Assembly: GCA_022650895.1 (NCBI GenBank)
Contig: JALCQC010000004.1
Coordinates: 62,001 to 126,000, forward strand
Direction of reading: 5' to 3'
DNA: 64,000 nt
Source: Bifidobacteriaceae bacterium
GTDB lineage: Bacteria > Actinomycetota > Actinomycetes > Actinomycetales > Bifidobacteriaceae
Part shown: positions 1-64,000 of the stretch, in pieces
How positions within the stretch are numbered: the stretch's first letter is position 1
Layout: every line of letters starts with the position of its first letter
Translations under genes and position numbers: made by a program
Notes under the pieces: model-generated
What the model was told of the DNA's origin: nothing
Seen by the model: the letters and a program-made list of their open reading frames with translations, nothing else
Databases searched by the model: none

Positions 1-741
1 GGCGGGAATCTGGCCATTTACGCCGCCGTCAACGCACCAGAATCGGTCAAGAAACTCATCAAGGGCGTCTACAGCGTCGATGGTCCTGGAATAAAGCAGT
101 CCATTCCTGCCGACATGACGCCGGTGATTCACAAGCTGATTCCGGAGTCCAGTGTCGTCGGCCTGCTGTTGGAGCCCGACAAGAATTATTCGGTGGTGGT
201 GAGCGATGCTCGGGGAATACAGCAGCATGACCCCTTCACCTGGAATGTGGAGGATGACCATTTTCTGACGGTGGGAGCCATCAGCGGTTTCTCGCGATTC
301 ACCGAGAATTCCGTGTCGGAGTGGCTCGAGCAGGTTGATGATGAGACGAAACAGGAGTTTCTGAGATCGCTTTTCGCTGTTTTCCACGCCGCGCATTTCA
401 GTCAGGTTCTGGATGTGATCGACGATGTTCCACGTACCCTGCGCATCGTCAACCGTGGTGTGCGGGGAATGGACGAAGCTGAACAGCTCCAATGGCATTC
501 CGTAGTGGACGCGTTTGTCTCCTCCGTGGTGTCCCAGGCCCGTGAGCGGTTGGGGGTTCAGGCCGCCGGTTTGATGGGAAACGTCAAGGACACGCTACAG
601 AGGTCGGGGAGCGCCGTACAGCGATCCGTGAACAACGTTCGGAACTCGGTACCCTCTCTCAATAAGCCATTGCTCTCGTTGTATTGGAGACGAAAAGCCG
701 CCGGCGTGTCTGATTCCGACGACTCCAAAACAGCCCAATAA
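1..741 (+). CDS. DUF2974-family alpha/beta hydrolase-like protein, 5'-truncated
   Basis: The reading frame is open from the first base, so the gene begins outside the window; 246 residues are visible. The visible start GGNLAIYAA matches the end of a GxSxGGN nucleophile elbow of alpha/beta hydrolases, and the whole resembles the DUF2974 (Mbeg1-like) family. The catalytic serine would lie just upstream of base 1. The substrate is unknown. The C-terminal 60 residues are hydrophilic and look like a family-variable tail. The stop codon lies inside the first unit of a tandem repeat. Family assignment rests on the elbow and general resemblance only. Confidence 0.75.
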   Translation, partial: GGNLAIYAAVNAPESVKKLIKGVYSVDGPGIKQSIPADMTPVIHKLIPESSVVGLLLEPDKNYSVVVSDARGIQQHDPFTWNVEDDHFLTVGAISGFSRFTENSVSEWLEQVDDETKQEFLRSLFAVFHAAHFSQVLDVIDDVPRTLRIVNRGVRGMDEAEQLQWHSVVDAFVSSVVSQARERLGVQAAGLMGNVKDTLQRSGSAVQRSVNNVRNSVPSLNKPLLSLYWRRKAAGVSDSDDSKTAQ

Positions 742-790
742 CAGCTCCAAAACAGCCCAATATCAGTCCAAAAACATCCCAGTAATTGAG
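723..790. repeat. Three tandem 22-bp units across a stop codon
   Basis: Units start at 723, 745 and about 767. The first two differ at one base and the third is degenerate. Each has the core TCCAAAACAGCCCA or a close variant. The first unit contains the TAA stop of the upstream gene. No function is apparent. Confidence 0.8.
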
Positions 791-851
791 GCGTGTCGCC
801 TCCAATGGTGAGGACTTACAGAAAACTTGTGACGACACCTCGACGATGTCA

Positions 852-872
852 GATAACCCCCATATTGTTATC
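852..872. promoter_or_regulatory. Inverted repeat GATAAC-N9-GTTATC before acyltransferase gene
   Basis: A 6-bp inverted repeat with a 9-nt spacer lies 34 nt before the preferred GTG start at 907. A TTGTGA at about 829 lies 17-19 nt upstream of AGATAA, so the repeat could overlap a -10 region and act as an operator. This is a positional inference with no known regulator. Confidence 0.3.
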
Positions 873-906
873 ACAGCGGACGCCGGTACGAGCGAGGAGA
901 GAGCTG

Positions 907-2745
907 GTGCGACACTTAAGGGGAATCGATGGTCTCAAGGGCCTGTCCATCCTTGCCATACTCGGTTATCACCTCTTCGGCCATTGGGTGCCGGGAGGCT
1001 TCATCGGCATCGAGGTCTTCTTTGTCATCTCCGGCTTCCTCGCCGCCAGGGGATTGCTGCTTCGGCTCAACTCAACGGGGTCCCTTCACCTTGGCATCTA
1101 CTACCTCAAGCGTCTTCGCCGAGTGGTGCCGGCAGCTTGGTTCATGGCGGCTTTCATTGTTGCGTTGGCATGGGCGGTGCAGGCCGGTGATGCCCTCGTC
1201 GGCATCCGCAATCAGCTTCTCTCCGTGGGAACCTTCACCTACAACTGGCGTGACATCGTCGCCGGTGTTGATTACTTCGCCGCAACTGGGCCCGAGCTAT
1301 TCAAACACCTGTGGTTCATTTCCCTGCTGGTGCAGTTCTACGCAGTCGTTCCTCTCATCGTGTGGTTCTTCTGGAAATTCTGGAAACCACAGCGTGCGGC
1401 AGCTGGAATTCTGATTCTCACCTTTGCCTCGGCGCTCGCCATGGGACTCCTCTTCGTACCGGGAACCGACCCCACACGCGTCTATTTCGGCACCGACACG
1501 CACTGCTTCGGACTGTTGGTGGGCGTCGCCCTCGCCTTCATGGTGGACGGATACACCGGTAGTGAGGGTGCTCGCGGTAAGGACTCCGAAGACTTCTCAA
1601 TGCACCGTCTTCGCTACACGCTCGCTCCGCTGTTGGGTAGCGCTGCACTCGTGGGAATCGTCTATCTCATGGTGAGTGTGGTTCGCCAGGATTCCTCCGC
1701 TTTCCGTGGAGGCCTGCTGCTCGTTGCGTTGCTCACTGCAATGACCATTGTCGGCAGCATCACCCCATGGTCATGGCTCGGCACGGTGCTGGAGCTGAAG
1801 CCGCTGGTGGTTCTGGGGAAGTATTCGTATGGAATCTATCTGTGGCATTGGCCGCTGTGGACGCTCGTCCTTTTCCTTGTGCCCCAGTGGCGTTCGGAAA
1901 CCATTCCGTATGCGAGCCTTGTGGCGCTCGTCCTGACTGCGCTGATGACGTGGGTCTCCTATATCTGCATCGAGAGGCCGATAGGGCGCCAGGGTGTCCT
2001 GCGCACGGTGGTTCCTCCAGCGGATAAAACAAGGAGTGAGTGGATCGTCTGGTTCGTCTCGATCCTGCTGGTCCTTTTCTCGGTGACCGGATGCGCGCTC
2101 GGCATTCACTCCGCTCCGGAGGCCACTGAAACCCAGCTGCTGCTGCAGAAGAATCAGATGTGGCATGACGGTCGGCAGAAGAAGCAGCCACGGCCTGCGC
2201 GGTTGGCGACGGATGCCATCAAGGAGGCACCGCCACAGCCGGTTCGCCAGATGCCGACGGGTCAGCGCATGATCGCCGTCGGTGATTCCGTGATGCTTGC
2301 CGCTCAGCCAGCCTTGGAGAAGCAGTTCTCGGGCATCAGTGTGGACGCTGCTGTCTCGCGCTCCATGTCCGCCGGCATCGACATCGTGAGGCACCTGCAG
2401 GCAGAGCGGCAGCTGCGTGAATATGTCGTGGTGAGTCTCGGAACGAATTCCATGGTGACGACTGCGCAGCTTGATCAATTGACGCATTCCGTGGGGCCGG
2501 GACGTGTTGTGGTCCTTGTGAACGCGCACGGACAAAGGTCGTGGATTCCTCCCACCAACACCGTCTTGAGAGAATACGCGCAGGCGCATTCCGATGATGT
2601 GGTTTTGGCGGATTGGGATGCCGCGGCCTCGGCGCATGAGTCAGATCTGTATTCCGATGGCATTCATCCGCGCCCGGGTGAGGGGGAGCAGCTCTATGTC
2701 TCCACGGTGAAGGACGCCATTGCCCGGTGGGCGAAAAACCACTAA
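907..2745 (+). CDS. OatA-like membrane acyltransferase with SGNH domain
   Basis: This predicted integral membrane O-acyltransferase has an N-terminal acyltransferase-3 domain (about residues 1-370, roughly ten membrane segments) and a C-terminal SGNH hydrolase-like domain. The N-terminus begins directly with RGIDGLKGLSILAILGYH, including the conserved His. The SGNH motifs are AVGDSVML (about 457-464), SLGTNS and a terminal DGIHPRPGE with the Asp-x-x-His pair. In OatA-type enzymes this pair of domains O-acetylates peptidoglycan or another wall glycan; the substrate here is inferred. I prefer GTG 907, preceded by GAGGAGAG, over the longer frame from GTG 793, whose 38 extra residues are not family-like and cover the putative promoter. 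Confidence 0.85.
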   Translation: MRHLRGIDGLKGLSILAILGYHLFGHWVPGGFIGIEVFFVISGFLAARGLLLRLNSTGSLHLGIYYLKRLRRVVPAAWFMAAFIVALAWAVQAGDALVGIRNQLLSVGTFTYNWRDIVAGVDYFAATGPELFKHLWFISLLVQFYAVVPLIVWFFWKFWKPQRAAAGILILTFASALAMGLLFVPGTDPTRVYFGTDTHCFGLLVGVALAFMVDGYTGSEGARGKDSEDFSMHRLRYTLAPLLGSAALVGIVYLMVSVVRQDSSAFRGGLLLVALLTAMTIVGSITPWSWLGTVLELKPLVVLGKYSYGIYLWHWPLWTLVLFLVPQWRSETIPYASLVALVLTALMTWVSYICIERPIGRQGVLRTVVPPADKTRSEWIVWFVSILLVLFSVTGCALGIHSAPEATETQLLLQKNQMWHDGRQKKQPRPARLATDAIKEAPPQPVRQMPTGQRMIAVGDSVMLAAQPALEKQFSGISVDAAVSRSMSAGIDIVRHLQAERQLREYVVVSLGTNSMVTTAQLDQLTHSVGPGRVVVLVNAHGQRSWIPPTNTVLREYAQAHSDDVVLADWDAAASAHESDLYSDGIHPRPGEGEQLYVSTVKDAIARWAKNH

Positions 2746-2784
2746 GCACTTCACCTGCGGCTTCGGGTGAACTAGCGTGGAGTG

Positions 2785-2867
2785 AGGAGTTTCGTTCGAT
2801 TCGTTTTATTCGGTCGTTCGGCATGTTCGTTTTATTCGATCGACTCGTTTGACTCGTTCGGAAGCAT
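2785..2867. repeat. Degenerate TTCGTT/ACTCGTT simple repeat
   Basis: The spacer after the acyltransferase gene is built of variants of TTCGTT, TTTTATTCG and GACTCGTT. The segment CGTTTTATTCG occurs twice. It looks like slippage-generated sequence and I see no protein or hairpin in it. Confidence 0.6.
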
Positions 2868-2888
2868 GACGCGATCGTAAGGAGAGAC

Positions 2889-3332
2889 ATGGATACCACC
2901 AGCCAGAATGCCCAACCCACTATCCACGATGCCCGTGCTGCTGGTGGTGCAAGCACTGCCCATAACTCTGCCCATCGAATCATGACCGAACGCATCTACG
3001 GAAGTGACGCCGACTCCCAGTCTTTCCGGATTCTGGTGGATCGGCTTTGGCCTCGTGGCGTCTCCAAGGTAAAGGCAGCATTAGATCTATGGGAAAAGGA
3101 AGTTGCTCCCTCTTCAGATCTGCGCACCTGGTTTGCCCACGATCCTGAGAAATTTTCCGAATTCAGTAGGCGTTACCGGGAAGAACTGGATACCAACCCG
3201 GCTGTGGAGGATTTCGTCGCCACGGTGCGTGCCGAACTTGCCCACACCGATGTCGTGTTGCTGTATGGTGCCAAGGATTCCGAACACAACCAGGCCGTCG
3301 TGCTGAAGGATTACCTGCAGCAGAAACTCTGA
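2889..3332 (+). CDS. DUF488 domain protein
   Basis: A 147-residue protein whose residues about 40-147 match the DUF488 family: RIYGS near the start, VDRLWPRGVSK, WFAHDPEKF and a final YGAKDSEHNQA. The family's function is not established. The first 35-40 residues are an Ala/Asn/Thr-rich extension with no family match. The ATG at 2889 is preceded by AAGGAGAGAC. An internal ATG at 2982 (MTERIYG) would give the typical family length, but its ribosome binding site is poor, so the longer form is preferred. Confidence 0.8.
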   Translation: MDTTSQNAQPTIHDARAAGGASTAHNSAHRIMTERIYGSDADSQSFRILVDRLWPRGVSKVKAALDLWEKEVAPSSDLRTWFAHDPEKFSEFSRRYREELDTNPAVEDFVATVRAELAHTDVVLLYGAKDSEHNQAVVLKDYLQQKL

Positions 3333-3370
3333 GCCAGCGACGTACGAACTGCGACACTTTCACTCCGCTG

Positions 3371-3397
3371 ACTTTCGAACTAGAACTTTCGAACTAG
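3371..3397. repeat. Tandem 13-bp repeat ACTTTCGAACTAG
   Basis: Two identical 13-bp copies at 3371 and 3385 (period 14) lie in the spacer between convergent genes. On the minus strand the series continues into the downstream gene's end: GCTAG recurs 20 nt away at that gene's TAG stop. Confidence 0.75.
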
Positions 3398-3413
3398 CAC
3401 CGAGCTGTATTAC

Positions 3414-4364
3414 CTAGCGCCGAACCACATTGCGGAGGGGTTGACCGGCACAATAGGCGGCGAGGTTGCTGGCACAGATGTGTGCGACGGCATCCAGAAC
3501 ATCGGGAAGGTGGTAGCCTCCCGCAACGTGTGGAGTGATGAGAACGTTCGGCATCTTCCACAACGGGCTGTCTGCGGGCAGCGGTTCGGGTTCGGTCACG
3601 TCGAGGCCTGCGCCTGCGAGCTTTCCCGATTCCAAGGCCTGGTAGAGCGCCTCCGGATCGACGACCGTTCCGCGCCCTCCGTTGAGAAGATATGCGCCGT
3701 CATGCAGGCGGTCAAGGAAATCAGCGTTGACCAGATGACGTGTCTGCGCACCTCCGGGCAGGAACGAGACGACGATGTCCATCTGTGGAAGCACGGTGGC
3801 AAGACCGCTGTTGTTGATCACCTTTTCAACGCCGCGCGGCGGTTCGCCCACGTGGCGTCTCATGCCGGTGACATGAGCACCGAGAGCTGACGCCATCTCG
3901 GCATAGCGACGCCCGATGTCACCCAGCCCCAGCACGAGAACGTGGGCATCCTTGAGGGAGGTGACGACGCCTTCATCATGCCAAGTGCGCGCCTTCTGAT
4001 TGTCACGGTAGAGGGGAAGCTTCTTGATCAACGACAATGTCATGGCGAAAACGTGCTCCGAAACGGCATGGCCGTAAGCGCCGACCGAATTGGTGAGGAG
4101 AACATCTTCCGGCAGTACCCCGGGTGCGCTGTAGCTGTCGGCGCCTGCGGAGGCGAGCTGCACCCACCGAAGGTGCGTGGCCTTCACAAGCTGTTGTGGC
4201 GGGAGGTTTCCCATCACAATATCGGCCTGGGCGATATCACCATCATCGGCGGTATCCGTTCCCGAGAACACGAAGGTTGAGGTAGGGGAGGCGTTTCTGA
4301 TTGTCTCCTGCTGGTCCTGGGTAAAGGGGATTGCAACGATGACGGTGCGTTCTGCTTCTGACAT
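3414..4364 (-). CDS. D-2-hydroxyacid dehydrogenase (NAD-binding)
   Basis: A 316-residue member of the D-isomer-specific 2-hydroxyacid dehydrogenase family, presumably cytosolic. The Rossmann fingerprint LGLGDIGRR is near residue 146. The catalytic Arg is in LNGGRGTVVD, the Glu in DVTEPEPLP and the His in ITPHVAGG, so the Arg-Glu-His triad is complete. Length fits the family (310-330). The substrate cannot be told from sequence; phosphoglycerate dehydrogenase is unlikely because no ACT domain follows. It is a single gene, convergent with the DUF488 gene and separated from pbuX by a terminator. Confidence 0.88.
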   Translation of the reverse strand: MSEAERTVIVAIPFTQDQQETIRNASPTSTFVFSGTDTADDGDIAQADIVMGNLPPQQLVKATHLRWVQLASAGADSYSAPGVLPEDVLLTNSVGAYGHAVSEHVFAMTLSLIKKLPLYRDNQKARTWHDEGVVTSLKDAHVLVLGLGDIGRRYAEMASALGAHVTGMRRHVGEPPRGVEKVINNSGLATVLPQMDIVVSFLPGGAQTRHLVNADFLDRLHDGAYLLNGGRGTVVDPEALYQALESGKLAGAGLDVTEPEPLPADSPLWKMPNVLITPHVAGGYHLPDVLDAVAHICASNLAAYCAGQPLRNVVRR

Positions 4365-4404
4365 ACTTCCAATCTAACGCATGAACATATGAACGCACGA
4401 GTGT

Positions 4405-4450
4405 ACGAAAAAGCTCCCGGCAACCATGACGGCTGCGGGAGCTTTTTCGT
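4405..4450 (-). terminator. Terminator after pbuX
   Basis: A 15-bp perfect stem (4405-4419 with 4436-4450, sequence ACGAAAAAGCTCCCG) encloses a 16-nt loop. The A/T tracts inside the stem supply a U-run in either direction. It sits 22 nt past the pbuX stop, between two minus-strand genes. Confidence 0.88.
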
Positions 4451-4471
4451 GTAATCAGTGAAGCGAACGGT

Positions 4472-5908
4472 TTAGCGAGTTCCCTCCGCTGCAACCGTTT
4501 CGTCCGGCGTCTCGTCGGAGGCGTCGGTGGAGATGAGGAAGTGGTCCTCGCCGGGGAGCACGAGGTTGAGGATCACCGCCACGATGAAGCTCATGGCAAT
4601 GCAGTTGTGAGCGAAGATGGACTGGAACAGCTGCGGGAACGACATGAAGATGTCGGAGACCTGAGTGAAGCCGATTCCCACCGTCAGCGAGATGGCGGCG
4701 ATGGTGATGTTGCGCTGGGAGAAGCCGGCGTCGGCGATCATCTGGAATCCGGAGAGGATGATGTTTCCGAACATCATGATGGTGCAGCCTCCGAGCACGG
4801 CCTCGGGCATCGAGTTGAAGGTGGCCGAGATGGCCGGCACGAAACCTGCCAGGATGAGGATGGCCGCGCCGCTGGCGATGACCTTGCGGTTGACGACCTT
4901 CGTCATGGACACCAGACCGATGTTCTGTGCGAAGGAGGTGAGCGGCAGGCAGCCGAAGAGACCGGAGATGCTGGAGATGACGCCGTCGCCGGTGATGGAT
5001 CCCGCAAGTTCCTTGTCGGTGGGTTTGCGCCCGAGACCCACCTTGGTCAGTGCGGTGGTATCACCGATGACCTCGACGGCGCTGACGAGATACAGCAACG
5101 CCATGGAGACGATGGCTCCGGCGTCGAAGGTGGGCGCGAACGGCATGAACTTCGGAATGGAAAGAATCTGAAGATTCTGGAATCCGGAGAAATCCACCTT
5201 GCCCATGAACAGTGCGACGACATAGCCGACCACCAAGCCGAACAGCACCGAAAGCTGCTTGGCGGATCCCTTCATGAGAAGTTGGAAGGCAAGGCAGGCC
5301 ACCAGGGAGACGAGTCCGAGCACCATGTTCTGCCAGGAACCGAAGTCTTCGGCGTTGGAACCTCCTCCAAAGGAGGTGGCGCCCACGGACAGGAGGGAGA
5401 AGCCGATGGAGGTGACGACGATGGCCGCTACGATGGGCGGCACGAAACGGCGCCAGTACTTGGCAGTCAGGCCGAGGATTCCCTCGAAAATGCCTCCGAC
5501 GATCACGGCGCCGATGACCACGTGATAGCCCTGCGAGGCGATGATGGCGACGGTGGCGGTGACGTAGGTGAAGCTGATGCCCGTGACGATGGGGAGTCCT
5601 GCTCCGACGCGCCAGATGGGGAAAAGCTGGATGAGAGTGCCGAGACCGGCTACGAGAAGTGCGTTTTGAATGAGTGCTGCGGACTGGGTGGCGTCCATGT
5701 GGGCGGCGGCCGCAATGATGAAGATGGGGGCAAGATTCGCCACGAACATGGCGAGAACATGCTGGAAGCCGTAGGGGATGCCCTTCCAGAAGGAGATTTT
5801 GCCGTTGAGTTGGGTCAGTGGATTACCGGTATGGTGCTCGGGCGAGATTCCCGCTGTCGTGCCGTCGGTTCCTTGTGAGGATTGCTGTGCATCAGCGGGG
5901 GATTTCAC
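4472..5908 (-). CDS. pbuX: Xanthine permease, NCS2 family
   Basis: A 478-residue nucleobase:cation symporter-2 protein with about 12-14 membrane segments. The family signature [16 protein letters not shown] is near residue 330; the QNxG form is typical of xanthine/urate carriers and differs from the ENIG form in the uraA product later in this window. Its GTG start overlaps the xpt stop (GTGA), so translation is probably coupled. The pairing with xanthine phosphoribosyltransferase supports xanthine as substrate: import followed by trapping as XMP. The charged tails lie outside the membrane core. Confidence 0.9.
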
Positions 5909-6483
5909 GCGAATTCGACCTTTCCGGTTTCGGGATCCATGGACTTCACGATTGCAAGGGACTGCAGGTCGTAGCCGGCTTCACGCAGCTTGTTGCCGCC
6001 ATCCTGGAAGCCCTTTTCGATGGCGATGCCGATGCCCTCGATAATGACTCCCGCCTGTTCGCAGATCTCGATGAGACCCTGCATCGCCTTGCCGTTCGCC
6101 ATGAAGTCGTCGATGAGCAGGACATGCTCTCCACGGTTAAGGAAGCGCTTGCCAACAATCACGTCGAAGGTCTTCTGTTTGGTGAAGGAATAGATTTTGG
6201 TGCTGTACTGAGCGCCGTCGAGGTTGATGGACTGGGCCTTCTTGGCGAAGACGACCGGGACGTTGTTGAAATGCTGCGCGGCGACGCAGGCGATGCCGAT
6301 TCCCGACGCCTCGATGGTGAGGATCTTGTCTACTTGCTTACCGGCGAAAAGGCGAGCCCATTGCGCACCCATATGGTCGAAGAGTGTGATGTCACACTGG
6401 TGATTGAGAAATGAGTCAACTTTGAGAACGCCACCTGCTTTGACGGTTCCGTCTTTGGCAATTCGTTCTTCAAGCTCTTTCAT
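5905..6483 (-). CDS. xpt: Xanthine phosphoribosyltransferase
   Basis: Converts xanthine and PRPP to XMP in purine salvage. The 192-residue length matches Xpt. MKELEERI at the start and the PRPP-binding loop [13 protein letters not shown] (about 125-137) are diagnostic. The frame stays open upstream to 6699, but ATG 6483 is the family start and has GAAAGG about 12 nt upstream; the extension is leader sequence. First gene of a two-gene operon with pbuX, divergent from the pcrA helicase gene. A GC-rich hairpin with a short T-run precedes it and may attenuate transcription. Confidence 0.92.
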
Positions 6484-6560
6484 GCCTGATTTGACCTTTC
6501 GTTTGCGCTTGAGACCTTGACTGAAAGGCTTCCAGCGGCACATTTTGAGGGTAATGACGA

Positions 6561-6579
6561 AAACGGGCTCAAAGGCCCG
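6561..6579 (-). promoter_or_regulatory. Possible attenuator hairpin before xpt
   Basis: On the minus strand CGGGC-CTTTGA-GCCCG is followed by TTTTCG, a short terminator-like stem about 80 nt before the xpt start. There is no upstream minus-strand gene for it to terminate, so it is either an attenuator in the xpt leader or a 5'-end stem. I could not recognise a known purine-sensing aptamer. Confidence 0.4.
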
Positions 6580-6740
6580 CTTCATTATGATTGTTAGCAT
6601 ACCAAGGGAGCCGCCCGCAGCAGGGGACTGTGTTTCAGCCCGTGTTGCGCACAACTTCTCCCCCCACGTGCGCCGAGGTGGTGAGGCTGTGCTAAACATG
6701 GTGGGCGTACTTTCGTACTTCTGTCATGAGGGGAGTCTCG

Positions 6741-9380
6741 GTGTTCGAACAGCCCGATATCATTCAACGTTCCGCTGACGAGTTGATTGGAGACCTCAAT
6801 CCACAACAGGCCGAGGCGGTGGCATATCAAGGTCCTGCGCTCCTTATCGCAGCAGGCGCGGGCTCCGGGAAAACGCGTGTGCTCACCCGCCGCATCGCCT
6901 GGATCCTCAGCCAATTCCATGCGTGGCCCAGCCAGATCCTTGCCATCACCTTTACCAATAAAGCGGCCGCCGAGATGCGCACCCGTCTTGAGTCGCTCAT
7001 CGGCCCGGTTGCTCAGCGGATGTGGGTTTCCACCTTCCACTCCGCCTGTGTGCGCATCCTGCGGCGTGACGGAAAATCTATCGGTCTGAGTTCCGGGTTC
7101 TCCATCTACGACCAACAGGACTGCGAACGCCTCGTCAAGCTCATCGCCGCGAGTCTCAACATCGACACCAAGCGGTATACGCCGCGCTCGATTCTGGCCA
7201 AGATCTCCGATTACAAGAACAACCTCGAAACGTGGCAAGAGCGTCTCAAACAGTATGCTCCCGATTTCAGGCCCGGCATTGTGGGCCAGCAGACGGGCCG
7301 TATCACCGATGTGGAGGAGCTGTACGCCAAGGTGTATGCCGAGTACCAGCATCGCCTCGAAGCGGCCAACGCCGTCGATTTCGACGATCTCATCGGCCGG
7401 ACCGTCGAACTGCTGCGGAGCGATCCCATGGTCGCCGGCTACTATCGCAAGAAATTCCGCTACATCCTGGTGGATGAGTATCAGGACACCAACTATGCCC
7501 AGTATGTCCTCATCCGGGAACTCGCCGGCATGGATTCCGCCGGTTCAGCCCAAGATGGCCAGGGTTCTCAAAGCTCTCAGGGGGAGTCCTCTCCGAAGGT
7601 GGTTCTCGATGACGATGGTTTCGCCTCCGAGGTCCAGACGGCGTCGTCCGATCATGCATGGGTGACCGTGGTCGGCGATTCCGACCAGTCCATCTATGCG
7701 TTCCGTGGCGCCGACATCCGCAACATCCTCGAGTTCGAGAAGGACTTCCCGGATGCGAAGACCATCCTGTTGGAACAGAACTACCGGTCCACGCAAACCG
7801 TTCTGGACGCCGCCAACGCGGTCATCAGCAAAAACCCCGGACGCAAGCCGAAGAAACTGTGGACGGCACTCGGCAAGGGCGCTCCGATCGTTGGTTACGC
7901 CGCCGACAACGCCCAGGGCGAGGCCCGCTGGGTTTCCGACGAGATAGCGCGTCTGCATGCCGAAGAGGATTTCGCCTACTCCGACATTGCCGTGATGTAC
8001 CGGGCCAACGCCCAGTCGCGCTCCTTGGAAGAGGCACTCGTCAACGCGCACATTCCCTACCAGATCGTGGGTGGCACTCGCTTCTACGAGCGTCGGGAAG
8101 TCAAGGATGCCTTGGCGTATCTGCGCGTCATCGTCAACCCCGCCGACGATGTCAGCCTCCGCCGTATCCTCAACGTCCCCAAGCGGGGACTAGGGGACAA
8201 GGCTGAGGCGGCGGCGGCTGGTTACGCCGAGTTGCACCAGACGAGTTTCTGGGAGGCCATCGCCCACGTGGACGAACTCGGCTTGGCCACCCGCAGCGCG
8301 AATCAGATGAGTGCCTTCCGCGATCTCATTCTCACCATGCGTGAGGCAAACACCGATGAGGCCAAGCCTTCCGAAGTCGTGCGCACCATGCTCTCACAGT
8401 CTGGGTTGGTCACCTCACTGGAAGCCTCCGTGGATCCTCAGGACCAGACGCGGCTTGAGAATCTCGCCCAGCTGGAATCGGTGGCGGCGGAGTACGAGCA
8501 GAACACCCCCGACGCCACTCTTGAAGGCTTCCTCGAGACCTCGGCTCTGGTTGCTGATTCGGATCAGCTTCCGGATGCGGACGCCGACTCGGGGCAGGTG
8601 ACCCTCATGACTCTGCACACCGCGAAGGGTCTGGAATTCCCTGTCGTCTTCCTGACCGGCATGGAGGAGGGAACCTTCCCGCATTCACGGTCTCTGAACG
8701 ACGAGAAGGAGTTGTGCGAGGAACGGCGCCTTGCGTACGTGGGTATCACGCGCGCTCGCAAAAAGCTGTACCTCACCCGTGCGGCGGTGCGGACGCAGTG
8801 GGGGAGAAGCGAAGAGTTGCTCCCGAGCCAATTCCTCGATGAGATTCCCGATGAGCTCATCGAGTGGAAGCGCCGCGAAACCGGCATCGAGCGCATGCGT
8901 TCTCGGTTCGCCAACGGTGATGACGACGAGTTCGGTGGCTTCGTTGACGGCGATGACGATTTTGGCACGCCACTCGGCTCCGGCGGCTACAAGTCCTCGG
9001 GTGGATACGGTTCAGGGACAGGGTCGCGTTCATACGGCTCCTCCGGGTCGCATAGTTCCCACAGTTCGTACGGCTCTCATAGCTCGTACGGCTCGCACTC
9101 GTCCTCCGGTTCTCGTTACTCTTCGTCATCGAAGCGGTCCGGTAGCACGGTGACGGTGAAGCATCGCGCCGCGGCTCCCCACGCTGCCGCGCCCGCCAAG
9201 GGCTCGAAGCTGACGGCGGCAGATTTCAGCGTCGGTGACAAAATCACCCACGATCAGTATGGCTTGGGAACGGTCATGGCCGTTCAGGACAAAGGCGCGA
9301 ATTCGGTCATCACGGTCAACTTCCGTTCGGAGGGCACGAAGCGACTGATGATCAGGCTGTCACCTATCGACAAACTGTGA
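6741..9380 (+). CDS. pcrA: UvrD/PcrA-type superfamily 1 DNA helicase
   Basis: A 3'-5' DNA helicase for repair and replication-transcription conflicts. Walker A is GAGSGKTRVLTRR (about residue 38), followed by VDEYQDTNY (motif II), VGDSDQSIYAFRGAD (III), EQNYRST (IV), TLHTAKGLEFPVVF (V) and AYVGITRARKKLYLT (VI). The C-terminal 50 residues form the Tudor-like module (VGDKITHDQYGLGTV). GTG 6741 is chosen because AGGGGAG precedes it by 5 nt; ATG 6726 has no ribosome binding site. Two oddities: a Ser/Gln/Gly-rich insertion (about 7534-7650) between motif II and the third motif, and a Ser/Tyr/Gly/His-rich linker (8977-9150) before the Tudor module. Confidence 0.93.
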   Translation: MFEQPDIIQRSADELIGDLNPQQAEAVAYQGPALLIAAGAGSGKTRVLTRRIAWILSQFHAWPSQILAITFTNKAAAEMRTRLESLIGPVAQRMWVSTFHSACVRILRRDGKSIGLSSGFSIYDQQDCERLVKLIAASLNIDTKRYTPRSILAKISDYKNNLETWQERLKQYAPDFRPGIVGQQTGRITDVEELYAKVYAEYQHRLEAANAVDFDDLIGRTVELLRSDPMVAGYYRKKFRYILVDEYQDTNYAQYVLIRELAGMDSAGSAQDGQGSQSSQGESSPKVVLDDDGFASEVQTASSDHAWVTVVGDSDQSIYAFRGADIRNILEFEKDFPDAKTILLEQNYRSTQTVLDAANAVISKNPGRKPKKLWTALGKGAPIVGYAADNAQGEARWVSDEIARLHAEEDFAYSDIAVMYRANAQSRSLEEALVNAHIPYQIVGGTRFYERREVKDALAYLRVIVNPADDVSLRRILNVPKRGLGDKAEAAAAGYAELHQTSFWEAIAHVDELGLATRSANQMSAFRDLILTMREANTDEAKPSEVVRTMLSQSGLVTSLEASVDPQDQTRLENLAQLESVAAEYEQNTPDATLEGFLETSALVADSDQLPDADADSGQVTLMTLHTAKGLEFPVVFLTGMEEGTFPHSRSLNDEKELCEERRLAYVGITRARKKLYLTRAAVRTQWGRSEELLPSQFLDEIPDELIEWKRRETGIERMRSRFANGDDDEFGGFVDGDDDFGTPLGSGGYKSSGGYGSGTGSRSYGSSGSHSSHSSYGSHSSYGSHSSSGSRYSSSSKRSGSTVTVKHRAAAPHAAAPAKGSKLTAADFSVGDKITHDQYGLGTVMAVQDKGANSVITVNFRSEGTKRLMIRLSPIDKL

Positions 9381-9433
9381 CACTGATTTGTGGGGAGCCA
9401 GAAGTTGCGGAAAGCTGGGCTTTGTAGAAGTCG

Positions 9434-9455
9434 AATCTCAGTGAAATCTCAGTGA
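9434..9455. repeat. Tandem 11-bp repeat AATCTCAGTGA
   Basis: Two perfect copies in tandem immediately before the AAGGAG of the next gene. No functional assignment. Confidence 0.7.
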
Positions 9456-9466
9456 AGGAGAGAGAC

Positions 9467-10537
9467 ATGAAGATTTGCGAGACGTGTCACGGTGAAAATT
9501 CGGAGGAGGCGAAGTTCTGCCGTTTTTGCGGCACTCCTTTCGTCTATCCTTTTACACCTGCCGCCGATGAACCAGCGAATGCGCCGACAAATGGGCCAAC
9601 GGAGGGTTCACCCCAGCAGCACGAATCGCAGGAGCCGTCCTCTGTCTCTCCACAAGCTCCCCTCTCTTCACAAGAAAATGCTTCGCTGCAGAGTTCGGGA
9701 TCGCTGCGAGGTTCGGGCTCTCCGGACGGTCCGCTGTCGACACCTTCCGCGCAGGATCCGCAGGGGGTTGGCCAAGGGCAGGGCAGCTCACAGGAATCTG
9801 GCCCTGCGCCTCTCTATCGGGCCCAACAGCAGCCTCAGCAGCCTCAACAGTCCCAACAACCGCAGCAACGGCCTAAGACTCCGCCCTTTGAGCCTGTGCC
9901 ATCGACTGGCAAGGTATTCTGGGAGTGGCTTCTCAATTCTCTGAAGCGTCCCTCCGCAAGCTTGAAGGCGAGAACGTGGTTCGGTTTCGCCGTGACCGCC
10001 GTAACCTCGCTGTTGATGGCCCTCTGCCTCTTCATGTCCCTACAATCCATAGCGACTGCCATGGCTTCCAGATACAGCAGCTCCTTTTTTGGCTACGCCG
10101 GCGACTATTCGGTGTCGCTGCCCATCGCCCTTCTTTTCCAAGCATGGATCCTCTTTGCCATCGGCATCTACCTCATGATTCTTGCGACGTTCATTGGCAA
10201 GCGGCTCTTCGGCGATAACACGCAGTCCTTCCTCTATCTTCAGCTCTCCATTTCCCAGAGACTGGTGCCGGTCGCTCTCGCTTCCGTCGTCCTCACCCTT
10301 TGCGCTGTGGTCGGAGCGTCTGATTTCGCTCTGGTGATGTTGCTTCTCATCACCCTTGTTCTGTGGCAGATCGTTCCCACTGAGCTGGGGAGAACTCGGT
10401 ATTCGCGCTCCGTGGATCGGTTCTGGGTGTGGTGTGGCGCCATACTCATCACCATCGCTTTCGCCGCCGCCGAGTTTGCCTTCTTCTGGTGGTCGGGAGC
10501 CAATGCCGTGGAAAGTGCCTTGGGAACGCTGCTCTAG
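9467..10537 (+). CDS. Zinc-ribbon membrane protein with Gln/Pro-rich linker
   Basis: A 356-residue protein. Residues 4-21 form a zinc ribbon (CETC...CRFC). Residues about 25-135 are disordered, rich in Ser/Pro/Gln and ending in a poly-QQP tract. The last 210 residues hold about five hydrophobic segments (GFAVTAVTSLLMALCLF; SLPIALLFQAWILFAIGIYLM; VVLTLCAVVGASDFALVML and others). Yip1-like or DUF6574-like membrane proteins share this layout, but I do not recognise the family firmly. ATG 9467 follows AAGGAGAGAGAC; the longer frame from 9452 starts inside the ribosome binding site. Function unknown. A strong terminator follows. Confidence 0.75.
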   Translation: MKICETCHGENSEEAKFCRFCGTPFVYPFTPAADEPANAPTNGPTEGSPQQHESQEPSSVSPQAPLSSQENASLQSSGSLRGSGSPDGPLSTPSAQDPQGVGQGQGSSQESGPAPLYRAQQQPQQPQQSQQPQQRPKTPPFEPVPSTGKVFWEWLLNSLKRPSASLKARTWFGFAVTAVTSLLMALCLFMSLQSIATAMASRYSSSFFGYAGDYSVSLPIALLFQAWILFAIGIYLMILATFIGKRLFGDNTQSFLYLQLSISQRLVPVALASVVLTLCAVVGASDFALVMLLLITLVLWQIVPTELGRTRYSRSVDRFWVWCGAILITIAFAAAEFAFFWWSGANAVESALGTLL

Positions 10538-10566
10538 ATTCGCCTCGTTTCAGCAGTCCCCTTCCA

Positions 10567-10611
10567 AAAGCCGGCCTCGTCACACGTGAGTAGTGTGACG
10601 AGGCCGGCTTT
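10567..10611. terminator. Bidirectional terminator, 19-bp stem
   Basis: A perfect 19-bp stem (10567-10585 with 10593-10611) and 7-nt loop separate two convergent genes. The outer AAAG/CTTT pairs give a short U-run on both strands. Confidence 0.9.
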
Positions 10612-10640
10612 GCATTGCAAGGAATCAGTAGTACGAGTAA

Positions 10641-11411
10641 TCAGTACGCGATGGAAGCGTGATACTTCTTGGCGCTTTCCTTGGTGACGAGATCGAACTC
10701 GCCGTTGGAGGTTTTCTTCCATGTGCCGGTTGACTTGGTGGTCGTGTCTTCACCGTTGTAGTGCATGGTGGCGGTAGTGGAGAAGGTGTTGTCGTCCTTC
10801 ACCACGGCTTTGAGACTGACGCTGTAGGCGGCGGTGGCGCTCACCGTGGCCGACCATGTTCCCACGAAGGTGCCTTCTGAGGCCTTCAGCGGTGTTGTGA
10901 TGGAGGCGGACACAAGGGACTCGGCGATGTCAGACAGACCGCTGACGCCCGCGAGCGATGCCAGTTTCTTCACTGCGTCCTCTCCGTCAAGGCCGAACTT
11001 TGGATTCTTGATGGAGTAAGTAACGGTGTTTCCCTCGATCTTGTCTTTGCTTGCGGTTCCTTTTATTTGGAGTGTGTGACCTTTGGGATACCCCTTGACG
11101 GTGAGGGTCATGGCCTGCTCGTCGGCGATTTTCATGGTGATCACATCGGCGTCATTTTTGGAATCGGAGTCCGTGTCGGTGCCCGTGTTCGAGGTCGAAG
11201 TGACACGGAAATTTCCCGAGAGTCGGCTTCCGTCGACACTTCCGAAGAGATCGAGAACTCCGATGTTCTGCAGAGTCGCCACCAGTGCCGCCACGACCAC
11301 GAGCGCGGCGACGATGATGATCGCCGCCTGCTTCCCATGAGAGTGGGTGCGGGGACGGCCTGTTCCGGCGCTGTGCTGTGCGGAAGGTTCAGGGGAATTC
11401 ATGGATTGCAT
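10641..11411 (-). CDS. Membrane-anchored extracytoplasmic protein, unknown family
   Basis: A 256-residue protein from ATG 11411 (GAAAGAAG about 5 nt upstream); the frame remains open to 11540, with other ATGs at 11402 and 11432. A Ser/His-rich cytoplasmic stretch precedes one membrane segment (AAIIIVAALVVVAALVATLQ, about residues 28-47). The outer domain is rich in Thr, Lys and Ser with alternating beta-type sequence (VITMKIADEQAMTLTVKGY; GTWKKTSNGEFDLVTKE) and no Cys. It resembles a small anchored beta-sandwich protein; no catalytic motif is visible. Transcribed divergently from rpsD. Confidence 0.65.
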   Translation of the reverse strand: MQSMNSPEPSAQHSAGTGRPRTHSHGKQAAIIIVAALVVVAALVATLQNIGVLDLFGSVDGSRLSGNFRVTSTSNTGTDTDSDSKNDADVITMKIADEQAMTLTVKGYPKGHTLQIKGTASKDKIEGNTVTYSIKNPKFGLDGEDAVKKLASLAGVSGLSDIAESLVSASITTPLKASEGTFVGTWSATVSATAAYSVSLKAVVKDDNTFSTTATMHYNGEDTTTKSTGTWKKTSNGEFDLVTKESAKKYHASIAY

Positions 11412-11762
11412 GGCTGCTTCTTTCGTCTCCATGTGTGGCTCTGTGCGACGCATCGATAGAGTGGAGGTCTGACTATGGATGGTAGCAGTTGAGTGTTTGC
11501 CGAGGGAGAGACAGAGAGAATGTTTCACAGAGCTGCGCAATTCCCGGTGTCGAGCGGAGATCGGTGGTTGAGTGTATGCTTTTTCTTTGGTGTTTGCCGC
11601 CTTGGCATCACCTATCTGGAGTCTTAGCCCGTCAATGGTTCGGCGGTGTTGCTTCTACGGAAGTCAACAGCGTTGTGCTTCGGCACCGTAGCATTGGAGA
11701 GGCCGACTCGGCGGTTTACCGCTTCCGTTCAGATAACGACAGAAAAGTTAGCAAGGAACAAC
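11412..11762. other. Divergent intergenic region and putative rpsD leader
   Basis: This 351-bp region separates the minus-strand membrane-protein gene from rpsD. It must hold both promoters. The 3' half, with GCTTCTACGGAAGTCAACAGC and GTGCTTCGGCACC, has several short potential stems before the rpsD ribosome binding site (AGCAAGGA). Bacterial S4 often represses its own mRNA through a leader structure, but I cannot match this leader to a known S4-binding fold. Confidence 0.35.
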
Positions 11763-12389
11763 ATGACTAACATTCAGCGTTCACGCAGGCAGGTTCGCCT
11801 TTCGCGTGCACTGGGAATTGCGTTGACCCCTAAGGCTCAGCGCCTCTTTGAAAAGCGTCCTTATGCTCCTGGTGAGCACGGCCGCAACCGTCGTCGTACC
11901 GAGTCCGATTACGCGGTTCGTCTGCGCGAAAAGCAGCGTCTGCGCGCACAGTACGGTGTGAGCGAGAAGCAGCTCCGCGCCACGTACGAGCTTGCGACCC
12001 GTGAGTCCGGCCAGACCGGCAACGCAATGATCCAGAACCTTGAGGTTCGTCTCGATGCTCTCGTTCTGCGCTCCGGTTTCGCACGCACCATCGCTCAGGC
12101 ACGCCAGTTCGTTGTTCACCGTCACCTTCTCGTTGACGGAAACATCGTGGACCGCCCCAGCTACCGTGTTCGCCCCGGCCAGACCATTCAGGTCAAGCCC
12201 AAGAGCCAGACCATGGTCCCCTTCCAGATCGCCGCTGAGGGAACTCACCGCGACGTTCTTCCCGCAGTCCCGGGTTACCTCGACGTCGACCTTGCTCAGC
12301 TCAAGGCCACGCTGACGCGTAAGCCAGAGGCGGAGGAAGTTCCGATCCAGATCAACATTCAGTACGTGGTTGAGTACTACGCACGCTGA
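11763..12389 (+). CDS. rpsD: 30S ribosomal protein S4
   Basis: Primary 16S rRNA-binding protein that nucleates 30S assembly. The 208 residues match the family length. The N-terminus has SRRQVRLSRALGIALTPK, then YAPGEHGRNRR, and the S4 RNA-binding domain covers about residues 95-160 (RLDALVLRSGFARTIAQARQ; VHRHLLVDGNIVDRPSYRV). No Cys zinc site is present in the N-terminal region, so this is the zinc-free form. ATG 11763 is chosen; the upstream extension to 11646 is not S4-like. It stands alone rather than in the alpha operon, usual for this group. A long stem-loop follows. Confidence 0.97.
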   Translation: MTNIQRSRRQVRLSRALGIALTPKAQRLFEKRPYAPGEHGRNRRRTESDYAVRLREKQRLRAQYGVSEKQLRATYELATRESGQTGNAMIQNLEVRLDALVLRSGFARTIAQARQFVVHRHLLVDGNIVDRPSYRVRPGQTIQVKPKSQTMVPFQIAAEGTHRDVLPAVPGYLDVDLAQLKATLTRKPEAEEVPIQINIQYVVEYYAR

Positions 12390-12410
12390 TCTCTTCTTCA
12401 GCTTTATTTT

Positions 12411-12447
12411 CAAGGGTCCCGCAGCCACATTGGTTGCGGGACCCTTG
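12411..12447 (+). terminator. Stem-loop after rpsD
   Basis: A 16-bp stem with one G-T pair (12411-12426 with 12432-12447) and a 5-nt loop. Neither strand has a clear U-tract after it, so it may act as a 3'-end stabiliser or a weak terminator. Confidence 0.7.
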
Positions 12448-12504
12448 TCGTAGCAGAGAGAGTCATAACAAAGAAAGCTTAGCGGGAGAGCGCGTGGACT
12501 TCGG

Positions 12505-12888
12505 TCATTCTCCGATGATGGAGTTGATGATGCCGGAGACAGCGGCGATGATCGCCGACGCCAGCACGGACCACCAGAAGCTCCCCACCACCACGCCTGT
12601 TCCGAACACTGACAGTGCCAGCCAGCTCGCCAACCGCATAAAGGCCACGGTGAGTACGAGCGAAAAAATGCCAAAGGTCAGAATCGTCAGTGGAAGTGAC
12701 AGCACCTTCACAAGAGGCTTGACCCAGGCGTTGATGAGCGCCATGAAGAGGGAGAATCCCGCGATGGCCCAGAGTTTGTCGCCCACCACGCTGAAACCCG
12801 GGATGAGCGCAACGACGATCGCCACTGCGATGGCGAGTGAGAACCAGCGTCCAAGAAATCGAGTCATGTCTCCATTATCCACTTCCAT
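12505..12888 (-). CDS. Phage-holin-family / 4-TM membrane protein (PF04020-like)
   Basis: A 127-residue protein with four hydrophobic segments: LGRWFSLAIAVAIVVALIPGF, KLWAIAGFSLFMALINAWV, LPLTILTFGIFSLVLTVAFMRLA and a C-terminal ASAIIAAVSGIINSIIGE. The middle motif NAWVKPLVKVLSLPLTILTFGIF is typical of the widespread mycobacterial-type 4-TM holin-superfamily proteins. Despite the name, these occur outside phages and their role is unknown; no lysis genes are nearby. The start may be ATG 12888 or ATG 12867 (MTRFLGRW), the latter closer to the family. Confidence 0.85.
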   Translation of the reverse strand: MEVDNGDMTRFLGRWFSLAIAVAIVVALIPGFSVVGDKLWAIAGFSLFMALINAWVKPLVKVLSLPLTILTFGIFSLVLTVAFMRLASWLALSVFGTGVVVGSFWWSVLASAIIAAVSGIINSIIGE

Positions 12889-12914
12889 CTTCGAAACAGC
12901 TGAAGAGGCACGAG

Positions 12915-12923
12915 TGCGATAAT
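12915..12923 (+). promoter_or_regulatory. Extended -10 of a putative leaderless gene
   Basis: TGC-GATAAT ends exactly 6 nt before ATG 12930. No Shine-Dalgarno sequence is present between them, which fits transcription starting at or next to the A of ATG. The same layout occurs at 50058-50066 and 62445-62453. Confidence 0.55.
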
Positions 12924-12929
12924 CGAAGC

Positions 12930-13601
12930 ATGATCCTCCATCTGCATTTGGTCCGTCACGGACAGACGTATTTCAATCGCTACAACCGTCTTCAAGGGTG
13001 GTCGAATTCGCCGTTGACCCAAGCGGGAATTGACGATGCCGTCAAGGCGGGGGAGAAGCTCAAATCCCTCAGGCTGGCTGGTGCTTACTGCTCCGACACC
13101 ACACGCGCCGAGCAGACGGCCGCCCGCATTCTCGAGGTCAATAAAGAACCGGATTCGGTGGGTCAGGCGGTGTCGTCCATGTATTTTCGTGAGCAGTTCT
13201 ACGGCTATTTCGAGGGGCAGGACATGGCGATGGCCTGGTATGCTGCCGGTGCACCCCATGGAGCGAAGACGTACAACGACATTGTCGAGAAGTTCGGCCT
13301 TGCCGCCACCAAGGATTTCCTCAAGCAGGCCGATCCCTTCCACGATGCGGAGTCGGAAGAGGAATATTGGACGCGTGAGGAGAAGGGTTTTGAACTCATT
13401 GCAAGCAACGAGAATCTTCACGACGGCGACGACGTTCTCGTCATCTCCCATGGCAACACGCTTCTGAGTCTGATGCAGCGCTTTGCGAGTGCAGACTACG
13501 ACCTCAGCGAACGCCCGGCGAATGGATCGGTGACAGTTTTCGATTTCGACACTACGAAGCCCTTCGCCGAATCGCTGACGGTGCGTTCCTACAATCAGTG
13601 A
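12930..13601 (+). CDS. Histidine phosphatase (phosphoglycerate mutase-like)
   Basis: A 223-residue cytosolic member of the histidine phosphatase superfamily. The RHG motif with its phospho-accepting His is VRHGQTYFNRYNRLQGWSN (about residues 7-25), followed by APSDT-like YCSDTTRAEQTA and the second catalytic His in VISHGNTLLSLM. Substrate unknown; such enzymes act on phosphorylated sugars or small phosphoesters. ATG 12930 is chosen because the family begins here; it lacks a ribosome binding site but sits 6 nt after an extended -10, so the message is probably leaderless. The end of the gene is duplicated in the microrepeat ATCAGTGA. Confidence 0.88.
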   Translation: MILHLHLVRHGQTYFNRYNRLQGWSNSPLTQAGIDDAVKAGEKLKSLRLAGAYCSDTTRAEQTAARILEVNKEPDSVGQAVSSMYFREQFYGYFEGQDMAMAWYAAGAPHGAKTYNDIVEKFGLAATKDFLKQADPFHDAESEEEYWTREEKGFELIASNENLHDGDDVLVISHGNTLLSLMQRFASADYDLSERPANGSVTVFDFDTTKPFAESLTVRSYNQ

Positions 13602-13617
13602 CGCAACGCATCAGTGA
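13594..13617. repeat. 16-bp-period microrepeat over a TGA stop
   Basis: ATCAGTGA, which includes the stop codon, occurs at 13594 and again at 13610, 16 nt later. Confidence 0.6.
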
Positions 13618-13749
13618 TGTTGGAGCGGCGTCAAGTTCCTAGGAAGTTTCAGCGGACTGAGGAGAGTGCGCTCTCTGAGCTGCCAGCGTCGGGCGGAACA
13701 GGTAAAGTCATGCTTATCTGACGACATAGCGCCGAGAAAGAGGTGTGAG

Positions 13750-14283
13750 ATGGGCATTGGAGAGATTGCAGGATTGATTGCAGCTATTGCTTTTGCTGTC
13801 CTGGCGGGCTTTATGATTTACCCGTTGATCAAGTTGGGCAAGCTGTTCGAACAAATAGGCACCACCGTCAAAGACACGGGTGACCATGCGGTTCCGGCCT
13901 TGGACGAGGGCGTCACCACTGTCAAACAACTCAACAAGACCCTTTCGGATGTCAACGCGATCTCCGAGTCCGCTTCATACACTGCACAGAACGTGGGTGC
14001 TTTGACGGATCTGTATGGCTCCATGCTCGGCAAGCCGATCATTAAGATCGCCTCGACGTTCTGGGCATTGAAGCAGACCTTCACCTCGTTCATGGGGAAA
14101 AAGAAGAAGGCCACGCCGGCATCTTCCGATGCCAAGGACTCTGATGCTGCGGCGGACGCCTTCGTGGCAGCCAATGTCGCCGCCGATGCACGGGCAGCAG
14201 CTTCGCATTCCGCACACACAACTGCTCATACTTCCGCGCACACCTCTGCCTATACAACCGCGCACACCGCCGCAAAGGAGTAA
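13750..14283 (+). CDS. DUF948 domain protein with His/Thr-rich tail
   Basis: A 177-residue protein with an N-terminal membrane segment (GEIAGLIAAIAFAVLAGFMIYPLIKLG) followed by the DUF948-type helical region (LFEQIGTTVKDTGDHAVPALDEGVTTVKQLN). DUF948 proteins are membrane-tethered helical proteins of unknown function. The last 25 residues are a HTTAHTSAHTS-type repeat after an Asp/Ala-rich stretch, unusual for the family and probably a repeat expansion. The ATG at 13750 follows AGAAAGAGGTGTGAG. The next gene starts 7 nt after the stop, so the pair is likely one unit leading toward alaS. Confidence 0.8.
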   Translation: MGIGEIAGLIAAIAFAVLAGFMIYPLIKLGKLFEQIGTTVKDTGDHAVPALDEGVTTVKQLNKTLSDVNAISESASYTAQNVGALTDLYGSMLGKPIIKIASTFWALKQTFTSFMGKKKKATPASSDAKDSDAAADAFVAANVAADARAAASHSAHTTAHTSAHTSAYTTAHTAAKE

Positions 14284-14290
14284 CTCCCAC

Positions 14291-14545
14291 ATGTTTAAAC
14301 GTCTCTTTTGGATTGGCGTGGGTGCCGCTGTCGGCATCGTGGCCGTCACCAAAGCAAAGGCCTATCTCCGCACCCACACGCCCGACGTTCCCCGTCAGTT
14401 CTTCATGGGAGCGGATGCCGAGGACGAGAATGTCCCGGTACGCACGGCGCGGGCGCTGTATTCGGAGTTCACGGCAAACCGCGAGCTTCGTGAGGCACAG
14501 CTGAACCAGGCCCTCATCAACCGTTCTCTGAAGACTGTTCGCTAG
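14291..14545 (+). CDS. Small membrane-tethered protein next to DUF948 gene
   Basis: An 84-residue protein beginning MFKRLFWIGVGAAVGIVAVTKAKAYL, a single hydrophobic segment with a GxGxAxG pattern, followed by a charged helical tail (NVPVRTARALYSEFTANRELREAQLNQAL). ATG 14291 starts just after the DUF948 stop, with GGAG inside the previous gene's final codons as likely ribosome binding site. Such a partner gene between DUF948 and alaS looks conserved in related actinobacteria (from memory). Function unknown; partnership with the DUF948 protein is inferred from spacing. Confidence 0.75.
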   Translation: MFKRLFWIGVGAAVGIVAVTKAKAYLRTHTPDVPRQFFMGADAEDENVPVRTARALYSEFTANRELREAQLNQALINRSLKTVR

Positions 14546-14654
14546 TCGCATCAGAAGGACACATGCACCTGAGTATCATGGTGCATGCTTTCACATGCTT
14601 TTTTACGTGTCACTGCAACGTTAAGACCAAGAAATAAGGAGAGGAACTGCCTTC

Positions 14655-17342
14655 ATGCGTACCTCGGAAATTGCCCAGCGGTACTTGTCGTACTTTGAGA
14701 AGCACGGTCATTTGGTGGCGCCATCCGCCTCGCTGATTTCGCCGAATCCCACCACACTTTTCACCATCGCAGGCATGGTTCCCTTCATCCCGTATCTTCT
14801 GGGTGAGCAGACTCCACCCAGCAAGCGCATGACAAGTGTTCAGAAGTGTGTGCGTACGCTCGACATCGACGAGGTCGGCAAGACCACCCGTCACGGAACC
14901 TTCTTCCAGATGCTTGGGAATTTCTCCTTCGGTGATTATTTCAAGGAAGAAGCCATCCACTTTGCGTGGGAGCTGCTTACCAGCCCTCAGGATCAGGGCG
15001 GCTATGGCTTTGACCCCGATGTCCTCTGGGTCACCACCTTCACCGATGACGAGGAGGCGCGCAGTATCTGGCGCTCCGAAGGCATGAACCCAGAGCACAT
15101 GCAGGTCATGGGCATGGAGGACAACTTCTGGACGACCGGTGGCCCCGGTCCCGGTGGCCCCTGCTCGGAGATCTACGTGGATCGCGGTCCCGAATACGGC
15201 AAGGACGGCGGCCCGATCGTCGACGAGAACCGGTACATCGAAATTTGGGATCTCGTCTTTGAAAACTACGAAGTCGACAACGTCAAGTCCAAAACCGACC
15301 TGCACATCGTGGGTGAGCTCGAAAACAAGAACATCGATACGGGCATGGGTCTCGAACGCGTCGCGTACTTGCTGCAGGGCAAGCAGAACATCTACGAAAC
15401 CGATGAGGTCTTCCCTGTCATCGAGGCTGCCGAGAAGCTCTCAGGCCGCCGCTATGGCGCGAAGGAAGAGGACGATGTCCGTTTCCGTGTCGTGGCCGAT
15501 CACGTCCGTTCCGCCCTCATGATCATGAGCGACGGCGTTCGTCCCAGCAACGAGGGACGCGGCTATGTGCTGCGTCGTCTGCTGCGCCGCACCATCCGTT
15601 CCATGAAGATGCTCGGTGTTGACGATCAGGTGCTGCCGGCGCTGCTGCCCGTCTCCAAAGAGGCGATGGCTCCCAGTTACCCGGATCTGAACAACTCCTT
15701 CGCGGAGGTTTCTACGTCCGCGTACGGAGAGGAGGAGGCTTTCCGCCGCACTCTCGACCGTGGAACCGAAATTCTGGATCTCGCTGTCAGCAAGGCGAAG
15801 AAGGGCCCTCAGGAAGCGGCCGTCTCCGGAGCTGATGCCTTCAAGCTGCACGACACCTACGGTTTCCCCATCGAACTCACCCTTGAAATGGCGAGTGAGC
15901 AGGGTGTGCACGTGGACGAGGCCACGTTCCACAAGCTCATGGCGGAGCAGAAGGCGCGTGCGCGTCAGGACGCTCTGAAGAAGCGTCACAACGTTGACCT
16001 CAGTGTGTATGACGACTTCAAGAAGAGCCTGGAGAAGCCGCAGGAATTCTTGGGATACACCGACTTCACCAGTCGCAGCACCGTGCTGGGGATTCTCACC
16101 GACAAGGGTCCGGTGACGACGGTCTCCGCTCCGGCCGATGTCGAGGTCATCCTTGACCGCACTCCGTTCTATGCGGAGCAGGGTGGCCAGATGGCCGATC
16201 ACGGCGAAATTCTTTCCGACGACGGCGCAGTCCTTGAAGTCGACGATGTCCAGCACCCTGTGAAGGGACTCATCGTGCATCACTGCCGTCTCACCGACGG
16301 TACCCTGAATCAGGATGCCACCGTCACCGCCAGCATCGACACCGACCGTCGTGCCGCTTTGGCGCGGTCGCACACGGCCACGCACATGGTTCACAAGGCG
16401 ATCCGTGAGGAACTCGGTCCTCAGGCCACCCAGCGTGGGTCCGTGGTGGAGCCCGATTATCTGCACTTCGACTTCCAATGGTCGGGAGCGCCGTCCAAGG
16501 CGCAGATGCACCGCATCGAGGAGCGCGTGAACGAACGCGTTCGCGCCGATCTTCCGGTGACGATGGAAGAGATGCCTTTCAAAGATGCCATCGCTCTAGG
16601 TGCCATGCACCTCTTCGGCGAAAAGTACGGTGACACGGTTCGCCTCGTCACCATTGGCCAGGATGGCTGGAGCCGTGAGCTCTGCGGTGGAACCCACCTC
16701 GACCGAACCGGCAAGGTCGGTTCCTTCACGCTGCTGGGCGAATCCTCCATTGGCACCGGCGTGCGTCGTGTCGACGCCTACGTTGGCGGCAAGGCATACG
16801 AATACGATTCCAAGGAACGCGCTCTGGTATCCCAGATCGCAGATTCGCTCAACGCCCGTCCCGATGACCTCGCCGAGCGTATCGCCTCGTTGCTGACCAG
16901 GCTCAAGGAATCGGAACACAAGCTGGCGGCTCTGTACGAACAGCAGCTGCATGCGGCCATTCCGGAAATGGTGGAAGAAGCGAGGAAGAACCCCGTTGCA
17001 GGCATTGCACTGGCAAGCCGGAACGTCGGTACTTTCGGCTCCCTCGACGCTTTGCGTAAGGCGGTGACCGATGTGAGGGCCCGTCTGGGTGAGGCTCAGC
17101 CGGTGGTCGTGGCGCTGTCTGGAAAAGGCGACAATGGCAAGCCGTATCTGCTGGTTGCGACCAATGAGGCCGCACGCCAGAAGGGCATCAAGGCGGGCGA
17201 CCTCGTTCGCACGGCCTCGAAGGTTCTCGGTGGTGGCGGTGGCGGCAAACCCGACTTCGCACAGGGCGGTGGCCAGGATGCCTCGAAGATTGATGCCGCG
17301 CTGAGTGGTCTTGCCACGCAGGTGACGGAACTGGCGGACTGA
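14655..17342 (+). CDS. alaS: Alanine--tRNA ligase
   Basis: Charges tRNA-Ala and edits mischarged Ser/Gly. The 895 residues fit the family. The class II catalytic domain opens with [18 protein letters not shown] and includes [19 protein letters not shown]; the tRNA-recognition region follows; the editing domain carries HTATH (about 573-577) and CGGTH (about 677-681), which supply the zinc ligands; the C-terminal glycine-rich C-Ala domain ends with [15 protein letters not shown]. All key motifs are intact. ATG 14655 has AAGGAGAGG about 11 nt upstream. Followed 8 nt later by ruvX. Confidence 0.97.
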
Positions 17343-17350
17343 GAAGGCAC

Positions 17351-17875
17351 ATGTCGCGCTGGATGGGAGTGGACCTCGGCAACGCCAGAGTCGGGATAGC
17401 AGTGTCAGATCCCGAGCTGAGCGTTGCCACTCCTTTGGAGAACGTCGAAGTGTGGTCCGATTATTTCGAGGCTCTCAATGACGTCGTTGACCTTGTCCAT
17501 GAAAACGGCATCACCACGGTAGTGGTCGGTTGGCCGTTGAACATGGACGGTTCTGAGGGGAAGGCAGCGAAGAAGGCTCGTCGTTGGTCTCAGCAGCTTG
17601 AGAAACGACTTGCTGCACCACAAGAAGGACTTACTGCACAAGAAGGCCAAGAGATCCGCCAGTCAACGGAAGATGCCGTCTCCGTGCGACTCAAAGACGA
17701 GAGACTGACCACGGTCGTTGCTCATCGTCAATTGCATCAGGCGGGACGTTCCAGTCTGACGCATCGTTCAGTGGTCGACCAGCAGTCTGCGGTACTGATA
17801 TTGCAATCCGCGCTGGATGAGAGAGCCCGAGGAAACGGACAAGCGGAAAGAGAGACTCACGATGGAAGAGCATGA
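17351..17875 (+). CDS. ruvX: RuvX/YqgF-family putative Holliday junction resolvase
   Basis: An RNase H-like-fold nuclease of the YqgF family, linked to 16S rRNA processing and/or Holliday junction resolution. Acidic catalytic motifs are visible: GVDLGNARVGIAVSD (residue about 6), DERLTT (about 117) and VDQQSAVLILQ (about 141). At 174 residues it is longer than the usual 140-150 because of an in-frame insertion (about residues 88-105) made of two imperfect copies of CTGCACAAGAAGG. The gene end overlaps mltG by 14 nt in another frame. Confidence 0.9.
   Translation: MSRWMGVDLGNARVGIAVSDPELSVATPLENVEVWSDYFEALNDVVDLVHENGITTVVVGWPLNMDGSEGKAAKKARRWSQQLEKRLAAPQEGLTAQEGQEIRQSTEDAVSVRLKDERLTTVVAHRQLHQAGRSSLTHRSVVDQQSAVLILQSALDERARGNGQAERETHDGRA
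17611..17650. repeat. In-gene tandem duplication in ruvX
   Basis: Two imperfect units (17611-17631 and 17632-17650) sharing ACTGCACAAGAAGG-type sequence encode a Gln/Glu-rich loop insertion. The rest of the enzyme is conserved. Confidence 0.6.
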
Positions 17876-19058
17876 TCTGGAAGATTTCTTCCACGACGTG
17901 CACCAAGACGAGCAGACCGACGATGTGTACCGCAGCAAGGGGATCTCCGAACCTCCGGCACCGCCGAAGACGCGTCACGAAATCAGTCAGGCGATACGCA
18001 GAAGAAAACACCATCAGATGCTCAAACGCATTCTTCTGGTGGTTCTCTTCGCCGTTTTCGCGCTTATTGTATGGGCCATCGTCTCCCAGATTCATTTCTC
18101 GGCGCCGAAAACGGACAGTGATTCGGATAGCGTTGTCCAGGATTATCCGGGTCCGGGCACCGGATCGGTGGAATTCACCGTCAGTACCGGTGATTCAAGT
18201 GCTGTGATCGGGGAGAACCTTGTGAAGGAAGGCATCGTCTCTTCCGTCAATGTCTTTACGGAAGCGGTGCTGAACGCCGATGCCCAGTCGAGTTTGCAGC
18301 CGGGTATCTTCACGTTGAAATACCGCATGAGTGCAGAGGATGTGGTGAAGATTCTGACGGACCCCTCCCAGGCGAAGGGACTTCTGCAGGTCACATCGGA
18401 TGCGCGAGTGAGCGAGATCGTCGACGAAGCGGCGGAACTGTCGGGAACCCCGAAGAGTGACTTCCAGAAAATCCTCGACGACAAGGGCGACGGTATCCTC
18501 CCCAGTGAGGCGAAAGGCAGTTTCGAAGGCTGGCTTGAGCCCGGTACCTATGACGTGAAGACGCTGAAGTCCGCCAAGAAGATCCTTACTGCAATGGTGA
18601 AGAAACGCATTGAGAAACTCGACGAACTCAAGGTCCCCACAGGCTCGAAACGTGAGGAGATCATCACCAAGGCGTCAATCGTCGAAGGAGAGGTCAACAA
18701 GTCTGAGTACTACGCCAAGGTCGCGCGTGTCATTCAGAATCGTCTCGACAAGAACATGGCACTGGGAATGGATAGCGTGGTCGCCTATGGCAACAACGTC
18801 GCTCCGCGTCAGCTGACGAAGTCCATGCTTTCAGACACCTCGAACCCCTACAACTCCAGAGTCCATAAGGGACTGCCGCCCACTCCCATCAACAATCCGA
18901 GCGATGCCACCATCACCGCCGCCATGAATCCGGCGGAGGGCGACTGGCTCTACTTCGTCACAGTGAATCTCGACACCGGTGAGACCAAGTTCACCGACAG
19001 CATCGATGAATTCAACAAGTATTCCAAGGAATACGAGGAGTGGGAAAAGAACAACTGA
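17862..19058 (+). CDS. mltG: Endolytic murein transglycosylase MltG
   Basis: Membrane-bound lytic transglycosylase that cleaves nascent glycan strands and sets their length. Of 398 residues, about 1-55 are cytoplasmic, 57-76 form the membrane anchor (ILLVVLFAVFALIVWAIVS), and the rest is the extracytoplasmic YceG-like domain with a LysM-like part. The catalytic Glu is in ASIVEGEV (about residue 275); NPYNSRVHKGLPPTPINNP is the second family motif. ATG 17862 is the first Met after the ruvX reading frame's overlap; an upstream ATG at 17817 adds 15 non-family residues. The ruvX-mltG order followed by aro genes is typical of actinobacteria. Confidence 0.93.
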   Translation: MEEHDLEDFFHDVHQDEQTDDVYRSKGISEPPAPPKTRHEISQAIRRRKHHQMLKRILLVVLFAVFALIVWAIVSQIHFSAPKTDSDSDSVVQDYPGPGTGSVEFTVSTGDSSAVIGENLVKEGIVSSVNVFTEAVLNADAQSSLQPGIFTLKYRMSAEDVVKILTDPSQAKGLLQVTSDARVSEIVDEAAELSGTPKSDFQKILDDKGDGILPSEAKGSFEGWLEPGTYDVKTLKSAKKILTAMVKKRIEKLDELKVPTGSKREEIITKASIVEGEVNKSEYYAKVARVIQNRLDKNMALGMDSVVAYGNNVAPRQLTKSMLSDTSNPYNSRVHKGLPPTPINNPSDATITAAMNPAEGDWLYFVTVNLDTGETKFTDSIDEFNKYSKEYEEWEKNN

Positions 19059-19104
19059 GCTGAGAGAAGCGCGGTGACGCCGACACGGCCACCGGCACCG
19101 GACC

Positions 19105-19551
19105 TCAACAGAGAAGAACCGACAACAGGGCGGCGGCACTCATGACCGGGACAAAGGGCACGCCGCTATTCCTTTTCCGCAGATACTGAATCCCCAAGGC
19201 GGCGAGGCCCAGAGTTCCCATGAGGAACCACCACACTATGACGGCGAACAATCCACCCGCGTAACCGACTGCAAGCCCCAAAAGGAACGCGGTCGTTGCG
19301 TCTCCCAGGCCAACGGCCGTGGGAAACGCGAGACATAGAGCCAGCTGGATGAGGAAGCAGACGCCGCCGAGGACCGTTGCTATTCCCGCCTTCGTCAGTC
19401 CCTGCGGCACGGGGGAGACGAGAAGGAACACCGCGAGTTGGGTGAGTGCGCCACAGGCGACCACGACACGCGGAACAGTGCGGGTTCGGGCATCAATCAT
19501 TGACAGCGCCGCCGCTGCGATGAGACTGGGAAGAAGCGTGAGGTAGTGCAT
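19105..19551 (-). CDS. Type IV prepilin peptidase (A24 family), short form
   Basis: A 148-residue polytopic protein with five to six membrane segments. Both aspartate motifs of A24 aspartic peptidases are present: SMIDARTRTVP (about residues 17-27) and GLGDATTAF (about 80-88). It lacks the N-terminal methylase domain of full-size PilD, as do TadV/CpaA-type enzymes that process Flp or tight-adherence prepilins. No pilin or tad genes are near, so the substrate is elsewhere in the genome. It is inserted antisense between mltG and aroC, a common place for this gene in the family as far as I recall. Confidence 0.85.
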   Translation of the reverse strand: MHYLTLLPSLIAAAALSMIDARTRTVPRVVVACGALTQLAVFLLVSPVPQGLTKAGIATVLGGVCFLIQLALCLAFPTAVGLGDATTAFLLGLAVGYAGGLFAVIVWWFLMGTLGLAALGIQYLRKRNSGVPFVPVMSAAALLSVLLC

Positions 19552-19595
19552 TGCGTAAGATGTCTTTCAGTTGAATCAGCGAATAAGGAGTGGCC

Positions 19596-20789
19596 ATGTT
19601 GCGTTGGCAGACGGCAGGAGAATCCCACGGCGAGGCTTTGGTCGCCATGATCGAGGGGCTGCCTTCGGGTGTGCAGATAACCTCCGAAGACATTAAGCAG
19701 GCTTTGGCCCGCCGTCGTCTCGGATACGGGCGTGGTGCACGAATGGGATTCGAGCAGGATCAGGTGCGTCTTCTCACGGGAGTGCGGCACGGTTCCACGC
19801 TGGGATCTCCCGTTGCCATCGAAATAGGGAACACGGAATGGCCCAAGTGGACCAAGATCATGAGCACGGACCCGCTTCCTGACGGCGAAGAGTTGCCTCA
19901 AACGGGCCGCAACGCACCGTTGAGCAGGCCACGGCCTGGACATGCGGATCTCACCGGTATGCGCAAGTACGGTTTCACCGATGCACGTCCCATTCTGGAG
20001 CGCTCTTCGGCCCGCGAGACCGCCTCGCGAGTGGCTCTGGGGCAGATTGCCGCAAACTATCTTGAGCAGACGGTCGGCATCCGCACCATTTCGCACGTCG
20101 TGTCGTTGGGAACCGCGGAAGTGAGCGGCGAGACGCCGCTGCCGACCCCAGACGACCGTGAGGCTCTCGATGCCTCACCAGTACACACGCTCGACGCCGA
20201 CGGCGAGAAGGCCATGATGGCCGAAGTGGATGCCGCGAAGAAAGACGGCGACACCCTTGGCGGTGTCGTGGAGGTTTTGGCATACGGAGTTCCCGCAGGG
20301 TTGGGAACGTATGTGGAATCGGATCGCAGGCTCGATGCCGCGCTCGCCTCGGCACTCATGGGCATCCAGGCGGTCAAGGGAGTGGAGGTCGGCGACGGCT
20401 TCAAGGAAGCGTATCGCCGCGGCACCCAGGCCATGGATGAGATCGTGGTGGGGGATGATGGGAGAATTACGCGCCTCACCAATCGTGCAGGTGGCATCGA
20501 AGGCAGCATGAGCAATGGCGAGATCATTCGCGTTCGTGCCGCCGTCAAACCGATCTCCTCGGTTCCCCGCGCCCGCAAGACGGTTGACGTCCTCACGGGA
20601 GAGCCTGCCGTCGCCATCAATCAGCGTTCCGATACCACCGCCGTGGTGCCGGCGGCCATCGTTGCGGAAGCCATGGTGCGCCTGACCCTTGCCCGCTTCG
20701 TCAACGAGAAGTTCGGCGGTGACAGCGTGGCGGAGGTAAAGCGCAACGCGGAAGGCTACATCGCCTCCTGGCCGGAGCATCTTCGCTGA
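19596..20789 (+). CDS. aroC: Chorismate synthase
   Basis: Converts 5-enolpyruvylshikimate-3-phosphate to chorismate with reduced flavin. At 397 residues it has the actinobacterial length. Signatures are [16 protein letters not shown] at the start, [27 protein letters not shown] and the C-terminal [11 protein letters not shown] choose ATG 19596, exactly 5 nt after AAGGAG; the GTG at 19590 overlaps that site. First gene of the aroC-aroKB-aroQ block. Its TGA stop is repeated in-frame 12 nt later through the microduplication GCTGAAAYCCCA. Confidence 0.97.
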
Positions 20790-20808
20790 AATCCCAGCTG
20801 AAACCCCA
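20785..20808. repeat. 12-bp tandem unit spanning the aroC stop
   Basis: GCTGAAATCCCA at 20785 and GCTGAAACCCCA at 20797 repeat the TGA stop 12 nt downstream, still in frame, giving a second stop. Confidence 0.7.
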
Positions 20809-20882
20809 GTCGCAAGCATTCACGTTCACCGGTGTCACAGCTGTCTGTGCGCCGGCGCCGCCTCTCTTTGGAAGTTATTGAC

Positions 20883-22514
20883 ATGACGAAGCCGAATCCT
20901 TCTACCCGCATCCCCCTCGCGGTCTTCATCGGCATGCCCGGATCGGGGAAGACCCGTATAGGGCGTGAGCTTGCCGGCATTCTCAAGGTGCCCTTCAAAG
21001 ATTCCGACATCGAGATCGAGATGCAGGAATCCGAAACCGTTACCGATATCTTCGAAAACCGTGGCGAGCAGGAATTCAGGGCCATCGAGGCGGGACTCAT
21101 CATCAATCGACTCTCCGGATTCGACGGGGTTCTTTCCCTTGGCGGCGGTGCTCCCATGTCGGCCTCCGTCGCGGAGGCACTGCGTCGGTACGTGGCGGCC
21201 GGCGGAATGGTGGTGCTGCTGGATGCCGATCCACGCGAGGCCATCTCACGTGCCAGCCGTTCGGGAAACAGGCCTTTGCTGGCAAAGGACGCCGCGGCCC
21301 GGTGGCGACGACTTGCAGAGGAACGGATGCCCGTCTTCACCGACGTGGCATCGTTGGTTGTGACAACGAAAGGATTCAGCCCCATGGAAGTGGCGCAGCG
21401 CATTGAAGACGAATTGTACGAACACAAGGTGCATGTAGGAGGCCAGAATCCGTATGACGTCGTCATCGGCAATGGAGTCCTCGAACAGCTTCCTTCTGTG
21501 GTGGGGGAGAAGGTGCACAAAGTCGCCCTCATCCACACGGATCCTGTGCGCGTGCACTCCGACAGGGCCCTCGACTTGTTGAACGAGGCCGGCTATAAGG
21601 TCACGGACATCACCATTCCCGATGCCGAGGAAGGCAAGACTGTTGACGTCATGGCCTCGATCTGGCACACGCTTGGGGAGGAGGGTTTCACTCGCTCCGA
21701 TGCCATCGTGGGGTTGGGTGGAGGTGCGGCGACTGATGTTGCGGGCTTTGCGGCGGCGACGTGGATGCGCGGCATCCGCTATGTCAATTGCCCGACTTCG
21801 TTGCTGGCGATGGTTGATGCCTCGACAGGCGGCAAAACCGGCATTAACACGGAACTCGGTAAGAACCTGGTGGGCAGCTTCTACACTCCCGCAGGCGTCT
21901 TGGCCGATATGACGACGCTTTCGACGCTCCCGAACGACATCTTCGTCGAGGGGCTGGGTGAGGTCGCCAAGTCCGGCTTCATCATGGATACCCACATTCT
22001 GGATCTGTTGGAATCCCATTCACGTGTCCTGAGGGATTTCGATCCGCAGAATCTGACTCCTGCGCAGCACGCCGTGATCGCCGATCTCATTCGGCGTACG
22101 GTGACGGTGAAATCCGCGCATGTGACGGCGGATCTCAAGGAAGCCGGAAAGCGCGAATTTCTCAACTACGGACACACTCTCGCTCACGCGATCGAACAGA
22201 TCGAGCACTTCACGTGGCGTCATGGTCAGGCGGTTGCGGTCGGCATGGTCTTCGCGGCGGAACTGTCGCATCTCACTGGGCATATCGACAGCGAAACGGT
22301 GGATTACCATCGTCGTCTGCTCTCTAGCCTCGGACTGCGCACCAGTTGGCAGGGCGGAAGTTTCGACGAGGTCCTCGCTCTCATGCACCGTGACAAGAAG
22401 GCGCGTGGAAACAAGCTACGTTTCATCATTCTCGAATCCGTCGGCGTGCCCATCCACCTGGATGACCCGCCGCTGGACGCCGTGCGTGAGGCCTTCGAGC
22501 GCATTCGTCACTGA
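20883..22514 (+). CDS. aroKB: Bifunctional shikimate kinase / 3-dehydroquinate synthase
   Basis: A 543-residue fusion of two shikimate-pathway enzymes. Residues about 1-170 are shikimate kinase: P-loop [11 protein letters not shown] (about 17), DSDIE, and GGGAPM. Residues about 180-543 are 3-dehydroquinate synthase: [34 protein letters not shown] and the metal-binding [11 protein letters not shown] plus [11 protein letters not shown]. This order of fusion is characteristic of Bifidobacteriaceae. ATG 20883 follows TTGGAAG; the frame extends to 20832 but without a ribosome binding site. Lies 93 nt after aroC. Confidence 0.95.
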
Positions 22515-22589
22515 AGCGCTCGTGAGGCGGACTGACTATACGGAAGTGGCACCGGCAGAGGGCGGGTGTCTGAGTGGAAGGAATGAATC

Positions 22590-23063
22590 ATGACGCAGGA
22601 ACAGTCGGTTTCTCACAAGATCGTCATCGTCAACGGCCCCAATCTCGGGCGCTTGGGCGTACGCGAGCCCGAGATCTATGGGAATGCCACGCTTCAGACG
22701 CTGCGGGAGGACTGCACGGAATGGGGCAGAAAGCTCGGCTGGGACGTCGAAGTCCGTCAGAGCGATGACGAGGCGGAGGTCATCCACTGGATGCATCAGG
22801 CGGTGGACGAGCGCACCCCGGTGGTTCTGAACCCCGCGGCTTTCACGCATTACAGCTACGGTCTCGCCGATGCTGCGGCACAGGTGACCGACGCCGACCT
22901 TCCTCTAGTGGAAGTGCACATTTCCAATCCCGCCTCTCGTGAGACTTTCCGCCGTCACTCCGTCATCTCGCCCATCGCCACAGGAACCATCACGGGAATG
23001 GGTTTCTATGGTTACAAACTGGCCATCGAGGCCATCGCCGAACTGACGGACGCAAAGAATTGA
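22590..23063 (+). CDS. aroQ: Type II 3-dehydroquinate dehydratase
   Basis: Dehydrates 3-dehydroquinate to 3-dehydroshikimate. At 157 residues it fits the dodecameric type II enzymes. Motifs in order: NGPNLGRLGVREPEIYG (lid loop, with Arg), SDDEAEVIHWMHQA, NPAAFTHYSYGLADA and EVHISNPASRETFRRHS with the catalytic His region. One deviation: the lid Tyr common in this family appears in EPEIYG, as usual. ATG 22590 lies after GGAAGGAATGAATC. It ends the aro block; ATTGACG, including the stop, recurs 17 nt downstream. Confidence 0.95.
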   Translation: MTQEQSVSHKIVIVNGPNLGRLGVREPEIYGNATLQTLREDCTEWGRKLGWDVEVRQSDDEAEVIHWMHQAVDERTPVVLNPAAFTHYSYGLADAAAQVTDADLPLVEVHISNPASRETFRRHSVISPIATGTITGMGFYGYKLAIEAIAELTDAKN

Positions 23064-23209
23064 CGTCCACAGAGCATTGACGACACTCTGAGAAGAATCC
23101 CTCTCATCCGTTGGAAAGTAAGGGGTGGGGGAAGATTCGGGGGTGTTCGCAGGGCTCTGCTCACCTTGAAGCTAAAAAAGGTCAGGGAGAACTGATAAGA
23201 TGAAGTTCC

Positions 23210-24865
23210 ATGGTTAAACAACATGGAATTCCTCAGCAGCACATCACTAAACAAATTTTCGTCACTGGCGGTGTTGTGTCCTCTTTGGGCAAAGGGCTCA
23301 CGGCATCTTCCCTTGGACGTCTTCTTCGTAGTCGGGGAATTCGTGTTCTCCACCAGAAGCTAGACCCCTACATCAACGTTGATCCCGGCACCATGAACCC
23401 CTTCCAGCACGGCGAGGTATACGTGACGGAAGACGGCGCCGAAACCGATCTCGACATCGGCCATTACGAGCGTTTCACTGACGTTTTCCTGTCGCAGCGG
23501 GCCAACGTGACCACGGGGCAGATCTATCAGAACGTCTTGCGCAAGGAGCGTGCAGGGGAGTACCTCGGCCAGTGCGTCCAGGTCATTCCTCACATCACCG
23601 GAGAGATCAAATCGCGTATGCGTGCGCAGGCCTCCGACGATGTCGATGTGATCATCACCGAAATAGGCGGCACAGTCGGCGACATCGAATCACAGCCCTT
23701 CATGGAGGCAGCCCGCGAGGTGCGTCGGGAAATTGGTCCTGAGAACTGCATGTTCGTGCACGTCTCTCTCGTTCCGTACATCGCCGCAGCGCATGAGCTC
23801 AAGACGAAGCCGACCCAGCATTCCGTGATGATGCTCCGCCAGCTCGGCATCACCCCGGACGCCCTGGTTCTGCGTTCGGACCGCCCGCTCAGCCAGGCGA
23901 TCAAGGACAAGATCTCCCTGATGTGTGACGTCGATGGAGAAGGCGTGGTCAACTGCGTGGACGCTCCCAGCATTTACGATGTTCCGAAGATTCTCTTCGA
24001 TGAGGGTCTTGACACCTACGTGGTGCGCGAGCTTGGCCTTCCCTTCCACGATGTGGACTGGGCCGAGTGGGGCGAACTGCTTGATCGCGTCCATCATCCG
24101 AAGAGCGAAGTCTCCGTGGCAATCGTCGGTAAGTACATCGATCTTCCGGATGCCTACCTGTCCGTCACCGAAGCCCTCAAGGCCGGTGGCTTCGCTCACT
24201 GGGCGAAGGTCAACATCAAGTGGGTGCAGGCTGATACCTGTGAAACCATGGAGGGGGCGCAGAAGAGCCTCGGCGATGTCGATGGCATCGTGGTTCCCGG
24301 TGGTTTCGGCATTCGTGGCATCGAAGGAAAGATCGGCGCCCTGCGGTGGGCACGCGAGAAGAAGGTCCCGGCTTTGGGCCTCTGCCTTGGTCTGCAATCC
24401 ATGGTCATCGAGTATGCGCGTCACGTCCTCGGACTGGAGGATGCGAATTCCTCCGAATTCGAGCCTGATGCCGCCAACCCTGTGATCGCCACCATGGAGG
24501 AGCAGAAGGACATTGTTTCCGGAAAGGGCGATATGGGTCACACCATGCGTCTGGGAAGCTATCCTGCAGAACTTCAAGAGGGTTCTCTTGTAGCGCAACT
24601 TTACGGCACCGTTCACGTCACCGAGCGTCATCGTCACCGCTATGAGGTGAACATCGCTTACAAGCAGCAACTAGAGGATGCAGGGCTTCGTATCAGCGGA
24701 ACCAGCCCCGATGGAGAACTGACGGAATTCGTTGAATTGCCGCAGGATGTGCACCCGTTCTATGTCGGTACCCAAGCCCATCCTGAGTTCAAGTCGCGCC
24801 CTACCAAGCCTCATCCATTGTTCGCAGGCCTGGTGGGAGCAGCACTCGAACATCAAGGAAAGTAG
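23210..24865 (+). CDS. pyrG: CTP synthase
   Basis: Makes CTP from UTP, ATP and glutamine. The 551 residues fit the family. The N-terminal synthetase domain (about 1-270) has [22 protein letters not shown] and [16 protein letters not shown]; the C-terminal class I glutaminase has nucleophile Cys near 392 in LGLCLGLQ and the His-Glu pair in [10 protein letters not shown]. The start has no good ribosome binding site: TGA-TAAGAT lies 8 nt upstream of ATG 23210, so a leaderless or nearly leaderless message is possible. Only 12 nt separate it from sufB, suggesting read-through into the suf genes. Confidence 0.96.
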
Positions 24866-24877
24866 GAGGCGCCCTCA

Positions 24878-26398
<1,521 letters not shown>

Positions 26399-26399
26399 T

Positions 26400-27638
26400 A
26401 TGAGCGATTACGCACAGCAACAGGAAGTCACATTGCCTACTGCCGATCCGAATGATCCGTACGCGTTCCCTGCGTCGATGCCCTCCAGCGTCGACAAGGA
26501 ACCACGGTCCTTTGATCCGGACGCCTTTGCGATGCCGACTCCGAAGATTGATGACTGGCGCTACACGCCACTCGATCGCGTCTCCGAGTTCTTCAACGTC
26601 TTCACGCCCTCTAATGCCACGTCGGTCGCCGCGAGCCTCATCGACGGAACCTCTCTCGACTCCATCGAGGGAGTGAGTTTCCGGGAGATCGCGAAGACCC
26701 AGGCTCCCGCGGGAACCGTGCTGAAGCCCTCCGACAGGGCTGCGGCGGTTCAGTGGGCGTCCACGCAGAAGGCCTACGCACTGGAGATCACCCAGTCCCA
26801 GGACACCCCCGTCCTCGTGACGGTAAAGGGTTCCGGGCTGGATCTGGACGCCATTGAACTGGTGTTCACCGCTGCAGCCGATGTGCACGCCGACATTGTT
26901 CTCGAACATGCCGGTCAGACACGTCTCGCTGAGGGCGTGGAAATCTCCACGGGAAAGAATTCCGAGGTGTCCTTCACTTCCGTCCAGGAATGGACTCCCG
27001 ATTCCAAGCACGTTGGATCGCACCGTATCCATGTTGGCGAGGGTGCGCATCTGCGTCACTCGGTGGTGTCCCTTGGCGGCGATGTCATCCGCATTCGCAT
27101 GGATCAGGACTTCGGTGGCCCCGAAGGCGACCTCAACATGCTCGGCATTTACTTCGTGGATCCCGGCCAGCACATGGAACACCGCACCATGGTGGTTCAC
27201 AACTACCCGGAGTGCCGCTCCCGTGTGGTTTACAAGGGCGCGTTGGACGGTAAGAAGGCGCATTCCACGTGGGTTGGAAACGCTCTGATTCAGCCGACCG
27301 CTCCCAATACCGATTCCTATGAGCTGAACCGCAACCTCGTGCTCACACCGGGAGCCATCGCGGATTCCGAACCGAATCTTGAGATCGAGAACGGCAACAT
27401 CATCGGTGCCGGCCATGCGAGTTCCGTGGGCCGCTTCGACGACGAGGAGCTGTTCTATCTTCAGTCTCGCGGAATCCCGGAGACGGAGGCACGCAAACTG
27501 GTGGTACGTGGTTTCTTCGGTGAGTTGGTGGAGGAAATCGGCATCCCGGAGATTTCAAAGCATCTGATGGGTGTTATCGACCGGCGACTCGCACGCGGCG
27601 AATCGGACGACATGAAACAAGTGTTGGAGGAAAACTGA
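26400..27638 (+). CDS. sufD: Fe-S cluster assembly protein SufD
   Basis: Structural paralogue of SufB that forms the SufBC2D complex. It has 412 residues; the C-terminal core shows GAHLRHSVVSLGGDVIRIRMDQDFGGPEGDLNMLG-type sequence, YKGALDGKKAHSTWVGN and FDDEELFYLQSRGIPE. The N-terminal 130 residues are variable, as in the family. ATG 26400 starts one base after the sufB stop; the frame's upstream part lies inside sufB. The next gene, sufC, starts one base after its stop, so the three are translated as a tight unit. Confidence 0.95.
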   Translation: MSDYAQQQEVTLPTADPNDPYAFPASMPSSVDKEPRSFDPDAFAMPTPKIDDWRYTPLDRVSEFFNVFTPSNATSVAASLIDGTSLDSIEGVSFREIAKTQAPAGTVLKPSDRAAAVQWASTQKAYALEITQSQDTPVLVTVKGSGLDLDAIELVFTAAADVHADIVLEHAGQTRLAEGVEISTGKNSEVSFTSVQEWTPDSKHVGSHRIHVGEGAHLRHSVVSLGGDVIRIRMDQDFGGPEGDLNMLGIYFVDPGQHMEHRTMVVHNYPECRSRVVYKGALDGKKAHSTWVGNALIQPTAPNTDSYELNRNLVLTPGAIADSEPNLEIENGNIIGAGHASSVGRFDDEELFYLQSRGIPETEARKLVVRGFFGELVEEIGIPEISKHLMGVIDRRLARGESDDMKQVLEEN

Positions 27639-27639
27639 T

Positions 27640-28422
27640 ATGCAGCACACTTTAGAGATCAAGGATCTACGCGCCGCGGTCGAGACCAAGGAAGGCCGCA
27701 AGGAGATCCTCAAAGGCGTCAACCTCACGGTTCACTCCGGCGAGACGCATGCCATCATGGGACCGAACGGTTCCGGGAAGTCGACGCTGGCCTACACGCT
27801 GGCGGGTCACCCGAAATATGAGGTTGAGTCCGGTCAGGTTCTGCTCGACGGCGAGGATCTGCTCAAGATGACGCCGGATGAGCGTGCAAAGGCAGGCCTG
27901 TTCCTCGCCATGCAGTACCCGGTCGAGGTTCCAGGCGTTTCCATGACCAATTTCCTGCGCACAGCGAAGACCGAGATCGATGGAAAGGCTCCGGCCATCC
28001 GCAGCTGGGTCAAAGAACTGGGCGAAGAGATGAAGAAGCTGCGTATGGATCCCAAGTTCGCGCAGCGCTCCGTGAACGAAGGCTTCTCGGGTGGAGAGAA
28101 GAAGCGTGCCGAGGTGCTTCAGCTCGAGCTGCTGGCCCCGAAGTTCGCCATTCTGGACGAAACCGATTCAGGTCTCGACGTCGACGCGCTGCGCATCGTG
28201 TCGGAGGGCGTGAATCGTGCCAAGGAAAAGCATGAGTTCGGCATCCTCATGGTGACGCACTACACGCGAATCCTCCGCTACATCAAGCCCGATGTGGTGC
28301 ACGTTTTCGCTGACGGCCGCTTCATCAAGACCGGCGGTCCTGAGCTTGCCGACGAACTGGAGGAGACCGGTTACGACCGTTACCTTCCTGAAGGCTCGGA
28401 TTCCGAGTCCGCGCTGGCATAG
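27640..28422 (+). CDS. sufC: SufC ATPase
   Basis: ABC-type ATPase that drives the SufBCD scaffold; it has no transporter partner. The 260 residues contain Walker A GPNGSGKS (about 46), Q-loop LAMQYPVEVPG, signature FSGGEKKR and Walker B FAILDETDSGLD, all standard for SufC. The ATG lies one base after the sufD stop. A 335-bp gap with a possible small ORF and hairpins separates it from sufS. Confidence 0.97.
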   Translation: MQHTLEIKDLRAAVETKEGRKEILKGVNLTVHSGETHAIMGPNGSGKSTLAYTLAGHPKYEVESGQVLLDGEDLLKMTPDERAKAGLFLAMQYPVEVPGVSMTNFLRTAKTEIDGKAPAIRSWVKELGEEMKKLRMDPKFAQRSVNEGFSGGEKKRAEVLQLELLAPKFAILDETDSGLDVDALRIVSEGVNRAKEKHEFGILMVTHYTRILRYIKPDVVHVFADGRFIKTGGPELADELEETGYDRYLPEGSDSESALA

Positions 28423-28566
28423 GCGTGGCATCGGTTTAATCGTGGTGCCCGTTTAACGGAAAGTCGCAGTTCCAGTGCCTTTCGATCACCAGTCATGCAC
28501 CTGTCGTGGCGCAGGCGGTGAGGAAAGGAGCCGGGACTGCGGCATTCGTTTTTTTCGGAGGCCGTT

Positions 28567-28674
28567 ATGAACCGTTCCAGACCGTTCCCTACTTTTCCTT
28601 ACTTTTTCGTCTGTCCATCACGTGAGTTTGTGACCCGAAAGCCTTGTGTCACGCAGTTTTTTGTACAAGGCTAG
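28567..28674 (+). CDS. Candidate leader peptide upstream of sufS
   Basis: A 35-codon ORF starts at ATG 28567, 5 nt after CGGAGG, one of the best ribosome binding sites in the region. The product has seven Phe and two Cys, with clusters PYFFVCPSRE and KPCVTQFF. Cys codons fall at 28612 and 28645. The last codons form part of two alternative stems. No homologue is recognised. Its position before a cysteine desulfurase gene suggests a regulatory leader peptide, but chance cannot be excluded. Confidence 0.35.
   Translation: MNRSRPFPTFPYFFVCPSREFVTRKPCVTQFFVQG
28630..28672 (+). promoter_or_regulatory. Competing hairpins at the end of the sufS leader ORF
   Basis: Stem A pairs GTGAC (28630-28634) with GTCAC (28648-28652) and is followed by GCAG-TTTTTT, a weak terminator shape. 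Stem B pairs AGCCTTGT (28640-28647) with ACAAGGCT (28665-28672). They overlap and exclude each other. The second Cys codon lies in stem B's left arm. Confidence 0.35.
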
Positions 28675-28757
28675 AGGAGATTACTTATCTGTTCGTGTGT
28701 CTGTATGTCTGTGTGTAGCGGTTTTTACTGTTGGTATCCATTGCGAAGGCGATATGA

Positions 28758-30032
28758 ATGACTGATTTTGCTGGTATCAAGGCCCAGTTCCCAATTCTCG
28801 ATCAAGAGATCCATGGTCACCCATTGGTGTATCTCGACTCGGGAGCGACCGCTCAGAAACCTCAGACCGTCATCGATGCGGAATCGGCATTCTATGAAAC
28901 CATCAACGCCGGCGTGCATCGTGGAGCCCATGAGCTGGCTGCCCGTTCGACCGTCGCTTTCGAAGACGCTCGTGCCAAGGTTGCCAAGCTCGTCAACGCC
29001 GGTTTCGGCGAGGGTAAGGACGAGATCGTCGTCACGGCGGGTGCCACCGCGGGCCTCAATCTTCTTGCCACCGCTTTCGGCAACGCCTCACAGGGGCGCG
29101 GGGGAGAGGCCGCCAAGCGCTTCGCTCTCGGTCCCGGCGATGAGATCGTGGTGTCCAAGGCCGAGCATCATTCGGTGCTGCTGAGTTTTCAGGAACTTGC
29201 TTACCGCACGGGAGCCACCCTTAAGTGGTTTGATCTCGATGAATACGGTTCAATTCGTTCCGACACCGCCGACTCGGTGATCACCGAGCGTACGAAGGTC
29301 GTCGCCATCACCCACATCGGCAACGTGACGGGTGCCATCACCGATGTTGCCCCGATTGTCACGCGGGCACATGCCGTAGGGGCGTTGGTGGTCCTCGATA
29401 TCTGCCAGTCCGTGCCGCATATTCCCGTCGACGTGAAGGCTTTGGATGTGGACTTCGCCTGCTGGAGCGGCCACAAGATGTACGGTCCCACTGGCGTCGG
29501 CTTCCTGTATGGCCGTCGTGAGTTGTTGGAAGCCTTGCCGCCGGCAAGCTTCGGCGGTTCCATGGTCGAACTCGCGTGGATGGACAGGCCGGCGCAGTAT
29601 ATGGATCCGCCCGCACGCTTCGAGGCAGGAACGCAACCGGTGGCGCAGGTCGTCGCCGCGGGCGTTGCCGCCGAGTGGATGATGAATCTGGGGATGGCAA
29701 ATATCGCCGAGCATGAGAAGACCGTCACCCGTGAACTGCTCAAGCTCGGAGATATCGAAGGCGTGCGTCTTCTGGGACGTCCCGACATGGAGAATCGCAT
29801 CGGCACCGTTGCCTTTGACGTTGAGGGTGTGCACCCTCATGACGTGGGCCAGTTCATTGATTCGTTGGGCATCGCCATCCGCGTGGGACATCATTGTGCG
29901 CAGCCGATTCACCGTCACTTCGGGCTCTATGCCTCCAACCGTGCGTCTACCGGCGTCTACAATTCGCCGGATGACGCTCGTGCTCTCGTCGACGCGGTCT
30001 CACAGGTGCGTGGTTATTTCCTCGGCAAGTAA
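28758..30032 (+). CDS. sufS: SufS cysteine desulfurase
   Basis: PLP enzyme that takes sulfur from cysteine and passes it to SufU for Fe-S assembly. The 424 residues match class II desulfurases: FPILDQEIHGHPLVYLDSGATAQKP-type N-terminus, PLP Lys in WSGHKMYGPTGVG (about residue 240) and catalytic Cys in VGHHCAQPIHRHFG (about 380). ATG 28758 has GAAGG about 10 nt upstream. Its usual partner gene sufU is not next to it but about 13.3 kb downstream. The stop codon lies in a 16-bp tandem repeat. Confidence 0.95.
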   Translation: MTDFAGIKAQFPILDQEIHGHPLVYLDSGATAQKPQTVIDAESAFYETINAGVHRGAHELAARSTVAFEDARAKVAKLVNAGFGEGKDEIVVTAGATAGLNLLATAFGNASQGRGGEAAKRFALGPGDEIVVSKAEHHSVLLSFQELAYRTGATLKWFDLDEYGSIRSDTADSVITERTKVVAITHIGNVTGAITDVAPIVTRAHAVGALVVLDICQSVPHIPVDVKALDVDFACWSGHKMYGPTGVGFLYGRRELLEALPPASFGGSMVELAWMDRPAQYMDPPARFEAGTQPVAQVVAAGVAAEWMMNLGMANIAEHEKTVTRELLKLGDIEGVRLLGRPDMENRIGTVAFDVEGVHPHDVGQFIDSLGIAIRVGHHCAQPIHRHFGLYASNRASTGVYNSPDDARALVDAVSQVRGYFLGK

Positions 30033-30072
30033 GTTCCTGGGGAAGTACGTTTCTGCGGAAGTACCGGCAGTA
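30025..30072. repeat. Three tandem 16-bp units over the sufS stop
   Basis: Units at 30025, 30041 and 30057 share GGAAGTA followed by variants of CGTTTCTGC. The first contains the TAA stop. This repeat forms the left border of the accessory region. Confidence 0.65.
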
Positions 30073-30103
30073 GGAGAACAGTGATGGCCGGTGTCAGCAG
30101 ACG

Positions 30104-31342
30104 TTACAGATGCTGGAGAGCGGTGATCGGGCTGATCCTGGAGGCCTTCACCGCAGGGTAGATGCCGGCGATGGTTCCCGTGAGAATCCCCAGAAGGGGG
30201 CCGAGCAGTAGCAGCATCGGATCGATAACGGGAGTCCATGACTGCACGAAGCAGACTCCCAAAATGGCCGCGAGGCCCAAACTCATACCGATGAGACCGC
30301 CGATGCCACCGAGCAGTGCGGTCTCTCCCAGTATTTGAGCGAGGATGTGCCGCGGTCGTGCTCCCAAGGCACGCCTCAATCCTATTTCGGGAATTCGTTC
30401 GAAGATTGAGGTGAGGGTGGAGTTTGCAATGCCGACGCACCCAATCAAGAGCGCCAGCACTGCCAATCCGACGAGCAGTCCAGACAGCGAGGACTGAACG
30501 CCTCGCGTCGCCTTCGACCAGTCCTGTGGTGCGTCGACAAGAAAGTTTTGTGGGGCGTCAGGACGCAGCGCGTAAGGAGCTTGGTTGGCGATGAGTCGGG
30601 CCGCTCCCATGTCGGTGCGTAGCATCATTTGTGCCGGTGAGGTAGCAGTCGGCTTCCCATACAATTTCAGGGAGGTCGTGTCGGGAATCACTACTGACGT
30701 GTCGATTTCCGGCAGTTCCGTCACCGAATGAAGAATCCCGAGTACCGAGAAGGGCTCACTGTTGAGATAAATCGTGTGGGGGAGTGTCAGGTCGTTGATT
30801 CCCAGATGTTGCGCTGTCTTTTCACCCAAGACGGCGACGTGTGACTGATGCTGCACATGGAAGGAGTTGAAGGGGATTCCTATCTTCATGCTGTTTCTTG
30901 CAAAATCGAAAAGACCGTTGTCGGCCGCGTAGACCGCGAACCCTGTGGAGTTCTGTGAGCCGAAAGTGGGCTTGGTGCTGATGCTGAGCGGGTGGACGTC
31001 GCTGTCCACCTTCCAATACAGTGAGGCAGACTTCACGCCGTTCAGTGCAGTGATTCTCTTCAGTGAATCGGTAGGAAAGCTCAGCGCGGCCTTTTGAGAG
31101 GTTTTTGGGAGGTTGTCTGTGAGGTGCAGTTGCGTCGCTTCAAGTGTGTTGAATTTTTCGCTGATTTGCCCCGCCGCAGATTGTGTGAATCCGATAATTC
31201 CAATGAAGGTGGCAATTCCCAGAATGGTTCCCGCAATCGTCATGAGCGTTCGTGAGGGTCTGCTCGAGGCGGCGGAAAGAATTTCGTGGAGGAAATCCTT
31301 CACTCTGATGGTCGACTTCTGCTCTTTCTCGGCATGCCTCAT
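30104..31342 (-). CDS. ABC transporter permease, MacB/FtsX type
   Basis: A 412-residue membrane protein. An N-terminal membrane segment (TLMTIAGTILGIATFIGIIGF) is followed by a large extracytoplasmic domain (about 50-280) and three C-terminal segments with the FtsX-domain motif EIGLRRALGARPRHILAQILGE. This is the MacB-type mechanotransmitter permease. Its ATG overlaps the ATPase stop (ATGA). It should act with the ATPase and adaptor encoded just upstream to move a substrate, such as a peptide or antimicrobial, out of the membrane or wall. Substrate unknown. Confidence 0.88.
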   Translation of the reverse strand: MRHAEKEQKSTIRVKDFLHEILSAASSRPSRTLMTIAGTILGIATFIGIIGFTQSAAGQISEKFNTLEATQLHLTDNLPKTSQKAALSFPTDSLKRITALNGVKSASLYWKVDSDVHPLSISTKPTFGSQNSTGFAVYAADNGLFDFARNSMKIGIPFNSFHVQHQSHVAVLGEKTAQHLGINDLTLPHTIYLNSEPFSVLGILHSVTELPEIDTSVVIPDTTSLKLYGKPTATSPAQMMLRTDMGAARLIANQAPYALRPDAPQNFLVDAPQDWSKATRGVQSSLSGLLVGLAVLALLIGCVGIANSTLTSIFERIPEIGLRRALGARPRHILAQILGETALLGGIGGLIGMSLGLAAILGVCFVQSWTPVIDPMLLLLGPLLGILTGTIAGIYPAVKASRISPITALQHL

Positions 31343-32061
31343 ACCTGGGAATCCTCCACTTCGGAAAGGATTCCGTCGCGTGTCCTCACAACGCGGTCTG
31401 CGAAGACGGTTTGCTTCTCGTTGTGCGTCACCATGATGAGCGTCATTCCCTCGGTGTGAAGCTCATCGAAGATGTGCATAATCGAGAGTGAGCGCTGTGA
31501 ATCAAGATTGCCGGTGGGTTCGTCGCACAAGATCAGCTTCGGATTGTTGCATATCGCCCGTGCGATGGCGACGCGCTGTTTCTCTCCTCCCGAAAGATCC
31601 TGTGGGAATGCCGCTGCCTTTTTCGCCAACCCAAGCTTTTCGAGTGCCTCTTCAGCGTGTTTCTGTCGTGTTCGCAGAGGTATTCCGTTATACATTCCAG
31701 CCATGGCAACGTTGTCGAGCGCACTCCGTGATGGGATGAGATGGAAGGCCTGAAAGATGAATCCGATGTCGGCGGCCCTATGATAGGCGATTTCGGAGGG
31801 GGTCATGGTCTCGGTAGGGTGGCCGTCGAAGGCGTAGGAGCCACTTGTCGGGGTGTCAAGCATTCCGATGATGTTGAGCAGAGTTGACTTACCGGAACCC
31901 GATTCGCCGACAATCGCGACAAATTCACCGTAAGAAATGTTCAGATTGACTCCTGCCAGTGCAGTGGTGGGGACGGTGCCACCGTATTGTTTGCCGATGT
32001 CACGCAGTTCTACGAGGCGGGGGCGTGAAATATCTTTCGTCGTCTCCAGTGCGGCTTCCAT
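31339..32061 (-). CDS. ABC transporter ATP-binding protein, MacB/LolD type
   Basis: A 240-residue ATPase with Walker [10 protein letters not shown] (about residue 48), Q-loop [10 protein letters not shown], signature LSGGEKQR and Walker [13 protein letters not shown], with the NLD ending typical of the MacB/LolD/FtsE group. It overlaps the permease by 4 nt and shares one base with the adaptor stop (TAATG), so adaptor, ATPase and permease are translated together. Confidence 0.93.
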
Positions 32062-33362
32062 TAATTGCCGCCGATCAAAACTTTGTCGCCAACGGCGAGT
32101 TCGGACGCGTGGATAGGAGTGATCTGAAGGTAGCCGTTCGCCTCGAGTCCCGGCGTGACCACTACCCTGGAAAGCTCATCCTTTCCGGTGACCAGAATGA
32201 CCGTATCGTTGCCTGAGGAATCTTTGGAGAGCGCACCGATGGGAACGCACATCACCGCGTCTTTCGTGGTGGAACGCACAAGGTGGATAACAGTCTGTTT
32301 GTTGGCGAGGGAGGGATTGATGTCCGTCTTGCAGGACGCCAGTACAGAGACCTTTGAGTCCTTGACCTCGCTGATGGACGTCACGGAGCAGTCCTTGACG
32401 GTGTCTTTCTCATCGGTGGTGACGGTTGAGCCGGTTGCCAGGCTTCCGACTTGTGAGGAATCGATGGTGGCCTGGAGCACCAGTTTCGAGGTGGACAGTG
32501 ACATGACGTTCCCTGATGCTGAACTTCCTAGGGAGGTGGTCACTGCGGAAACCGTGGCGGGCAAGTGATTCACGAACACCACTTCGTTGCGAGGAAGAAT
32601 GGCGCCAGTTTTGGACTCCAATTCTGCGAGTTCAGTCTTTGCCTCGGTGATTGCCGCGGAATCTTTTGCTTTTCGTGCCGCGGTGAGTGCGGCACGCGCT
32701 TGGAGCAATGACGTATTCTCGCTTCCGGTATCGTCATCGGTTGTCTGCGCCTCGTAATGATTGTTCCTGTACAACGCGCTGACGGCGGCCTTCGTAGCTG
32801 TTCCGTAGATGCCATCAACGGAGGCGCGGCTGAGTAATCCAACATCGGCTAGTGCGTTTTGAAGCTGCGTGACGTCGGGCCCGGTCATGGAGGGGCGTAA
32901 ATCCCTGTAGGCGGGAAAAGTGCCTCTGAGAACGAAGACGGGGCGTCCGGAAATTTCGATGGCGACGTTGCCCTCCCGAACGCTATCACCCTTTTTCAAA
33001 GGGAGCTTTGTTGTCACCAGGGCACCGGTTGTTCCCTGTGAATCTATATCTTGCCCCGTTGAGGCATCGGAGGAGTCGGCCTGGGAACTGTTTGCGGAAC
33101 TGTTCGCTTGGCCTGTTCCAGAAATGGTAATGACATTCTGTGCTTTGACGGTTGCCTGAGCATCAAGAATGTCACTCACTACTTTGGAGTCCACTTTTGA
33201 CGTGATGAGCGTGGGCGTAGGGGCAGCGGTCTGTGCGGCGATCTCTTGGGGTGACTTCATGAGCCTTCCGGCGAAAAAACCTATGATTGCGGCGATCACG
33301 GAGACAACACCTACGAGAAGGAGCCACTTTTTCTTCCATGAACCCTTTGCTTTAAAACTCAT
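32061..33362 (-). CDS. Adaptor/membrane-fusion-like protein with peptidoglycan-binding domain
   Basis: A 433-residue protein: a short basic cytoplasmic end, one membrane anchor (WLLLVGVVSVIAAIIGFFAGRL, about 14-35), HlyD-like beta regions, and an inserted peptidoglycan-binding fold (MTGPDVTQLQNALADVGLL and VDGIYGTATKAAVSALYRN, about 155-200) with the typical VDGIYG motif. A short coiled coil follows (KAKDSAAITEAKTELAELE). In Gram-positive bacteria such proteins link a MacB-like ABC pump to the wall. A Ser/Asp/Gln-rich stretch near residue 85 is low complexity. Confidence 0.88.
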   Translation of the reverse strand: MSFKAKGSWKKKWLLLVGVVSVIAAIIGFFAGRLMKSPQEIAAQTAAPTPTLITSKVDSKVVSDILDAQATVKAQNVITISGTGQANSSANSSQADSSDASTGQDIDSQGTTGALVTTKLPLKKGDSVREGNVAIEISGRPVFVLRGTFPAYRDLRPSMTGPDVTQLQNALADVGLLSRASVDGIYGTATKAAVSALYRNNHYEAQTTDDDTGSENTSLLQARAALTAARKAKDSAAITEAKTELAELESKTGAILPRNEVVFVNHLPATVSAVTTSLGSSASGNVMSLSTSKLVLQATIDSSQVGSLATGSTVTTDEKDTVKDCSVTSISEVKDSKVSVLASCKTDINPSLANKQTVIHLVRSTTKDAVMCVPIGALSKDSSGNDTVILVTGKDELSRVVVTPGLEANGYLQITPIHASELAVGDKVLIGGN

Positions 33363-33452
33363 GGCGACGAACTCCTTTGGAAGGCTGTGGCTTCGCTCTC
33401 TCGCGAAATACTGATGTCATTGACGATGCCTTCGTTGGTTTTATTTCTCCCG

Positions 33453-34439
33453 TTACTCTCCTGGTTTTGAAAGCTCGGTTTGTGCTTTTTTGAAGATGGA
33501 AGCCGAAATTTCCTTGATTTTGTCCATCGTCGCTTGATTATCCTTGATGGAACGAGTCTCATAGGCATTCATGGTCGTCAGAATCGTTTTCATGAAGTCG
33601 GTCGATACCTTGCATTCCGCATCTGCGACGGCAGTTGTTCTTTCGGACGCATCAATGGTTCTTTCGTTGTTCTTTTTTCTGTATGAATCCACAATGACGC
33701 GTGGCTCGTCATAGGACAGTCCCTTTTTCTTCATGCAGGCGGACCACTGCGACATCGCGCTCTGCACCTTCGCATCGTTGATGGCGTTTGCATCAGCATT
33801 CATTCGCGCCTTCTCAAAAGCGCTGATTTGCGAGAACCATTGGGCGTTGTAACCCAATGCGGCTCGTGAGATATCGTCACATCCGGTGTCTTCTTGGTTC
33901 ACCAGTGCGTGCAGATATCCGGGCTTGTTTTCATCGCTTGCGGTATCAGTGCTTTGAGAGGACGCTGCATCGTTTCCATTGTTTCCATCGTCTTCGTATT
34001 GGAATGTGTAGCCGTTGAGTTTTGCATCTTCGGGATCCGATGGCCCCCATATCGTCTTCCAGCTCGAGTTTTTTGCGGAAGAGCTGAAGGCTGCGGGTTG
34101 ATATTTATATCCCTTTTTTGCCATACATTTTTTGGTGAGTTTATCAGTAGCGGACTGTACGACTTGCTGTTGGTCCGCGTTCATGAAGTAGGCGTCGAAA
34201 GGTGAGGAATATTTCATCTCATCATTTATTTTGTCGAAAGATTTTTTCTTCTGTTCCGTGCTGTCTTTTTTCTGGTTGTCAGAGCTTTGATTTTTCGGAG
34301 CGGTGCTCTTGTAGAGATCCTCGGCCGAAAGTGAGGACTTCTCCGCATCGTTTTGTGAACCGCAACCGGCACAAAATAGACCAATGATTGCAATGACTGA
34401 CAAGGCTCTGGAGAGTGTCCTCACTAACGGATTTCCCAT
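33453..34439 (-). CDS. Lipoprotein of unknown function, first gene of the export operon
   Basis: A 328-residue lipoprotein with signal RTLSRALSVIAIIGLFCAGC; the lipobox Cys is about residue 27. The mature part is rich in Lys, Asp, Ser and Gln, with conserved-looking Cys in DKLTKKCMAKKGYKY, TGCDDISRAALGYNAQW, WSACMKKKGLSYDEPR and ECKVSTDF. These CMKKxGY-type motifs occur twice, suggesting two related repeats with Cys pairs. It has AAGAGG 5 nt before ATG and a TATGAT -10 candidate at 34475. The DNA is visibly AT-richer than its neighbours, suggesting transfer. It lies 90 nt before the adaptor gene on the same strand, so it is probably an accessory part of that ABC system. Confidence 0.8.
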   Translation of the reverse strand: MGNPLVRTLSRALSVIAIIGLFCAGCGSQNDAEKSSLSAEDLYKSTAPKNQSSDNQKKDSTEQKKKSFDKINDEMKYSSPFDAYFMNADQQQVVQSATDKLTKKCMAKKGYKYQPAAFSSSAKNSSWKTIWGPSDPEDAKLNGYTFQYEDDGNNGNDAASSQSTDTASDENKPGYLHALVNQEDTGCDDISRAALGYNAQWFSQISAFEKARMNADANAINDAKVQSAMSQWSACMKKKGLSYDEPRVIVDSYRKKNNERTIDASERTTAVADAECKVSTDFMKTILTTMNAYETRSIKDNQATMDKIKEISASIFKKAQTELSKPGE

Positions 34440-34474
34440 GTTTACCTCTTTGTTCCCATGGTTGATTTCTACAA

Positions 34475-34480
34475 ATCATA
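34475..34480 (-). promoter_or_regulatory. Candidate -10 of the lipoprotein operon
   Basis: TATGAT on the minus strand lies 36 nt before the lipoprotein start. A convincing -35 was not found. Confidence 0.35.
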
Positions 34481-34513
34481 CACTGTGTCCGAGAGAGGCC
34501 TTTTGCGGAAGAA

Positions 34514-35434
34514 CTAGAATTCCACCAAAATTCTGCCCTGTGCATGGCCATTGACCAGCGTCTGTTGAGCCTCAATGGTGCGTTCGGCAGGAAAAATTTC
34601 TTGCACAACCGCACGAAGCGTTCCGTCGCTGAGCCAGTTGAGAAGCTGCTTATACCCGCCAAGTCCTATCGATCCGTTGGAAAATTGGAAACGTTGACGT
34701 GAGGTGTGCCTTGGGAACTCGGTAGTGGAGAGGGAGAGTATGTCGCCCTCAGTCATTTCCGCAGCGATGTCTTCGAGGAGTCGTGTAGTGCCAACAGTGT
34801 CAATGACTTTGTTGATGGCGTGCGAGTTCCTCAGGATAGAAGCCACATTCTGCGTGTAATCGATCACATCATCGGCACCGAGTGAGCGCACGAAGTCCAT
34901 GTTCTGCGGTGCTGAGAGCGCCACCACCGTCGCTCCAGCCTTTTTCAAAAGTTGAATCAAGTAGGTGCCGACGCCGCCTGATGCGCCGGTGACAAACACC
35001 GTATCTTTCGAGCTCACTCTCAGATGGTTCGTCGCCGTCATCGCGGCGTCCGCGCCACCAATCAGCGTGACGGCGTCTTCAAGGGCGACGTTGTCGGGGA
35101 CTTTGAACAGTAGCGGTGGGAGAGTGGAAGCGATGAGCGACTGCATGGCACCGCCAGGGTTCACGCCGATCACGCGTTGCCCCACTAAGTCTGGCGAGCG
35201 CAGTGCGCCCACGGCGGTCACTGTGCCCGAAAAACCGTAGCCCACAACGAGAGGCAATCGAACTGGGCGCATACCTCGCAACTTACCCTGCTCGGTCAGA
35301 ATGTCCCACGGCAAAACGGGGACGAATGCGGTCTTGACCATTGAGGCCATCGGGGTGAGGGTAGGCTCATGCGTTTGCGTGACGTGTAGTGCGTCAATTC
35401 CGTTGTAATTCACTTGCCGAACGATGCGCATCAT
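34514..35434 (-). CDS. Zinc-free NADPH:quinone oxidoreductase-like alcohol dehydrogenase
   Basis: A 306-residue medium-chain dehydrogenase/reductase. The GroES-like N-terminal half ends in VVGYGFSGTVTAVG; the nucleotide-binding motif is TGASGGVGTYLIQLLKKAGATVVAL (about 150-175), typical of the quinone oxidoreductase group that lacks catalytic zinc. The AGxxGxVG-type loop starts with TGASGG. It probably reduces quinones or enones with NADPH. It is a single gene; spacing on both sides argues against an operon with the lipoprotein. Confidence 0.85.
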   Translation of the reverse strand: MMRIVRQVNYNGIDALHVTQTHEPTLTPMASMVKTAFVPVLPWDILTEQGKLRGMRPVRLPLVVGYGFSGTVTAVGALRSPDLVGQRVIGVNPGGAMQSLIASTLPPLLFKVPDNVALEDAVTLIGGADAAMTATNHLRVSSKDTVFVTGASGGVGTYLIQLLKKAGATVVALSAPQNMDFVRSLGADDVIDYTQNVASILRNSHAINKVIDTVGTTRLLEDIAAEMTEGDILSLSTTEFPRHTSRQRFQFSNGSIGLGGYKQLLNWLSDGTLRAVVQEIFPAERTIEAQQTLVNGHAQGRILVEF

Positions 35435-35556
35435 GTTTCAATCCTTCTGTTTGGAATGATTTCACGATATGCGCGGCCAGCAGGAAGAAAAAATAAGAAT
35501 ACTAATATTTTTGGATTGTTAAGGTTGTGGGTTTTCAGGATGATAGACCCGCTCCT

Positions 35557-35916
35557 TCAGAATCCTTGTGTGAAACGAGACCCCTTCGTGGGATGCGCAT
35601 CCGGTGAAATGACGATCCGCACCCCAATGGAGACGGCCACCAAAAGCATGAGGCAGCCGACCACGAATCCGCAGGGCTGATACAGGCAAAAGAGCGGTGC
35701 GAGTATGACGATGCAGAGATTGTTGAGATAGATTCCCCGGGCACTTGGCGACAGATCAGTGAGCTTTCGAACCTGCGAGTAGAACACCGCGTAGAGGATA
35801 ATGCCCAGGAGGGCGGAAACTCCATAGGCGACAGGGAAGTTGAAAAAACGGGAAAGGCCCGAGGTGCCGGCCAGGACGAAGGCCACCACCTCTGCCGTAT
35901 GAAGAGCTTTTTTCAT
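35557..35916 (-). CDS. Small four-segment membrane protein, unknown
   Basis: A 119-residue protein with hydrophobic segments AEVVAFVLAGTSGLSRFF, VAYGVSALLGIILYAVFYSQ, IYLNNLCIVILAPLFCLY and GFVVGCLMLLVAVSIGVRIVI. No catalytic motif and no family recognised. ATG 35916 has weak upstream AGGACAAG. A real gene is supported by continuous membrane topology and lack of a competing frame. Confidence 0.6.
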   Translation of the reverse strand: MKKALHTAEVVAFVLAGTSGLSRFFNFPVAYGVSALLGIILYAVFYSQVRKLTDLSPSARGIYLNNLCIVILAPLFCLYQPCGFVVGCLMLLVAVSIGVRIVISPDAHPTKGSRFTQGF

Positions 35917-36204
35917 AGCTTGTCCTCAGATTGATCGTTCAACTACAGAAAGAACCACTAACTACTGGCACCAACGACGAAGCTCATCGCAAAGGTGACA
36001 ATCTTTGCCATATCCCTTTCGCATCTCATCCTCGAATCTGCGACTGCGACAAGTCTCGTGAGTTATTCCCAAAAGCTTATCTCATTTGCGGGTATCGCCT
36101 TCATTTCCGAACAGAAAGGCTCCGCGCAGAGCGATACGGTTCTGAAAGCCGCGATGTAGTACGGTGAGCTTACCCGAGTTGAAGAGGCGAAAGGAGAGCG
36201 CACA
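35917..36204. other. Intergenic stretch with no recognised gene
   Basis: This spacer lies between divergent genes. Apart from the start signals of the next feature I see no coherent ORF, long stem or repeat. A short minus-strand frame (MAKIVTFAMSFVVGASS) could be a fragment of a decayed membrane-protein gene, but the evidence is thin. Confidence 0.3.
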
Positions 36205-36258
36205 GTGCAGTCGCTTGAGCGCAGTGCAAAGGCGAGGTACCGCGCGCGTAAGTCATGA
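36205..36258 (+). CDS. 17-residue basic uORF coupled to the hydrolase gene
   Basis: GTG 36205 lies 8 nt after AAGGAG and opens a short frame encoding MQSLERSAKARYRARKS. Its TGA stop (36256-36258) overlaps the ATG of the hydrolase (ATGA). Five Arg and two Lys among 17 residues make it strongly basic. The hydrolase has no ribosome binding site of its own at the right distance, so the uORF probably feeds ribosomes to it by termination-reinitiation. Confidence 0.5.
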   Translation: MQSLERSAKARYRARKS

Positions 36259-37058
36259 TGAAAAAAGAGTTGGACATGGTATATGACCCGGCTCACGGCT
36301 TGACGTTTGACTTGTACGAGCTGGAGCACGTTGTTGGAACCGTCATAGACATTCATGGTGGTGGTTGGTTTCGTGGAGACAAGAGTTCGGATGCGGACTG
36401 GGCGGAGTCGCTGACCAAAGCCGGTTATCGTGTGGTGGTGCCGAATTACCGAATTACGACGGTTGGCGGTTTTTATCCCGCTCCGCTCGACGATATGCAC
36501 ACGTTGATGGGGTATTTGAAGAGTAATGGGCTTATCGAGTCCGGGCATGTGGCGGCTGTCGGTGGCTCAGCAGGCGGCAATTTGGCGGTCGAGCTGGGAA
36601 TCGCATATGGCATCCCGGTGGTGTCGCTGTCTGGGATCCTCGATATCGACGATTGGCTGGCGGCGCACGGTGACGTCGTACCGAAAGAAAGCAACAATAC
36701 CCAGTTCGATCACAAGGCGAGCGCGGAAATCGATCAGGACGGTGCCAATGACGCCTTCTATAAATGGTTTGTGGTGAACTATTTCAACGGGCGCACCGAT
36801 GAGTACACGGCAGCGACACCCTCAAAGCACGTGACGGACGCGACGGGACCGATGTATCTGGCGAATTCGCTCAATGAATTCGTGCCCATGAGTGGTGTGC
36901 TGGATATGGGGAGAGCTTTGTCTGCACATCAGATTCCCTTCACGATCCGTGCGTTGCCGGGGACGGAACACGCCAAGGGATACCTGCCTCTCGTTGAGGC
37001 GGATGTACTGGCATTCTTGGAGTGTTACGTGCAGCCATCGGCTGGCTTATCGGCTTAG
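36255..37058 (+). CDS. Alpha/beta hydrolase, esterase/lipase (HGGG) type
   Basis: A 267-residue serine hydrolase. The oxyanion-hole HGGGWFRGD (about residue 35) and nucleophile GGSAGG (Ser about residue 102) place it in the hormone-sensitive-lipase-like/acyl-peptidase group; the catalytic His is likely in GTEHAKGY near residue 242. No signal peptide, so cytosolic. Substrate unknown, probably a carboxyl ester or acylated small molecule. ATG 36255 overlaps the uORF stop; ATG 36276 (MVYDPAHG) is an alternative. It lies in the accessory region. Confidence 0.85.
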   Translation: MMKKELDMVYDPAHGLTFDLYELEHVVGTVIDIHGGGWFRGDKSSDADWAESLTKAGYRVVVPNYRITTVGGFYPAPLDDMHTLMGYLKSNGLIESGHVAAVGGSAGGNLAVELGIAYGIPVVSLSGILDIDDWLAAHGDVVPKESNNTQFDHKASAEIDQDGANDAFYKWFVVNYFNGRTDEYTAATPSKHVTDATGPMYLANSLNEFVPMSGVLDMGRALSAHQIPFTIRALPGTEHAKGYLPLVEADVLAFLECYVQPSAGLSA

Positions 37059-37235
37059 GTTCCCGCCACACGCAGAGAGAAGTTATCAACACTTGTGGTC
37101 CATGTGTTTTGTCGAGGGTGTCTGAACTGATAAGCTTCTGAAAACGATGGGATTGAGAGCTCCCATTTCATGAAGCGGTACAAAGTAGTTGAGAATCACA
37201 ATGCAGTGAGAACGAGAGAAGAGTAGGGAACACCG

Positions 37236-40200
37236 ATGAAGAAAACCGGCGGGCATTTGCATGCTGTACAGCGTTCGGCAGTGGTGACAGAGACGAAGAG
37301 GCATTACACTCTTCTCATCGCACTTCTTGTTACCGTAGCGACCATAGTGGGAATGACGTTTATTAGTACGTCGGCCTTTGCGGCACCGGAGGCGCTGAAG
37401 GTTTCCCAATCAAACCCCGACATCGTGGCAGGCACTTCGGGAGACGACAGTGACACGCTCACCGTCGACTTCCAAGCCAGCGTGGGTGATGTGCTTTCCA
37501 TCACACTTCCTAATAACTGGATTGGCAGCACAGGTTTCAACGGCATTTCCGTCCCGGGGACTACGAAAAAAATTTCCGGCGATGGTAAGACCGCGACACT
37601 GACTTTCTCGTCCGCATTCAACGGCGATTTCAGTTTCACGATGACGCCAAATGTAAGTTTTAGCTCCACCAACACGCCTCGGCCGAACTCGTCCTCCATG
37701 CCTCTAGGCCCTGCATCGGTGAAAATCGCAAACGCAAAGACCTCAGGAGAGTCCACAAACGCCTCCGCGGACTTCACCATCAGCCTTCCCTCCATCGATA
37801 CCGGTATCTCGTGGACTCCTGACGTGGCGGCGAGCTATGTGGCTGGACGCAAATACACCTTCTCCACCATAACTGGCTACGGTTACATTCCTGGCGTTAC
37901 TTATGGCACCAATACGAGCAAGCAACAGTCATGGAGAACTTCTGGTGCAGGCAGCGTCTGGGTCGCCCTCAATCTTCCAGGAGGCTTTGAGCTTGACGAG
38001 GCAAGCTCTTCGGGGTGGTCACAGCCTGATGGTGTTGGCGGAACCGTGTTCTATGACCCCACTGCCGCCAAGGCCTCTTCCAAATTTTCTGGTAGCTTCA
38101 CAGCAGCTGTGGGAGAATACACAGCGGATAAGGGCTCTTCGATCTCCACTTATTTCGGTTATGATTCAGAGAAAACGACTTTAGAGTCCAAACCTCTCAA
38201 AATTTCCGTTACTGAGGAAAAAGACGATGGCATGCTCATCACCATCGTTCAGAATGAGGTGGTGATTTCGAACGCCTCGAACTTGCTTCGTCCGAAGTCT
38301 AGAGTGAGTTATTCGCAGAACAATGAGTTTCGTAATCCCGACAGCGGTGTCGCCACTGATGCGCAGCAAACAATCATTCCAGCAGATGGTTCGGTGCAGA
38401 CTGGGCTCTCCATCGCCAATACAAAGCCGCTCGCAGGGGAGACAATCACCGTCAACGCCATCACAGAGGACGGAAGCACCAAGAAGTTTCCCTACACCAT
38501 CACTGCGGACGATGAAGCCAACGGTACGACCAACTTCAAAATCCCTTCTGTCGTTTGGAATGGTGGGGCCACGTATACCAAGTTCGTGATTGACTATTCC
38601 AAGGTTGCGCCTGCTGCGAGTGTGACCGCAGTCGTGACGGCGCATTCTCTGGCGAAGTACTCGAACGGAACGGATATCAAGGAGGGCGATGTCAAGAAGT
38701 CGACTCAGCAGCTCTCCACTGGGAGAGGGGCTTGGGGCGGAATCGGCGAGAACTCCGTCACCTACAAGAACGATTTGAAAAATGCGGACCTTGATCTTGA
38801 GACAATGCAGTGGCGCAGCAACTACAAAACAGCTCTCGATTATGTATACGGGGAAACGTCAAACAATTACTTCAACGAGCTTTCTACGGGCGGCAATGTA
38901 CCAGATACCGACACTACGCGCGACGTTTATGAGCCCATTGTCTACATTCTGCTCCCCAAGGTAGCCGTTTACTCCGGATATGCCTTCCCCTCTAGCAAGG
39001 CGGCAAATCCGACAATTCCTCCGTCAAGCGTGACCACTTCAAAGTCTTCCAGTGGACAGACAGTGGTGAAATTCGACTGGACCGGAACCGGATACTACAT
39101 GCCCACTGATGGTGGAGAGCTAGTGAGAGCCACTTGGACCATTCCATCGTTCGGTGTGCCGGTGACGTCGACGGCGGCGGTCTGGGTTTCAACGGTCAAT
39201 GACCCTGACTTAGTTCTGAGCAAATATGCCGTCGCGGGTTCTGATGCCACTTCTGCAGCACTTGACTCCGACGTCGCCAAGTCCGTGGTTGGTAATGACT
39301 CCAAGGCGGTGCTGGTTGGTACCCAGTATGTCAACTTCACTGGGGCGAACGTGCTTGGAGCCACGTCCACCATCACGAATAACGCTGGTGTTACGGGAAC
39401 GTCCGCGCTCAATGTCGTTGGGAATGGCCTCAACCACTCGATGACGGTCAGCATCATCAGCAACAAGGCCGGCTATGAGGGCCAAAGACTCGCCTCACTG
39501 ACAAATCTTCCTGTCGACTGCATGAACCTTCAGCTCACCGGTCCGGGCACCGTCGTGGATCAGGAGGGGAAGAAGGTTGACGCTTCGGTTGCAGATCTTC
39601 GGTATTCAACGCAGACGCAAAAGGTGCCGACGTCGAGTGACGATCTCGACACTTCGAGCTTCGTGACTGCCGAAGAGGTGAGTGATTGGTCAAGTATCAA
39701 GTCCTTCATCCTCGAAGTCTCTTCGCTGGATTCCGGAATGGCCTACTACGCTTCCGTGCCACTCACTAACCCTGATGCCGAGAACGAAGTGGGCACACAG
39801 TGCACCATCACCTCCACCGCAGTTTCCGGGAAGATTGCTCCCATGACCTCGTCGGTGACGGATGAATATGGCGAGCTTAAGGGTGCCAAGCATTGGGACG
39901 ATGCTGCTGATCAGGACGGCAAGCGTCCCTCTTCGGTGACTGTTGATCTTCTTGATCCCACGGGAGTGGCGGTTGACAAGCAGACTACCGACGCTTCAAA
40001 GAAGTGGAAGTACGTTTTCTCGCCGGATGTTCCCATCGTCGATACCAGCAATGGAAAACTGATCAAGTACACGGTTCGGGAGGAGCAATCCGACGAGGAG
40101 AAAAGTCTCTATACCGCCACATATGACGGTCTCGATGTCACGAATACCCACACCCCGGCCACTATCGATGTCAGTGGTACTGGCACGTGGGACGACCAGA

Positions 40201-40751
40201 ACAATGTGGACGGCCTGCGTACCGATACCATCACGGTGGAGCTACTGGCCAACGGCGTTCCCACAGGCAAGACGGCTACTGTGGGTGTGGACGAGGACTT
40301 CACATGGACCTTCTCCGGTGTGGACGAATATTCAAAAGGTAAGAAGATTGTCTACACAGTGACAGAGCCCAAGGTCCCCACCGGTTACACGGTGAGTTAT
40401 GACGGCATGAACCTGACGAATGTACATGTTCCGGTTCCTGCGCCAGTAACTCCGAAACATGTAGATGTGGTTCCGCCTTCGCCTTCTCCCAAGACCGAAA
40501 ATCCTCCGAGCCCAACGCCAACCCCCACTCCGACTCCTGAGCCTTCTGCGAAGCCTGCTCCCAAACTGACTCCCACCAAGAACGTGGCGGCCAAGGTCAA
40601 GCAAACCCTTGCGGCCACGGGTTCCGATGTGGGATCGGTCGTCATGCTGGTGCTTGCCACCTTCGTTCTGTCGGGTGGTCTTCTGTTGTCGACGCGGCGA
40701 CGCGATGGAAAGTCGACGGGTACGCACCTGCCGCAGCACAGCAGCAAGTAG
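37236..40751 (+). CDS. Large LAXTG cell-wall-anchored protein with CnaB domains
   Basis: A 1171-residue secreted surface protein. The signal segment (YTLLIALLVTVATIVGMTFISTSAFA, about 24-49) has a likely cleavage after AFA. A long Ser/Thr/Gly-rich ectodomain (about 50-870) is of no recognised family. Two CnaB-type domains follow (about 875-975, KHWDDAADQDGKRPSS; about 980-1065, TWDDQNNVDGLRTDT with E-box-like YTVTEPKVPTGY). Then come a Pro/Thr-rich wall-spanning stretch (about 1070-1120), the sorting motif LAATG, a membrane segment and RRRDGK. LAATG suggests a class E sortase, which is not encoded here. Likely an adhesin or pilus-like surface protein; no canonical pilin-lysine motif was found. 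The TAG stop is repeated downstream in a CAGCAG-type duplication. Confidence 0.85.
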   Translation: MKKTGGHLHAVQRSAVVTETKRHYTLLIALLVTVATIVGMTFISTSAFAAPEALKVSQSNPDIVAGTSGDDSDTLTVDFQASVGDVLSITLPNNWIGSTGFNGISVPGTTKKISGDGKTATLTFSSAFNGDFSFTMTPNVSFSSTNTPRPNSSSMPLGPASVKIANAKTSGESTNASADFTISLPSIDTGISWTPDVAASYVAGRKYTFSTITGYGYIPGVTYGTNTSKQQSWRTSGAGSVWVALNLPGGFELDEASSSGWSQPDGVGGTVFYDPTAAKASSKFSGSFTAAVGEYTADKGSSISTYFGYDSEKTTLESKPLKISVTEEKDDGMLITIVQNEVVISNASNLLRPKSRVSYSQNNEFRNPDSGVATDAQQTIIPADGSVQTGLSIANTKPLAGETITVNAITEDGSTKKFPYTITADDEANGTTNFKIPSVVWNGGATYTKFVIDYSKVAPAASVTAVVTAHSLAKYSNGTDIKEGDVKKSTQQLSTGRGAWGGIGENSVTYKNDLKNADLDLETMQWRSNYKTALDYVYGETSNNYFNELSTGGNVPDTDTTRDVYEPIVYILLPKVAVYSGYAFPSSKAANPTIPPSSVTTSKSSSGQTVVKFDWTGTGYYMPTDGGELVRATWTIPSFGVPVTSTAAVWVSTVNDPDLVLSKYAVAGSDATSAALDSDVAKSVVGNDSKAVLVGTQYVNFTGANVLGATSTITNNAGVTGTSALNVVGNGLNHSMTVSIISNKAGYEGQRLASLTNLPVDCMNLQLTGPGTVVDQEGKKVDASVADLRYSTQTQKVPTSSDDLDTSSFVTAEEVSDWSSIKSFILEVSSLDSGMAYYASVPLTNPDAENEVGTQCTITSTAVSGKIAPMTSSVTDEYGELKGAKHWDDAADQDGKRPSSVTVDLLDPTGVAVDKQTTDASKKWKYVFSPDVPIVDTSNGKLIKYTVREEQSDEEKSLYTATYDGLDVTNTHTPATIDVSGTGTWDDQNNVDGLRTDTITVELLANGVPTGKTATVGVDEDFTWTFSGVDEYSKGKKIVYTVTEPKVPTGYTVSYDGMNLTNVHVPVPAPVTPKHVDVVPPSPSPKTENPPSPTPTPTPTPEPSAKPAPKLTPTKNVAAKVKQTLAATGSDVGSVVMLVLATFVLSGGLLLSTRRRDGKSTGTHLPQHSSK

Positions 40752-40777
40752 GACAGCAGTAAGGAAGAGCTGACAGA

Positions 40778-40823
40778 AGAGGGAAGGGCCGCACTGCCAT
40801 GTGACAGCGCGGCCCTTCCCTCT
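40778..40823. terminator. Strong stem-loop between convergent genes
   Basis: A perfect 15-bp stem (40778-40792 with 40809-40823; AGAGGGAAGGGCCGC) with a 16-nt loop, 26 nt after the surface-protein stop and on the convergent side of the ABC permease gene. U-runs are poor. Confidence 0.8.
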
Positions 40824-40911
40824 GTGTCAGAGCAGGACGGTGTGAGCCCGAGGTGAGTTCATGTGAACTGAGATGATCTCAGCTATCCTGAACCCACCTC
40901 AGTTCGTAGGT

Positions 40912-41745
40912 TCACGCGTTCACCCGTTTGACCTCGCGGCGTCTGTTCAGCAGGTAGGTGATGCCAAGCAGCACTGCCGAGAGCACGACGAGCGTTCCGA
41001 TCAACGGCCACATGTGGAAGGCGAGGTGTGGCCACTCAATGCCGAGGATTCGCAGGAAGAAGGCGTTGATCTGGTCTTTGGCACTGCTCAGCGTGTAGAG
41101 CTGGAAGAGGAGAATCGGAGCTGCGATACAACCGGCGAAGAAGACGAGTTTGCCGAATCCTCCGAGTTTCTCAAGGACGAGTCCTGCCATCGTTCCTATT
41201 GCGGCGGCGACAAGGAAGAGAGCCCAACTCACCAGAAACATCTTTCCAAGGTTCCCGGAGTCCATATACCGACCACCGTCGGCATACAGAGAGACTCCGA
41301 GTTCTTGGAAAATGACCCCCGCGCCAGACACCTTGGTGAAGGGAACGATCCAGACAAGCAGCAGGGTAGTCGTTGCGAGCAGGAAGCTGCTGGTTACCGT
41401 CCTTATAGCGAGGAAGGCGAAGATCTGCAGGCGCGAGAAACTCGATTGAACCTGCGTCTTGAAATCGACAGTGCCGCTCATGCCAGCAAAGACACAGAGA
41501 TATATGAAGGAGGGAATAATGATGTCTGTGCGTCCCGTGGAGCGCATTCCTTGTGCGAGAATCATGGCGATAGGAATGGCTACCGTGCAGAAAAGGTAAA
41601 TGACATAGAAAATTCCCAGACTGTACAGTTCTCGAATGAGGGAACGCACCATGAAATAGGTCATTGCTCCGAAATGCCGCGGAGTGTGAGTCGAGCGGGC
41701 GGGCTGTGTCCCTTTCAATGCCGAAAGTGCTGTTGTGCTGCTCAT
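40912..41745 (-). CDS. ABC transporter permease of the GntR-linked operon
   Basis: A 277-residue protein with six hydrophobic segments (e.g. LGIFYVIYLFCTVAIPIAMILAQ; TVTSSFLLATTTLLLVWIVPF; LVFFAGCIAAPILLFQLYTL; LIGTLVVLSAVLLGITYLL), like the membrane subunit of YtrB-type exporters. Its ATG overlaps the ATPase stop by 4 nt. It should form the channel with the ATPase; the substrate is unknown. A basic end (RRREVKRV) follows the last segment, consistent with a cytoplasmic C-terminus. Confidence 0.85.
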   Translation of the reverse strand: MSSTTALSALKGTQPARSTHTPRHFGAMTYFMVRSLIRELYSLGIFYVIYLFCTVAIPIAMILAQGMRSTGRTDIIIPSFIYLCVFAGMSGTVDFKTQVQSSFSRLQIFAFLAIRTVTSSFLLATTTLLLVWIVPFTKVSGAGVIFQELGVSLYADGGRYMDSGNLGKMFLVSWALFLVAAAIGTMAGLVLEKLGGFGKLVFFAGCIAAPILLFQLYTLSSAKDQINAFFLRILGIEWPHLAFHMWPLIGTLVVLSAVLLGITYLLNRRREVKRVNA

Positions 41746-42668
41746 CGTGTGACCTTTCCGTGGGTCGAGGAGGTTGCCGTGGCTGCCGAAGTGGCGGGTG
41801 GCCGTCCGAGCGCCGAATGGTGCTGCGTCAAGTGAATAAAGTAATCCTGCATCCCTAGCGCTTCCACGCGGAGGGACTCGGGAATGGTGCGAGGGAGCGG
41901 ACCGGACACATAGAGGGTCTTGTGACCGGAAAGGGTGCGCTCGCCAAGGATTTCAAGATGGTTGGACGCTGCGAAGGCATCGACTGTCCCTCTTTCGCCG
42001 GAGATGGCGTGACCCGCATGGGTGAGCGTTTCGGCGTCGGTCTGTGTGAGGATGTGGCCCTTTTCGATGAGAATGACCTGCTCCACCAGGGAGGTGATCT
42101 CCTCGATGAGGTGCGTCGAGATCACAAAACAACGGGGACGGGCGGTGTAGGTCTCCATGAGCCGCTGATAGAACATGTCGCGGTGATTGGCGTCAAGCCC
42201 GAGAACCGGCTCGTCCAGAAAAATGTAGTCGACGTTCACACAGAGGGCAGCCACGAGCTTGGCGATGGTGCGGTACCCGGTGGAGAGCTTCTTGAAGCTA
42301 ATGGTGACCGGAAGTTCGAAGTCTTCGATCAACTGGTTGGCCAAGTCCCAATCGAAGTCGCCGTAGGCGGCGTCGGAGAGGGTGAAAATTTCCCGGACTT
42401 TCATGTTCGCAGGGAACATGTTGTCCTCGCTCATCATGTAGAGATGTCGCAGAGCGGCGGAATTGTTCATCAGCGGCTGTCCGTTGAGATTGACGGTGCC
42501 TTCGCTGGCGAAAATGCGGTTGTTGATGATGTTGAGCAGTGTTGACTTTCCGGCGCCGTTGTTGCCCAGCAGTGCATAGATGGTCTCAGGATGCAAGGTG
42601 AGAGTGATGGCGTCGAGTGCCGTCTTCCTCTTGTATCTCTTGGTGAGATTCATGATTTCAAGACTCAT
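41742..42668 (-). CDS. ABC transporter ATP-binding protein, YtrB-like
   Basis: A 308-residue ATPase. Walker A is LGNNGAGKST (about 33-42), the signature is the atypical LSTGYRT rather than LSGGQ, and Walker B is YIFLDEPVLGLD. The LSTG form is common in YtrB-type exporters paired with a GntR repressor. A 90-residue C-terminal extension rich in Ala/Thr follows the nucleotide-binding domain. It overlaps gntR by 4 nt and the permease by 4 nt, so gntR-ATPase-permease is a three-gene operon. Confidence 0.92.
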   Translation of the reverse strand: MSLEIMNLTKRYKRKTALDAITLTLHPETIYALLGNNGAGKSTLLNIINNRIFASEGTVNLNGQPLMNNSAALRHLYMMSEDNMFPANMKVREIFTLSDAAYGDFDWDLANQLIEDFELPVTISFKKLSTGYRTIAKLVAALCVNVDYIFLDEPVLGLDANHRDMFYQRLMETYTARPRCFVISTHLIEEITSLVEQVILIEKGHILTQTDAETLTHAGHAISGERGTVDAFAASNHLEILGERTLSGHKTLYVSGPLPRTIPESLRVEALGMQDYFIHLTQHHSALGRPPATSAATATSSTHGKVTR

Positions 42669-43030
42669 GAGAAATTGCTTTCTATCATTGCGCTCAGTTG
42701 CGCTTTGGTGATGCCAAGGTTCTTCGCTTCGGCGATAAGTTTGGTGATCTGGTCGGTGAGAAGCAGCTGTCGGCGTTCCTCGGTGAGACGCTGCTTGCTT
42801 CCGGGGGTGACGAACATTCCCACACCGCGGCGTTTCTCGAGGTAACCCTTTGCAACCAGCTGGTTCATGCCCTTGAGAACGGTGGCGGGATTGATACGGT
42901 ACGTCGTTGAGATCTCCGTGGTAGAGGGAACTTGCTTGTTCTCGGCCACGGCACCGGTGAGAATGAGATCCTCGATCTGATCGGCGACCTGTTGGAAGAG
43001 TGGGCGTTCGTCTGTATCGGAGAAGTTCAT
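42665..43030 (-). CDS. GntR-family (YtrA subfamily) transcriptional regulator
   Basis: A 121-residue repressor. The winged helix-turn-helix (LFQQVADQIEDLILTGAVAENKQVPSTTEISTTYRI-type, about 11-75) includes PATVLKGMNQLVAKGYLEKRRGVGMFV. The short C-terminal tail without a ligand domain marks the YtrA subfamily. AAGGAGG lies 13 nt before ATG, a little far. A 7-bp inverted repeat 30 nt upstream is the probable self-operator. Likely derepresses the ABC exporter in response to wall or membrane stress, as YtrA relatives do; the inducer is unknown. Confidence 0.92.
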   Translation of the reverse strand: MNFSDTDERPLFQQVADQIEDLILTGAVAENKQVPSTTEISTTYRINPATVLKGMNQLVAKGYLEKRRGVGMFVTPGSKQRLTEERRQLLLTDQITKLIAEAKNLGITKAQLSAMIESNFS

Positions 43031-43059
43031 AGGGACATCCTAGCCTCCTTGTTGATCCA

Positions 43060-43083
43060 TTAGTTAGCTACTTGAGTAACTAA
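43060..43083 (-). promoter_or_regulatory. Putative GntR/YtrA operator, TTAGTTA-N10-TAACTAA
   Basis: A perfect 7-bp inverted repeat with a 10-nt spacer lies just upstream of gntR and overlaps its likely promoter. Size and symmetry fit a YtrA-type dimer site. Confidence 0.6.
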
Positions 43084-43120
43084 CCGTTAAACTGAGCATA
43101 GCATATTTCCATCATGATGT

Positions 43121-43180
43121 GATCTCGATAAGGACGCCGTGGTCCAGATAAGGATGCGGTGGTCTCGATAAGGATTTGTA
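43121..43180. repeat. Three tandem 20-bp units before sufU
   Basis: Units begin at 43121, 43141 and 43161, each ending in or near GATAAGGA. They sit between gntR and sufU, at the right border of the accessory region. Confidence 0.75.
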
Positions 43181-43335
43181 CGACCGTGAAAAGACCGACT
43201 ACGACGGCCGTTCGGTTTCTCTGCCTGAGAACATCGCGCGAAACCCTTGCTTTGTCGGGGGCGTCGGTGAAGAATAGTCGAGATATTGGCAGATGGCGGA
43301 CGTGACGTCCACCGCAATGAACGAGGTAGGGAAGA

Positions 43336-43917
43336 ATGGCCGATTTTGGGCTGGCAGGCGATGATCTTGAACAGATGTATCAGGAATTCATTCTCGATGC
43401 CTCTCGCGACCCCCATGGCAAAACAAGTTTCGCCGAGGACGTCTCGCAGGAGAATCCGGCGGATGCAGGTGTCGTTTCCGCGAGTGCAAGTGCGGCTCAG
43501 GCGCACGAGTCCTGCGTGGTGGCTCAATCGCACCAATTCAATCCCACCTGCGGTGATGAAGTGACCGTTCGCCTCAATCTCACCGATGGTACCGACGGTT
43601 CCGAGCACCGCATCGAGTCGGTGGTCTGGGACGGTCACGGTTGTTCGATTTCTCAGGCCAGCCTCTCGGTGATGACCGACATGGTGGAAGGCAAGACGAT
43701 CGACGAATTCACCGAAATGTCGGATGCCTTCCACGCCCTCATGGAGTCACGCGGCAAGGGCGTCGTCGACGAGGCCGAAGACGAGCTGCTGGGCGATGCC
43801 ATGGTTTTCCAAGGCGTCTCGAAATATCCGATGCGTATCAAATGCGCTCTGCTGGGATGGGCGGCAGTCAAGGATTCCATTGCTCAGGCGCTCACCCGTC
43901 TGCCACAGAACGCTTAA
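43336..43917 (+). CDS. sufU: SufU-type sulfur transfer protein
   Basis: Zinc-dependent sulfurtransferase that accepts sulfur from SufS. Conserved Cys/Asp motifs are present: FNPTCGDEVTV (about residue 75), DGHGCSISQAS (about 103) and RIKCALLGW (about 168). At 193 residues it is longer than typical SufU (about 150). An Ala/Ser-rich insertion (about 38-68) lies between the first helix and the active-site loop. ATG 43336 has AGGGAAG 3-9 nt upstream. It belongs with sufS, which lies 13.3 kb away; here it starts a new transcription unit with the SufT-like gene. Confidence 0.93.
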   Translation: MADFGLAGDDLEQMYQEFILDASRDPHGKTSFAEDVSQENPADAGVVSASASAAQAHESCVVAQSHQFNPTCGDEVTVRLNLTDGTDGSEHRIESVVWDGHGCSISQASLSVMTDMVEGKTIDEFTEMSDAFHALMESRGKGVVDEAEDELLGDAMVFQGVSKYPMRIKCALLGWAAVKDSIAQALTRLPQNA

Positions 43918-43969
43918 GATGCGCATAAAACTGCGCTTGAGTAAGTAACACGCTTAAGAAGGAGCACAC

Positions 43970-44530
43970 ATGTCGAATTCGGATTCCCTCGTACCGGGCC
44001 CGAGCTACTCGATTCTCGATGCCGTGATGAAGGAGGTTCCAGACGAGGGCCTCGCTCGTAAGGTCATCTCGAATCCTTCATTGGCCGGGACCATCGGCCA
44101 CCAGGGGGAGGAGGAGTCTGGAACGAAGAAGACTTCCTCGGCCCCCGATATCTCAAAGTTGGCAGATGCTGGTGAGCCGCAGCCGGGAACCATTGCCATC
44201 ACGGCTCTTAACGACATCGGCCGTGCGACGGCTGAAGACATCAAAGAGGCGATGCATCAGGTCATCGATCCGGAGCTTGGCATCGATGTGGTGGATCTGG
44301 GTCTGGTCTACGGCATCGAGATCGATGAGCTCAACCGTGCCATTCTCACCATGACCCTCACCACGCCAGCCTGCCCATTGACCGATCTGCTGGAAGATGA
44401 GACAGCGAGCGTCCTCGCAGGGTTGGTGGAGGAATTCCGCATCGACTGGGTATGGACACCGGTGTGGTCCATGGACATGATCACGCCTGAGGGGCGAGAA
44501 CAGCTCAACGCGATCGGTTACAACTTTTAA
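43970..44530 (+). CDS. sufT: SufT-like MIP18/DUF59 metal-sulfur cluster assembly factor
   Basis: A 186-residue protein. Residues about 85-186 are the DUF59 (MIP18) domain, with IDPELGIDVVDLGLVYGIEI and MTLTTPACPLTDLLEDE, containing the conserved Cys in TPACPL. It aids Fe-S cluster maturation in cooperation with the SUF system. The N-terminal 80 residues are an unconserved Ser/Pro/Glu-rich extension. AAGGAGCACAC precedes ATG 43970. It lies 52 nt after sufU. The stop is inside a microduplication. Confidence 0.88.
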   Translation: MSNSDSLVPGPSYSILDAVMKEVPDEGLARKVISNPSLAGTIGHQGEEESGTKKTSSAPDISKLADAGEPQPGTIAITALNDIGRATAEDIKEAMHQVIDPELGIDVVDLGLVYGIEIDELNRAILTMTLTTPACPLTDLLEDETASVLAGLVEEFRIDWVWTPVWSMDMITPEGREQLNAIGYNF

Positions 44531-44780
44531 GTTCTGGGATTTTTAAGTTCCGAAACTTTTTGACTCCTGCAATTCCAAGTGCTTGGGCTCTAGGATCCGG
44601 TTTTTGGGCTTCTGGCGTTCTGGGCTTTGCATTTCTGGGTTTCTAGACTTCTAGAAGCCCAGATTTCTATTTTCTTGGATTATTTATCCTTTGGTCTCTT
44701 GAACTTCCTAATCTCTGGACTTTCAAACTCATACTCCCGTGAGCCCGTGAGTCCGTGGCCTCGTGAGTCTGTGAATTATT
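44525..44780. repeat. Degenerate simple-sequence region after the SufT-like gene
   Basis: TTTTAAGTTC occurs at 44525 (variant, covering the TAA stop) and 44541. It is followed by many variants of TTCTGG/TTCTAG and, at about 44735-44775, by CCGTGAGTC-type units. No gene is visible. The T-rich composition and drifting units suggest repeated slippage. Confidence 0.6.
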
Positions 44781-44866
44781 GGATCTCCAGAAGCCCACGC
44801 GATCTTTACGTCAAGGAAGATGTTTTTGTTTGAACGTTAAATTAGGTTTCTTCAGCTGTCTCGTGA

Positions 44867-44990
44867 CGTTGAAGGCTTGGTTGTGCGGCAACTTTTTAGG
44901 TGCTTCGCTAATTTATGGACTTTTTCGGCAGGAGATTTGCAGAAAAACGTCACTCTCCGGAAAATTTGCCGCACAACCGGCCTTTTGACG
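44867..44990. mobile_element. MITE-like element, copy 1 (124 bp, terminal inverted repeats)
   Basis: The ends are imperfect 25-bp inverted repeats (44867-44891 and 44966-44990) with the perfect core GGTTGTGCGGCAA / TTGCCGCACAACC. The right half (from about 44938) is close to the second copy at 57171-57295. About 20 bp past the right end also resembles the other copy. There is no coding capacity. It could be a miniature inverted-repeat transposable element or a dispersed structured RNA or binding site; no transposase is present in the window. Confidence 0.65.
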
Positions 44991-45123
44991 ACACAAATTG
45001 GTTTAAAGGCGAGGAAATCTTCCGAAGACCGCGTTGGAGGTCACAGTGGAGACGCATATTCTTGTCGTGTTGAAGACAACGCAGAGGAGCAGCATATGCA
45101 TGCTGCAGCATTCTTGCTGCGAC

Positions 45124-45165
45124 AGATTTTTATGGTCCCCCTCAGGAGGAAGACCATAAAAATCT
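45124..45165. repeat. Perfect 14-bp inverted repeat with 14-nt loop
   Basis: AGATTTTTATGGTC (45124-45137) pairs with GACCATAAAAATCT (45152-45165). The loop contains AGGAGG. It lies 70 nt downstream of the glgC stop, so it could end that transcript, though no U-run follows. A second palindromic stretch (GCAGCAT-ATGC-ATGCTGC) is at about 45090-45107. Confidence 0.65.
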
Positions 45166-45233
45166 ACGAAGCCGAAGCCGAGAGGCACCTCATGTCAGTG
45201 CTAATCCCCGGATGGTGCCAATCCTAGATAACG

Positions 45234-46478
45234 CTAGTCCCGGATGATGGTGCCCTTTGGCACGACGGTGACACCTGCCGCGGAGATGGTGTAACCACGC
45301 TCGAGATCGTGTTCGCGATCGATACCGACGGTGGCGTTCTCCTCGACAATCACGTTCTTGTCGAGAATCGCCCGGTAGATGCGCGCGCGGCGGTTCACCA
45401 CGACGCCATCGAAAAGTATGGAGTCGACGACCTGCGCCCAGGAATGCACGCGCACGTTCTCGGAGAGAACCGAGTGATGAACCTCTCCGCCGGAGATGAT
45501 GGAGCCAGGGGCGACGATCGAATCAGTTGCGTGTCCCATGCGATCCTCATGGGAATGGACGAATTTCGCCGGCGGCAGCGAACCCATGTTGGTGTAGATG
45601 GGCCACTCCATGTTGTACAGGTTGAATTCCGGGACAACGGCGATGAGGTCCATGTGTGCGTCATAGAACTGATCAAGCGTACCGACATCGCGCCAATACG
45701 CCTTATCTTTAGAATTGGCGCCGGGGACCTTGTTGGTGGTGAAGTCGTACACGCCGGACTCGTGGCGCGCTGCGAAGTACGGTGCGATATTCGTTCCCAT
45801 GTCATGTTGGGTGTCGGGAGCCTGTTCGTCGATGCGCAGGGCCTCGAACAGTGCGTCGGTGTTGGCAACATAGTTGCCCATGGAGGCGAGCATCATCGAG
45901 GGATCGTCCGGAAGCCCCTCGGTGGTCTCAGGCTTCTCTTCAAACTCCTGAATCATTCCGGGATGGTCGGGATCGGTTTTGATGACCCCGAATTGACGTG
46001 ACTGCGCCACTGGCTGGCGAATTCCCGCAACGGTGAATTCCGCGCCTGACTCGATGTGCTGAGCGACCATCTGCTCGAAATCCATGCGGTACACATGGTC
46101 GGCTCCGACGATGACCAGGATGTCGGGTTGGACATCCTCGATGATGTTGATGGTCTGGTTCACCGCGTCCGCGCTGCCCAAGTACCACCTTTTGCCGAGA
46201 CGCTGTTGCGCGGGAACTGGTGTTACATAGGAATTCAGCAGGGGAGAGAAGCGCCAGGTCTGTGAGATGTGACGGTCCAAGGAATGTGACTTGTACTGTG
46301 TGAGAACGATGATCTGCCGGTACCCCGAATTCACGAGATTGCTCAACGGAAAGTCGATGAGTCTGTACACACCTCCAAAGGGAACTGCCGGCTTCGCGCG
46401 CATTGACGTGAGTGGCATCAGACGAGTTCCTTCGCCTCCGGCAAGTACAATCGAGAGGATTTTCGGGTTTTTCTTCAT
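45234..46478 (-). CDS. glgC: Glucose-1-phosphate adenylyltransferase
   Basis: Makes ADP-glucose, the glycogen precursor. The 414 residues match bacterial GlgC. The nucleotide-binding [23 protein letters not shown] is at the start, then [24 protein letters not shown] and the C-terminal left-handed beta-helix. The allosteric region is complete. ATG 46478 has AAGGAGG 4 nt upstream; ATG 46496 lies before that site and is rejected. It is a lone gene in a divergent pair with uraA; other glycogen genes are not in the window. Confidence 0.95.
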
Positions 46479-46806
46479 CGGTCCTCCTTGGGTCACGACC
46501 TCGCTGAGGGTCCCCGGCGAAGTCGATGGTGACTACTCATCGTCGAGAAGTCACATGGGGTCTGTTCTCTTTTCATTTTTAATCATCTCACTTTTTCGTC
46601 ACAAAAGCTCAGAAAATTGCGTACGGGAGTTTTGAACAGTGTGTTGCGTTGACTCTCGTCAGCGTGTCGTCTCCGCCGGGCAAAAATGCAACGTCGCTGA
46701 AACACACCGGGGTGTTTTATGCATTATCCTGTATCAGGCGAGGGAGTTGGTGTGAGTCCTGAGCCACGTAGCTTTCGATTTCGAATGATCGATTAAGAGA
46801 GGGAAA
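46479..46806. other. Divergent glgC/uraA control region
   Basis: This 328-bp region must contain both promoters. The glgC side has TTGTGA-N17-TAAAAA on the minus strand (about 46568-46610). The uraA side has TATGCATTATCCTG at about 46718 and an AACAC/GTGTT stem with U-run at about 46697-46717. The latter could be a transcription-start or attenuation element for a uracil permease, but no PyrR-binding loop was recognised. Confidence 0.35.
46530..46555 (-). promoter_or_regulatory. Inverted repeat in the glgC leader
   Basis: GTGACT-T-CTC pairs with GAG-T-AGTCAC around a 6-nt loop on the minus strand, 52-77 nt before the glgC start. It could be an operator or an mRNA hairpin. Confidence 0.4.
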
Positions 46807-48138
46807 ATGGCAGGACTTTTTACCTGGAAAATCCACGGCGATGGAAAGACTCTTCAACCTGGCGAGGTCGTGGAGCCCGATGAACGTCTGACGTGGGGGC
46901 GTACCGCCAGCATCGGCGCTCAGCACGTGATCGCAATGTTCGGTTCGACATTCCTCGTTCCAATTCTCACGGGATTCGATCCGTCGACAACGCTGTTCTT
47001 CACCGCGATGTCGACTGCATTGTTCCTTTTGATCAACAAAAACAAGCTACCCTCCTATTTGGGTAGCTCTTTTGGTTTTATAGCCCCTATCGCGGCCGTC
47101 ACTTCGGCGCACAAGGGTCTTGCGGTTGCGAGCTTCGGCATTTTGGTCACCGGTTTGCTGCTGGCTCTCGTCGGTGTGCTGGTTCACTTTGCGGGCGCGA
47201 AATGGATCGATAGGATCCTGCCGCCGGTTGTTACTGGTTCGATCGTGGCCATCATCGGCTTCAATCTGGCGCCTTCCGCATGGAATAACTTCAAGAGCGC
47301 TCCCGTCACCGCCATCGTCACCTTGCTTGCGGTCCTCCTGATCTCTGTGTTGTTCCGCGGACTTCTCGGCCGTCTCAACATTCTGCTCGGCGTGCTGGTG
47401 GGGTACTTCTTCGCGATGTTCCGCGGAGAGGTTGATTTCAAGGCCGTTTCCGACGCTGCATGGATCGGACTGCCGAAATTCCACCTTCCGCAGGCTGACT
47501 TTAGTGTCCTCGCAATGTTCATCCCAGTGGTGCTCGTTCTGATCGCGGAGAACATTGGGCACGTCAAGTCGGTTTCCCAGATGACCGGACGCGACTATGA
47601 CGACCAGATTGGCACCGCACTCTTCTCGGATGGTATCGGAACCATGTTTGCCGGTCTCGGCGGCGGCTCCGGAACCACTACGTACGCAGAGAACATCGGC
47701 GTCATGGCGGCGACGAAGGTATATTCCACCGCTGCCTACTGGTGCGCTGCAGGCTTCGCGCTCATTCTCAGCTTCTGCCCGAAGTTCGGTGCCATCATCA
47801 ACACCATTCCGACCGGCGTCCTCGGTGGCGTGACCACGTTGCTTTACGGAATGATCGGTATGCTCGGCATCCGAATTTGGGTGGAGAACAAGGTTGATTT
47901 CGCTCGACCCATCAACATGATGGTCGGTTCTGTCGTGATGATCGTTGGCATCGCCGACTTCACCTTCGCTCTTGGCAACGTCACGTTCAACGGCATCGCC
48001 ATCGGCTCCATCGCGGCCCTCGTCATGTACCACGGGCTGAAGGCCATCGGAAAACTCACCGGAACCGTCGTCTCCGATCAGGATGTTGATGCCAAGGCCG
48101 ATGACACCAGCGTCGAAAAGGATCCGCCGCTGCTGTAA
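46807..48138 (+). CDS. uraA: Uracil permease, NCS2 family
   Basis: A 443-residue proton symporter with about 14 segments. The signature TYAENIGVMAATKVYS (about residue 293) has the Glu-Asn form characteristic of uracil carriers, against Gln-Asn in the xanthine carrier earlier in the window. LGSSFGFIAPI is another family motif. Imports uracil for pyrimidine salvage. AGAGGGAAA precedes ATG 46807. A strong terminator lies 153 nt downstream. Confidence 0.92.
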   Translation: MAGLFTWKIHGDGKTLQPGEVVEPDERLTWGRTASIGAQHVIAMFGSTFLVPILTGFDPSTTLFFTAMSTALFLLINKNKLPSYLGSSFGFIAPIAAVTSAHKGLAVASFGILVTGLLLALVGVLVHFAGAKWIDRILPPVVTGSIVAIIGFNLAPSAWNNFKSAPVTAIVTLLAVLLISVLFRGLLGRLNILLGVLVGYFFAMFRGEVDFKAVSDAAWIGLPKFHLPQADFSVLAMFIPVVLVLIAENIGHVKSVSQMTGRDYDDQIGTALFSDGIGTMFAGLGGGSGTTTYAENIGVMAATKVYSTAAYWCAAGFALILSFCPKFGAIINTIPTGVLGGVTTLLYGMIGMLGIRIWVENKVDFARPINMMVGSVVMIVGIADFTFALGNVTFNGIAIGSIAALVMYHGLKAIGKLTGTVVSDQDVDAKADDTSVEKDPPLL

Positions 48139-48290
48139 GTCTGCGGCTGCATGCGCGGCCGGGGTCTGGAGCATTGTGCGCGTGCGTCCTCCGACCTGCG
48201 GCCGGAGTGTATGCAGTTGCGTCCTGTGGCGCGCATGCGGCGCATGGCGACTAGGGCGCGTTCTGCCGCCTTCTGCAGTCCATATGAGTA

Positions 48291-48340
48291 AAGCGTTGGG
48301 GCTCTCGAGCCTGTTCAATGGTTCGAGAGCCCCAACGCTT
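48291..48340 (+). terminator. Terminator after uraA, 18-bp stem
   Basis: A perfect 18-bp stem (48291-48308 with 48323-48340) and 14-nt loop, followed by ATTTATTG. The 150 bp between uraA and this stem is filled with degenerate GCGGC/TGCATGCG-like sequence. Confidence 0.88.
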
Positions 48341-48459
48341 ATTTATTGAAGAAGAGCTTATCTGTTTTGAAGAAGTGCTGTTTGAATTCGGAGACTGCTT
48401 CAGTACGCAGCAGAGTGCGAGTGGTGACGCAGCGCACTTACCGTTCCTGTGCGGCCACC

Positions 48460-48780
48460 TCAGTGTGCGGTGATGTGCGGCAGCGTGGCAAAAGTGTCGA
48501 AGAGACCGGTGATGTTTCCTTGAACACCCTCACGGATGAGGATGAAGACCGTCAGAAGTGTCATGAGACTCGCCAGAGCCGCGATGACGGCCAGAAGCAA
48601 TTTCCAAAGGAAGAAGTGGCTGCCGCGGAGAAGACGACCGGCGATTCCACCGATGAATCCCAGCACGAGAATGATGGCAATGAGTTTGATGGGGCTGAGC
48701 CCGGTGAAGGCGGCGTCCGTGTAATTCCAAAGGTCGATGACCCAATCTGCTGCCTGCTCGAGAAACTTAAAGGGGTCCAT
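48460..48780 (-). CDS. Small membrane protein, unknown
   Basis: A 106-residue protein with an amphipathic start (DPFKFLEQAADWVIDLWNYT) and hydrophobic segments IKLIAIILVLGFIGGIAGRLL and LWKLLLAVIAALASLMTLLTVFIL. The middle GGIAGRLLRG pattern is reminiscent of small actinobacterial membrane proteins. ATG 48780 has AAAGGACATC close by. No enzymatic motif; function unknown. Followed on the same strand by nothing; the methyltransferase gene lies upstream on the same strand, 78 bp away. Confidence 0.7.
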   Translation of the reverse strand: MDPFKFLEQAADWVIDLWNYTDAAFTGLSPIKLIAIILVLGFIGGIAGRLLRGSHFFLWKLLLAVIAALASLMTLLTVFILIREGVQGNITGLFDTFATLPHITAH

Positions 48781-48858
48781 GATGTCCTTTCCGTTGAGCG
48801 AAAGCTTACTGAGGATGTACGTTCGGCGGGGCGATCATGGGAATCTTCCGCTGGAACT

Positions 48859-49728
48859 TTACTTCTGTCTGCGAGTGGCCCAGAAAGCAACGGCGGAGGA
48901 GGCCGCAACGTTAAGGCTGTCGACTCCATGGCTCATGGGGATCTTCACGGTGAGGTCCGCATGGGCGAGGGTGTGGCGAGACAGGCCGTCTCCCTCGGTG
49001 CCGAAGATCATGGCAAGCTTCTCGATGTGGTGGGGGTCCGCAGCGGGCAGGGCCAGGCGGTTGACAAGCTCCTCCATGCCGATGGAATCTTCGGTGAGGG
49101 CCATCGCGACGGTTGTGAATCCGAGGTGGTGCAACTCATCGATCGAGGGTGAGGGCCATGCGTGGGGATCGTCGCCGCCGATGCGCGTCCAGGGCACTTG
49201 GAACACCGTTCCCATGGAGACGCGAGCCGCGCGCCTGTACAGCGGGTCGGCGCAAGAAGGCGTCACGAGGACCGCGTCAATATCGAGGGCGGCGGCCGAG
49301 CGCATGATGGAGCCCACGTTGGTGTGATCCACGATGTTCTCGAGGACTGCGACACGCTGTGCTCCATCGCAGATTTCTGCGACGCTGGGAAGGGGCCATC
49401 GCCGCATGGCGCTGAGCGCTCCGCGGTGAAGCCGGTAGCCCGTGATGCGTTTCAGCTGCTCAGGGGAGGCGATGAAAACGTCAACGGCATTTCCGAAATG
49501 AGAGTCGACGAGAGCGAACTCGTCCTTCATTCCCTCCAGCCATGGCTCTTCAACGAGGAACGAGAGAGGTTTCACACCTGCCGCGAGTGCACGGTCGATG
49601 ACTTTGGGGGACTCTGCGATGAAAAGACCCTTTTCTGGTTCCAGACGGTTGCGCAGTTGGAGTTCGGTGAGGTGTGTGTAGGCCTCGAGGCGAGGGTCGT
49701 CGATGCTGTCGATGTGAATGAAGTTCAT
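48859..49728 (-). CDS. SpoU/TrmH-family RNA 2'-O-methyltransferase
   Basis: A 289-residue rRNA or tRNA ribose methyltransferase. The SpoU knot motifs are NVGSIMRSAAALDIDAVL (motif 1), IFGTEGDGLS (motif 2) and IPMSHGVDSLNVAASSAVAFW (motif 3), all complete. The N-terminal 130 residues form the substrate-binding domain. ATG 49728 is 10 nt after AGGAG; the frame is open to 49818 but those codons cross tandem repeats and are not family-like. Target nucleotide unknown. Confidence 0.9.
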   Translation of the reverse strand: MNFIHIDSIDDPRLEAYTHLTELQLRNRLEPEKGLFIAESPKVIDRALAAGVKPLSFLVEEPWLEGMKDEFALVDSHFGNAVDVFIASPEQLKRITGYRLHRGALSAMRRWPLPSVAEICDGAQRVAVLENIVDHTNVGSIMRSAAALDIDAVLVTPSCADPLYRRAARVSMGTVFQVPWTRIGGDDPHAWPSPSIDELHHLGFTTVAMALTEDSIGMEELVNRLALPAADPHHIEKLAMIFGTEGDGLSRHTLAHADLTVKIPMSHGVDSLNVAASSAVAFWATRRQK

Positions 49729-49742
49729 GAACCGCTGCTCCT

Positions 49743-49774
49743 GTGCAAACTGAAACGATCGTGCAAACTGAAAC
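49743..49774. repeat. Tandem GTGCAAACTGAAAC, period 18
   Basis: Two perfect 14-bp copies at 49743 and 49761; GTGCAAAC appears again at 49813. They lie just upstream of the methyltransferase start. Confidence 0.75.
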
Positions 49775-49877
49775 AAATACTGTGGATGCCTTATGGGCGT
49801 GGGTGCGCGATGGTGCAAACGCCGTCCAGATACAAGAAAACCCTTGGAAATCCAAGGGTTTTACTCATCTTAACTTG

Positions 49878-49965
49878 TGTCCGGAGCGGGAGTTGAACCC
49901 GCACGCCTGTATAAAATAGGCACTAGCACCTCAAGCTAGCGCGTCTACCATTCCGCCACCCGGAC
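49878..49965 (-). tRNA. tRNA-Leu, anticodon GAG
   Basis: The minus strand folds as a class II tRNA: acceptor stem GTCCGGG with TCCGGAC (one G-T pair), D arm GGCGGAATGGTAGACGC, anticodon stem CTAGC/GCTAG with loop TTGAGGT (anticodon GAG), a long variable arm (AGTGCCTATTTTATACAGGCGT) and T arm GCGGG-TTCAACT-CCCGC. The long variable arm and GAG fit leucine. The mature 88 nt end in A73; CCA is not encoded. A TGT-TATAGT promoter lies 26 nt upstream of the 5' end. Confidence 0.95.
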
Positions 49966-49990
49966 AATGCCCTTTGAGGCAACGAATAGA

Positions 49991-49999
49991 ACTATAACA
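49991..49999 (-). promoter_or_regulatory. Extended -10 for tRNA-Leu
   Basis: TGT-TATAGT on the minus strand lies 26 nt before the tRNA 5' end. Confidence 0.5.
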
Positions 50000-50012
50000 C
50001 CTTGTGTGTATT

Positions 50013-50025
50013 TTCCGCCACCCGG
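50013..50025 (-). repeat. 13-bp copy of the tRNA-Leu 5' end
   Basis: TTCCGCCACCCGG at 50013-50025 is identical to 49951-49963 inside the tRNA. It is 62 bp away, in the same orientation. It may be the remnant of a tRNA duplication or deletion, or a chance match in GC-rich sequence. Confidence 0.45.
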
Positions 50026-50057
50026 GGCGTCGTTTCCGAGTGTCACGGCGTTTCAAA

Positions 50058-50066
50058 TGCCATACT
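50058..50066 (+). promoter_or_regulatory. Extended -10 of leaderless rsmE
   Basis: TGC-CATACT ends exactly 6 nt before ATG 50073 and no Shine-Dalgarno sequence lies between them. Same layout as at 12915 and 62445. Confidence 0.55.
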
Positions 50067-50072
50067 AACAAT

Positions 50073-50945
50073 ATGACGTCACCCTTGTTTATCGCGGAAT
50101 CAGAGGCTTTCGAAGGTATTGACACCATAGGGAAGCTGATCACCCTCTCCGAAAAATTGCAGCGCCACATAGTGAAATCCCTCAGGATGGGCGTGGGGGA
50201 TTCGCTCGATCTTTCCGATGGCAAGGGGCTGCGTTGCAGTGGCGAACTCGTCGATGCCGATGAGGGACTCGTCCGTATCACGTCGATTCTTCGTGAGGAA
50301 GCTCCGGACGTTCGTCTGTGCCTGGTTCAGGGCCTTGCCAAAGGCGGCAGGGATGAGATGGCCATCGAAGAGAGTACGGAGATCGGCGTCGATGCGGTCA
50401 TTCCATGGCAGGCGGATCGTTCCATCGTGCGTTGGTCGGGGCAGAAGGAAACCAAAGCCGCGAAGAAATGGGATGCGGTGCTCACGGCAGCCACCGAGCA
50501 GTCTCGCAGAGCGTGGAAGCCGGAACTTGGCGCCAAGGTCACCAGCTCGCAGTTGGTGCGCTTATGCGAGCGTGTCACCGGGGAGGGAGATGTGATGGTC
50601 GTTCTGCACCAGGACGCCACCGATACGTGGGGCGGCATCGAACGACGAGTCGTTTCCGCGGCGGCTTCATCGGTACTATCGCAGGCAGCGCCATCGCAGA
50701 CGGTTCCATCGGCGTCTTTTTCTGAGCACTCAGAGTCGTCCGTGAACTTGGTTTCAGAGGAGTCTCCGAGACCGCGCACCATCTTCGTCGTGGTCGGTCC
50801 CGAGGGTGGCATCAGCGACCGCGAGGTTGGCGATCTCGTTGCGGCGGGAGCACGTTCCGTGGTCATCGGCCGCTCCATCATGCGTGCCTCGACGGCCGGT
50901 CCTGTCGCCATCGCACTCCTCAGCAGGGCATTGGGAAGATTCTGA
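50073..50945 (+). CDS. rsmE: 16S rRNA (uracil-1498-N3)-methyltransferase RsmE
   Basis: Methylates the decoding-region uridine of 16S rRNA. The 290-residue protein begins TSPLFIAESEAFEGIDTIGK, has the PUA-like domain (about 20-85) and the knotted SPOUT core with VQGLAKGGRDEMAIEESTEIGVD, QSRRAWKP and the late motif VVGPEGGISDREVGDLVAAG followed by LGRSIMRAST-like sequence. A Ser/Ala/Gln-rich insertion (about 196-232) splits the core between two conserved motifs. ATG 50073 has no ribosome binding site; the message is probably leaderless. Confidence 0.9.
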   Translation: MTSPLFIAESEAFEGIDTIGKLITLSEKLQRHIVKSLRMGVGDSLDLSDGKGLRCSGELVDADEGLVRITSILREEAPDVRLCLVQGLAKGGRDEMAIEESTEIGVDAVIPWQADRSIVRWSGQKETKAAKKWDAVLTAATEQSRRAWKPELGAKVTSSQLVRLCERVTGEGDVMVVLHQDATDTWGGIERRVVSAAASSVLSQAAPSQTVPSASFSEHSESSVNLVSEESPRPRTIFVVVGPEGGISDREVGDLVAAGARSVVIGRSIMRASTAGPVAIALLSRALGRF

Positions 50946-51057
50946 CAACCTCAGAAGTTGAGTGTTTCAGAAGCGGGGGAGAGTCGCTCAATTTCGCCAT
51001 TTGCCGTGTGCGCACCTGTTGTGTCGCCCAACGTGACACAATACAAAGGAGAGTCCC

Positions 51058-51456
51058 ATGAAATTGGAAGAAAGCGAGAATGACATGAACGATGCGACTG
51101 CGACGACCAGTGCTGACGTCTCCACTGATCCTGACTGCTTGTTCTGCAAGATCATCGCCGGGCAGGTTCCCAGCACCAAGGTATTCGAAGACGATGAAGT
51201 CTATGCCTTCAAGGACATCAATCCCAAGGCCAAAGTGCATGTGCTGATCGTCCCGCGTAAGCATTACGCGAACGTGCATGAGCTCGCCGAGAAGAGCCCG
51301 CAGACGTTGGTGCACATCGTTGAGGTTGCCAAGAAGATCGCCGATGATGCCTTCCATGGCAGCTTCCGCCTCATCTTCAACACGGGCGAGGATGCGGGGC
51401 AGAGTGTCTTCCATGTCCACGCACACGTTCTCACCGGTGAGGTGCTTGCGGAGTAA
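51058..51456 (+). CDS. HIT-family nucleotide hydrolase
   Basis: A 132-residue histidine-triad protein. CLFCKIIAGQVPSTKVFEDDEVYAF marks the start of the fold (about residue 27), HVLIVPRKHYANVHEL follows, and the triad is HVHAHVL (about 121-127). Such enzymes hydrolyse adenylated or AMP-amide substrates; the precise one is unknown. The first 22 residues are an Asp/Thr/Ala-rich extension. AAAGGAGAGTCCC precedes ATG 51058. Its stop is duplicated by a 16-bp tandem repeat. Confidence 0.9.
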   Translation: MKLEESENDMNDATATTSADVSTDPDCLFCKIIAGQVPSTKVFEDDEVYAFKDINPKAKVHVLIVPRKHYANVHELAEKSPQTLVHIVEVAKKIADDAFHGSFRLIFNTGEDAGQSVFHVHAHVLTGEVLAE

Positions 51457-51483
51457 CGAGCGCACACAGTAACGTGCGTACAC
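51452..51483. repeat. Tandem 16-bp unit over the HIT-gene stop
   Basis: AGTAACGAGCGCACAC at 51452 and AGTAACGTGCGTACAC at 51468. The TAA stop of the HIT gene is in the first unit; the second repeats TAA in a different frame. Confidence 0.75.
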
Positions 51484-51583
51484 TGCGTGGAGCAAAAACT
51501 ACGCCTGAAGCTCATGAAGACGTCGACACGACGGGAAATAATGGGCTTTGCCGGTCAATAACAATCTCTGTGAAAGGTCTTTT

Positions 51584-52735
51584 TTGGGCACGACAACACG
51601 TTCCATCACCATTCCTTCCGTTGTGAATCCCACAGCGCTCTTGGGTCCCATGGACGAGGTGCTGAGAGAGGTGCAGAGAGGGTTTCCCGATCTCACCATC
51701 GTCGCACGGGGAAATACGATTTCCGTGATCTCGCACTCGGCCGATTCTGAGGGAAGTGCGGTGGCTGCAGAGAGTTTCATTGGTGATTTGATCGATGGTG
51801 CTGTCTCCGGGTCGCCGATTGACGCCGATGCGGCGCACCGGCTCCTCGATGCACGTGGCGCTTTTTCTTCAAGTGATTCCGGGACGCAGTCGGGCCGCGA
51901 AAAGGCGGGAGCGTCGGAAATAAACGAGGTACGCACGGCAGAGAGCATGGCCCCCGCTGAAGTGGCGCATACATCCTCACCCGGTGGTGGGTCAGAGGGT
52001 AGGTTGCCTCGTGTCATCACCTTCGCCTCCGGTGTTCCGGTGCGCCCCAAAACGCCCGGTCAGATCGACTATGTCAACTGCATTGACCACAATGTCATCA
52101 CTTTCGGCGTCGGACCTGCAGGAACCGGCAAAACGTACTTGGCGGTGGCAAAGGCCGTGCAGGCTTTCGAAAGCAAGCAGGTGCGCCGCATCATTCTGAC
52201 GCGCCCGGCGGTGGAAGCCGGTGAGAGCCTTGGTTTTCTGCCCGGAACGTTGAGTGAGAAGATCGATCCTTATCTTCGCCCCCTCTATGATGCGCTGTCG
52301 GACATGTTGGGCGCAGGACAGATGCGCCGTTACATCGCGGATGGCACCATTGAAGTCGCCCCGCTCGCTTACATGCGCGGCCGCACCCTCAACGACGCCT
52401 TCGTGATTCTCGATGAGGCCCAGAACACCACCGAGCAGCAGATGAAGATGTTCCTTACACGGCTTGGATTCAACACCACCATGGTGGTCACGGGTGATGT
52501 GACCCAGATCGATGTGAGCGTGCGGCAGTCCGGCCTGCGGTCTATCGAGGCCATTCTGAAGGGAATCCCAACCATTTCCTTCGTTCACCTCACTGCCGGC
52601 GATGTGGTGCGCCACTCGTTGGTCGGCAAGATCGTCGAGGCGTATGAGCGTCACTACGAAGAGTCCGAACGCCGCTACGAGGAGGCCCGCCACCTTCGCG
52701 GGGAATCTCAGCATCGTTCCAAGGAGAGGTCATGA
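51584..52735 (+). CDS. phoH: PhoH-like ATPase
   Basis: A 383-residue cytosolic ATPase of the PhoH/YbeZ family, usually encoded beside ybeY and linked to RNA metabolism. Walker A is [16 protein letters not shown] (about residue 180), followed by [15 protein letters not shown], the Walker B region [21 protein letters not shown] and TGDVTQID. The N-terminal 140 residues contain a Ser/Gly/Glu-rich stretch between the family's N-domain and the ATPase. TTG 51584 is preferred, 6 nt after GAAAGG; another TTG (51548) is worse and no ATG or GTG lies between. Overlaps ybeY by 4 nt. Confidence 0.9.
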
Positions 52736-53289
52736 GCGTCGAAGTCGGAAACGAGACCAACTGGACCATCGATCCCAAGCAATTTTCGGATTTGGGAGTC
52801 TGGGTGATGGATCAGATGCACGTCAGCACCCAGTCCGACCTCACCATCACTTTCGTCGATCCCGCACCCATCGCCACCTTGCATGAGCATTGGATGAATC
52901 TTGAAGGCCCCACAGATGTGATGAGTTTCCCCATGGACGAGCTGCGCCCCGGAACTCCTGGAAACACCGCGCCGGAAGGGATTCTCGGCGACATCGTCAT
53001 CTGCCCGGACGTCGCTCTTCAACAGGCGCTTGCGGCAGGTCATTCCGCCATCGAAGAGATCATGCTGCTTACCACACACGGAATTCTTCATCTCTTGGGG
53101 TTCGACCACACCACTCCGGAGCAGGAGCACCAGATGTTCGGTCTCCAGCGTCGCCTTTTGTTGACTTTCTTGGCGCAGCGTCCGGGAGAGCTCGTTGAAA
53201 TCAGTCTCTTGCCGGGTTCGCCCGACATGCTGGCGGCTTATTACGCAGAGGAAGCGGCTCGGAAAGCTCGGAAGGGAGAGCAGCACTGA
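52732..53289 (+). CDS. ybeY: Endoribonuclease YbeY
   Basis: Metal-dependent RNase for 16S rRNA 3'-end maturation and ribosome quality control. The zinc motif [21 protein letters not shown] (about 120-140) is complete, with three His ligands. The 185-residue length is somewhat above the usual 150-165 because of a C-terminal extension after the metal site ([21 protein letters not shown]). It overlaps phoH and the CNNM gene (TGATG); together phoH-ybeY-CNNM-era form one polycistronic unit. Confidence 0.94.
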
Positions 53290-54719
53290 TGACGGCAGAG
53301 CCTCACATCATGTTGATCGTGCTTTTAAGCCTACTGACACTTGTGTTGATATGGCTTTCGTTGGTTTTGGCAGGGCTTGAGGCGGCGGTCACGAGAGTGA
53401 CTCGGTCGTCTCTCAACAACCTCACCCTCGAGACGCAGACGGACGAGGATCTCACGAAGTTCGCCCGCATGAAGAAGATCGAGAGAATTGCACGCGTCCA
53501 GACGTTGGTCACCGACCGCAATGCGACGGCTTCCTCAGCGGCCTTCTTCCGCATCGTCTTCAACATTTTCTGTGGTGTCCTCCTGACGACAATCGCGTCG
53601 CAGTTCACGCCTGAATGGTGGATCGACCTCATTGTCGGCGTTGTCGGCGCACTGGTGGTCGGTTTTCTCTCGGTCATGTTTCGTCCGCGTATGACGGGCA
53701 CCACCAAACCCCTCGACGTCATGGTGAAGCATTCACGGCTTCTGAAGATAGCCGTCGTTCTCACGCCGTTTGCGAAGATCACGGGCGTCGGTAAAGGTTT
53801 CCGCGAGGAGCGTGACTCCAATCTCTCCGATGACGAAGAGATTGAGAAAGTTCATCACGAACAGGGCAAGGCCATGGTCGACCGCATGATCGAGGCCACC
53901 ACGCTGGATCCCGAAGTCGCCGAAATGCTCCGCAACGTGGTGACTCTTTCCGAGACCCTGACCCGGGAAATCATGGTTCCGCGCACTGACATGGTGTGCG
54001 TCAATGAGCACGAGACGCTCACCTCCACGCTGCAGCTGTTCTCCCGCTCCGGCTTTTCCCGCATCCCAGTCATCGGCGATTCCGTTGACGAGCTCGTCGG
54101 AATGGCGTATCTCAAAGATGCCGTGCGCGCCATCGCCTTCAACCCAGAAGCGGGTTCACGCGAGGTACGCACCTTGGTACGCGATCCGTTGCTGGTCCCG
54201 GAGTCGAAGCCGACCGACGACCTGTTCCACCAGATGCAACGTCAGCGCCAGCACATCGCCGTCGTCGTCGACGAGTATGGCGGCATCGCCGGTCTAGTGA
54301 CGATCGAAGACGCCATCGAGCAGATCGTGGGTGAGCTTGAGGATGAGCACGACCGCAGCCAGAAGCAGGAGCCCGAGAAGGTCGGTCCCAGCACATGGCG
54401 AGTTCCCGCGCGCACACCGATCGCCGACCTTGAGGAGATCTTTGAAATCGACATTGACGAAGACGATGTCGACACCGTGTACGGTCTCCTCACCAAGCTG
54501 CTCGGTCGAGTGCCGGTCGTCGGGGAATCGGCGATCACACATGGACTTCGCCTCACCGCTGTCGATTCAGCGGGACGGCGCAAAAAAGTGTCGATGATCG
54601 TTGTGGAACCTTCGGCCCCCTTCGTCGCAACCAGTGTGAAGAATGCGAAGGGCGCCAGCAACGGTGAAACTACAGATACCAACGAGCGCAACACGCCTTC
54701 CCAGGGAGGGAACCGATGA
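53289..54719 (+). CDS. CNNM/CorC-type transporter (hemolysin-family)
   Basis: A 476-residue membrane protein. The DUF21 domain (about 1-130) has four hydrophobic segments; a CBS-domain pair (MVPRTDMVCVNEHETLTSTLQLF and RDPLLVPESKPTDDLFHQM) covers about 215-350; the C-terminal CorC/HlyC domain follows (about 365-455). These proteins export or regulate Mg2+ and related ions; the older label hemolysin C is not informative. Overlaps ybeY by one base and era by 4 nt. The last 20 residues are hydrophilic and variable. Confidence 0.92.
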   Translation: MTAEPHIMLIVLLSLLTLVLIWLSLVLAGLEAAVTRVTRSSLNNLTLETQTDEDLTKFARMKKIERIARVQTLVTDRNATASSAAFFRIVFNIFCGVLLTTIASQFTPEWWIDLIVGVVGALVVGFLSVMFRPRMTGTTKPLDVMVKHSRLLKIAVVLTPFAKITGVGKGFREERDSNLSDDEEIEKVHHEQGKAMVDRMIEATTLDPEVAEMLRNVVTLSETLTREIMVPRTDMVCVNEHETLTSTLQLFSRSGFSRIPVIGDSVDELVGMAYLKDAVRAIAFNPEAGSREVRTLVRDPLLVPESKPTDDLFHQMQRQRQHIAVVVDEYGGIAGLVTIEDAIEQIVGELEDEHDRSQKQEPEKVGPSTWRVPARTPIADLEEIFEIDIDEDDVDTVYGLLTKLLGRVPVVGESAITHGLRLTAVDSAGRRKKVSMIVVEPSAPFVATSVKNAKGASNGETTDTNERNTPSQGGNR

Positions 54720-55846
54720 CGACCGAGCACGAGAACCGCGCTACACAGGAAACCGAGACTTCGGCCCCGCAGAAGACCCCAACACAGTACGTGACTTCGA
54801 CACCGCAGGACAGCGAAGCCGAGGTCTCGACAGGCCAGGCACCGACCGACGAGCAGCACTACCGTTCAGGTTTTGTGGCGGTCGTGGGCCGGCCGAACGT
54901 GGGAAAGTCGACTCTTATCAACGCTTTGGTAGGTAAGCAGGTGGCGATCACCTCGTCGCGGCCCGAGACCACGCGTAAGGCCATTCGCGCCATCCTCACC
55001 CGTCCGACGGCGCAAATCGTTCTGGTTGACACTCCTGGAATCCATCGCCCACGCACTCTGCTGGGGCAAAGGCTGAACGATGTAGTCGATGATTCGCTGA
55101 GCGATGTCGACGCCGTTGCCTTCCTGCTGCCAGCAAATCAGGAGATAGGGCCGGGGGACAGGCGTATCCTCGAACGACTCCGCGCTGATTTCGGCAGAAA
55201 AAAGGGACAGGCGTCCGCTCAGCCTCAGAAACCGGATTTTCAGGATCGGGATTCGCAAGAGCAGGATTCTCAGGATCCATGGAAGATCCCGGTCATCGCC
55301 ATCGTGACCAAAATCGACGAGCTCGAAAGGCCACAGCTGATCGATAAGCTCATCGAGATCGATCAGTTCGGACATTTTTCCCAAATCATCCCGGTATCTG
55401 CACTGACAAAAGATAATCTCGACGAGGTGGAGAAAACCCTCATCGGGTCTGTTCCCGAAGGCCCGCAGATGTACCCGGAAGAAACCGTCAGCGAGGAGAG
55501 TCCCCGCGATACCATAGCGGAACTCGTACGCGGCGCTTTCTTGGAGGAACTGAACGACGAGCTTCCCCATTCCCTCGCAGTGGTGGTGGACGAACTTGAT
55601 TATCCGGATTCAGATGAGGCGGACTCCACAGAACCAGTGCGTGCACTGGTGTCGTTGTATGTGGAGCGCGATTCCCAGAAGCCCATCATCATCGGCCATC
55701 ATGCCGAGCACCTGGTGCGGGTCAAGAAAAAAGTCCGTACCGCAGTCAACCGGGCGGTTGGTCGTCGTACTCGTCTCGAACTGCATGTCAAGGTTTCCAA
55801 GGAGTGGCAATCCGATCCCAAGAAACTGGACCGTCTGGGTTTCTAA
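54716..55846 (+). CDS. era: GTPase Era
   Basis: GTPase that binds 16S rRNA during 30S assembly. G1 is GRPNVGKSTL (about residue 60), G3 DTPG, G4 TKID and the C-terminal KH domain covers about 300-376 with ELHVKVSKEWQ. It is 376 residues, against about 300 in most bacteria. The excess is an N-terminal Thr/Glu/Gln-rich tail of about 45 and an inserted stretch (about 170-190, DSQEQDSQDPW) in the G domain, between G3 and G4. CAGGAT occurs three times in the DNA of that insertion. Last gene of the run; overlaps the CNNM gene by 4 nt. Confidence 0.94.
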   Translation: MTTEHENRATQETETSAPQKTPTQYVTSTPQDSEAEVSTGQAPTDEQHYRSGFVAVVGRPNVGKSTLINALVGKQVAITSSRPETTRKAIRAILTRPTAQIVLVDTPGIHRPRTLLGQRLNDVVDDSLSDVDAVAFLLPANQEIGPGDRRILERLRADFGRKKGQASAQPQKPDFQDRDSQEQDSQDPWKIPVIAIVTKIDELERPQLIDKLIEIDQFGHFSQIIPVSALTKDNLDEVEKTLIGSVPEGPQMYPEETVSEESPRDTIAELVRGAFLEELNDELPHSLAVVVDELDYPDSDEADSTEPVRALVSLYVERDSQKPIIIGHHAEHLVRVKKKVRTAVNRAVGRRTRLELHVKVSKEWQSDPKKLDRLGF

Positions 55847-55856
55847 CAGGCCCCAT

Positions 55857-55887
55857 GTTTTAGCGGCACCTGCGTTTTAGCGGTACC
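55857..55887. repeat. Tandem GTTTTAGCGGYACC, period 17
   Basis: Two 14-bp copies with one difference at 55857 and 55874, just after the era stop. Confidence 0.75.
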
Positions 55888-56091
55888 GGTTTCAGTTGTA
55901 CGGGCGAGAAAATCATTCCCTCCGTACGAGGTACGCCTCTGCGCAAACCCACCCATGGCCCCGTCAACTATTCCTGATCGCCCACACGCCCGACTCACTT
56001 AACAGCGTAGAGGGCCGTGTCGCAACCTCTGATACCGGATAATTGGGGAGGAACGTCGCAAAGACGGCAACGAAGCTGAAAGGACTTTCTT

Positions 56092-57123
56092 ATGAGCAAA
56101 CGCAATGGCACAGGTACAGGAACGATCAATGTCGCAATCCTCGGAGTGGGAAGCATCGCGCATTCCATGGCCGACACTCTTACGCAGATGGAGGGCGATG
56201 ATCGTTATTCATCACTCGTGCACCGCTATGCGGTCGCGACGCGCAACGATCCCGATCGGGCGCAGAAGTTCGCCTCCGAGAATGGATTCGAGAAGGGGTA
56301 TGGTTCCTATCAGGAACTGATGGACGACCCCGAGGTGGATCTCGTCTACATCGCCACGCCGCACGCCCTCCATGCCGAGCAGGCCATCGCCTGCATGCGG
56401 GCAGGTAAGAACGTGCTGGTGGAGAAGTCCTTCACCGGCAACGGCAAGCAGGCGCGCAAGGTCATCGAGGTGTCCGACGAGACCAAGATGATGTGCACCG
56501 AAGCCATCTGGACCCGCTACATGCCTAGTCGCCAGATGATCCTCGACATTATCGATTCCGGTGAGATCGGAACGGTACATGGCATCACCGCGAACCTCGC
56601 CTATCCCGTAGACGAGAAGGCGCGCATGGTTGACCCCAACATGGCCGGCGGTGCTCTGCTGGATCTTGGCGTCTATCCCCTCAACTTCATTCGCATGGCA
56701 AACCCCAACGCCACTCTTCAGCGTGTCACGAGCGCGGCGACTCTGACTGCCGCGGGCGTGGACGAGCAGCTTTCCGCCTCTCTGTGGTTCGACAACTCGG
56801 TGATGGGCGTCATGAGCGCTTCCATGTATTCGGTGGGTGACTCCCAGGGAATCATTTGGGGCGAGTCGGGCTATCTCATCGTTTCGAACATCAACAACCC
56901 CGAGCGCATCGATGTGTATGGCCCGGACCACAAGATCGTTCGCAGTGTGGAAGTCCCCGAGCAGCTGACGGGATACGAGTACCAGGTGGTCGACTCCGCA
57001 AAGGCGATTCTGGAGGGACGCACCGAATGCGCGGCCATGCCGCACGATGAAACCATCGCGGTGATGGATGTTATGGACGCCATGCGCGACCAGTGGGGCG
57101 AAGTATTCCCGTTTGAACGCTGA
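56092..57123 (+). CDS. Gfo/Idh/MocA-family oxidoreductase
   Basis: A 343-residue NAD(P)-dependent oxidoreductase. The Rossmann start is VAILGVGSIAHSMADTL (about residue 12); LVYIATPHALHAEQAIACMRAGKNVLVEKSF has the family's EKS(P/F) site (Lys about residue 112). The C-terminal part has the GGALLDLGVYPLNF motif with an active-site region. It probably acts on a sugar or inositol derivative; the substrate is unknown. GAAAGGA lies 7 nt before ATG, and GATAAT at 56038 is a -10 candidate. It stands alone. Confidence 0.9.
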   Translation: MSKRNGTGTGTINVAILGVGSIAHSMADTLTQMEGDDRYSSLVHRYAVATRNDPDRAQKFASENGFEKGYGSYQELMDDPEVDLVYIATPHALHAEQAIACMRAGKNVLVEKSFTGNGKQARKVIEVSDETKMMCTEAIWTRYMPSRQMILDIIDSGEIGTVHGITANLAYPVDEKARMVDPNMAGGALLDLGVYPLNFIRMANPNATLQRVTSAATLTAAGVDEQLSASLWFDNSVMGVMSASMYSVGDSQGIIWGESGYLIVSNINNPERIDVYGPDHKIVRSVEVPEQLTGYEYQVVDSAKAILEGRTECAAMPHDETIAVMDVMDAMRDQWGEVFPFER

Positions 57124-57170
57124 TTGAGGCTGGAGAGGGCTTCCCTTGGAGGTCCTCTCCCATCTTGGTC

Positions 57171-57295
57171 CGTCAAAAGACCGGTTGTGCGGCACATTCG
57201 CGAGACATCCTATGATTTTCGGGATTGTTTCGTCAGACAAGTGGCAGAAAAATGCCGCTCTCAAGAAAACTTGCCGCATAACCGGCCTTTTGACG
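57171..57295. mobile_element. MITE-like element, copy 2 (125 bp, 25-bp terminal inverted repeats)
   Basis: The ends (57171-57195 and 57271-57295) are 25-bp inverted repeats with about three mismatches; the core is CCGGTTGTGCGGCA, flanked by CGTCAAAAG. The right half from GGCAGAAAAATGCCGCTCT onward matches copy 1 (44867-44990) closely, while the centre diverges. It is in a convergent 3' intergenic gap, as copy 1 is. No target-site duplication is obvious and no coding capacity exists. Confidence 0.7.
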
Positions 57296-57325
57296 TCCTG
57301 AATCGGTCTAAGAACAGAAAAATGA

Positions 57326-57376
57326 GGGTGCCATTCAGGAAATCCATGTATTTTTAGGATTTCCTGAACGGCACCC
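57326..57376. terminator. Bidirectional terminator, 20-bp stem
   Basis: GGGTGCCATTCAGGAAATCC (57326-57345) pairs with 57357-57376 with one wobble and an 11-nt loop containing T5. It separates the oxidoreductase gene from the convergent acyl-CoA ligase gene. Confidence 0.88.
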
Positions 57377-57427
57377 GTTGACGTGATACCAGCTCCTGCT
57401 AGAAGTCTGTCTACTTTCCGCTAGAAC

Positions 57428-59449
57428 CTACTTCTTGCGCGGAGTATACATTTCAGTGTCGAGCAGCTGTGCGTAGTGCTTCAGCACCTTGGGCCGGATG
57501 ACCTTCATGGAGGCGGTTAGGAGCCCGTTCTCCTGAGTGAAATTCTCCGGGAGAACGATGAACTTTCGAACGGACTCAGCGCGCGAAACACCTTCATTCG
57601 CAAGATCGATGAACTTCTGGATCTCGGCGCGGACCGCGGCGTTGGAAGCTGCTTCCTCGACGGACATGTTCTCATCGAGTCCCTTGGACTTCAGCCAATC
57701 GCCGAGGGTCTCCTCATCCAGGGTGACGAGGGCGGAGATGAAGGGGCGCCTGTCGCCGAGAACCACGGCATTGGAGACGATGCCGCAGCGCTGGATCACA
57801 CTTTCGATGGGGCCGGGTGCAACGTTCTTTCCGCCTGCGGTGATGATGAGATCCTTCTTGCGTCCGGTGATGTAGATGAAGCCATCGGGATCGATGCGCC
57901 CCAAATCGCCGGAGGCATACCAGCCGTCGGAGGTGAACGATGTGCTGGTCGCCTCATCGTTCTTGTGGTAGCGGTGGAAGGTGGAGGTTCCCTTGATCTG
58001 AATTTCGCCTTCATCAGAGATGCGGAGGGCAAAGCCCGGGAAGGCGATGCCGATGGATCCCTGATGATAGGGAGTTCCCAGAGGGGCGAAGGCACAGGGG
58101 GCGGTAGTTTCCGTGAGTCCATAACCCTCGTAGACGGGAATCTTTGCGCCACGGAAGAAGGCCATCAGCGCCGGATCGAGAGGGGCTCCGCCTGAGACGA
58201 TCCACTTGGCGCGCCCTCCGAGTGCCTGGCGCAGCTGAGAGTAGACAAGAGGATCGTAGGTGGCGCGCAGTGCTGCGGTCGCCGGCGTCGCCTTGCCTCT
58301 TTCGCTGACTTCCTTCATGTAACGGCGTGCCGCCCTGACGGCGAGGGCGAAGACGCGTCCCTTCGCTCCGTGACCCGCCTTCTGGGAGGACGCGTTGTAG
58401 ACCTTTTCAAACACACGCGGAACACCGATCATGACCGTGGGGCGAGCAACCTGCAAATCGGTGATGAGAGTGGCGATGCTGCCTGCGATATAGACGCGGA
58501 TGCTGCCGGCCACGACGGCGTAGTTGATGGCGCGGGCGAAGGAATGCGCCTGCGGCAGGAACATAAGAACCGAACCGTCCCGGTCGAAAAGCAGATCGGG
58601 CAGGTAGGCACGCAGGTTCATGGCCATGGTGCAGTAGTGCTCATGGGTCATCTCGACGCCTTTGGGGGCGGCGGTGGAACCTGAAGTGTAGACGATGGAG
58701 CACAGATCAGTTTTCTTCACCGAGTCGATGCGTTCATCGAGCTGGGCGTCGGAAATGGTCTCACCGTACGCCTGAATCTCTGCAAGAGCGCCATTTTCGA
58801 GACAGGAGATGGTTTCGAGGCTTGGGCATTCCTCAACGGCGCCATCGGCCTTTTCCCGCATGGCGACGGTTTCGACGATGAGGAAGCGGGCGTCAGAGTT
58901 GTTGACGATGTTGCGGATCTGCTCTGCGGAATCCGTGTCATAGATGGTGGCGAGAATGCCACCACACGCGACGACTGCCGCGTCGATGACGTTCCACTCA
59001 TAGCTGGTGTGGCACATGAAGGCGACGGCGTCGCCTTTCCGCAGACCGTAATGGATGAGTCCCTTTGCCGTGGCTCGGATGTCGTCCAGAACTTCGGTTG
59101 CCGTGCGGGAAACCCATGTCCCTTCCTGCTTGAAGTAGTACAGCGGGTCGTCCGGCATGCGCTCGGCGCGCTCTGCATACAGCGTGTAGATGTTGGTGCT
59201 CTCTGGAATATCACCGTTGCCGCGTGTCTTGGTGGTGATGAGTTGCGTTTTCGGATCGAGGAAAGTCTCTGTAGGGTATCCCTCTGCCCATTCAACGCTT
59301 GATGGAAGCTCCGGTGCAGTGGGAGCCGGCATGCGCTCGGCGCGTGGACGGCTGGCTTCCTCGAGGTTGTCTTCTAATTCGCTGAGGAGACCGGCCGCCT
59401 TGCGGGCCGCCTTTGACAAGTGCTTGTTGATAGTTGGAAGAAAAGCCAC
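57428..59449 (-). CDS. Long-chain-fatty-acid--CoA ligase (AMP-forming)
   Basis: A 673-residue acyl-CoA synthetase that activates fatty acids for lipid synthesis. The AMP-binding motif YTSGSTAAPKGVEMTH is near residue 255, the A5/A8-like regions are YEGYGLTETTAPCAF and GWYASGDLGRIDPDGFIYITGRKKDLIITAGGKNVAPGPIE. Length is typical of long-chain FadD15-like enzymes. GTG 59449 is 9 nt after GAAGGAG. It lies 57 nt after the DUF2207 gene on the same strand, so read-through is possible. Confidence 0.93.
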   Translation of the reverse strand: MAFLPTINKHLSKAARKAAGLLSELEDNLEEASRPRAERMPAPTAPELPSSVEWAEGYPTETFLDPKTQLITTKTRGNGDIPESTNIYTLYAERAERMPDDPLYYFKQEGTWVSRTATEVLDDIRATAKGLIHYGLRKGDAVAFMCHTSYEWNVIDAAVVACGGILATIYDTDSAEQIRNIVNNSDARFLIVETVAMREKADGAVEECPSLETISCLENGALAEIQAYGETISDAQLDERIDSVKKTDLCSIVYTSGSTAAPKGVEMTHEHYCTMAMNLRAYLPDLLFDRDGSVLMFLPQAHSFARAINYAVVAGSIRVYIAGSIATLITDLQVARPTVMIGVPRVFEKVYNASSQKAGHGAKGRVFALAVRAARRYMKEVSERGKATPATAALRATYDPLVYSQLRQALGGRAKWIVSGGAPLDPALMAFFRGAKIPVYEGYGLTETTAPCAFAPLGTPYHQGSIGIAFPGFALRISDEGEIQIKGTSTFHRYHKNDEATSTSFTSDGWYASGDLGRIDPDGFIYITGRKKDLIITAGGKNVAPGPIESVIQRCGIVSNAVVLGDRRPFISALVTLDEETLGDWLKSKGLDENMSVEEAASNAAVRAEIQKFIDLANEGVSRAESVRKFIVLPENFTQENGLLTASMKVIRPKVLKHYAQLLDTEMYTPRKK

Positions 59450-59506
59450 AGGAATCTACTCCTTCAATTTATGGACACAACAACTCTAGTCGTTGTGCGG
59501 GAAAAG

Positions 59507-61696
59507 TCAGCGTCCGCCGAAGGAACCTCCGCCGAAGCCGCCGCCACCACCACCGAAGCCACCACCTCCGGAGAACGAGCCTCCCGAGGAGGAGCCGGAG
59601 GACGTGGCGGAGGTGATCGTCGACTGTATGTCGCCGAGATTCGACGCGAGCTGACCGCCGATATTGGTGATATTGAAGCCGTTTCCGAAGCCAGAGAAAG
59701 GCTGCTGCCCGGTTGTGCTGCCTGCTCCGGCGAAGGCGAAGGGACGGTAGAACGAATAGATGATGGGGTAGGCCATGGCATTGGTGTCGAGCCATTGCTG
59801 GTCGGCCACGGCGGGCTGAGCGATGGCGAGCTGCTTGATGGCTTCCTGCGAGATACCGAAGGCCGCCGCATAGACCAAATACCTATCCCACAGTACGAGG
59901 TCAAATACGCCCCTGTCCTGGAAGGTGCTGAAGTCCAGGAGGTAGTTGCGCAGTCCCAGCACCGTTCCTGCAAGCTCTTGCCCGTGATGGTTGAGAACGT
60001 GTTCGCTGCCCCAGCTCTTGCAGAAGAACCCGATGAGCATGCCGATTCCACCGAGAAGCAGCGCGAGAAGGATCTGGCCGGTAAGGGCGAAATATCCGAT
60101 GGCGAGGCCGCTGGCGATGATGAGAATCATGACGGGGACCGAGTGGAGCGAGGGCACGCGGCTAACCGCTCGAAGGGCGGTGAACTCCTGCTCGCTGTTG
60201 TCCTTCGTCTGGGTGAGTTCGGAGGAGGCGCGCTCTGCCTGTGTCTGGTTCTTCTTGAGGAGCTTCTTGATTTCGTTGAGATCGAAAAGAGGCATCTCGC
60301 CGCTGTCGGTGTCGCTGTCGGGGGCGGCGGCCTTCGACATTTCCTTCAGAGCGCGCAACGCGCTGGCTTCGGACGCACTCAGATGCAGCTCTGCCGGATC
60401 CTTCTGGGCTGCGGGCAGCAGGGCGATGGTGGTGGTGTCCGGGTGGGAATCCGAAGTGTCCGAGAACCCCGGACCCACAGCGGCCGCGTACAGGGTGGCC
60501 GAGGTCATTGATGGATAAGAAAGGGTAGAGGAGAGCGCTTTATACCTCTGGCGGCTACCCGGAAGTAGGGCGATGACCTTTTTGGAGGCTAGGGAGAGAA
60601 TGGTGGCGCTCAGTGCATTTTTCTCGGTGTCGGAGGAGGGTTCCATCACCGCAAGAAGATGCGCGGCCGCGGCGGGGCTCATGGCGGGTGGTTCGCGCCA
60701 GTAATCGAGGTTGCCGTGGTACTGGGAGGCGCGATGTGTGCGCCACGCGCAATACAGGTTGTAGGCGGCGAGCACGATGAGAACGAGGGCGGTCACAATC
60801 CAGACAGTGAGTCGGATGGAGGCGTTCCTCCGGACTTTCTCCTCCCACTCGGTTTCCTTCGCGGTTTCCTCTGCGAGGATGGTGTCCTTTGCGTCGCTGT
60901 CGGTATCGGTGCTGCCGGTCATGACTGAGGAGTCGAACATTGCGCGGACGTCGAGGTAGTTGCCCGGCGCAACGTTGGTGGCGGTGAAATACAGAGAGCC
61001 ATCGCTGAGTCGTTGCGTAGTGGAGGTGGATTCGTAGTGAAGCCATGCCCATGATGTATCGGCGGTGATGCCCTTGGGGAAGGACACGGTTCCCTCCACA
61101 TACTCGACGGGCACCTCGTTGTCGGTGGATATCGGTTCCCATTGGAATTCGGTCACGTCGGGATGTTGGGTGACTGCTCCCTGGAAAGTCATCGCGATGG
61201 TGAAGGTCAAGGAATCGGCCGAAGTCGTAGCTGGAATGTTCCAGCCGATTTCAACGGTTCCGTCCTTCGCGTCTGTCGGATGATCGTTCTTGTACCATGT
61301 TCCCGCCATCGAGCGATCCCAATCGATGCCTTCATCGTCGGCGGTGCTGGGAAGGATCGGGGCAACTTCCTTGTATTTTGTGCCGTTTTCATCGCTGACG
61401 GAAATGTCGGTGATGCTGCCTTTGATCTGGTCGGTGCTGTACCGCTGGAAGAGCTGACGCCAAGAGTCATCATTGTCATCAAGGTGCACGGTCAGTTTCT
61501 GGACCACGTGGATGTCGCCGTTTGTGCGCACCGAAGTGTTGTAGGTGACATGCCGGTAGCTCATTGATGCCGAGCCGTCAGACGACCCGATGAAGGCACA
61601 GATAAGCAGAAGCGCTCCGCCGACAACAACAGTGAAGATCACTGCTTTCAGCAGAGCGCTCAGAAGGCGTACCGAACCGCTTCGACCAGTTCTCAT
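59507..61696 (-). CDS. DUF2207 membrane protein with Gly-rich tail
   Basis: A 729-residue protein. A signal-like segment (AVIFTVVVGGALLLICAF, about 14-31) precedes an extracytoplasmic DUF2207 domain (about 35-290), a membrane segment (LTVWIVTALVLIVLAAYNLY, about 298-317), a cytoplasmic part with two further hydrophobic segments (about 520-565), and a C-terminal SGGGGFGGGGGGFGGG tail. The Gly-rich C-terminus is typical of DUF2207 proteins. Function unknown. It follows the LemA gene by 52 nt on the same strand; LemA-DUF2207 pairing recurs in many bacteria. Confidence 0.9.
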   Translation of the reverse strand: MRTGRSGSVRLLSALLKAVIFTVVVGGALLLICAFIGSSDGSASMSYRHVTYNTSVRTNGDIHVVQKLTVHLDDNDDSWRQLFQRYSTDQIKGSITDISVSDENGTKYKEVAPILPSTADDEGIDWDRSMAGTWYKNDHPTDAKDGTVEIGWNIPATTSADSLTFTIAMTFQGAVTQHPDVTEFQWEPISTDNEVPVEYVEGTVSFPKGITADTSWAWLHYESTSTTQRLSDGSLYFTATNVAPGNYLDVRAMFDSSVMTGSTDTDSDAKDTILAEETAKETEWEEKVRRNASIRLTVWIVTALVLIVLAAYNLYCAWRTHRASQYHGNLDYWREPPAMSPAAAAHLLAVMEPSSDTEKNALSATILSLASKKVIALLPGSRQRYKALSSTLSYPSMTSATLYAAAVGPGFSDTSDSHPDTTTIALLPAAQKDPAELHLSASEASALRALKEMSKAAAPDSDTDSGEMPLFDLNEIKKLLKKNQTQAERASSELTQTKDNSEQEFTALRAVSRVPSLHSVPVMILIIASGLAIGYFALTGQILLALLLGGIGMLIGFFCKSWGSEHVLNHHGQELAGTVLGLRNYLLDFSTFQDRGVFDLVLWDRYLVYAAAFGISQEAIKQLAIAQPAVADQQWLDTNAMAYPIIYSFYRPFAFAGAGSTTGQQPFSGFGNGFNITNIGGQLASNLGDIQSTITSATSSGSSSGGSFSGGGGFGGGGGGFGGGSFGGR

Positions 61697-61748
61697 AGGA
61701 ACCTACTCGTATCTTTCTCTCTATTGTGCCGGTGTGCTGATGCGTTCT

Positions 61749-62438
61749 CTACGCGCGGGGCAGGTGGTGGCCGTGAGCCGTAGGAGGCTTGGAGGTGTCT
61801 CCCGTTCCCATTCCCGTCGGACCCGTTCCGATGGGTGCCTGGGCGTTGTGCTCAGGTGCGTCTTGATCGGGGGAGTCGGTGAAACTGAAGCGGGGAACGT
61901 TGCGGTCCTCGCCTTGTGTTTCGAAATACTGACGCGATTCGAAATGGAACAGATTTGCGACGACGTTCGTCGGAACCGTCTGAAGCTGGTTGTTGTATTT
62001 GAGAACTACATCATTGTAGAACTGGCGAGCGTAAGCGATCTTCTGCTCCAGATCCTTGAGCTGCGTCTGCAGATCCAAGAAGTTCTGGTTGGCTTTGAGC
62101 TCGGGATAGGCCTCCGCGGTGGCGAGGACATCGACGAGAGCTCGGGAGACTTCGCTCTCGGCATGTGCTCGCTGTTCCACGGACGTTGCGGCTGCTGCGG
62201 CGGCGCGTGCCTGGGTCACGCGTTCAAAGGTTTGTGATTCATGCTTCGCGTACCCTTTCACCGTCTCCACCAGGTTGGGGATGAGATCGGCACGTTGCTT
62301 GAGTTGCACGTCAATCTGCGCCCAACCGTTGTCCACCATGTTGCGGGTGCGTACCAAGGAGTTGTAGGCGCTGATGAACCATACGACGAGAAGTACCACG
62401 ACGAGGGCGATCACAATGATCGTAATGAGTGTGCTCAT
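61749..62438 (-). CDS. lemA: LemA family protein
   Basis: A 229-residue protein with an N-terminal membrane segment (STLITIIVIALVVVLLVVWFI, about 2-22) and the helical LemA domain: YNSLVRTRNMVDNGWAQIDVQLKQRADLIPNLVETVKGYA, a strong family match. The C-terminal 50 residues are Pro/Gly/Thr-rich and disordered. Function of LemA is unclear. ATG 62438 is chosen over 62501; it lacks a ribosome binding site and sits 6 nt after an extended -10, so the message is likely leaderless. Forms a unit with the DUF2207 gene. Confidence 0.92.
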   Translation of the reverse strand: MSTLITIIVIALVVVLLVVWFISAYNSLVRTRNMVDNGWAQIDVQLKQRADLIPNLVETVKGYAKHESQTFERVTQARAAAAAATSVEQRAHAESEVSRALVDVLATAEAYPELKANQNFLDLQTQLKDLEQKIAYARQFYNDVVLKYNNQLQTVPTNVVANLFHFESRQYFETQGEDRNVPRFSFTDSPDQDAPEHNAQAPIGTGPTGMGTGDTSKPPTAHGHHLPRA

Positions 62439-62444
62439 GTAACT

Positions 62445-62453
62445 AGTATCGCA
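62445..62453 (-). promoter_or_regulatory. Extended -10 of leaderless lemA
   Basis: TGC-GATACT on the minus strand ends exactly 6 nt before ATG 62438, as at 12915 and 50058. Confidence 0.55.
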
Positions 62454-62576
62454 TGCCTGGGACCTCTTTGTGGCATTTGGGAACACGATTTTGATGGTCA
62501 CCTCTTCGGGTAATGTATGGAAGGATGCTTGAAATCATTCTCCCATCGCGATGAAGGGAAAGGGGAATTGTCAATC

Positions 62577-63773
62577 GTGACAATCGAAACGACGTCACAG
62601 GTGAAATTCGGTGTGACACTGCAGTCATGCGAGCATGAGGCTCGCGCCGCTCTCACGCCGGATATTGTCACCCGTTTAGGAAAGAAATCGGTGAGCTGTC
62701 TCGTCGAGTCCGGGGCAGGGCTTGCGGCAGGTTTTTCCGATGAGCAGTACGCAGCCGAGGGGGCCAGGATCTGTACCCATGATGAGGTGCTTCATGATTC
62801 CAATGCCCTGGGCTTCATCGAGAGGCCGGAAGGCAAGGTCCTCGATGACATCGGGCGCGGAACATGGGTCATCGGAATGTTGTCATCCTTCTCGGATGAG
62901 AACTATGTCGCCGAGCTTTCTCGACGCGGAATCGTGGGCATCGCCATGGAGCGGCTCCCACGCCAGTTGAGCTCCGCACAGTCCATGGACGCCATGACAT
63001 CACAAAATTCCGTTATGGGCTACAAGGCTGCTTTGCGCGCCGCTGATGCGTATGGCGGCTTCTTTCCTATGATGACGACCGCCGCCGGCACCATTCGCCC
63101 GGCGAAGGTGCTTATTCTCGGCGCTGGCATCGCAGGACTTCAAGCGATTGGTACAGCTCGCCGATTGGGCGCCGTCGTCACCGCCTATGACGTCCGGCCT
63201 GCCTCACGAGAGGAAGTCGAGTCTCTGGGAGCGTCGTTCCTGGATCTCGGCATCGATCTGTCCGCAGGCCAGGGCGAGGGTGGCTATGCGCGTGAGCTCA
63301 GCCCTGAAGAGCATGCGGCGCAACAGGCCGCCGTCGATAAGAAGGCCGCCGACTTCGACGTCATCATCACCACCGCGAAGGTGCCGGGCCGCAAGCCTCC
63401 CATGCTGTTGACCTCCGCCGGTGTCGAGGGTCTCCACCGCGGAGCCGTCGTCCTCGACTGCGCCGCCAGCGAGCTGGGCGGCAACGTCGAAGGCTCCAAG
63501 CCGTTCGAAACGGTCACCACGCCACGTGGTGTTCGCATTCTTGGGGACCCTTCGCTGGCATCCGAAGTCCCAGCAACCGCCTCTGCACTTTTCTCCCGGA
63601 ATGTCGCCGATATCCTGCTGCATTTCATCGGTGAGAACGGCTTGACCGTCACCGAGGGTGACGAATTGGAGGAAGCATTGGTGGTCTCCGGAAAGCCAGC
63701 GGCTCCTGCAATAGCAGAAGCAGCAGAAGCAGTGACAGCAGCAGCAACTGAAGAAAGGACGGACCAGCGATGA
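62577..63773 (+). CDS. pntAA: NAD(P) transhydrogenase alpha subunit, part 1
   Basis: The NAD(H)-binding domain I of proton-translocating transhydrogenase, encoded as a separate gene. The 398 residues show GVTLQSCEHEARAALTPDIV (N-terminal AlaDH/PNT region), MTTAAGTIRPAKVLILGAGIAGLQAIGTARRLGAVVTAYDVRPAS-type NAD-binding core (about 160-205), and IITTAKVPGRKPPMLL. GTG 62577 is chosen, 9 nt after AAGGGGAA, since the longer frame to 62517 adds non-family residues. The Ala/Glu-rich tail (AEAAEAVTAAATEE) arises from GCAGNA repeats. Overlaps pntAB by 4 nt. Confidence 0.93.
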   Translation: MTIETTSQVKFGVTLQSCEHEARAALTPDIVTRLGKKSVSCLVESGAGLAAGFSDEQYAAEGARICTHDEVLHDSNALGFIERPEGKVLDDIGRGTWVIGMLSSFSDENYVAELSRRGIVGIAMERLPRQLSSAQSMDAMTSQNSVMGYKAALRAADAYGGFFPMMTTAAGTIRPAKVLILGAGIAGLQAIGTARRLGAVVTAYDVRPASREEVESLGASFLDLGIDLSAGQGEGGYARELSPEEHAAQQAAVDKKAADFDVIITTAKVPGRKPPMLLTSAGVEGLHRGAVVLDCAASELGGNVEGSKPFETVTTPRGVRILGDPSLASEVPATASALFSRNVADILLHFIGENGLTVTEGDELEEALVVSGKPAAPAIAEAAEAVTAAATEERTDQR

Positions 63774-64000
63774 ACTCTTTGGTCGTGGCGATCACGCTTT
63801 TCGTGCTCGCATTGCTTATCGGCGTGGAGGTCATCGGCAAGGTGCCTGCCACGCTGCACACCCCGCTGATGTCGGGAGCAAACTCGATTCACGGCATCGT
63901 CATTGTCGGTGTGGTGATCGGGGCTGCCAGCGCCGACTCCGTTTTGGGCTATGTCCTTATCTTCCTTGCGGCAGTCTTGGGAACCATGAACGTCGTTGGC
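63770..64000 (+). CDS. pntAB: NAD(P) transhydrogenase alpha subunit, part 2 (3'-truncated)
   Basis: The membrane part (domain II) of the transhydrogenase alpha chain; 77 codons are visible before the window ends. Segments LVVAITLFVLALLIGVEVIG and GIVIVGVVIGAAS flank the family motif HTPLMSGANSIHGI (about 27-40), which is diagnostic. ATG 63770 overlaps the pntAA TGA. The pntB gene is expected next, beyond the window. Confidence 0.92.
   Translation, partial: MNSLVVAITLFVLALLIGVEVIGKVPATLHTPLMSGANSIHGIVIVGVVIGAASADSVLGYVLIFLAAVLGTMNVVG

What the first reader, a model, noticed from the sequence alone, without database searches (positions are those of the whole stretch)
30104..34439. Lipoprotein plus peptidoglycan-binding adaptor plus MacB-like ABC operon
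Four co-directional genes encode a Cys-bearing lipoprotein with two CMKKxGY-type repeats, an HlyD-like adaptor carrying a peptidoglycan-binding fold, an ATPase and an FtsX-type permease. The adaptor-ATPase-permease trio is known for peptide or antimicrobial export; the dedicated lipoprotein at the front is not one I recognise. It could be a substrate receptor, an immunity lipoprotein or a sensor for the pump. Its lower GC suggests a later addition.
Basis: partly seen in the sequence, partly recalled or inferred. Interest (0 to 1): 0.5.

Follow-up and report, generated by a model that had tools for sequence, protein, structure and literature searches.

The report
Lipoprotein-led MacAB-type toxin-protection operon
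A Bifidobacterium-type bacterium carries a four-gene operon in which an uncatalogued surface lipoprotein leads a wall-binding molecular pump; relatives elsewhere often pair this lipoprotein with small secreted proteins, which suggests protection against protein antimicrobials, here kept without such a gene beside it.

Summary
The four genes are real and intact at the stated coordinates (minus strand). The lipoprotein has no Pfam or NCBIfam family. A profile places it in a large actinobacterial family with a lipid Cys, four more invariant Cys and two CMxxKGY-like repeats (101 of 394 class genomes). It is a regular fourth part of this pump: all 11 adaptor homologues in 151 family genomes, and 24 of 30 best class adaptors, have it upstream. 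It also occurs without the pump. There, and in many pump operons, it lies beside a small, predicted-secreted protein (I36/βγ-crystallin-like or SH3-like): 33 of 66 counted lipoproteins have an I36 gene within 1 kb, all same strand, 0.07 expected. A Streptomyces plasmid holds the five-gene order. The window operon and a second one in this genome lack the small gene. Best reading: immunity lipoprotein plus MacAB-like extrusion pump (works like LanI+LanFEG or YknWXYZ), here an orphan. Function is inferred. Against it: 15 of 18 further pump-linked loci show no partner.

The parts
33453..34439 (-). lipoprotein gene, 328 aa, 4-Cys family without a Pfam or NCBIfam model
34362..34364 (-). codon of C26, likely lipidated Cys (sequence FCAGC; Cys at -3 is unusual for a lipobox, recalled)
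   Evidence: sequence; invariant in the 17 rows
34107..34127 (-). repeat 1, CMAKKGY (C105)
33717..33737 (-). repeat 2, CMKKKGL (C235)
32061..33362 (-). MacA-type adaptor with one membrane helix, 433 aa
   Evidence: no HlyD model hit
32775..32885 (-). PG_binding_1 domain of the adaptor (residues 160-196)
   Evidence: 29.8 bits, cut-off 23
31339..32061 (-). ABC ATPase, 240 aa; shares one base with the adaptor gene and four with the permease gene
30104..31342 (-). MacB/FtsX-type permease, 412 aa

Best explanation
The operon is a four-part extracytoplasmic protection device. The lipoprotein, held on the outer face of the membrane, captures a small disulfide-bonded secreted protein (predicted: one of the SH3-like type that lies next to its nearest relatives in B. 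thermophilum and B. apri). The MacB-like ATPase and permease then use ATP on the cytoplasmic side to push the captured protein out through the MacA-like adaptor, whose peptidoglycan-binding domain docks the tube in the wall. Where the secreted gene is present the set is self-protection; in this genome no such gene was found, so the operon is an orphan immunity set against the proteins of neighbours. Shown: gene order, families, conservation, genomic pairing. Inferred: capture, extrusion, that the secreted proteins are antimicrobial, and the orphan role.
For: (1) Pairing: 33 of 66 counted lipoproteins in 40 genomes have an I36 gene over cut-off within 1 kb, all 33 on the same strand, 31 upstream, 0.07 expected; putting six dropped weak places back gives 33 of 72. 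A small predicted-secreted ORF ends within 300 bp upstream of 40 of 59 class lipoproteins against 13 of 255 control genes. (2) Pump link: 11 of 11 family adaptors and 24 of 30 class adaptors have the lipoprotein upstream. (3) Operons with partner, lipoprotein, adaptor, ATPase and permease: B. thermophilum and B. apri, same-genus G016, a Streptomyces plasmid. (4) Partner type is clustered on the lipoprotein tree: 12 changes against 21.4 shuffled, 0 of 200 as low; the window copy groups with two SH3-type rows (99*), the other own copies with the betagamma-type clade (99*). (5) Arrays of partner+lipoprotein pairs in G042 and G020. (6) In the family sample no full-length partner of the SH3 or betagamma type was found without a lipoprotein (12 of 12 and 6 of 6), though most of these were rows of the query profiles, while lipoproteins do occur without a partner. 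(7) A Gram-positive MacB-type pump, YknXYZ, protects against a Sec-exported disulfide-bonded toxin (passages of PMC5985334); LanI lipoprotein and LanFEG transporter act together in lantibiotic immunity (passages of PMC4828448).
Against: No secreted partner beside the window operon or the second own operon, and no SH3-type, betagamma-type or I36 match in the 88% complete assembly. Of 18 further lipoprotein-adaptor loci examined, 15 show no partner (13 of them from one family, f28; the stretches were chosen from adaptor hits not yet fetched), so the set may serve another task. No antibacterial activity is known to me for the SH3-like partners, and I36 is named for a protease inhibitor. The fold of the lipoprotein was not recognised. 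Only 35 of 105 I36 places have a lipoprotein within 1 kb. On the tree the betagamma label alone (88 of 500 shuffles as low) and the 'none' label (236 of 500) are not clustered.
Confidence: 0.45

Rival explanations
1. General four-component envelope pump: the lipoprotein is a substrate-binding or assembly part of a MacAB-like exporter that clears assorted amphiphilic compounds or antibiotics; the secreted neighbours elsewhere are a side use.
For: 15 of 18 lipoprotein-adaptor loci (13 of them from family f28, L190-L202) show no secreted partner, nor do the window and the second own operon. Spr0693-0695 of S. pneumoniae is tied to resistance to antibiotics and antimicrobial peptides (abstract and passages of PMC5768738).
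Against: 47 of 58 class loci have the lipoprotein without the full pump, 40 of 59 class lipoproteins have a small predicted-secreted ORF just upstream, and the lipoprotein tree follows partner type taken over all labels.
Confidence: 0.3
2. Partner docking: the lipoprotein is a surface anchor or carrier for a useful secreted protein (protease inhibitor, wall-binding or adhesion protein), and the pump releases or displays it.
For: I36 models match many partners; tight co-directional pairing; weak SH3-like hints in the SH3 group.
Against: Would not explain lipoproteins and pumps in a genome where no partner was found.
Confidence: 0.15
3. Sensor: the lipoprotein reports envelope stress or a peptide to the pump or a regulator.
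For: MacB-like transporters outside tripartite pumps are said to take part in antibiotic sensing (PMC5985334, abstract passage).
Against: The genes directly beside the operon read as an oxidoreductase and a cysteine desulfurase, not a two-component system (read from the translations, not searched).
Confidence: 0.06

Closest known systems
YknWXYZ of Bacillus (protection against the SDP toxin)
   Same: Four-gene set; MacA-like adaptor, separate ATPase and MacB-like permease; acts against a Sec-exported peptide with one disulfide bond (passages of PMC5985334; abstract start of PMC4887032).
   Different: YknW is called a membrane protein there, not a lipoprotein; a PG_binding_1 domain in YknX is not mentioned in the passages seen.
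LanI + LanFEG lantibiotic immunity (NisI/NisFEG, SpaI/SpaFEG)
   Same: Immunity lipoprotein plus ABC transporter that act together in producer strains (passages of PMC4828448).
   Different: NisI and SpaI have a beta-sheet core (same passages), whereas the confident part of the P0001 model is helical; no LanI among PDB sequences matched by the profile; LanFEG is not MacB-like (recalled).
Spr0693-0694-0695 MacAB-like pump of S. pneumoniae
   Same: Adaptor, ATPase and MacB-like permease in a Gram-positive; the permease P0004 matches chain 5xu1_M at E 1.8e-14.
   Different: The operon is described with three genes and no lipoprotein (abstract and passages of PMC5768738).
Lactococcin 972 type ABC (TIGR03608/TIGR01654)
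   Same: ATPase P0003 scores 194.2 bits to TIGR03608; in G042 a lipoprotein relative lies near a TIGR01654-like protein (L042).
   Different: Below both curated cut-offs; the window permease is a MacB type.
Peptidase inhibitor family I36 (PF03995)
   Same: Many partners of the lipoprotein in other genomes belong to it.
   Different: Not found in the window's genome; the SH3-like and betagamma-type partners of Bifidobacteriaceae are not matched by it.

Membership tests
MacAB-like (type VII) transporter | MacB_PCD extracytoplasmic domain and FtsX domain in the permease | tested here: met
   58.6 and 68.1 bits, over the cut-offs; MacB structures
MacAB-like (type VII) transporter | Intact ABC ATPase | tested here: met
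MacAB-like (type VII) transporter | MacA/HlyD-type adaptor | tested here: inconclusive
   only PG_binding_1 and one membrane helix found; no HlyD model
YknWXYZ | fourth part is the membrane protein YknW | tested here: not met
   the fourth part here is a predicted lipoprotein with one N-terminal hydrophobic stretch; YknW called a membrane protein (passage)
LanI lipoprotein (NisI, SpaI, MlbQ) | sequence relation to solved LanI proteins | tested here: not met
   profile A1 against PDB sequences lists three SLT-domain chains and no LanI at E up to 1; a miss by sequence does not exclude the fold
LanI lipoprotein (NisI, SpaI, MlbQ) | beta-sheet fold of NisI/SpaI | tested here: inconclusive
   helical where confident, but mean pLDDT 56.6
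Bacteriocin immunity system | antimicrobial gene in the same operon | tested here: not met
   no secreted gene beside the window operon; a candidate is present in many relatives
Bacteriocin immunity system | protects against its partner | not testable with these tools
   needs a bench test
Lactococcin 972 ABC (TIGR03608) | score over the curated cut-off | tested here: not met
   194.2 bits, cut-off 254.85

The most novel reading that the evidence does not exclude
Actinomycetota carry a widespread, undescribed class of protein antimicrobials: small secreted betagamma-crystallin-like (misnamed 'peptidase inhibitor I36') and SH3-like proteins, each with its own 4-Cys immunity lipoprotein and, in many cases, a wall-docked MacAB-like pump that throws the protein out; lipoproteins and partners diversify together, form arrays, sit on plasmids, and leave orphan immunity operons such as the one in this window.
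Probability: 0.32. Interest if true: 0.75.

Novelty: new variant of a known kind. Interest (0 to 1): 0.52.

Why it matters
If true, a large set of genes now called 'hypothetical protein' or 'peptidase inhibitor family I36' in Streptomyces, Bifidobacterium and relatives would become candidate protein antimicrobials with paired immunity genes. It would also give a role to the peptidoglycan-binding adaptors of MacAB-like pumps in bacteria that have no outer membrane to bridge. Both claims can be tested with one purified partner protein and one deletion strain.

Tried and rejected
Viral contigs with the single lipoprotein: 4 pattern stretches, no relative. PDB sequence search with the lipoprotein alone: only weak hits to Adhesin A, E 0.06-0.27, taken as chance. 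NCBIfam hit of one secreted partner to the JUQZ/BLB8 bacteriocin model at E 0.025 with 14.8 bits (cut-off 40): a lead only; two others of its type had no NCBIfam hit, and the JUQZ-1 paper (passages) holds neither the word lipoprotein nor immunity. Pfam COX17 in 3 of 17 lipoproteins, best E 2.7e-4: perhaps a Cys-paired helical hairpin, not followed. Structure of the SH3-like partner: mean pLDDT 54.1, not searched further. Foldseek of the lipoprotein model: no match at E 0.001 or better. Remnant of a secreted gene: only chance-level tblastn hits in the window, L082 and L083, none in the gap upstream of the window lipoprotein. Pump near the lone third own lipoprotein (L083): none found. B. thermophilum bacteriocin papers (listing only): not linked to these genes. 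Promoter and terminator scan: no more sites than in shuffles.

Rows dropped before the count: the four own-genome places, two duplicate fragments (G375:C2, G151:C6) and six weak or partial places (G166:C30, G237:C15, G169:C25, G304:C4, G385:C12, G342:C12), none of which has an I36 place within 1 kb; one equally weak place with an I36 neighbour (G311:C1:3142687) was kept. With the six put back it is 33 of 72; without the kept weak one, 32 of 65. G169:C25, G304:C4 and G342:C12 later proved to be pump-linked lipoproteins, and one search did not list all its matches.
Full report
Check of the observation. The window holds four intact genes on the minus strand at 34439-33453, 33362-32061, 32061-31339 and 31342-30104. 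The last three overlap by one and four bases. The ATPase has all four motifs looked for. The permease carries FtsX and MacB_PCD domains and its nearest solved relatives by sequence are MacB structures, with the S. pneumoniae permease 5xu1_M next. The adaptor has one membrane helix and a PG_binding_1 domain over the cut-off, but no HlyD model was hit. The lipoprotein matches no Pfam family and only chance-level NCBIfam models. It has a hydrophobic N terminus ending in FCAGC and Cys at 105, 187, 235 and 276. The gene upstream reads as an oxidoreductase on the same strand and ends 74 bases before the lipoprotein start.

The lipoprotein family. A single-sequence search found matches in 10 of 151 family genomes, own genome included. 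An alignment of 17 rows (A1) shows five invariant Cys: C26 and the four others. The profile matches 14 of 151 family genomes and 101 of 394 class genomes, own genome included, and four copies in the window's own genome: the window; a tandem pair on contig C5 that leads a second complete pump operon (L082); and a lone copy on C25 (L083). G042 has 14 matched places and G020 six. Predicted structure: mean pLDDT 56.6, helical, with block means over 70 at about residues 81-110, 191-240 and 271-328; no fold match at E 0.001.

Is it dedicated to the pump? Homologues of the window adaptor at E 1e-10 or better number 11 genes in 9 of 151 family genomes. All 11 have the lipoprotein upstream on the same strand: in ten it is the next gene, in G042:C65 the ATPase lies between; the G108 copy is broken and the G042:C34 copy is cut by a contig start. 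In the class, an adaptor profile matched 60 of 197 genomes. Of the 30 loci returned, one per genome and own genome included, 24 have a lipoprotein-family ORF upstream in the 1.5 kb flank by a model built from Bifidobacteriaceae rows alone (25 by a broader model; the L182 match is borderline and fails in the longer stretch). The six misses are among the weaker adaptor matches. In the other direction, of 58 class loci fetched mainly by lipoprotein score (L084-L141), 11 hold all three pump genes, eight of them co-directional. So the pump of this kind usually comes with the lipoprotein, but the lipoprotein often comes without the pump.

The partner. Neighbours of the lipoprotein in the class loci were clustered without prior choice. 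The largest cluster after the lipoprotein itself is a small predicted-secreted protein in 19 loci; two more such clusters occur in 10 and 4 loci. Other recurring clusters were the ABC ATPase (16 loci), a long helicase-like protein (13), a 120 aa membrane protein (10), and further ones in 9 or fewer, some of them shared genome neighbourhoods of near relatives. Of ten partners scanned with Pfam, five match Inhibitor_I36 over the cut-off, two below it and three not at all. An independent Pfam search of 41 genomes matched 39. Of 66 counted lipoproteins in 40 of these genomes, 33 have one of 105 over-cut-off I36 places within 1 kb, all 33 on the same strand and 31 upstream, 0.07 expected; 33 of 72 if six dropped weak places are put back. 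With a crude signal-peptide rule, 40 of 59 lipoproteins against 13 of 255 other genes of the same loci have a small secreted ORF ending within 300 bp upstream; four of the 19 misses (L106, L111, L116, L136) have one directly downstream. In Bifidobacteriaceae the partners fall into an SH3-like group (A2), a betagamma-crystallin-like group (A3) and a third type in G020. The names SH3-like and betagamma-like rest on weak matches and appearance: GsmA E 0.0012 for one member, 20 PDB chains at E 0.04-0.8 for A2, nearly all SH3-kinase entries, and nothing for A3. Profile searches with A2 and A3 found 12 and 6 full-length copies, all directly upstream of a lipoprotein, besides two contig-end fragments and four matches at E above 0.001; but most of the full-length copies were rows of the profiles themselves.

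The window copy. No A2, A3 or I36 match was found in its genome (assembly 88% complete), and no remnant lies upstream. The same-genus genome G016 has partner, lipoprotein, adaptor, ATPase and permease in order; its nearest own-genome relative, the C5 operon, sits between other genes and lacks the partner. On a tree of 38 lipoproteins the labels (SH3, betagamma, third type, I36, none; the I36 label partly given by eye) need 12 changes against 21.4 in shuffles, 0 of 200 as low; taken alone, the betagamma and 'none' labels are not clustered. The window protein groups with B. thermophilum and B. apri (SH3-type partner, 99*), the other own copies with the betagamma-type clade (99*) (long branches make deep joins unsure). 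The window lipoprotein is the most GC-poor of 42 ORFs (0.471); own C5 lipoproteins are 0.48 against a 0.59-0.60 pump; in G016 partner and lipoprotein are 0.39 and 0.42 against 0.55-0.56; in B. thermophilum and B. apri the lipoprotein does not differ from the pump, only the partner gene is slightly lower.

Named records. Relatives fetched by name: B. thermophilum DSM 20210 and JCM 1207 and B. apri DSM 100238. In plasmids, the lipoprotein matched 9 records, 6 of them Streptomyces. Of the three opened, Streptomyces sp. NBC_01006 has the complete five-gene order: a hypothetical protein that matches an I36-type partner, a hypothetical protein (the lipoprotein match), peptidoglycan-binding protein, ABC ATP-binding protein, ABC permease. 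The S. yangpuensis and K. aureofaciens plasmids have a small hypothetical gene directly upstream and no pump listed nearby; these two small genes were not tested further.

Mechanism. The partners have predicted signal peptides, so the pump is not needed to bring them across the membrane. MacB is described as doing work outside the membrane, and YknXYZ as protecting from a Sec-exported toxin (passages of PMC5985334). Spr0693 was modelled as a tube from the membrane face to the peptidoglycan (passages of PMC5768738). NisI and NisFEG show that a lipoprotein and an ABC transporter can give joint immunity (passages of PMC4828448). The simplest reading of the gene sets is therefore capture by the lipoprotein and extrusion by the pump. 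Capture, extrusion and toxicity of the partners are inferences.

Results against this. Of 19 further adaptor loci fetched, 18 have the lipoprotein; only three of these (L203, L205, L207) show a small secreted ORF within 450 bp upstream, and 15 do not, 13 of them from one family (f28, L190-L202). Two-thirds of I36 places (70 of 105) have no lipoprotein within 1 kb. The window's own genome has two pumps and four lipoproteins and no recognised partner. These facts also fit a general four-part envelope pump, which I keep as the main rival.

Novelty. Six paper searches around this combination listed no paper whose title or abstract start describes an I36 or betagamma-crystallin protein paired with a lipoprotein or a MacAB-like pump; the library lacks most subscription journals, the lists were capped, and I read only passages of four papers. 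The working principle is known (lipoprotein plus ABC immunity, MacAB-like protection); the lipoprotein family, its partners and the peptidoglycan-binding version appear undescribed. I file it as a new variant of a known kind.

Noticed in passing
G000 contig C5, L082:8178-13325: Second complete operon in the window's genome with two tandem lipoproteins (78% identical) before adaptor, ATPase and permease; also without a secreted partner.
   Followed up: partly
L032, L033, L034, L035, L147 (genome G042): Arrays of secreted-protein + lipoprotein pairs; 14 matched lipoprotein places in one 1.8 Mb genome.
   Followed up: partly
L032:1819-3063: A lipoprotein ORF whose N-terminal extension reads like the signal peptide of a secreted partner, as if the partner had been lost by deletion.
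   Followed up: no
L042:5436-9801: Lipoprotein relatives next to an ATPase and a 672 aa protein like TIGR01654 (bacteriocin-associated membrane protein, 44.9 bits, below cut-off).
   Followed up: partly
L190-L202: In one family (code f28) lipoprotein and pump genes lie together without a secreted partner in all 13 loci fetched; the lipoproteins are longer, about 360 matched residues.
   Followed up: partly
L209 (NZ_CP108702.1): Complete five-gene operon on a linear Streptomyces plasmid that also lists a mobilization protein nearby (typed non-mobilizable by MOB-suite).
   Followed up: yes
A1 rows: 3 of 17 lipoproteins match Pfam COX17 weakly (best E 2.7e-4), perhaps a Cys-paired helical hairpin; two such halves could explain the two CMxxKGY repeats.
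   Followed up: no
window:37236-40751: 1171 aa secreted protein with a C-terminal LAATG-type end and membrane anchor, by reading likely a sortase-anchored surface or pilin protein.
   Followed up: no
L047 (genome G019): Remains of lipoprotein, adaptor and permease broken into short frames: a decayed operon.
   Followed up: no
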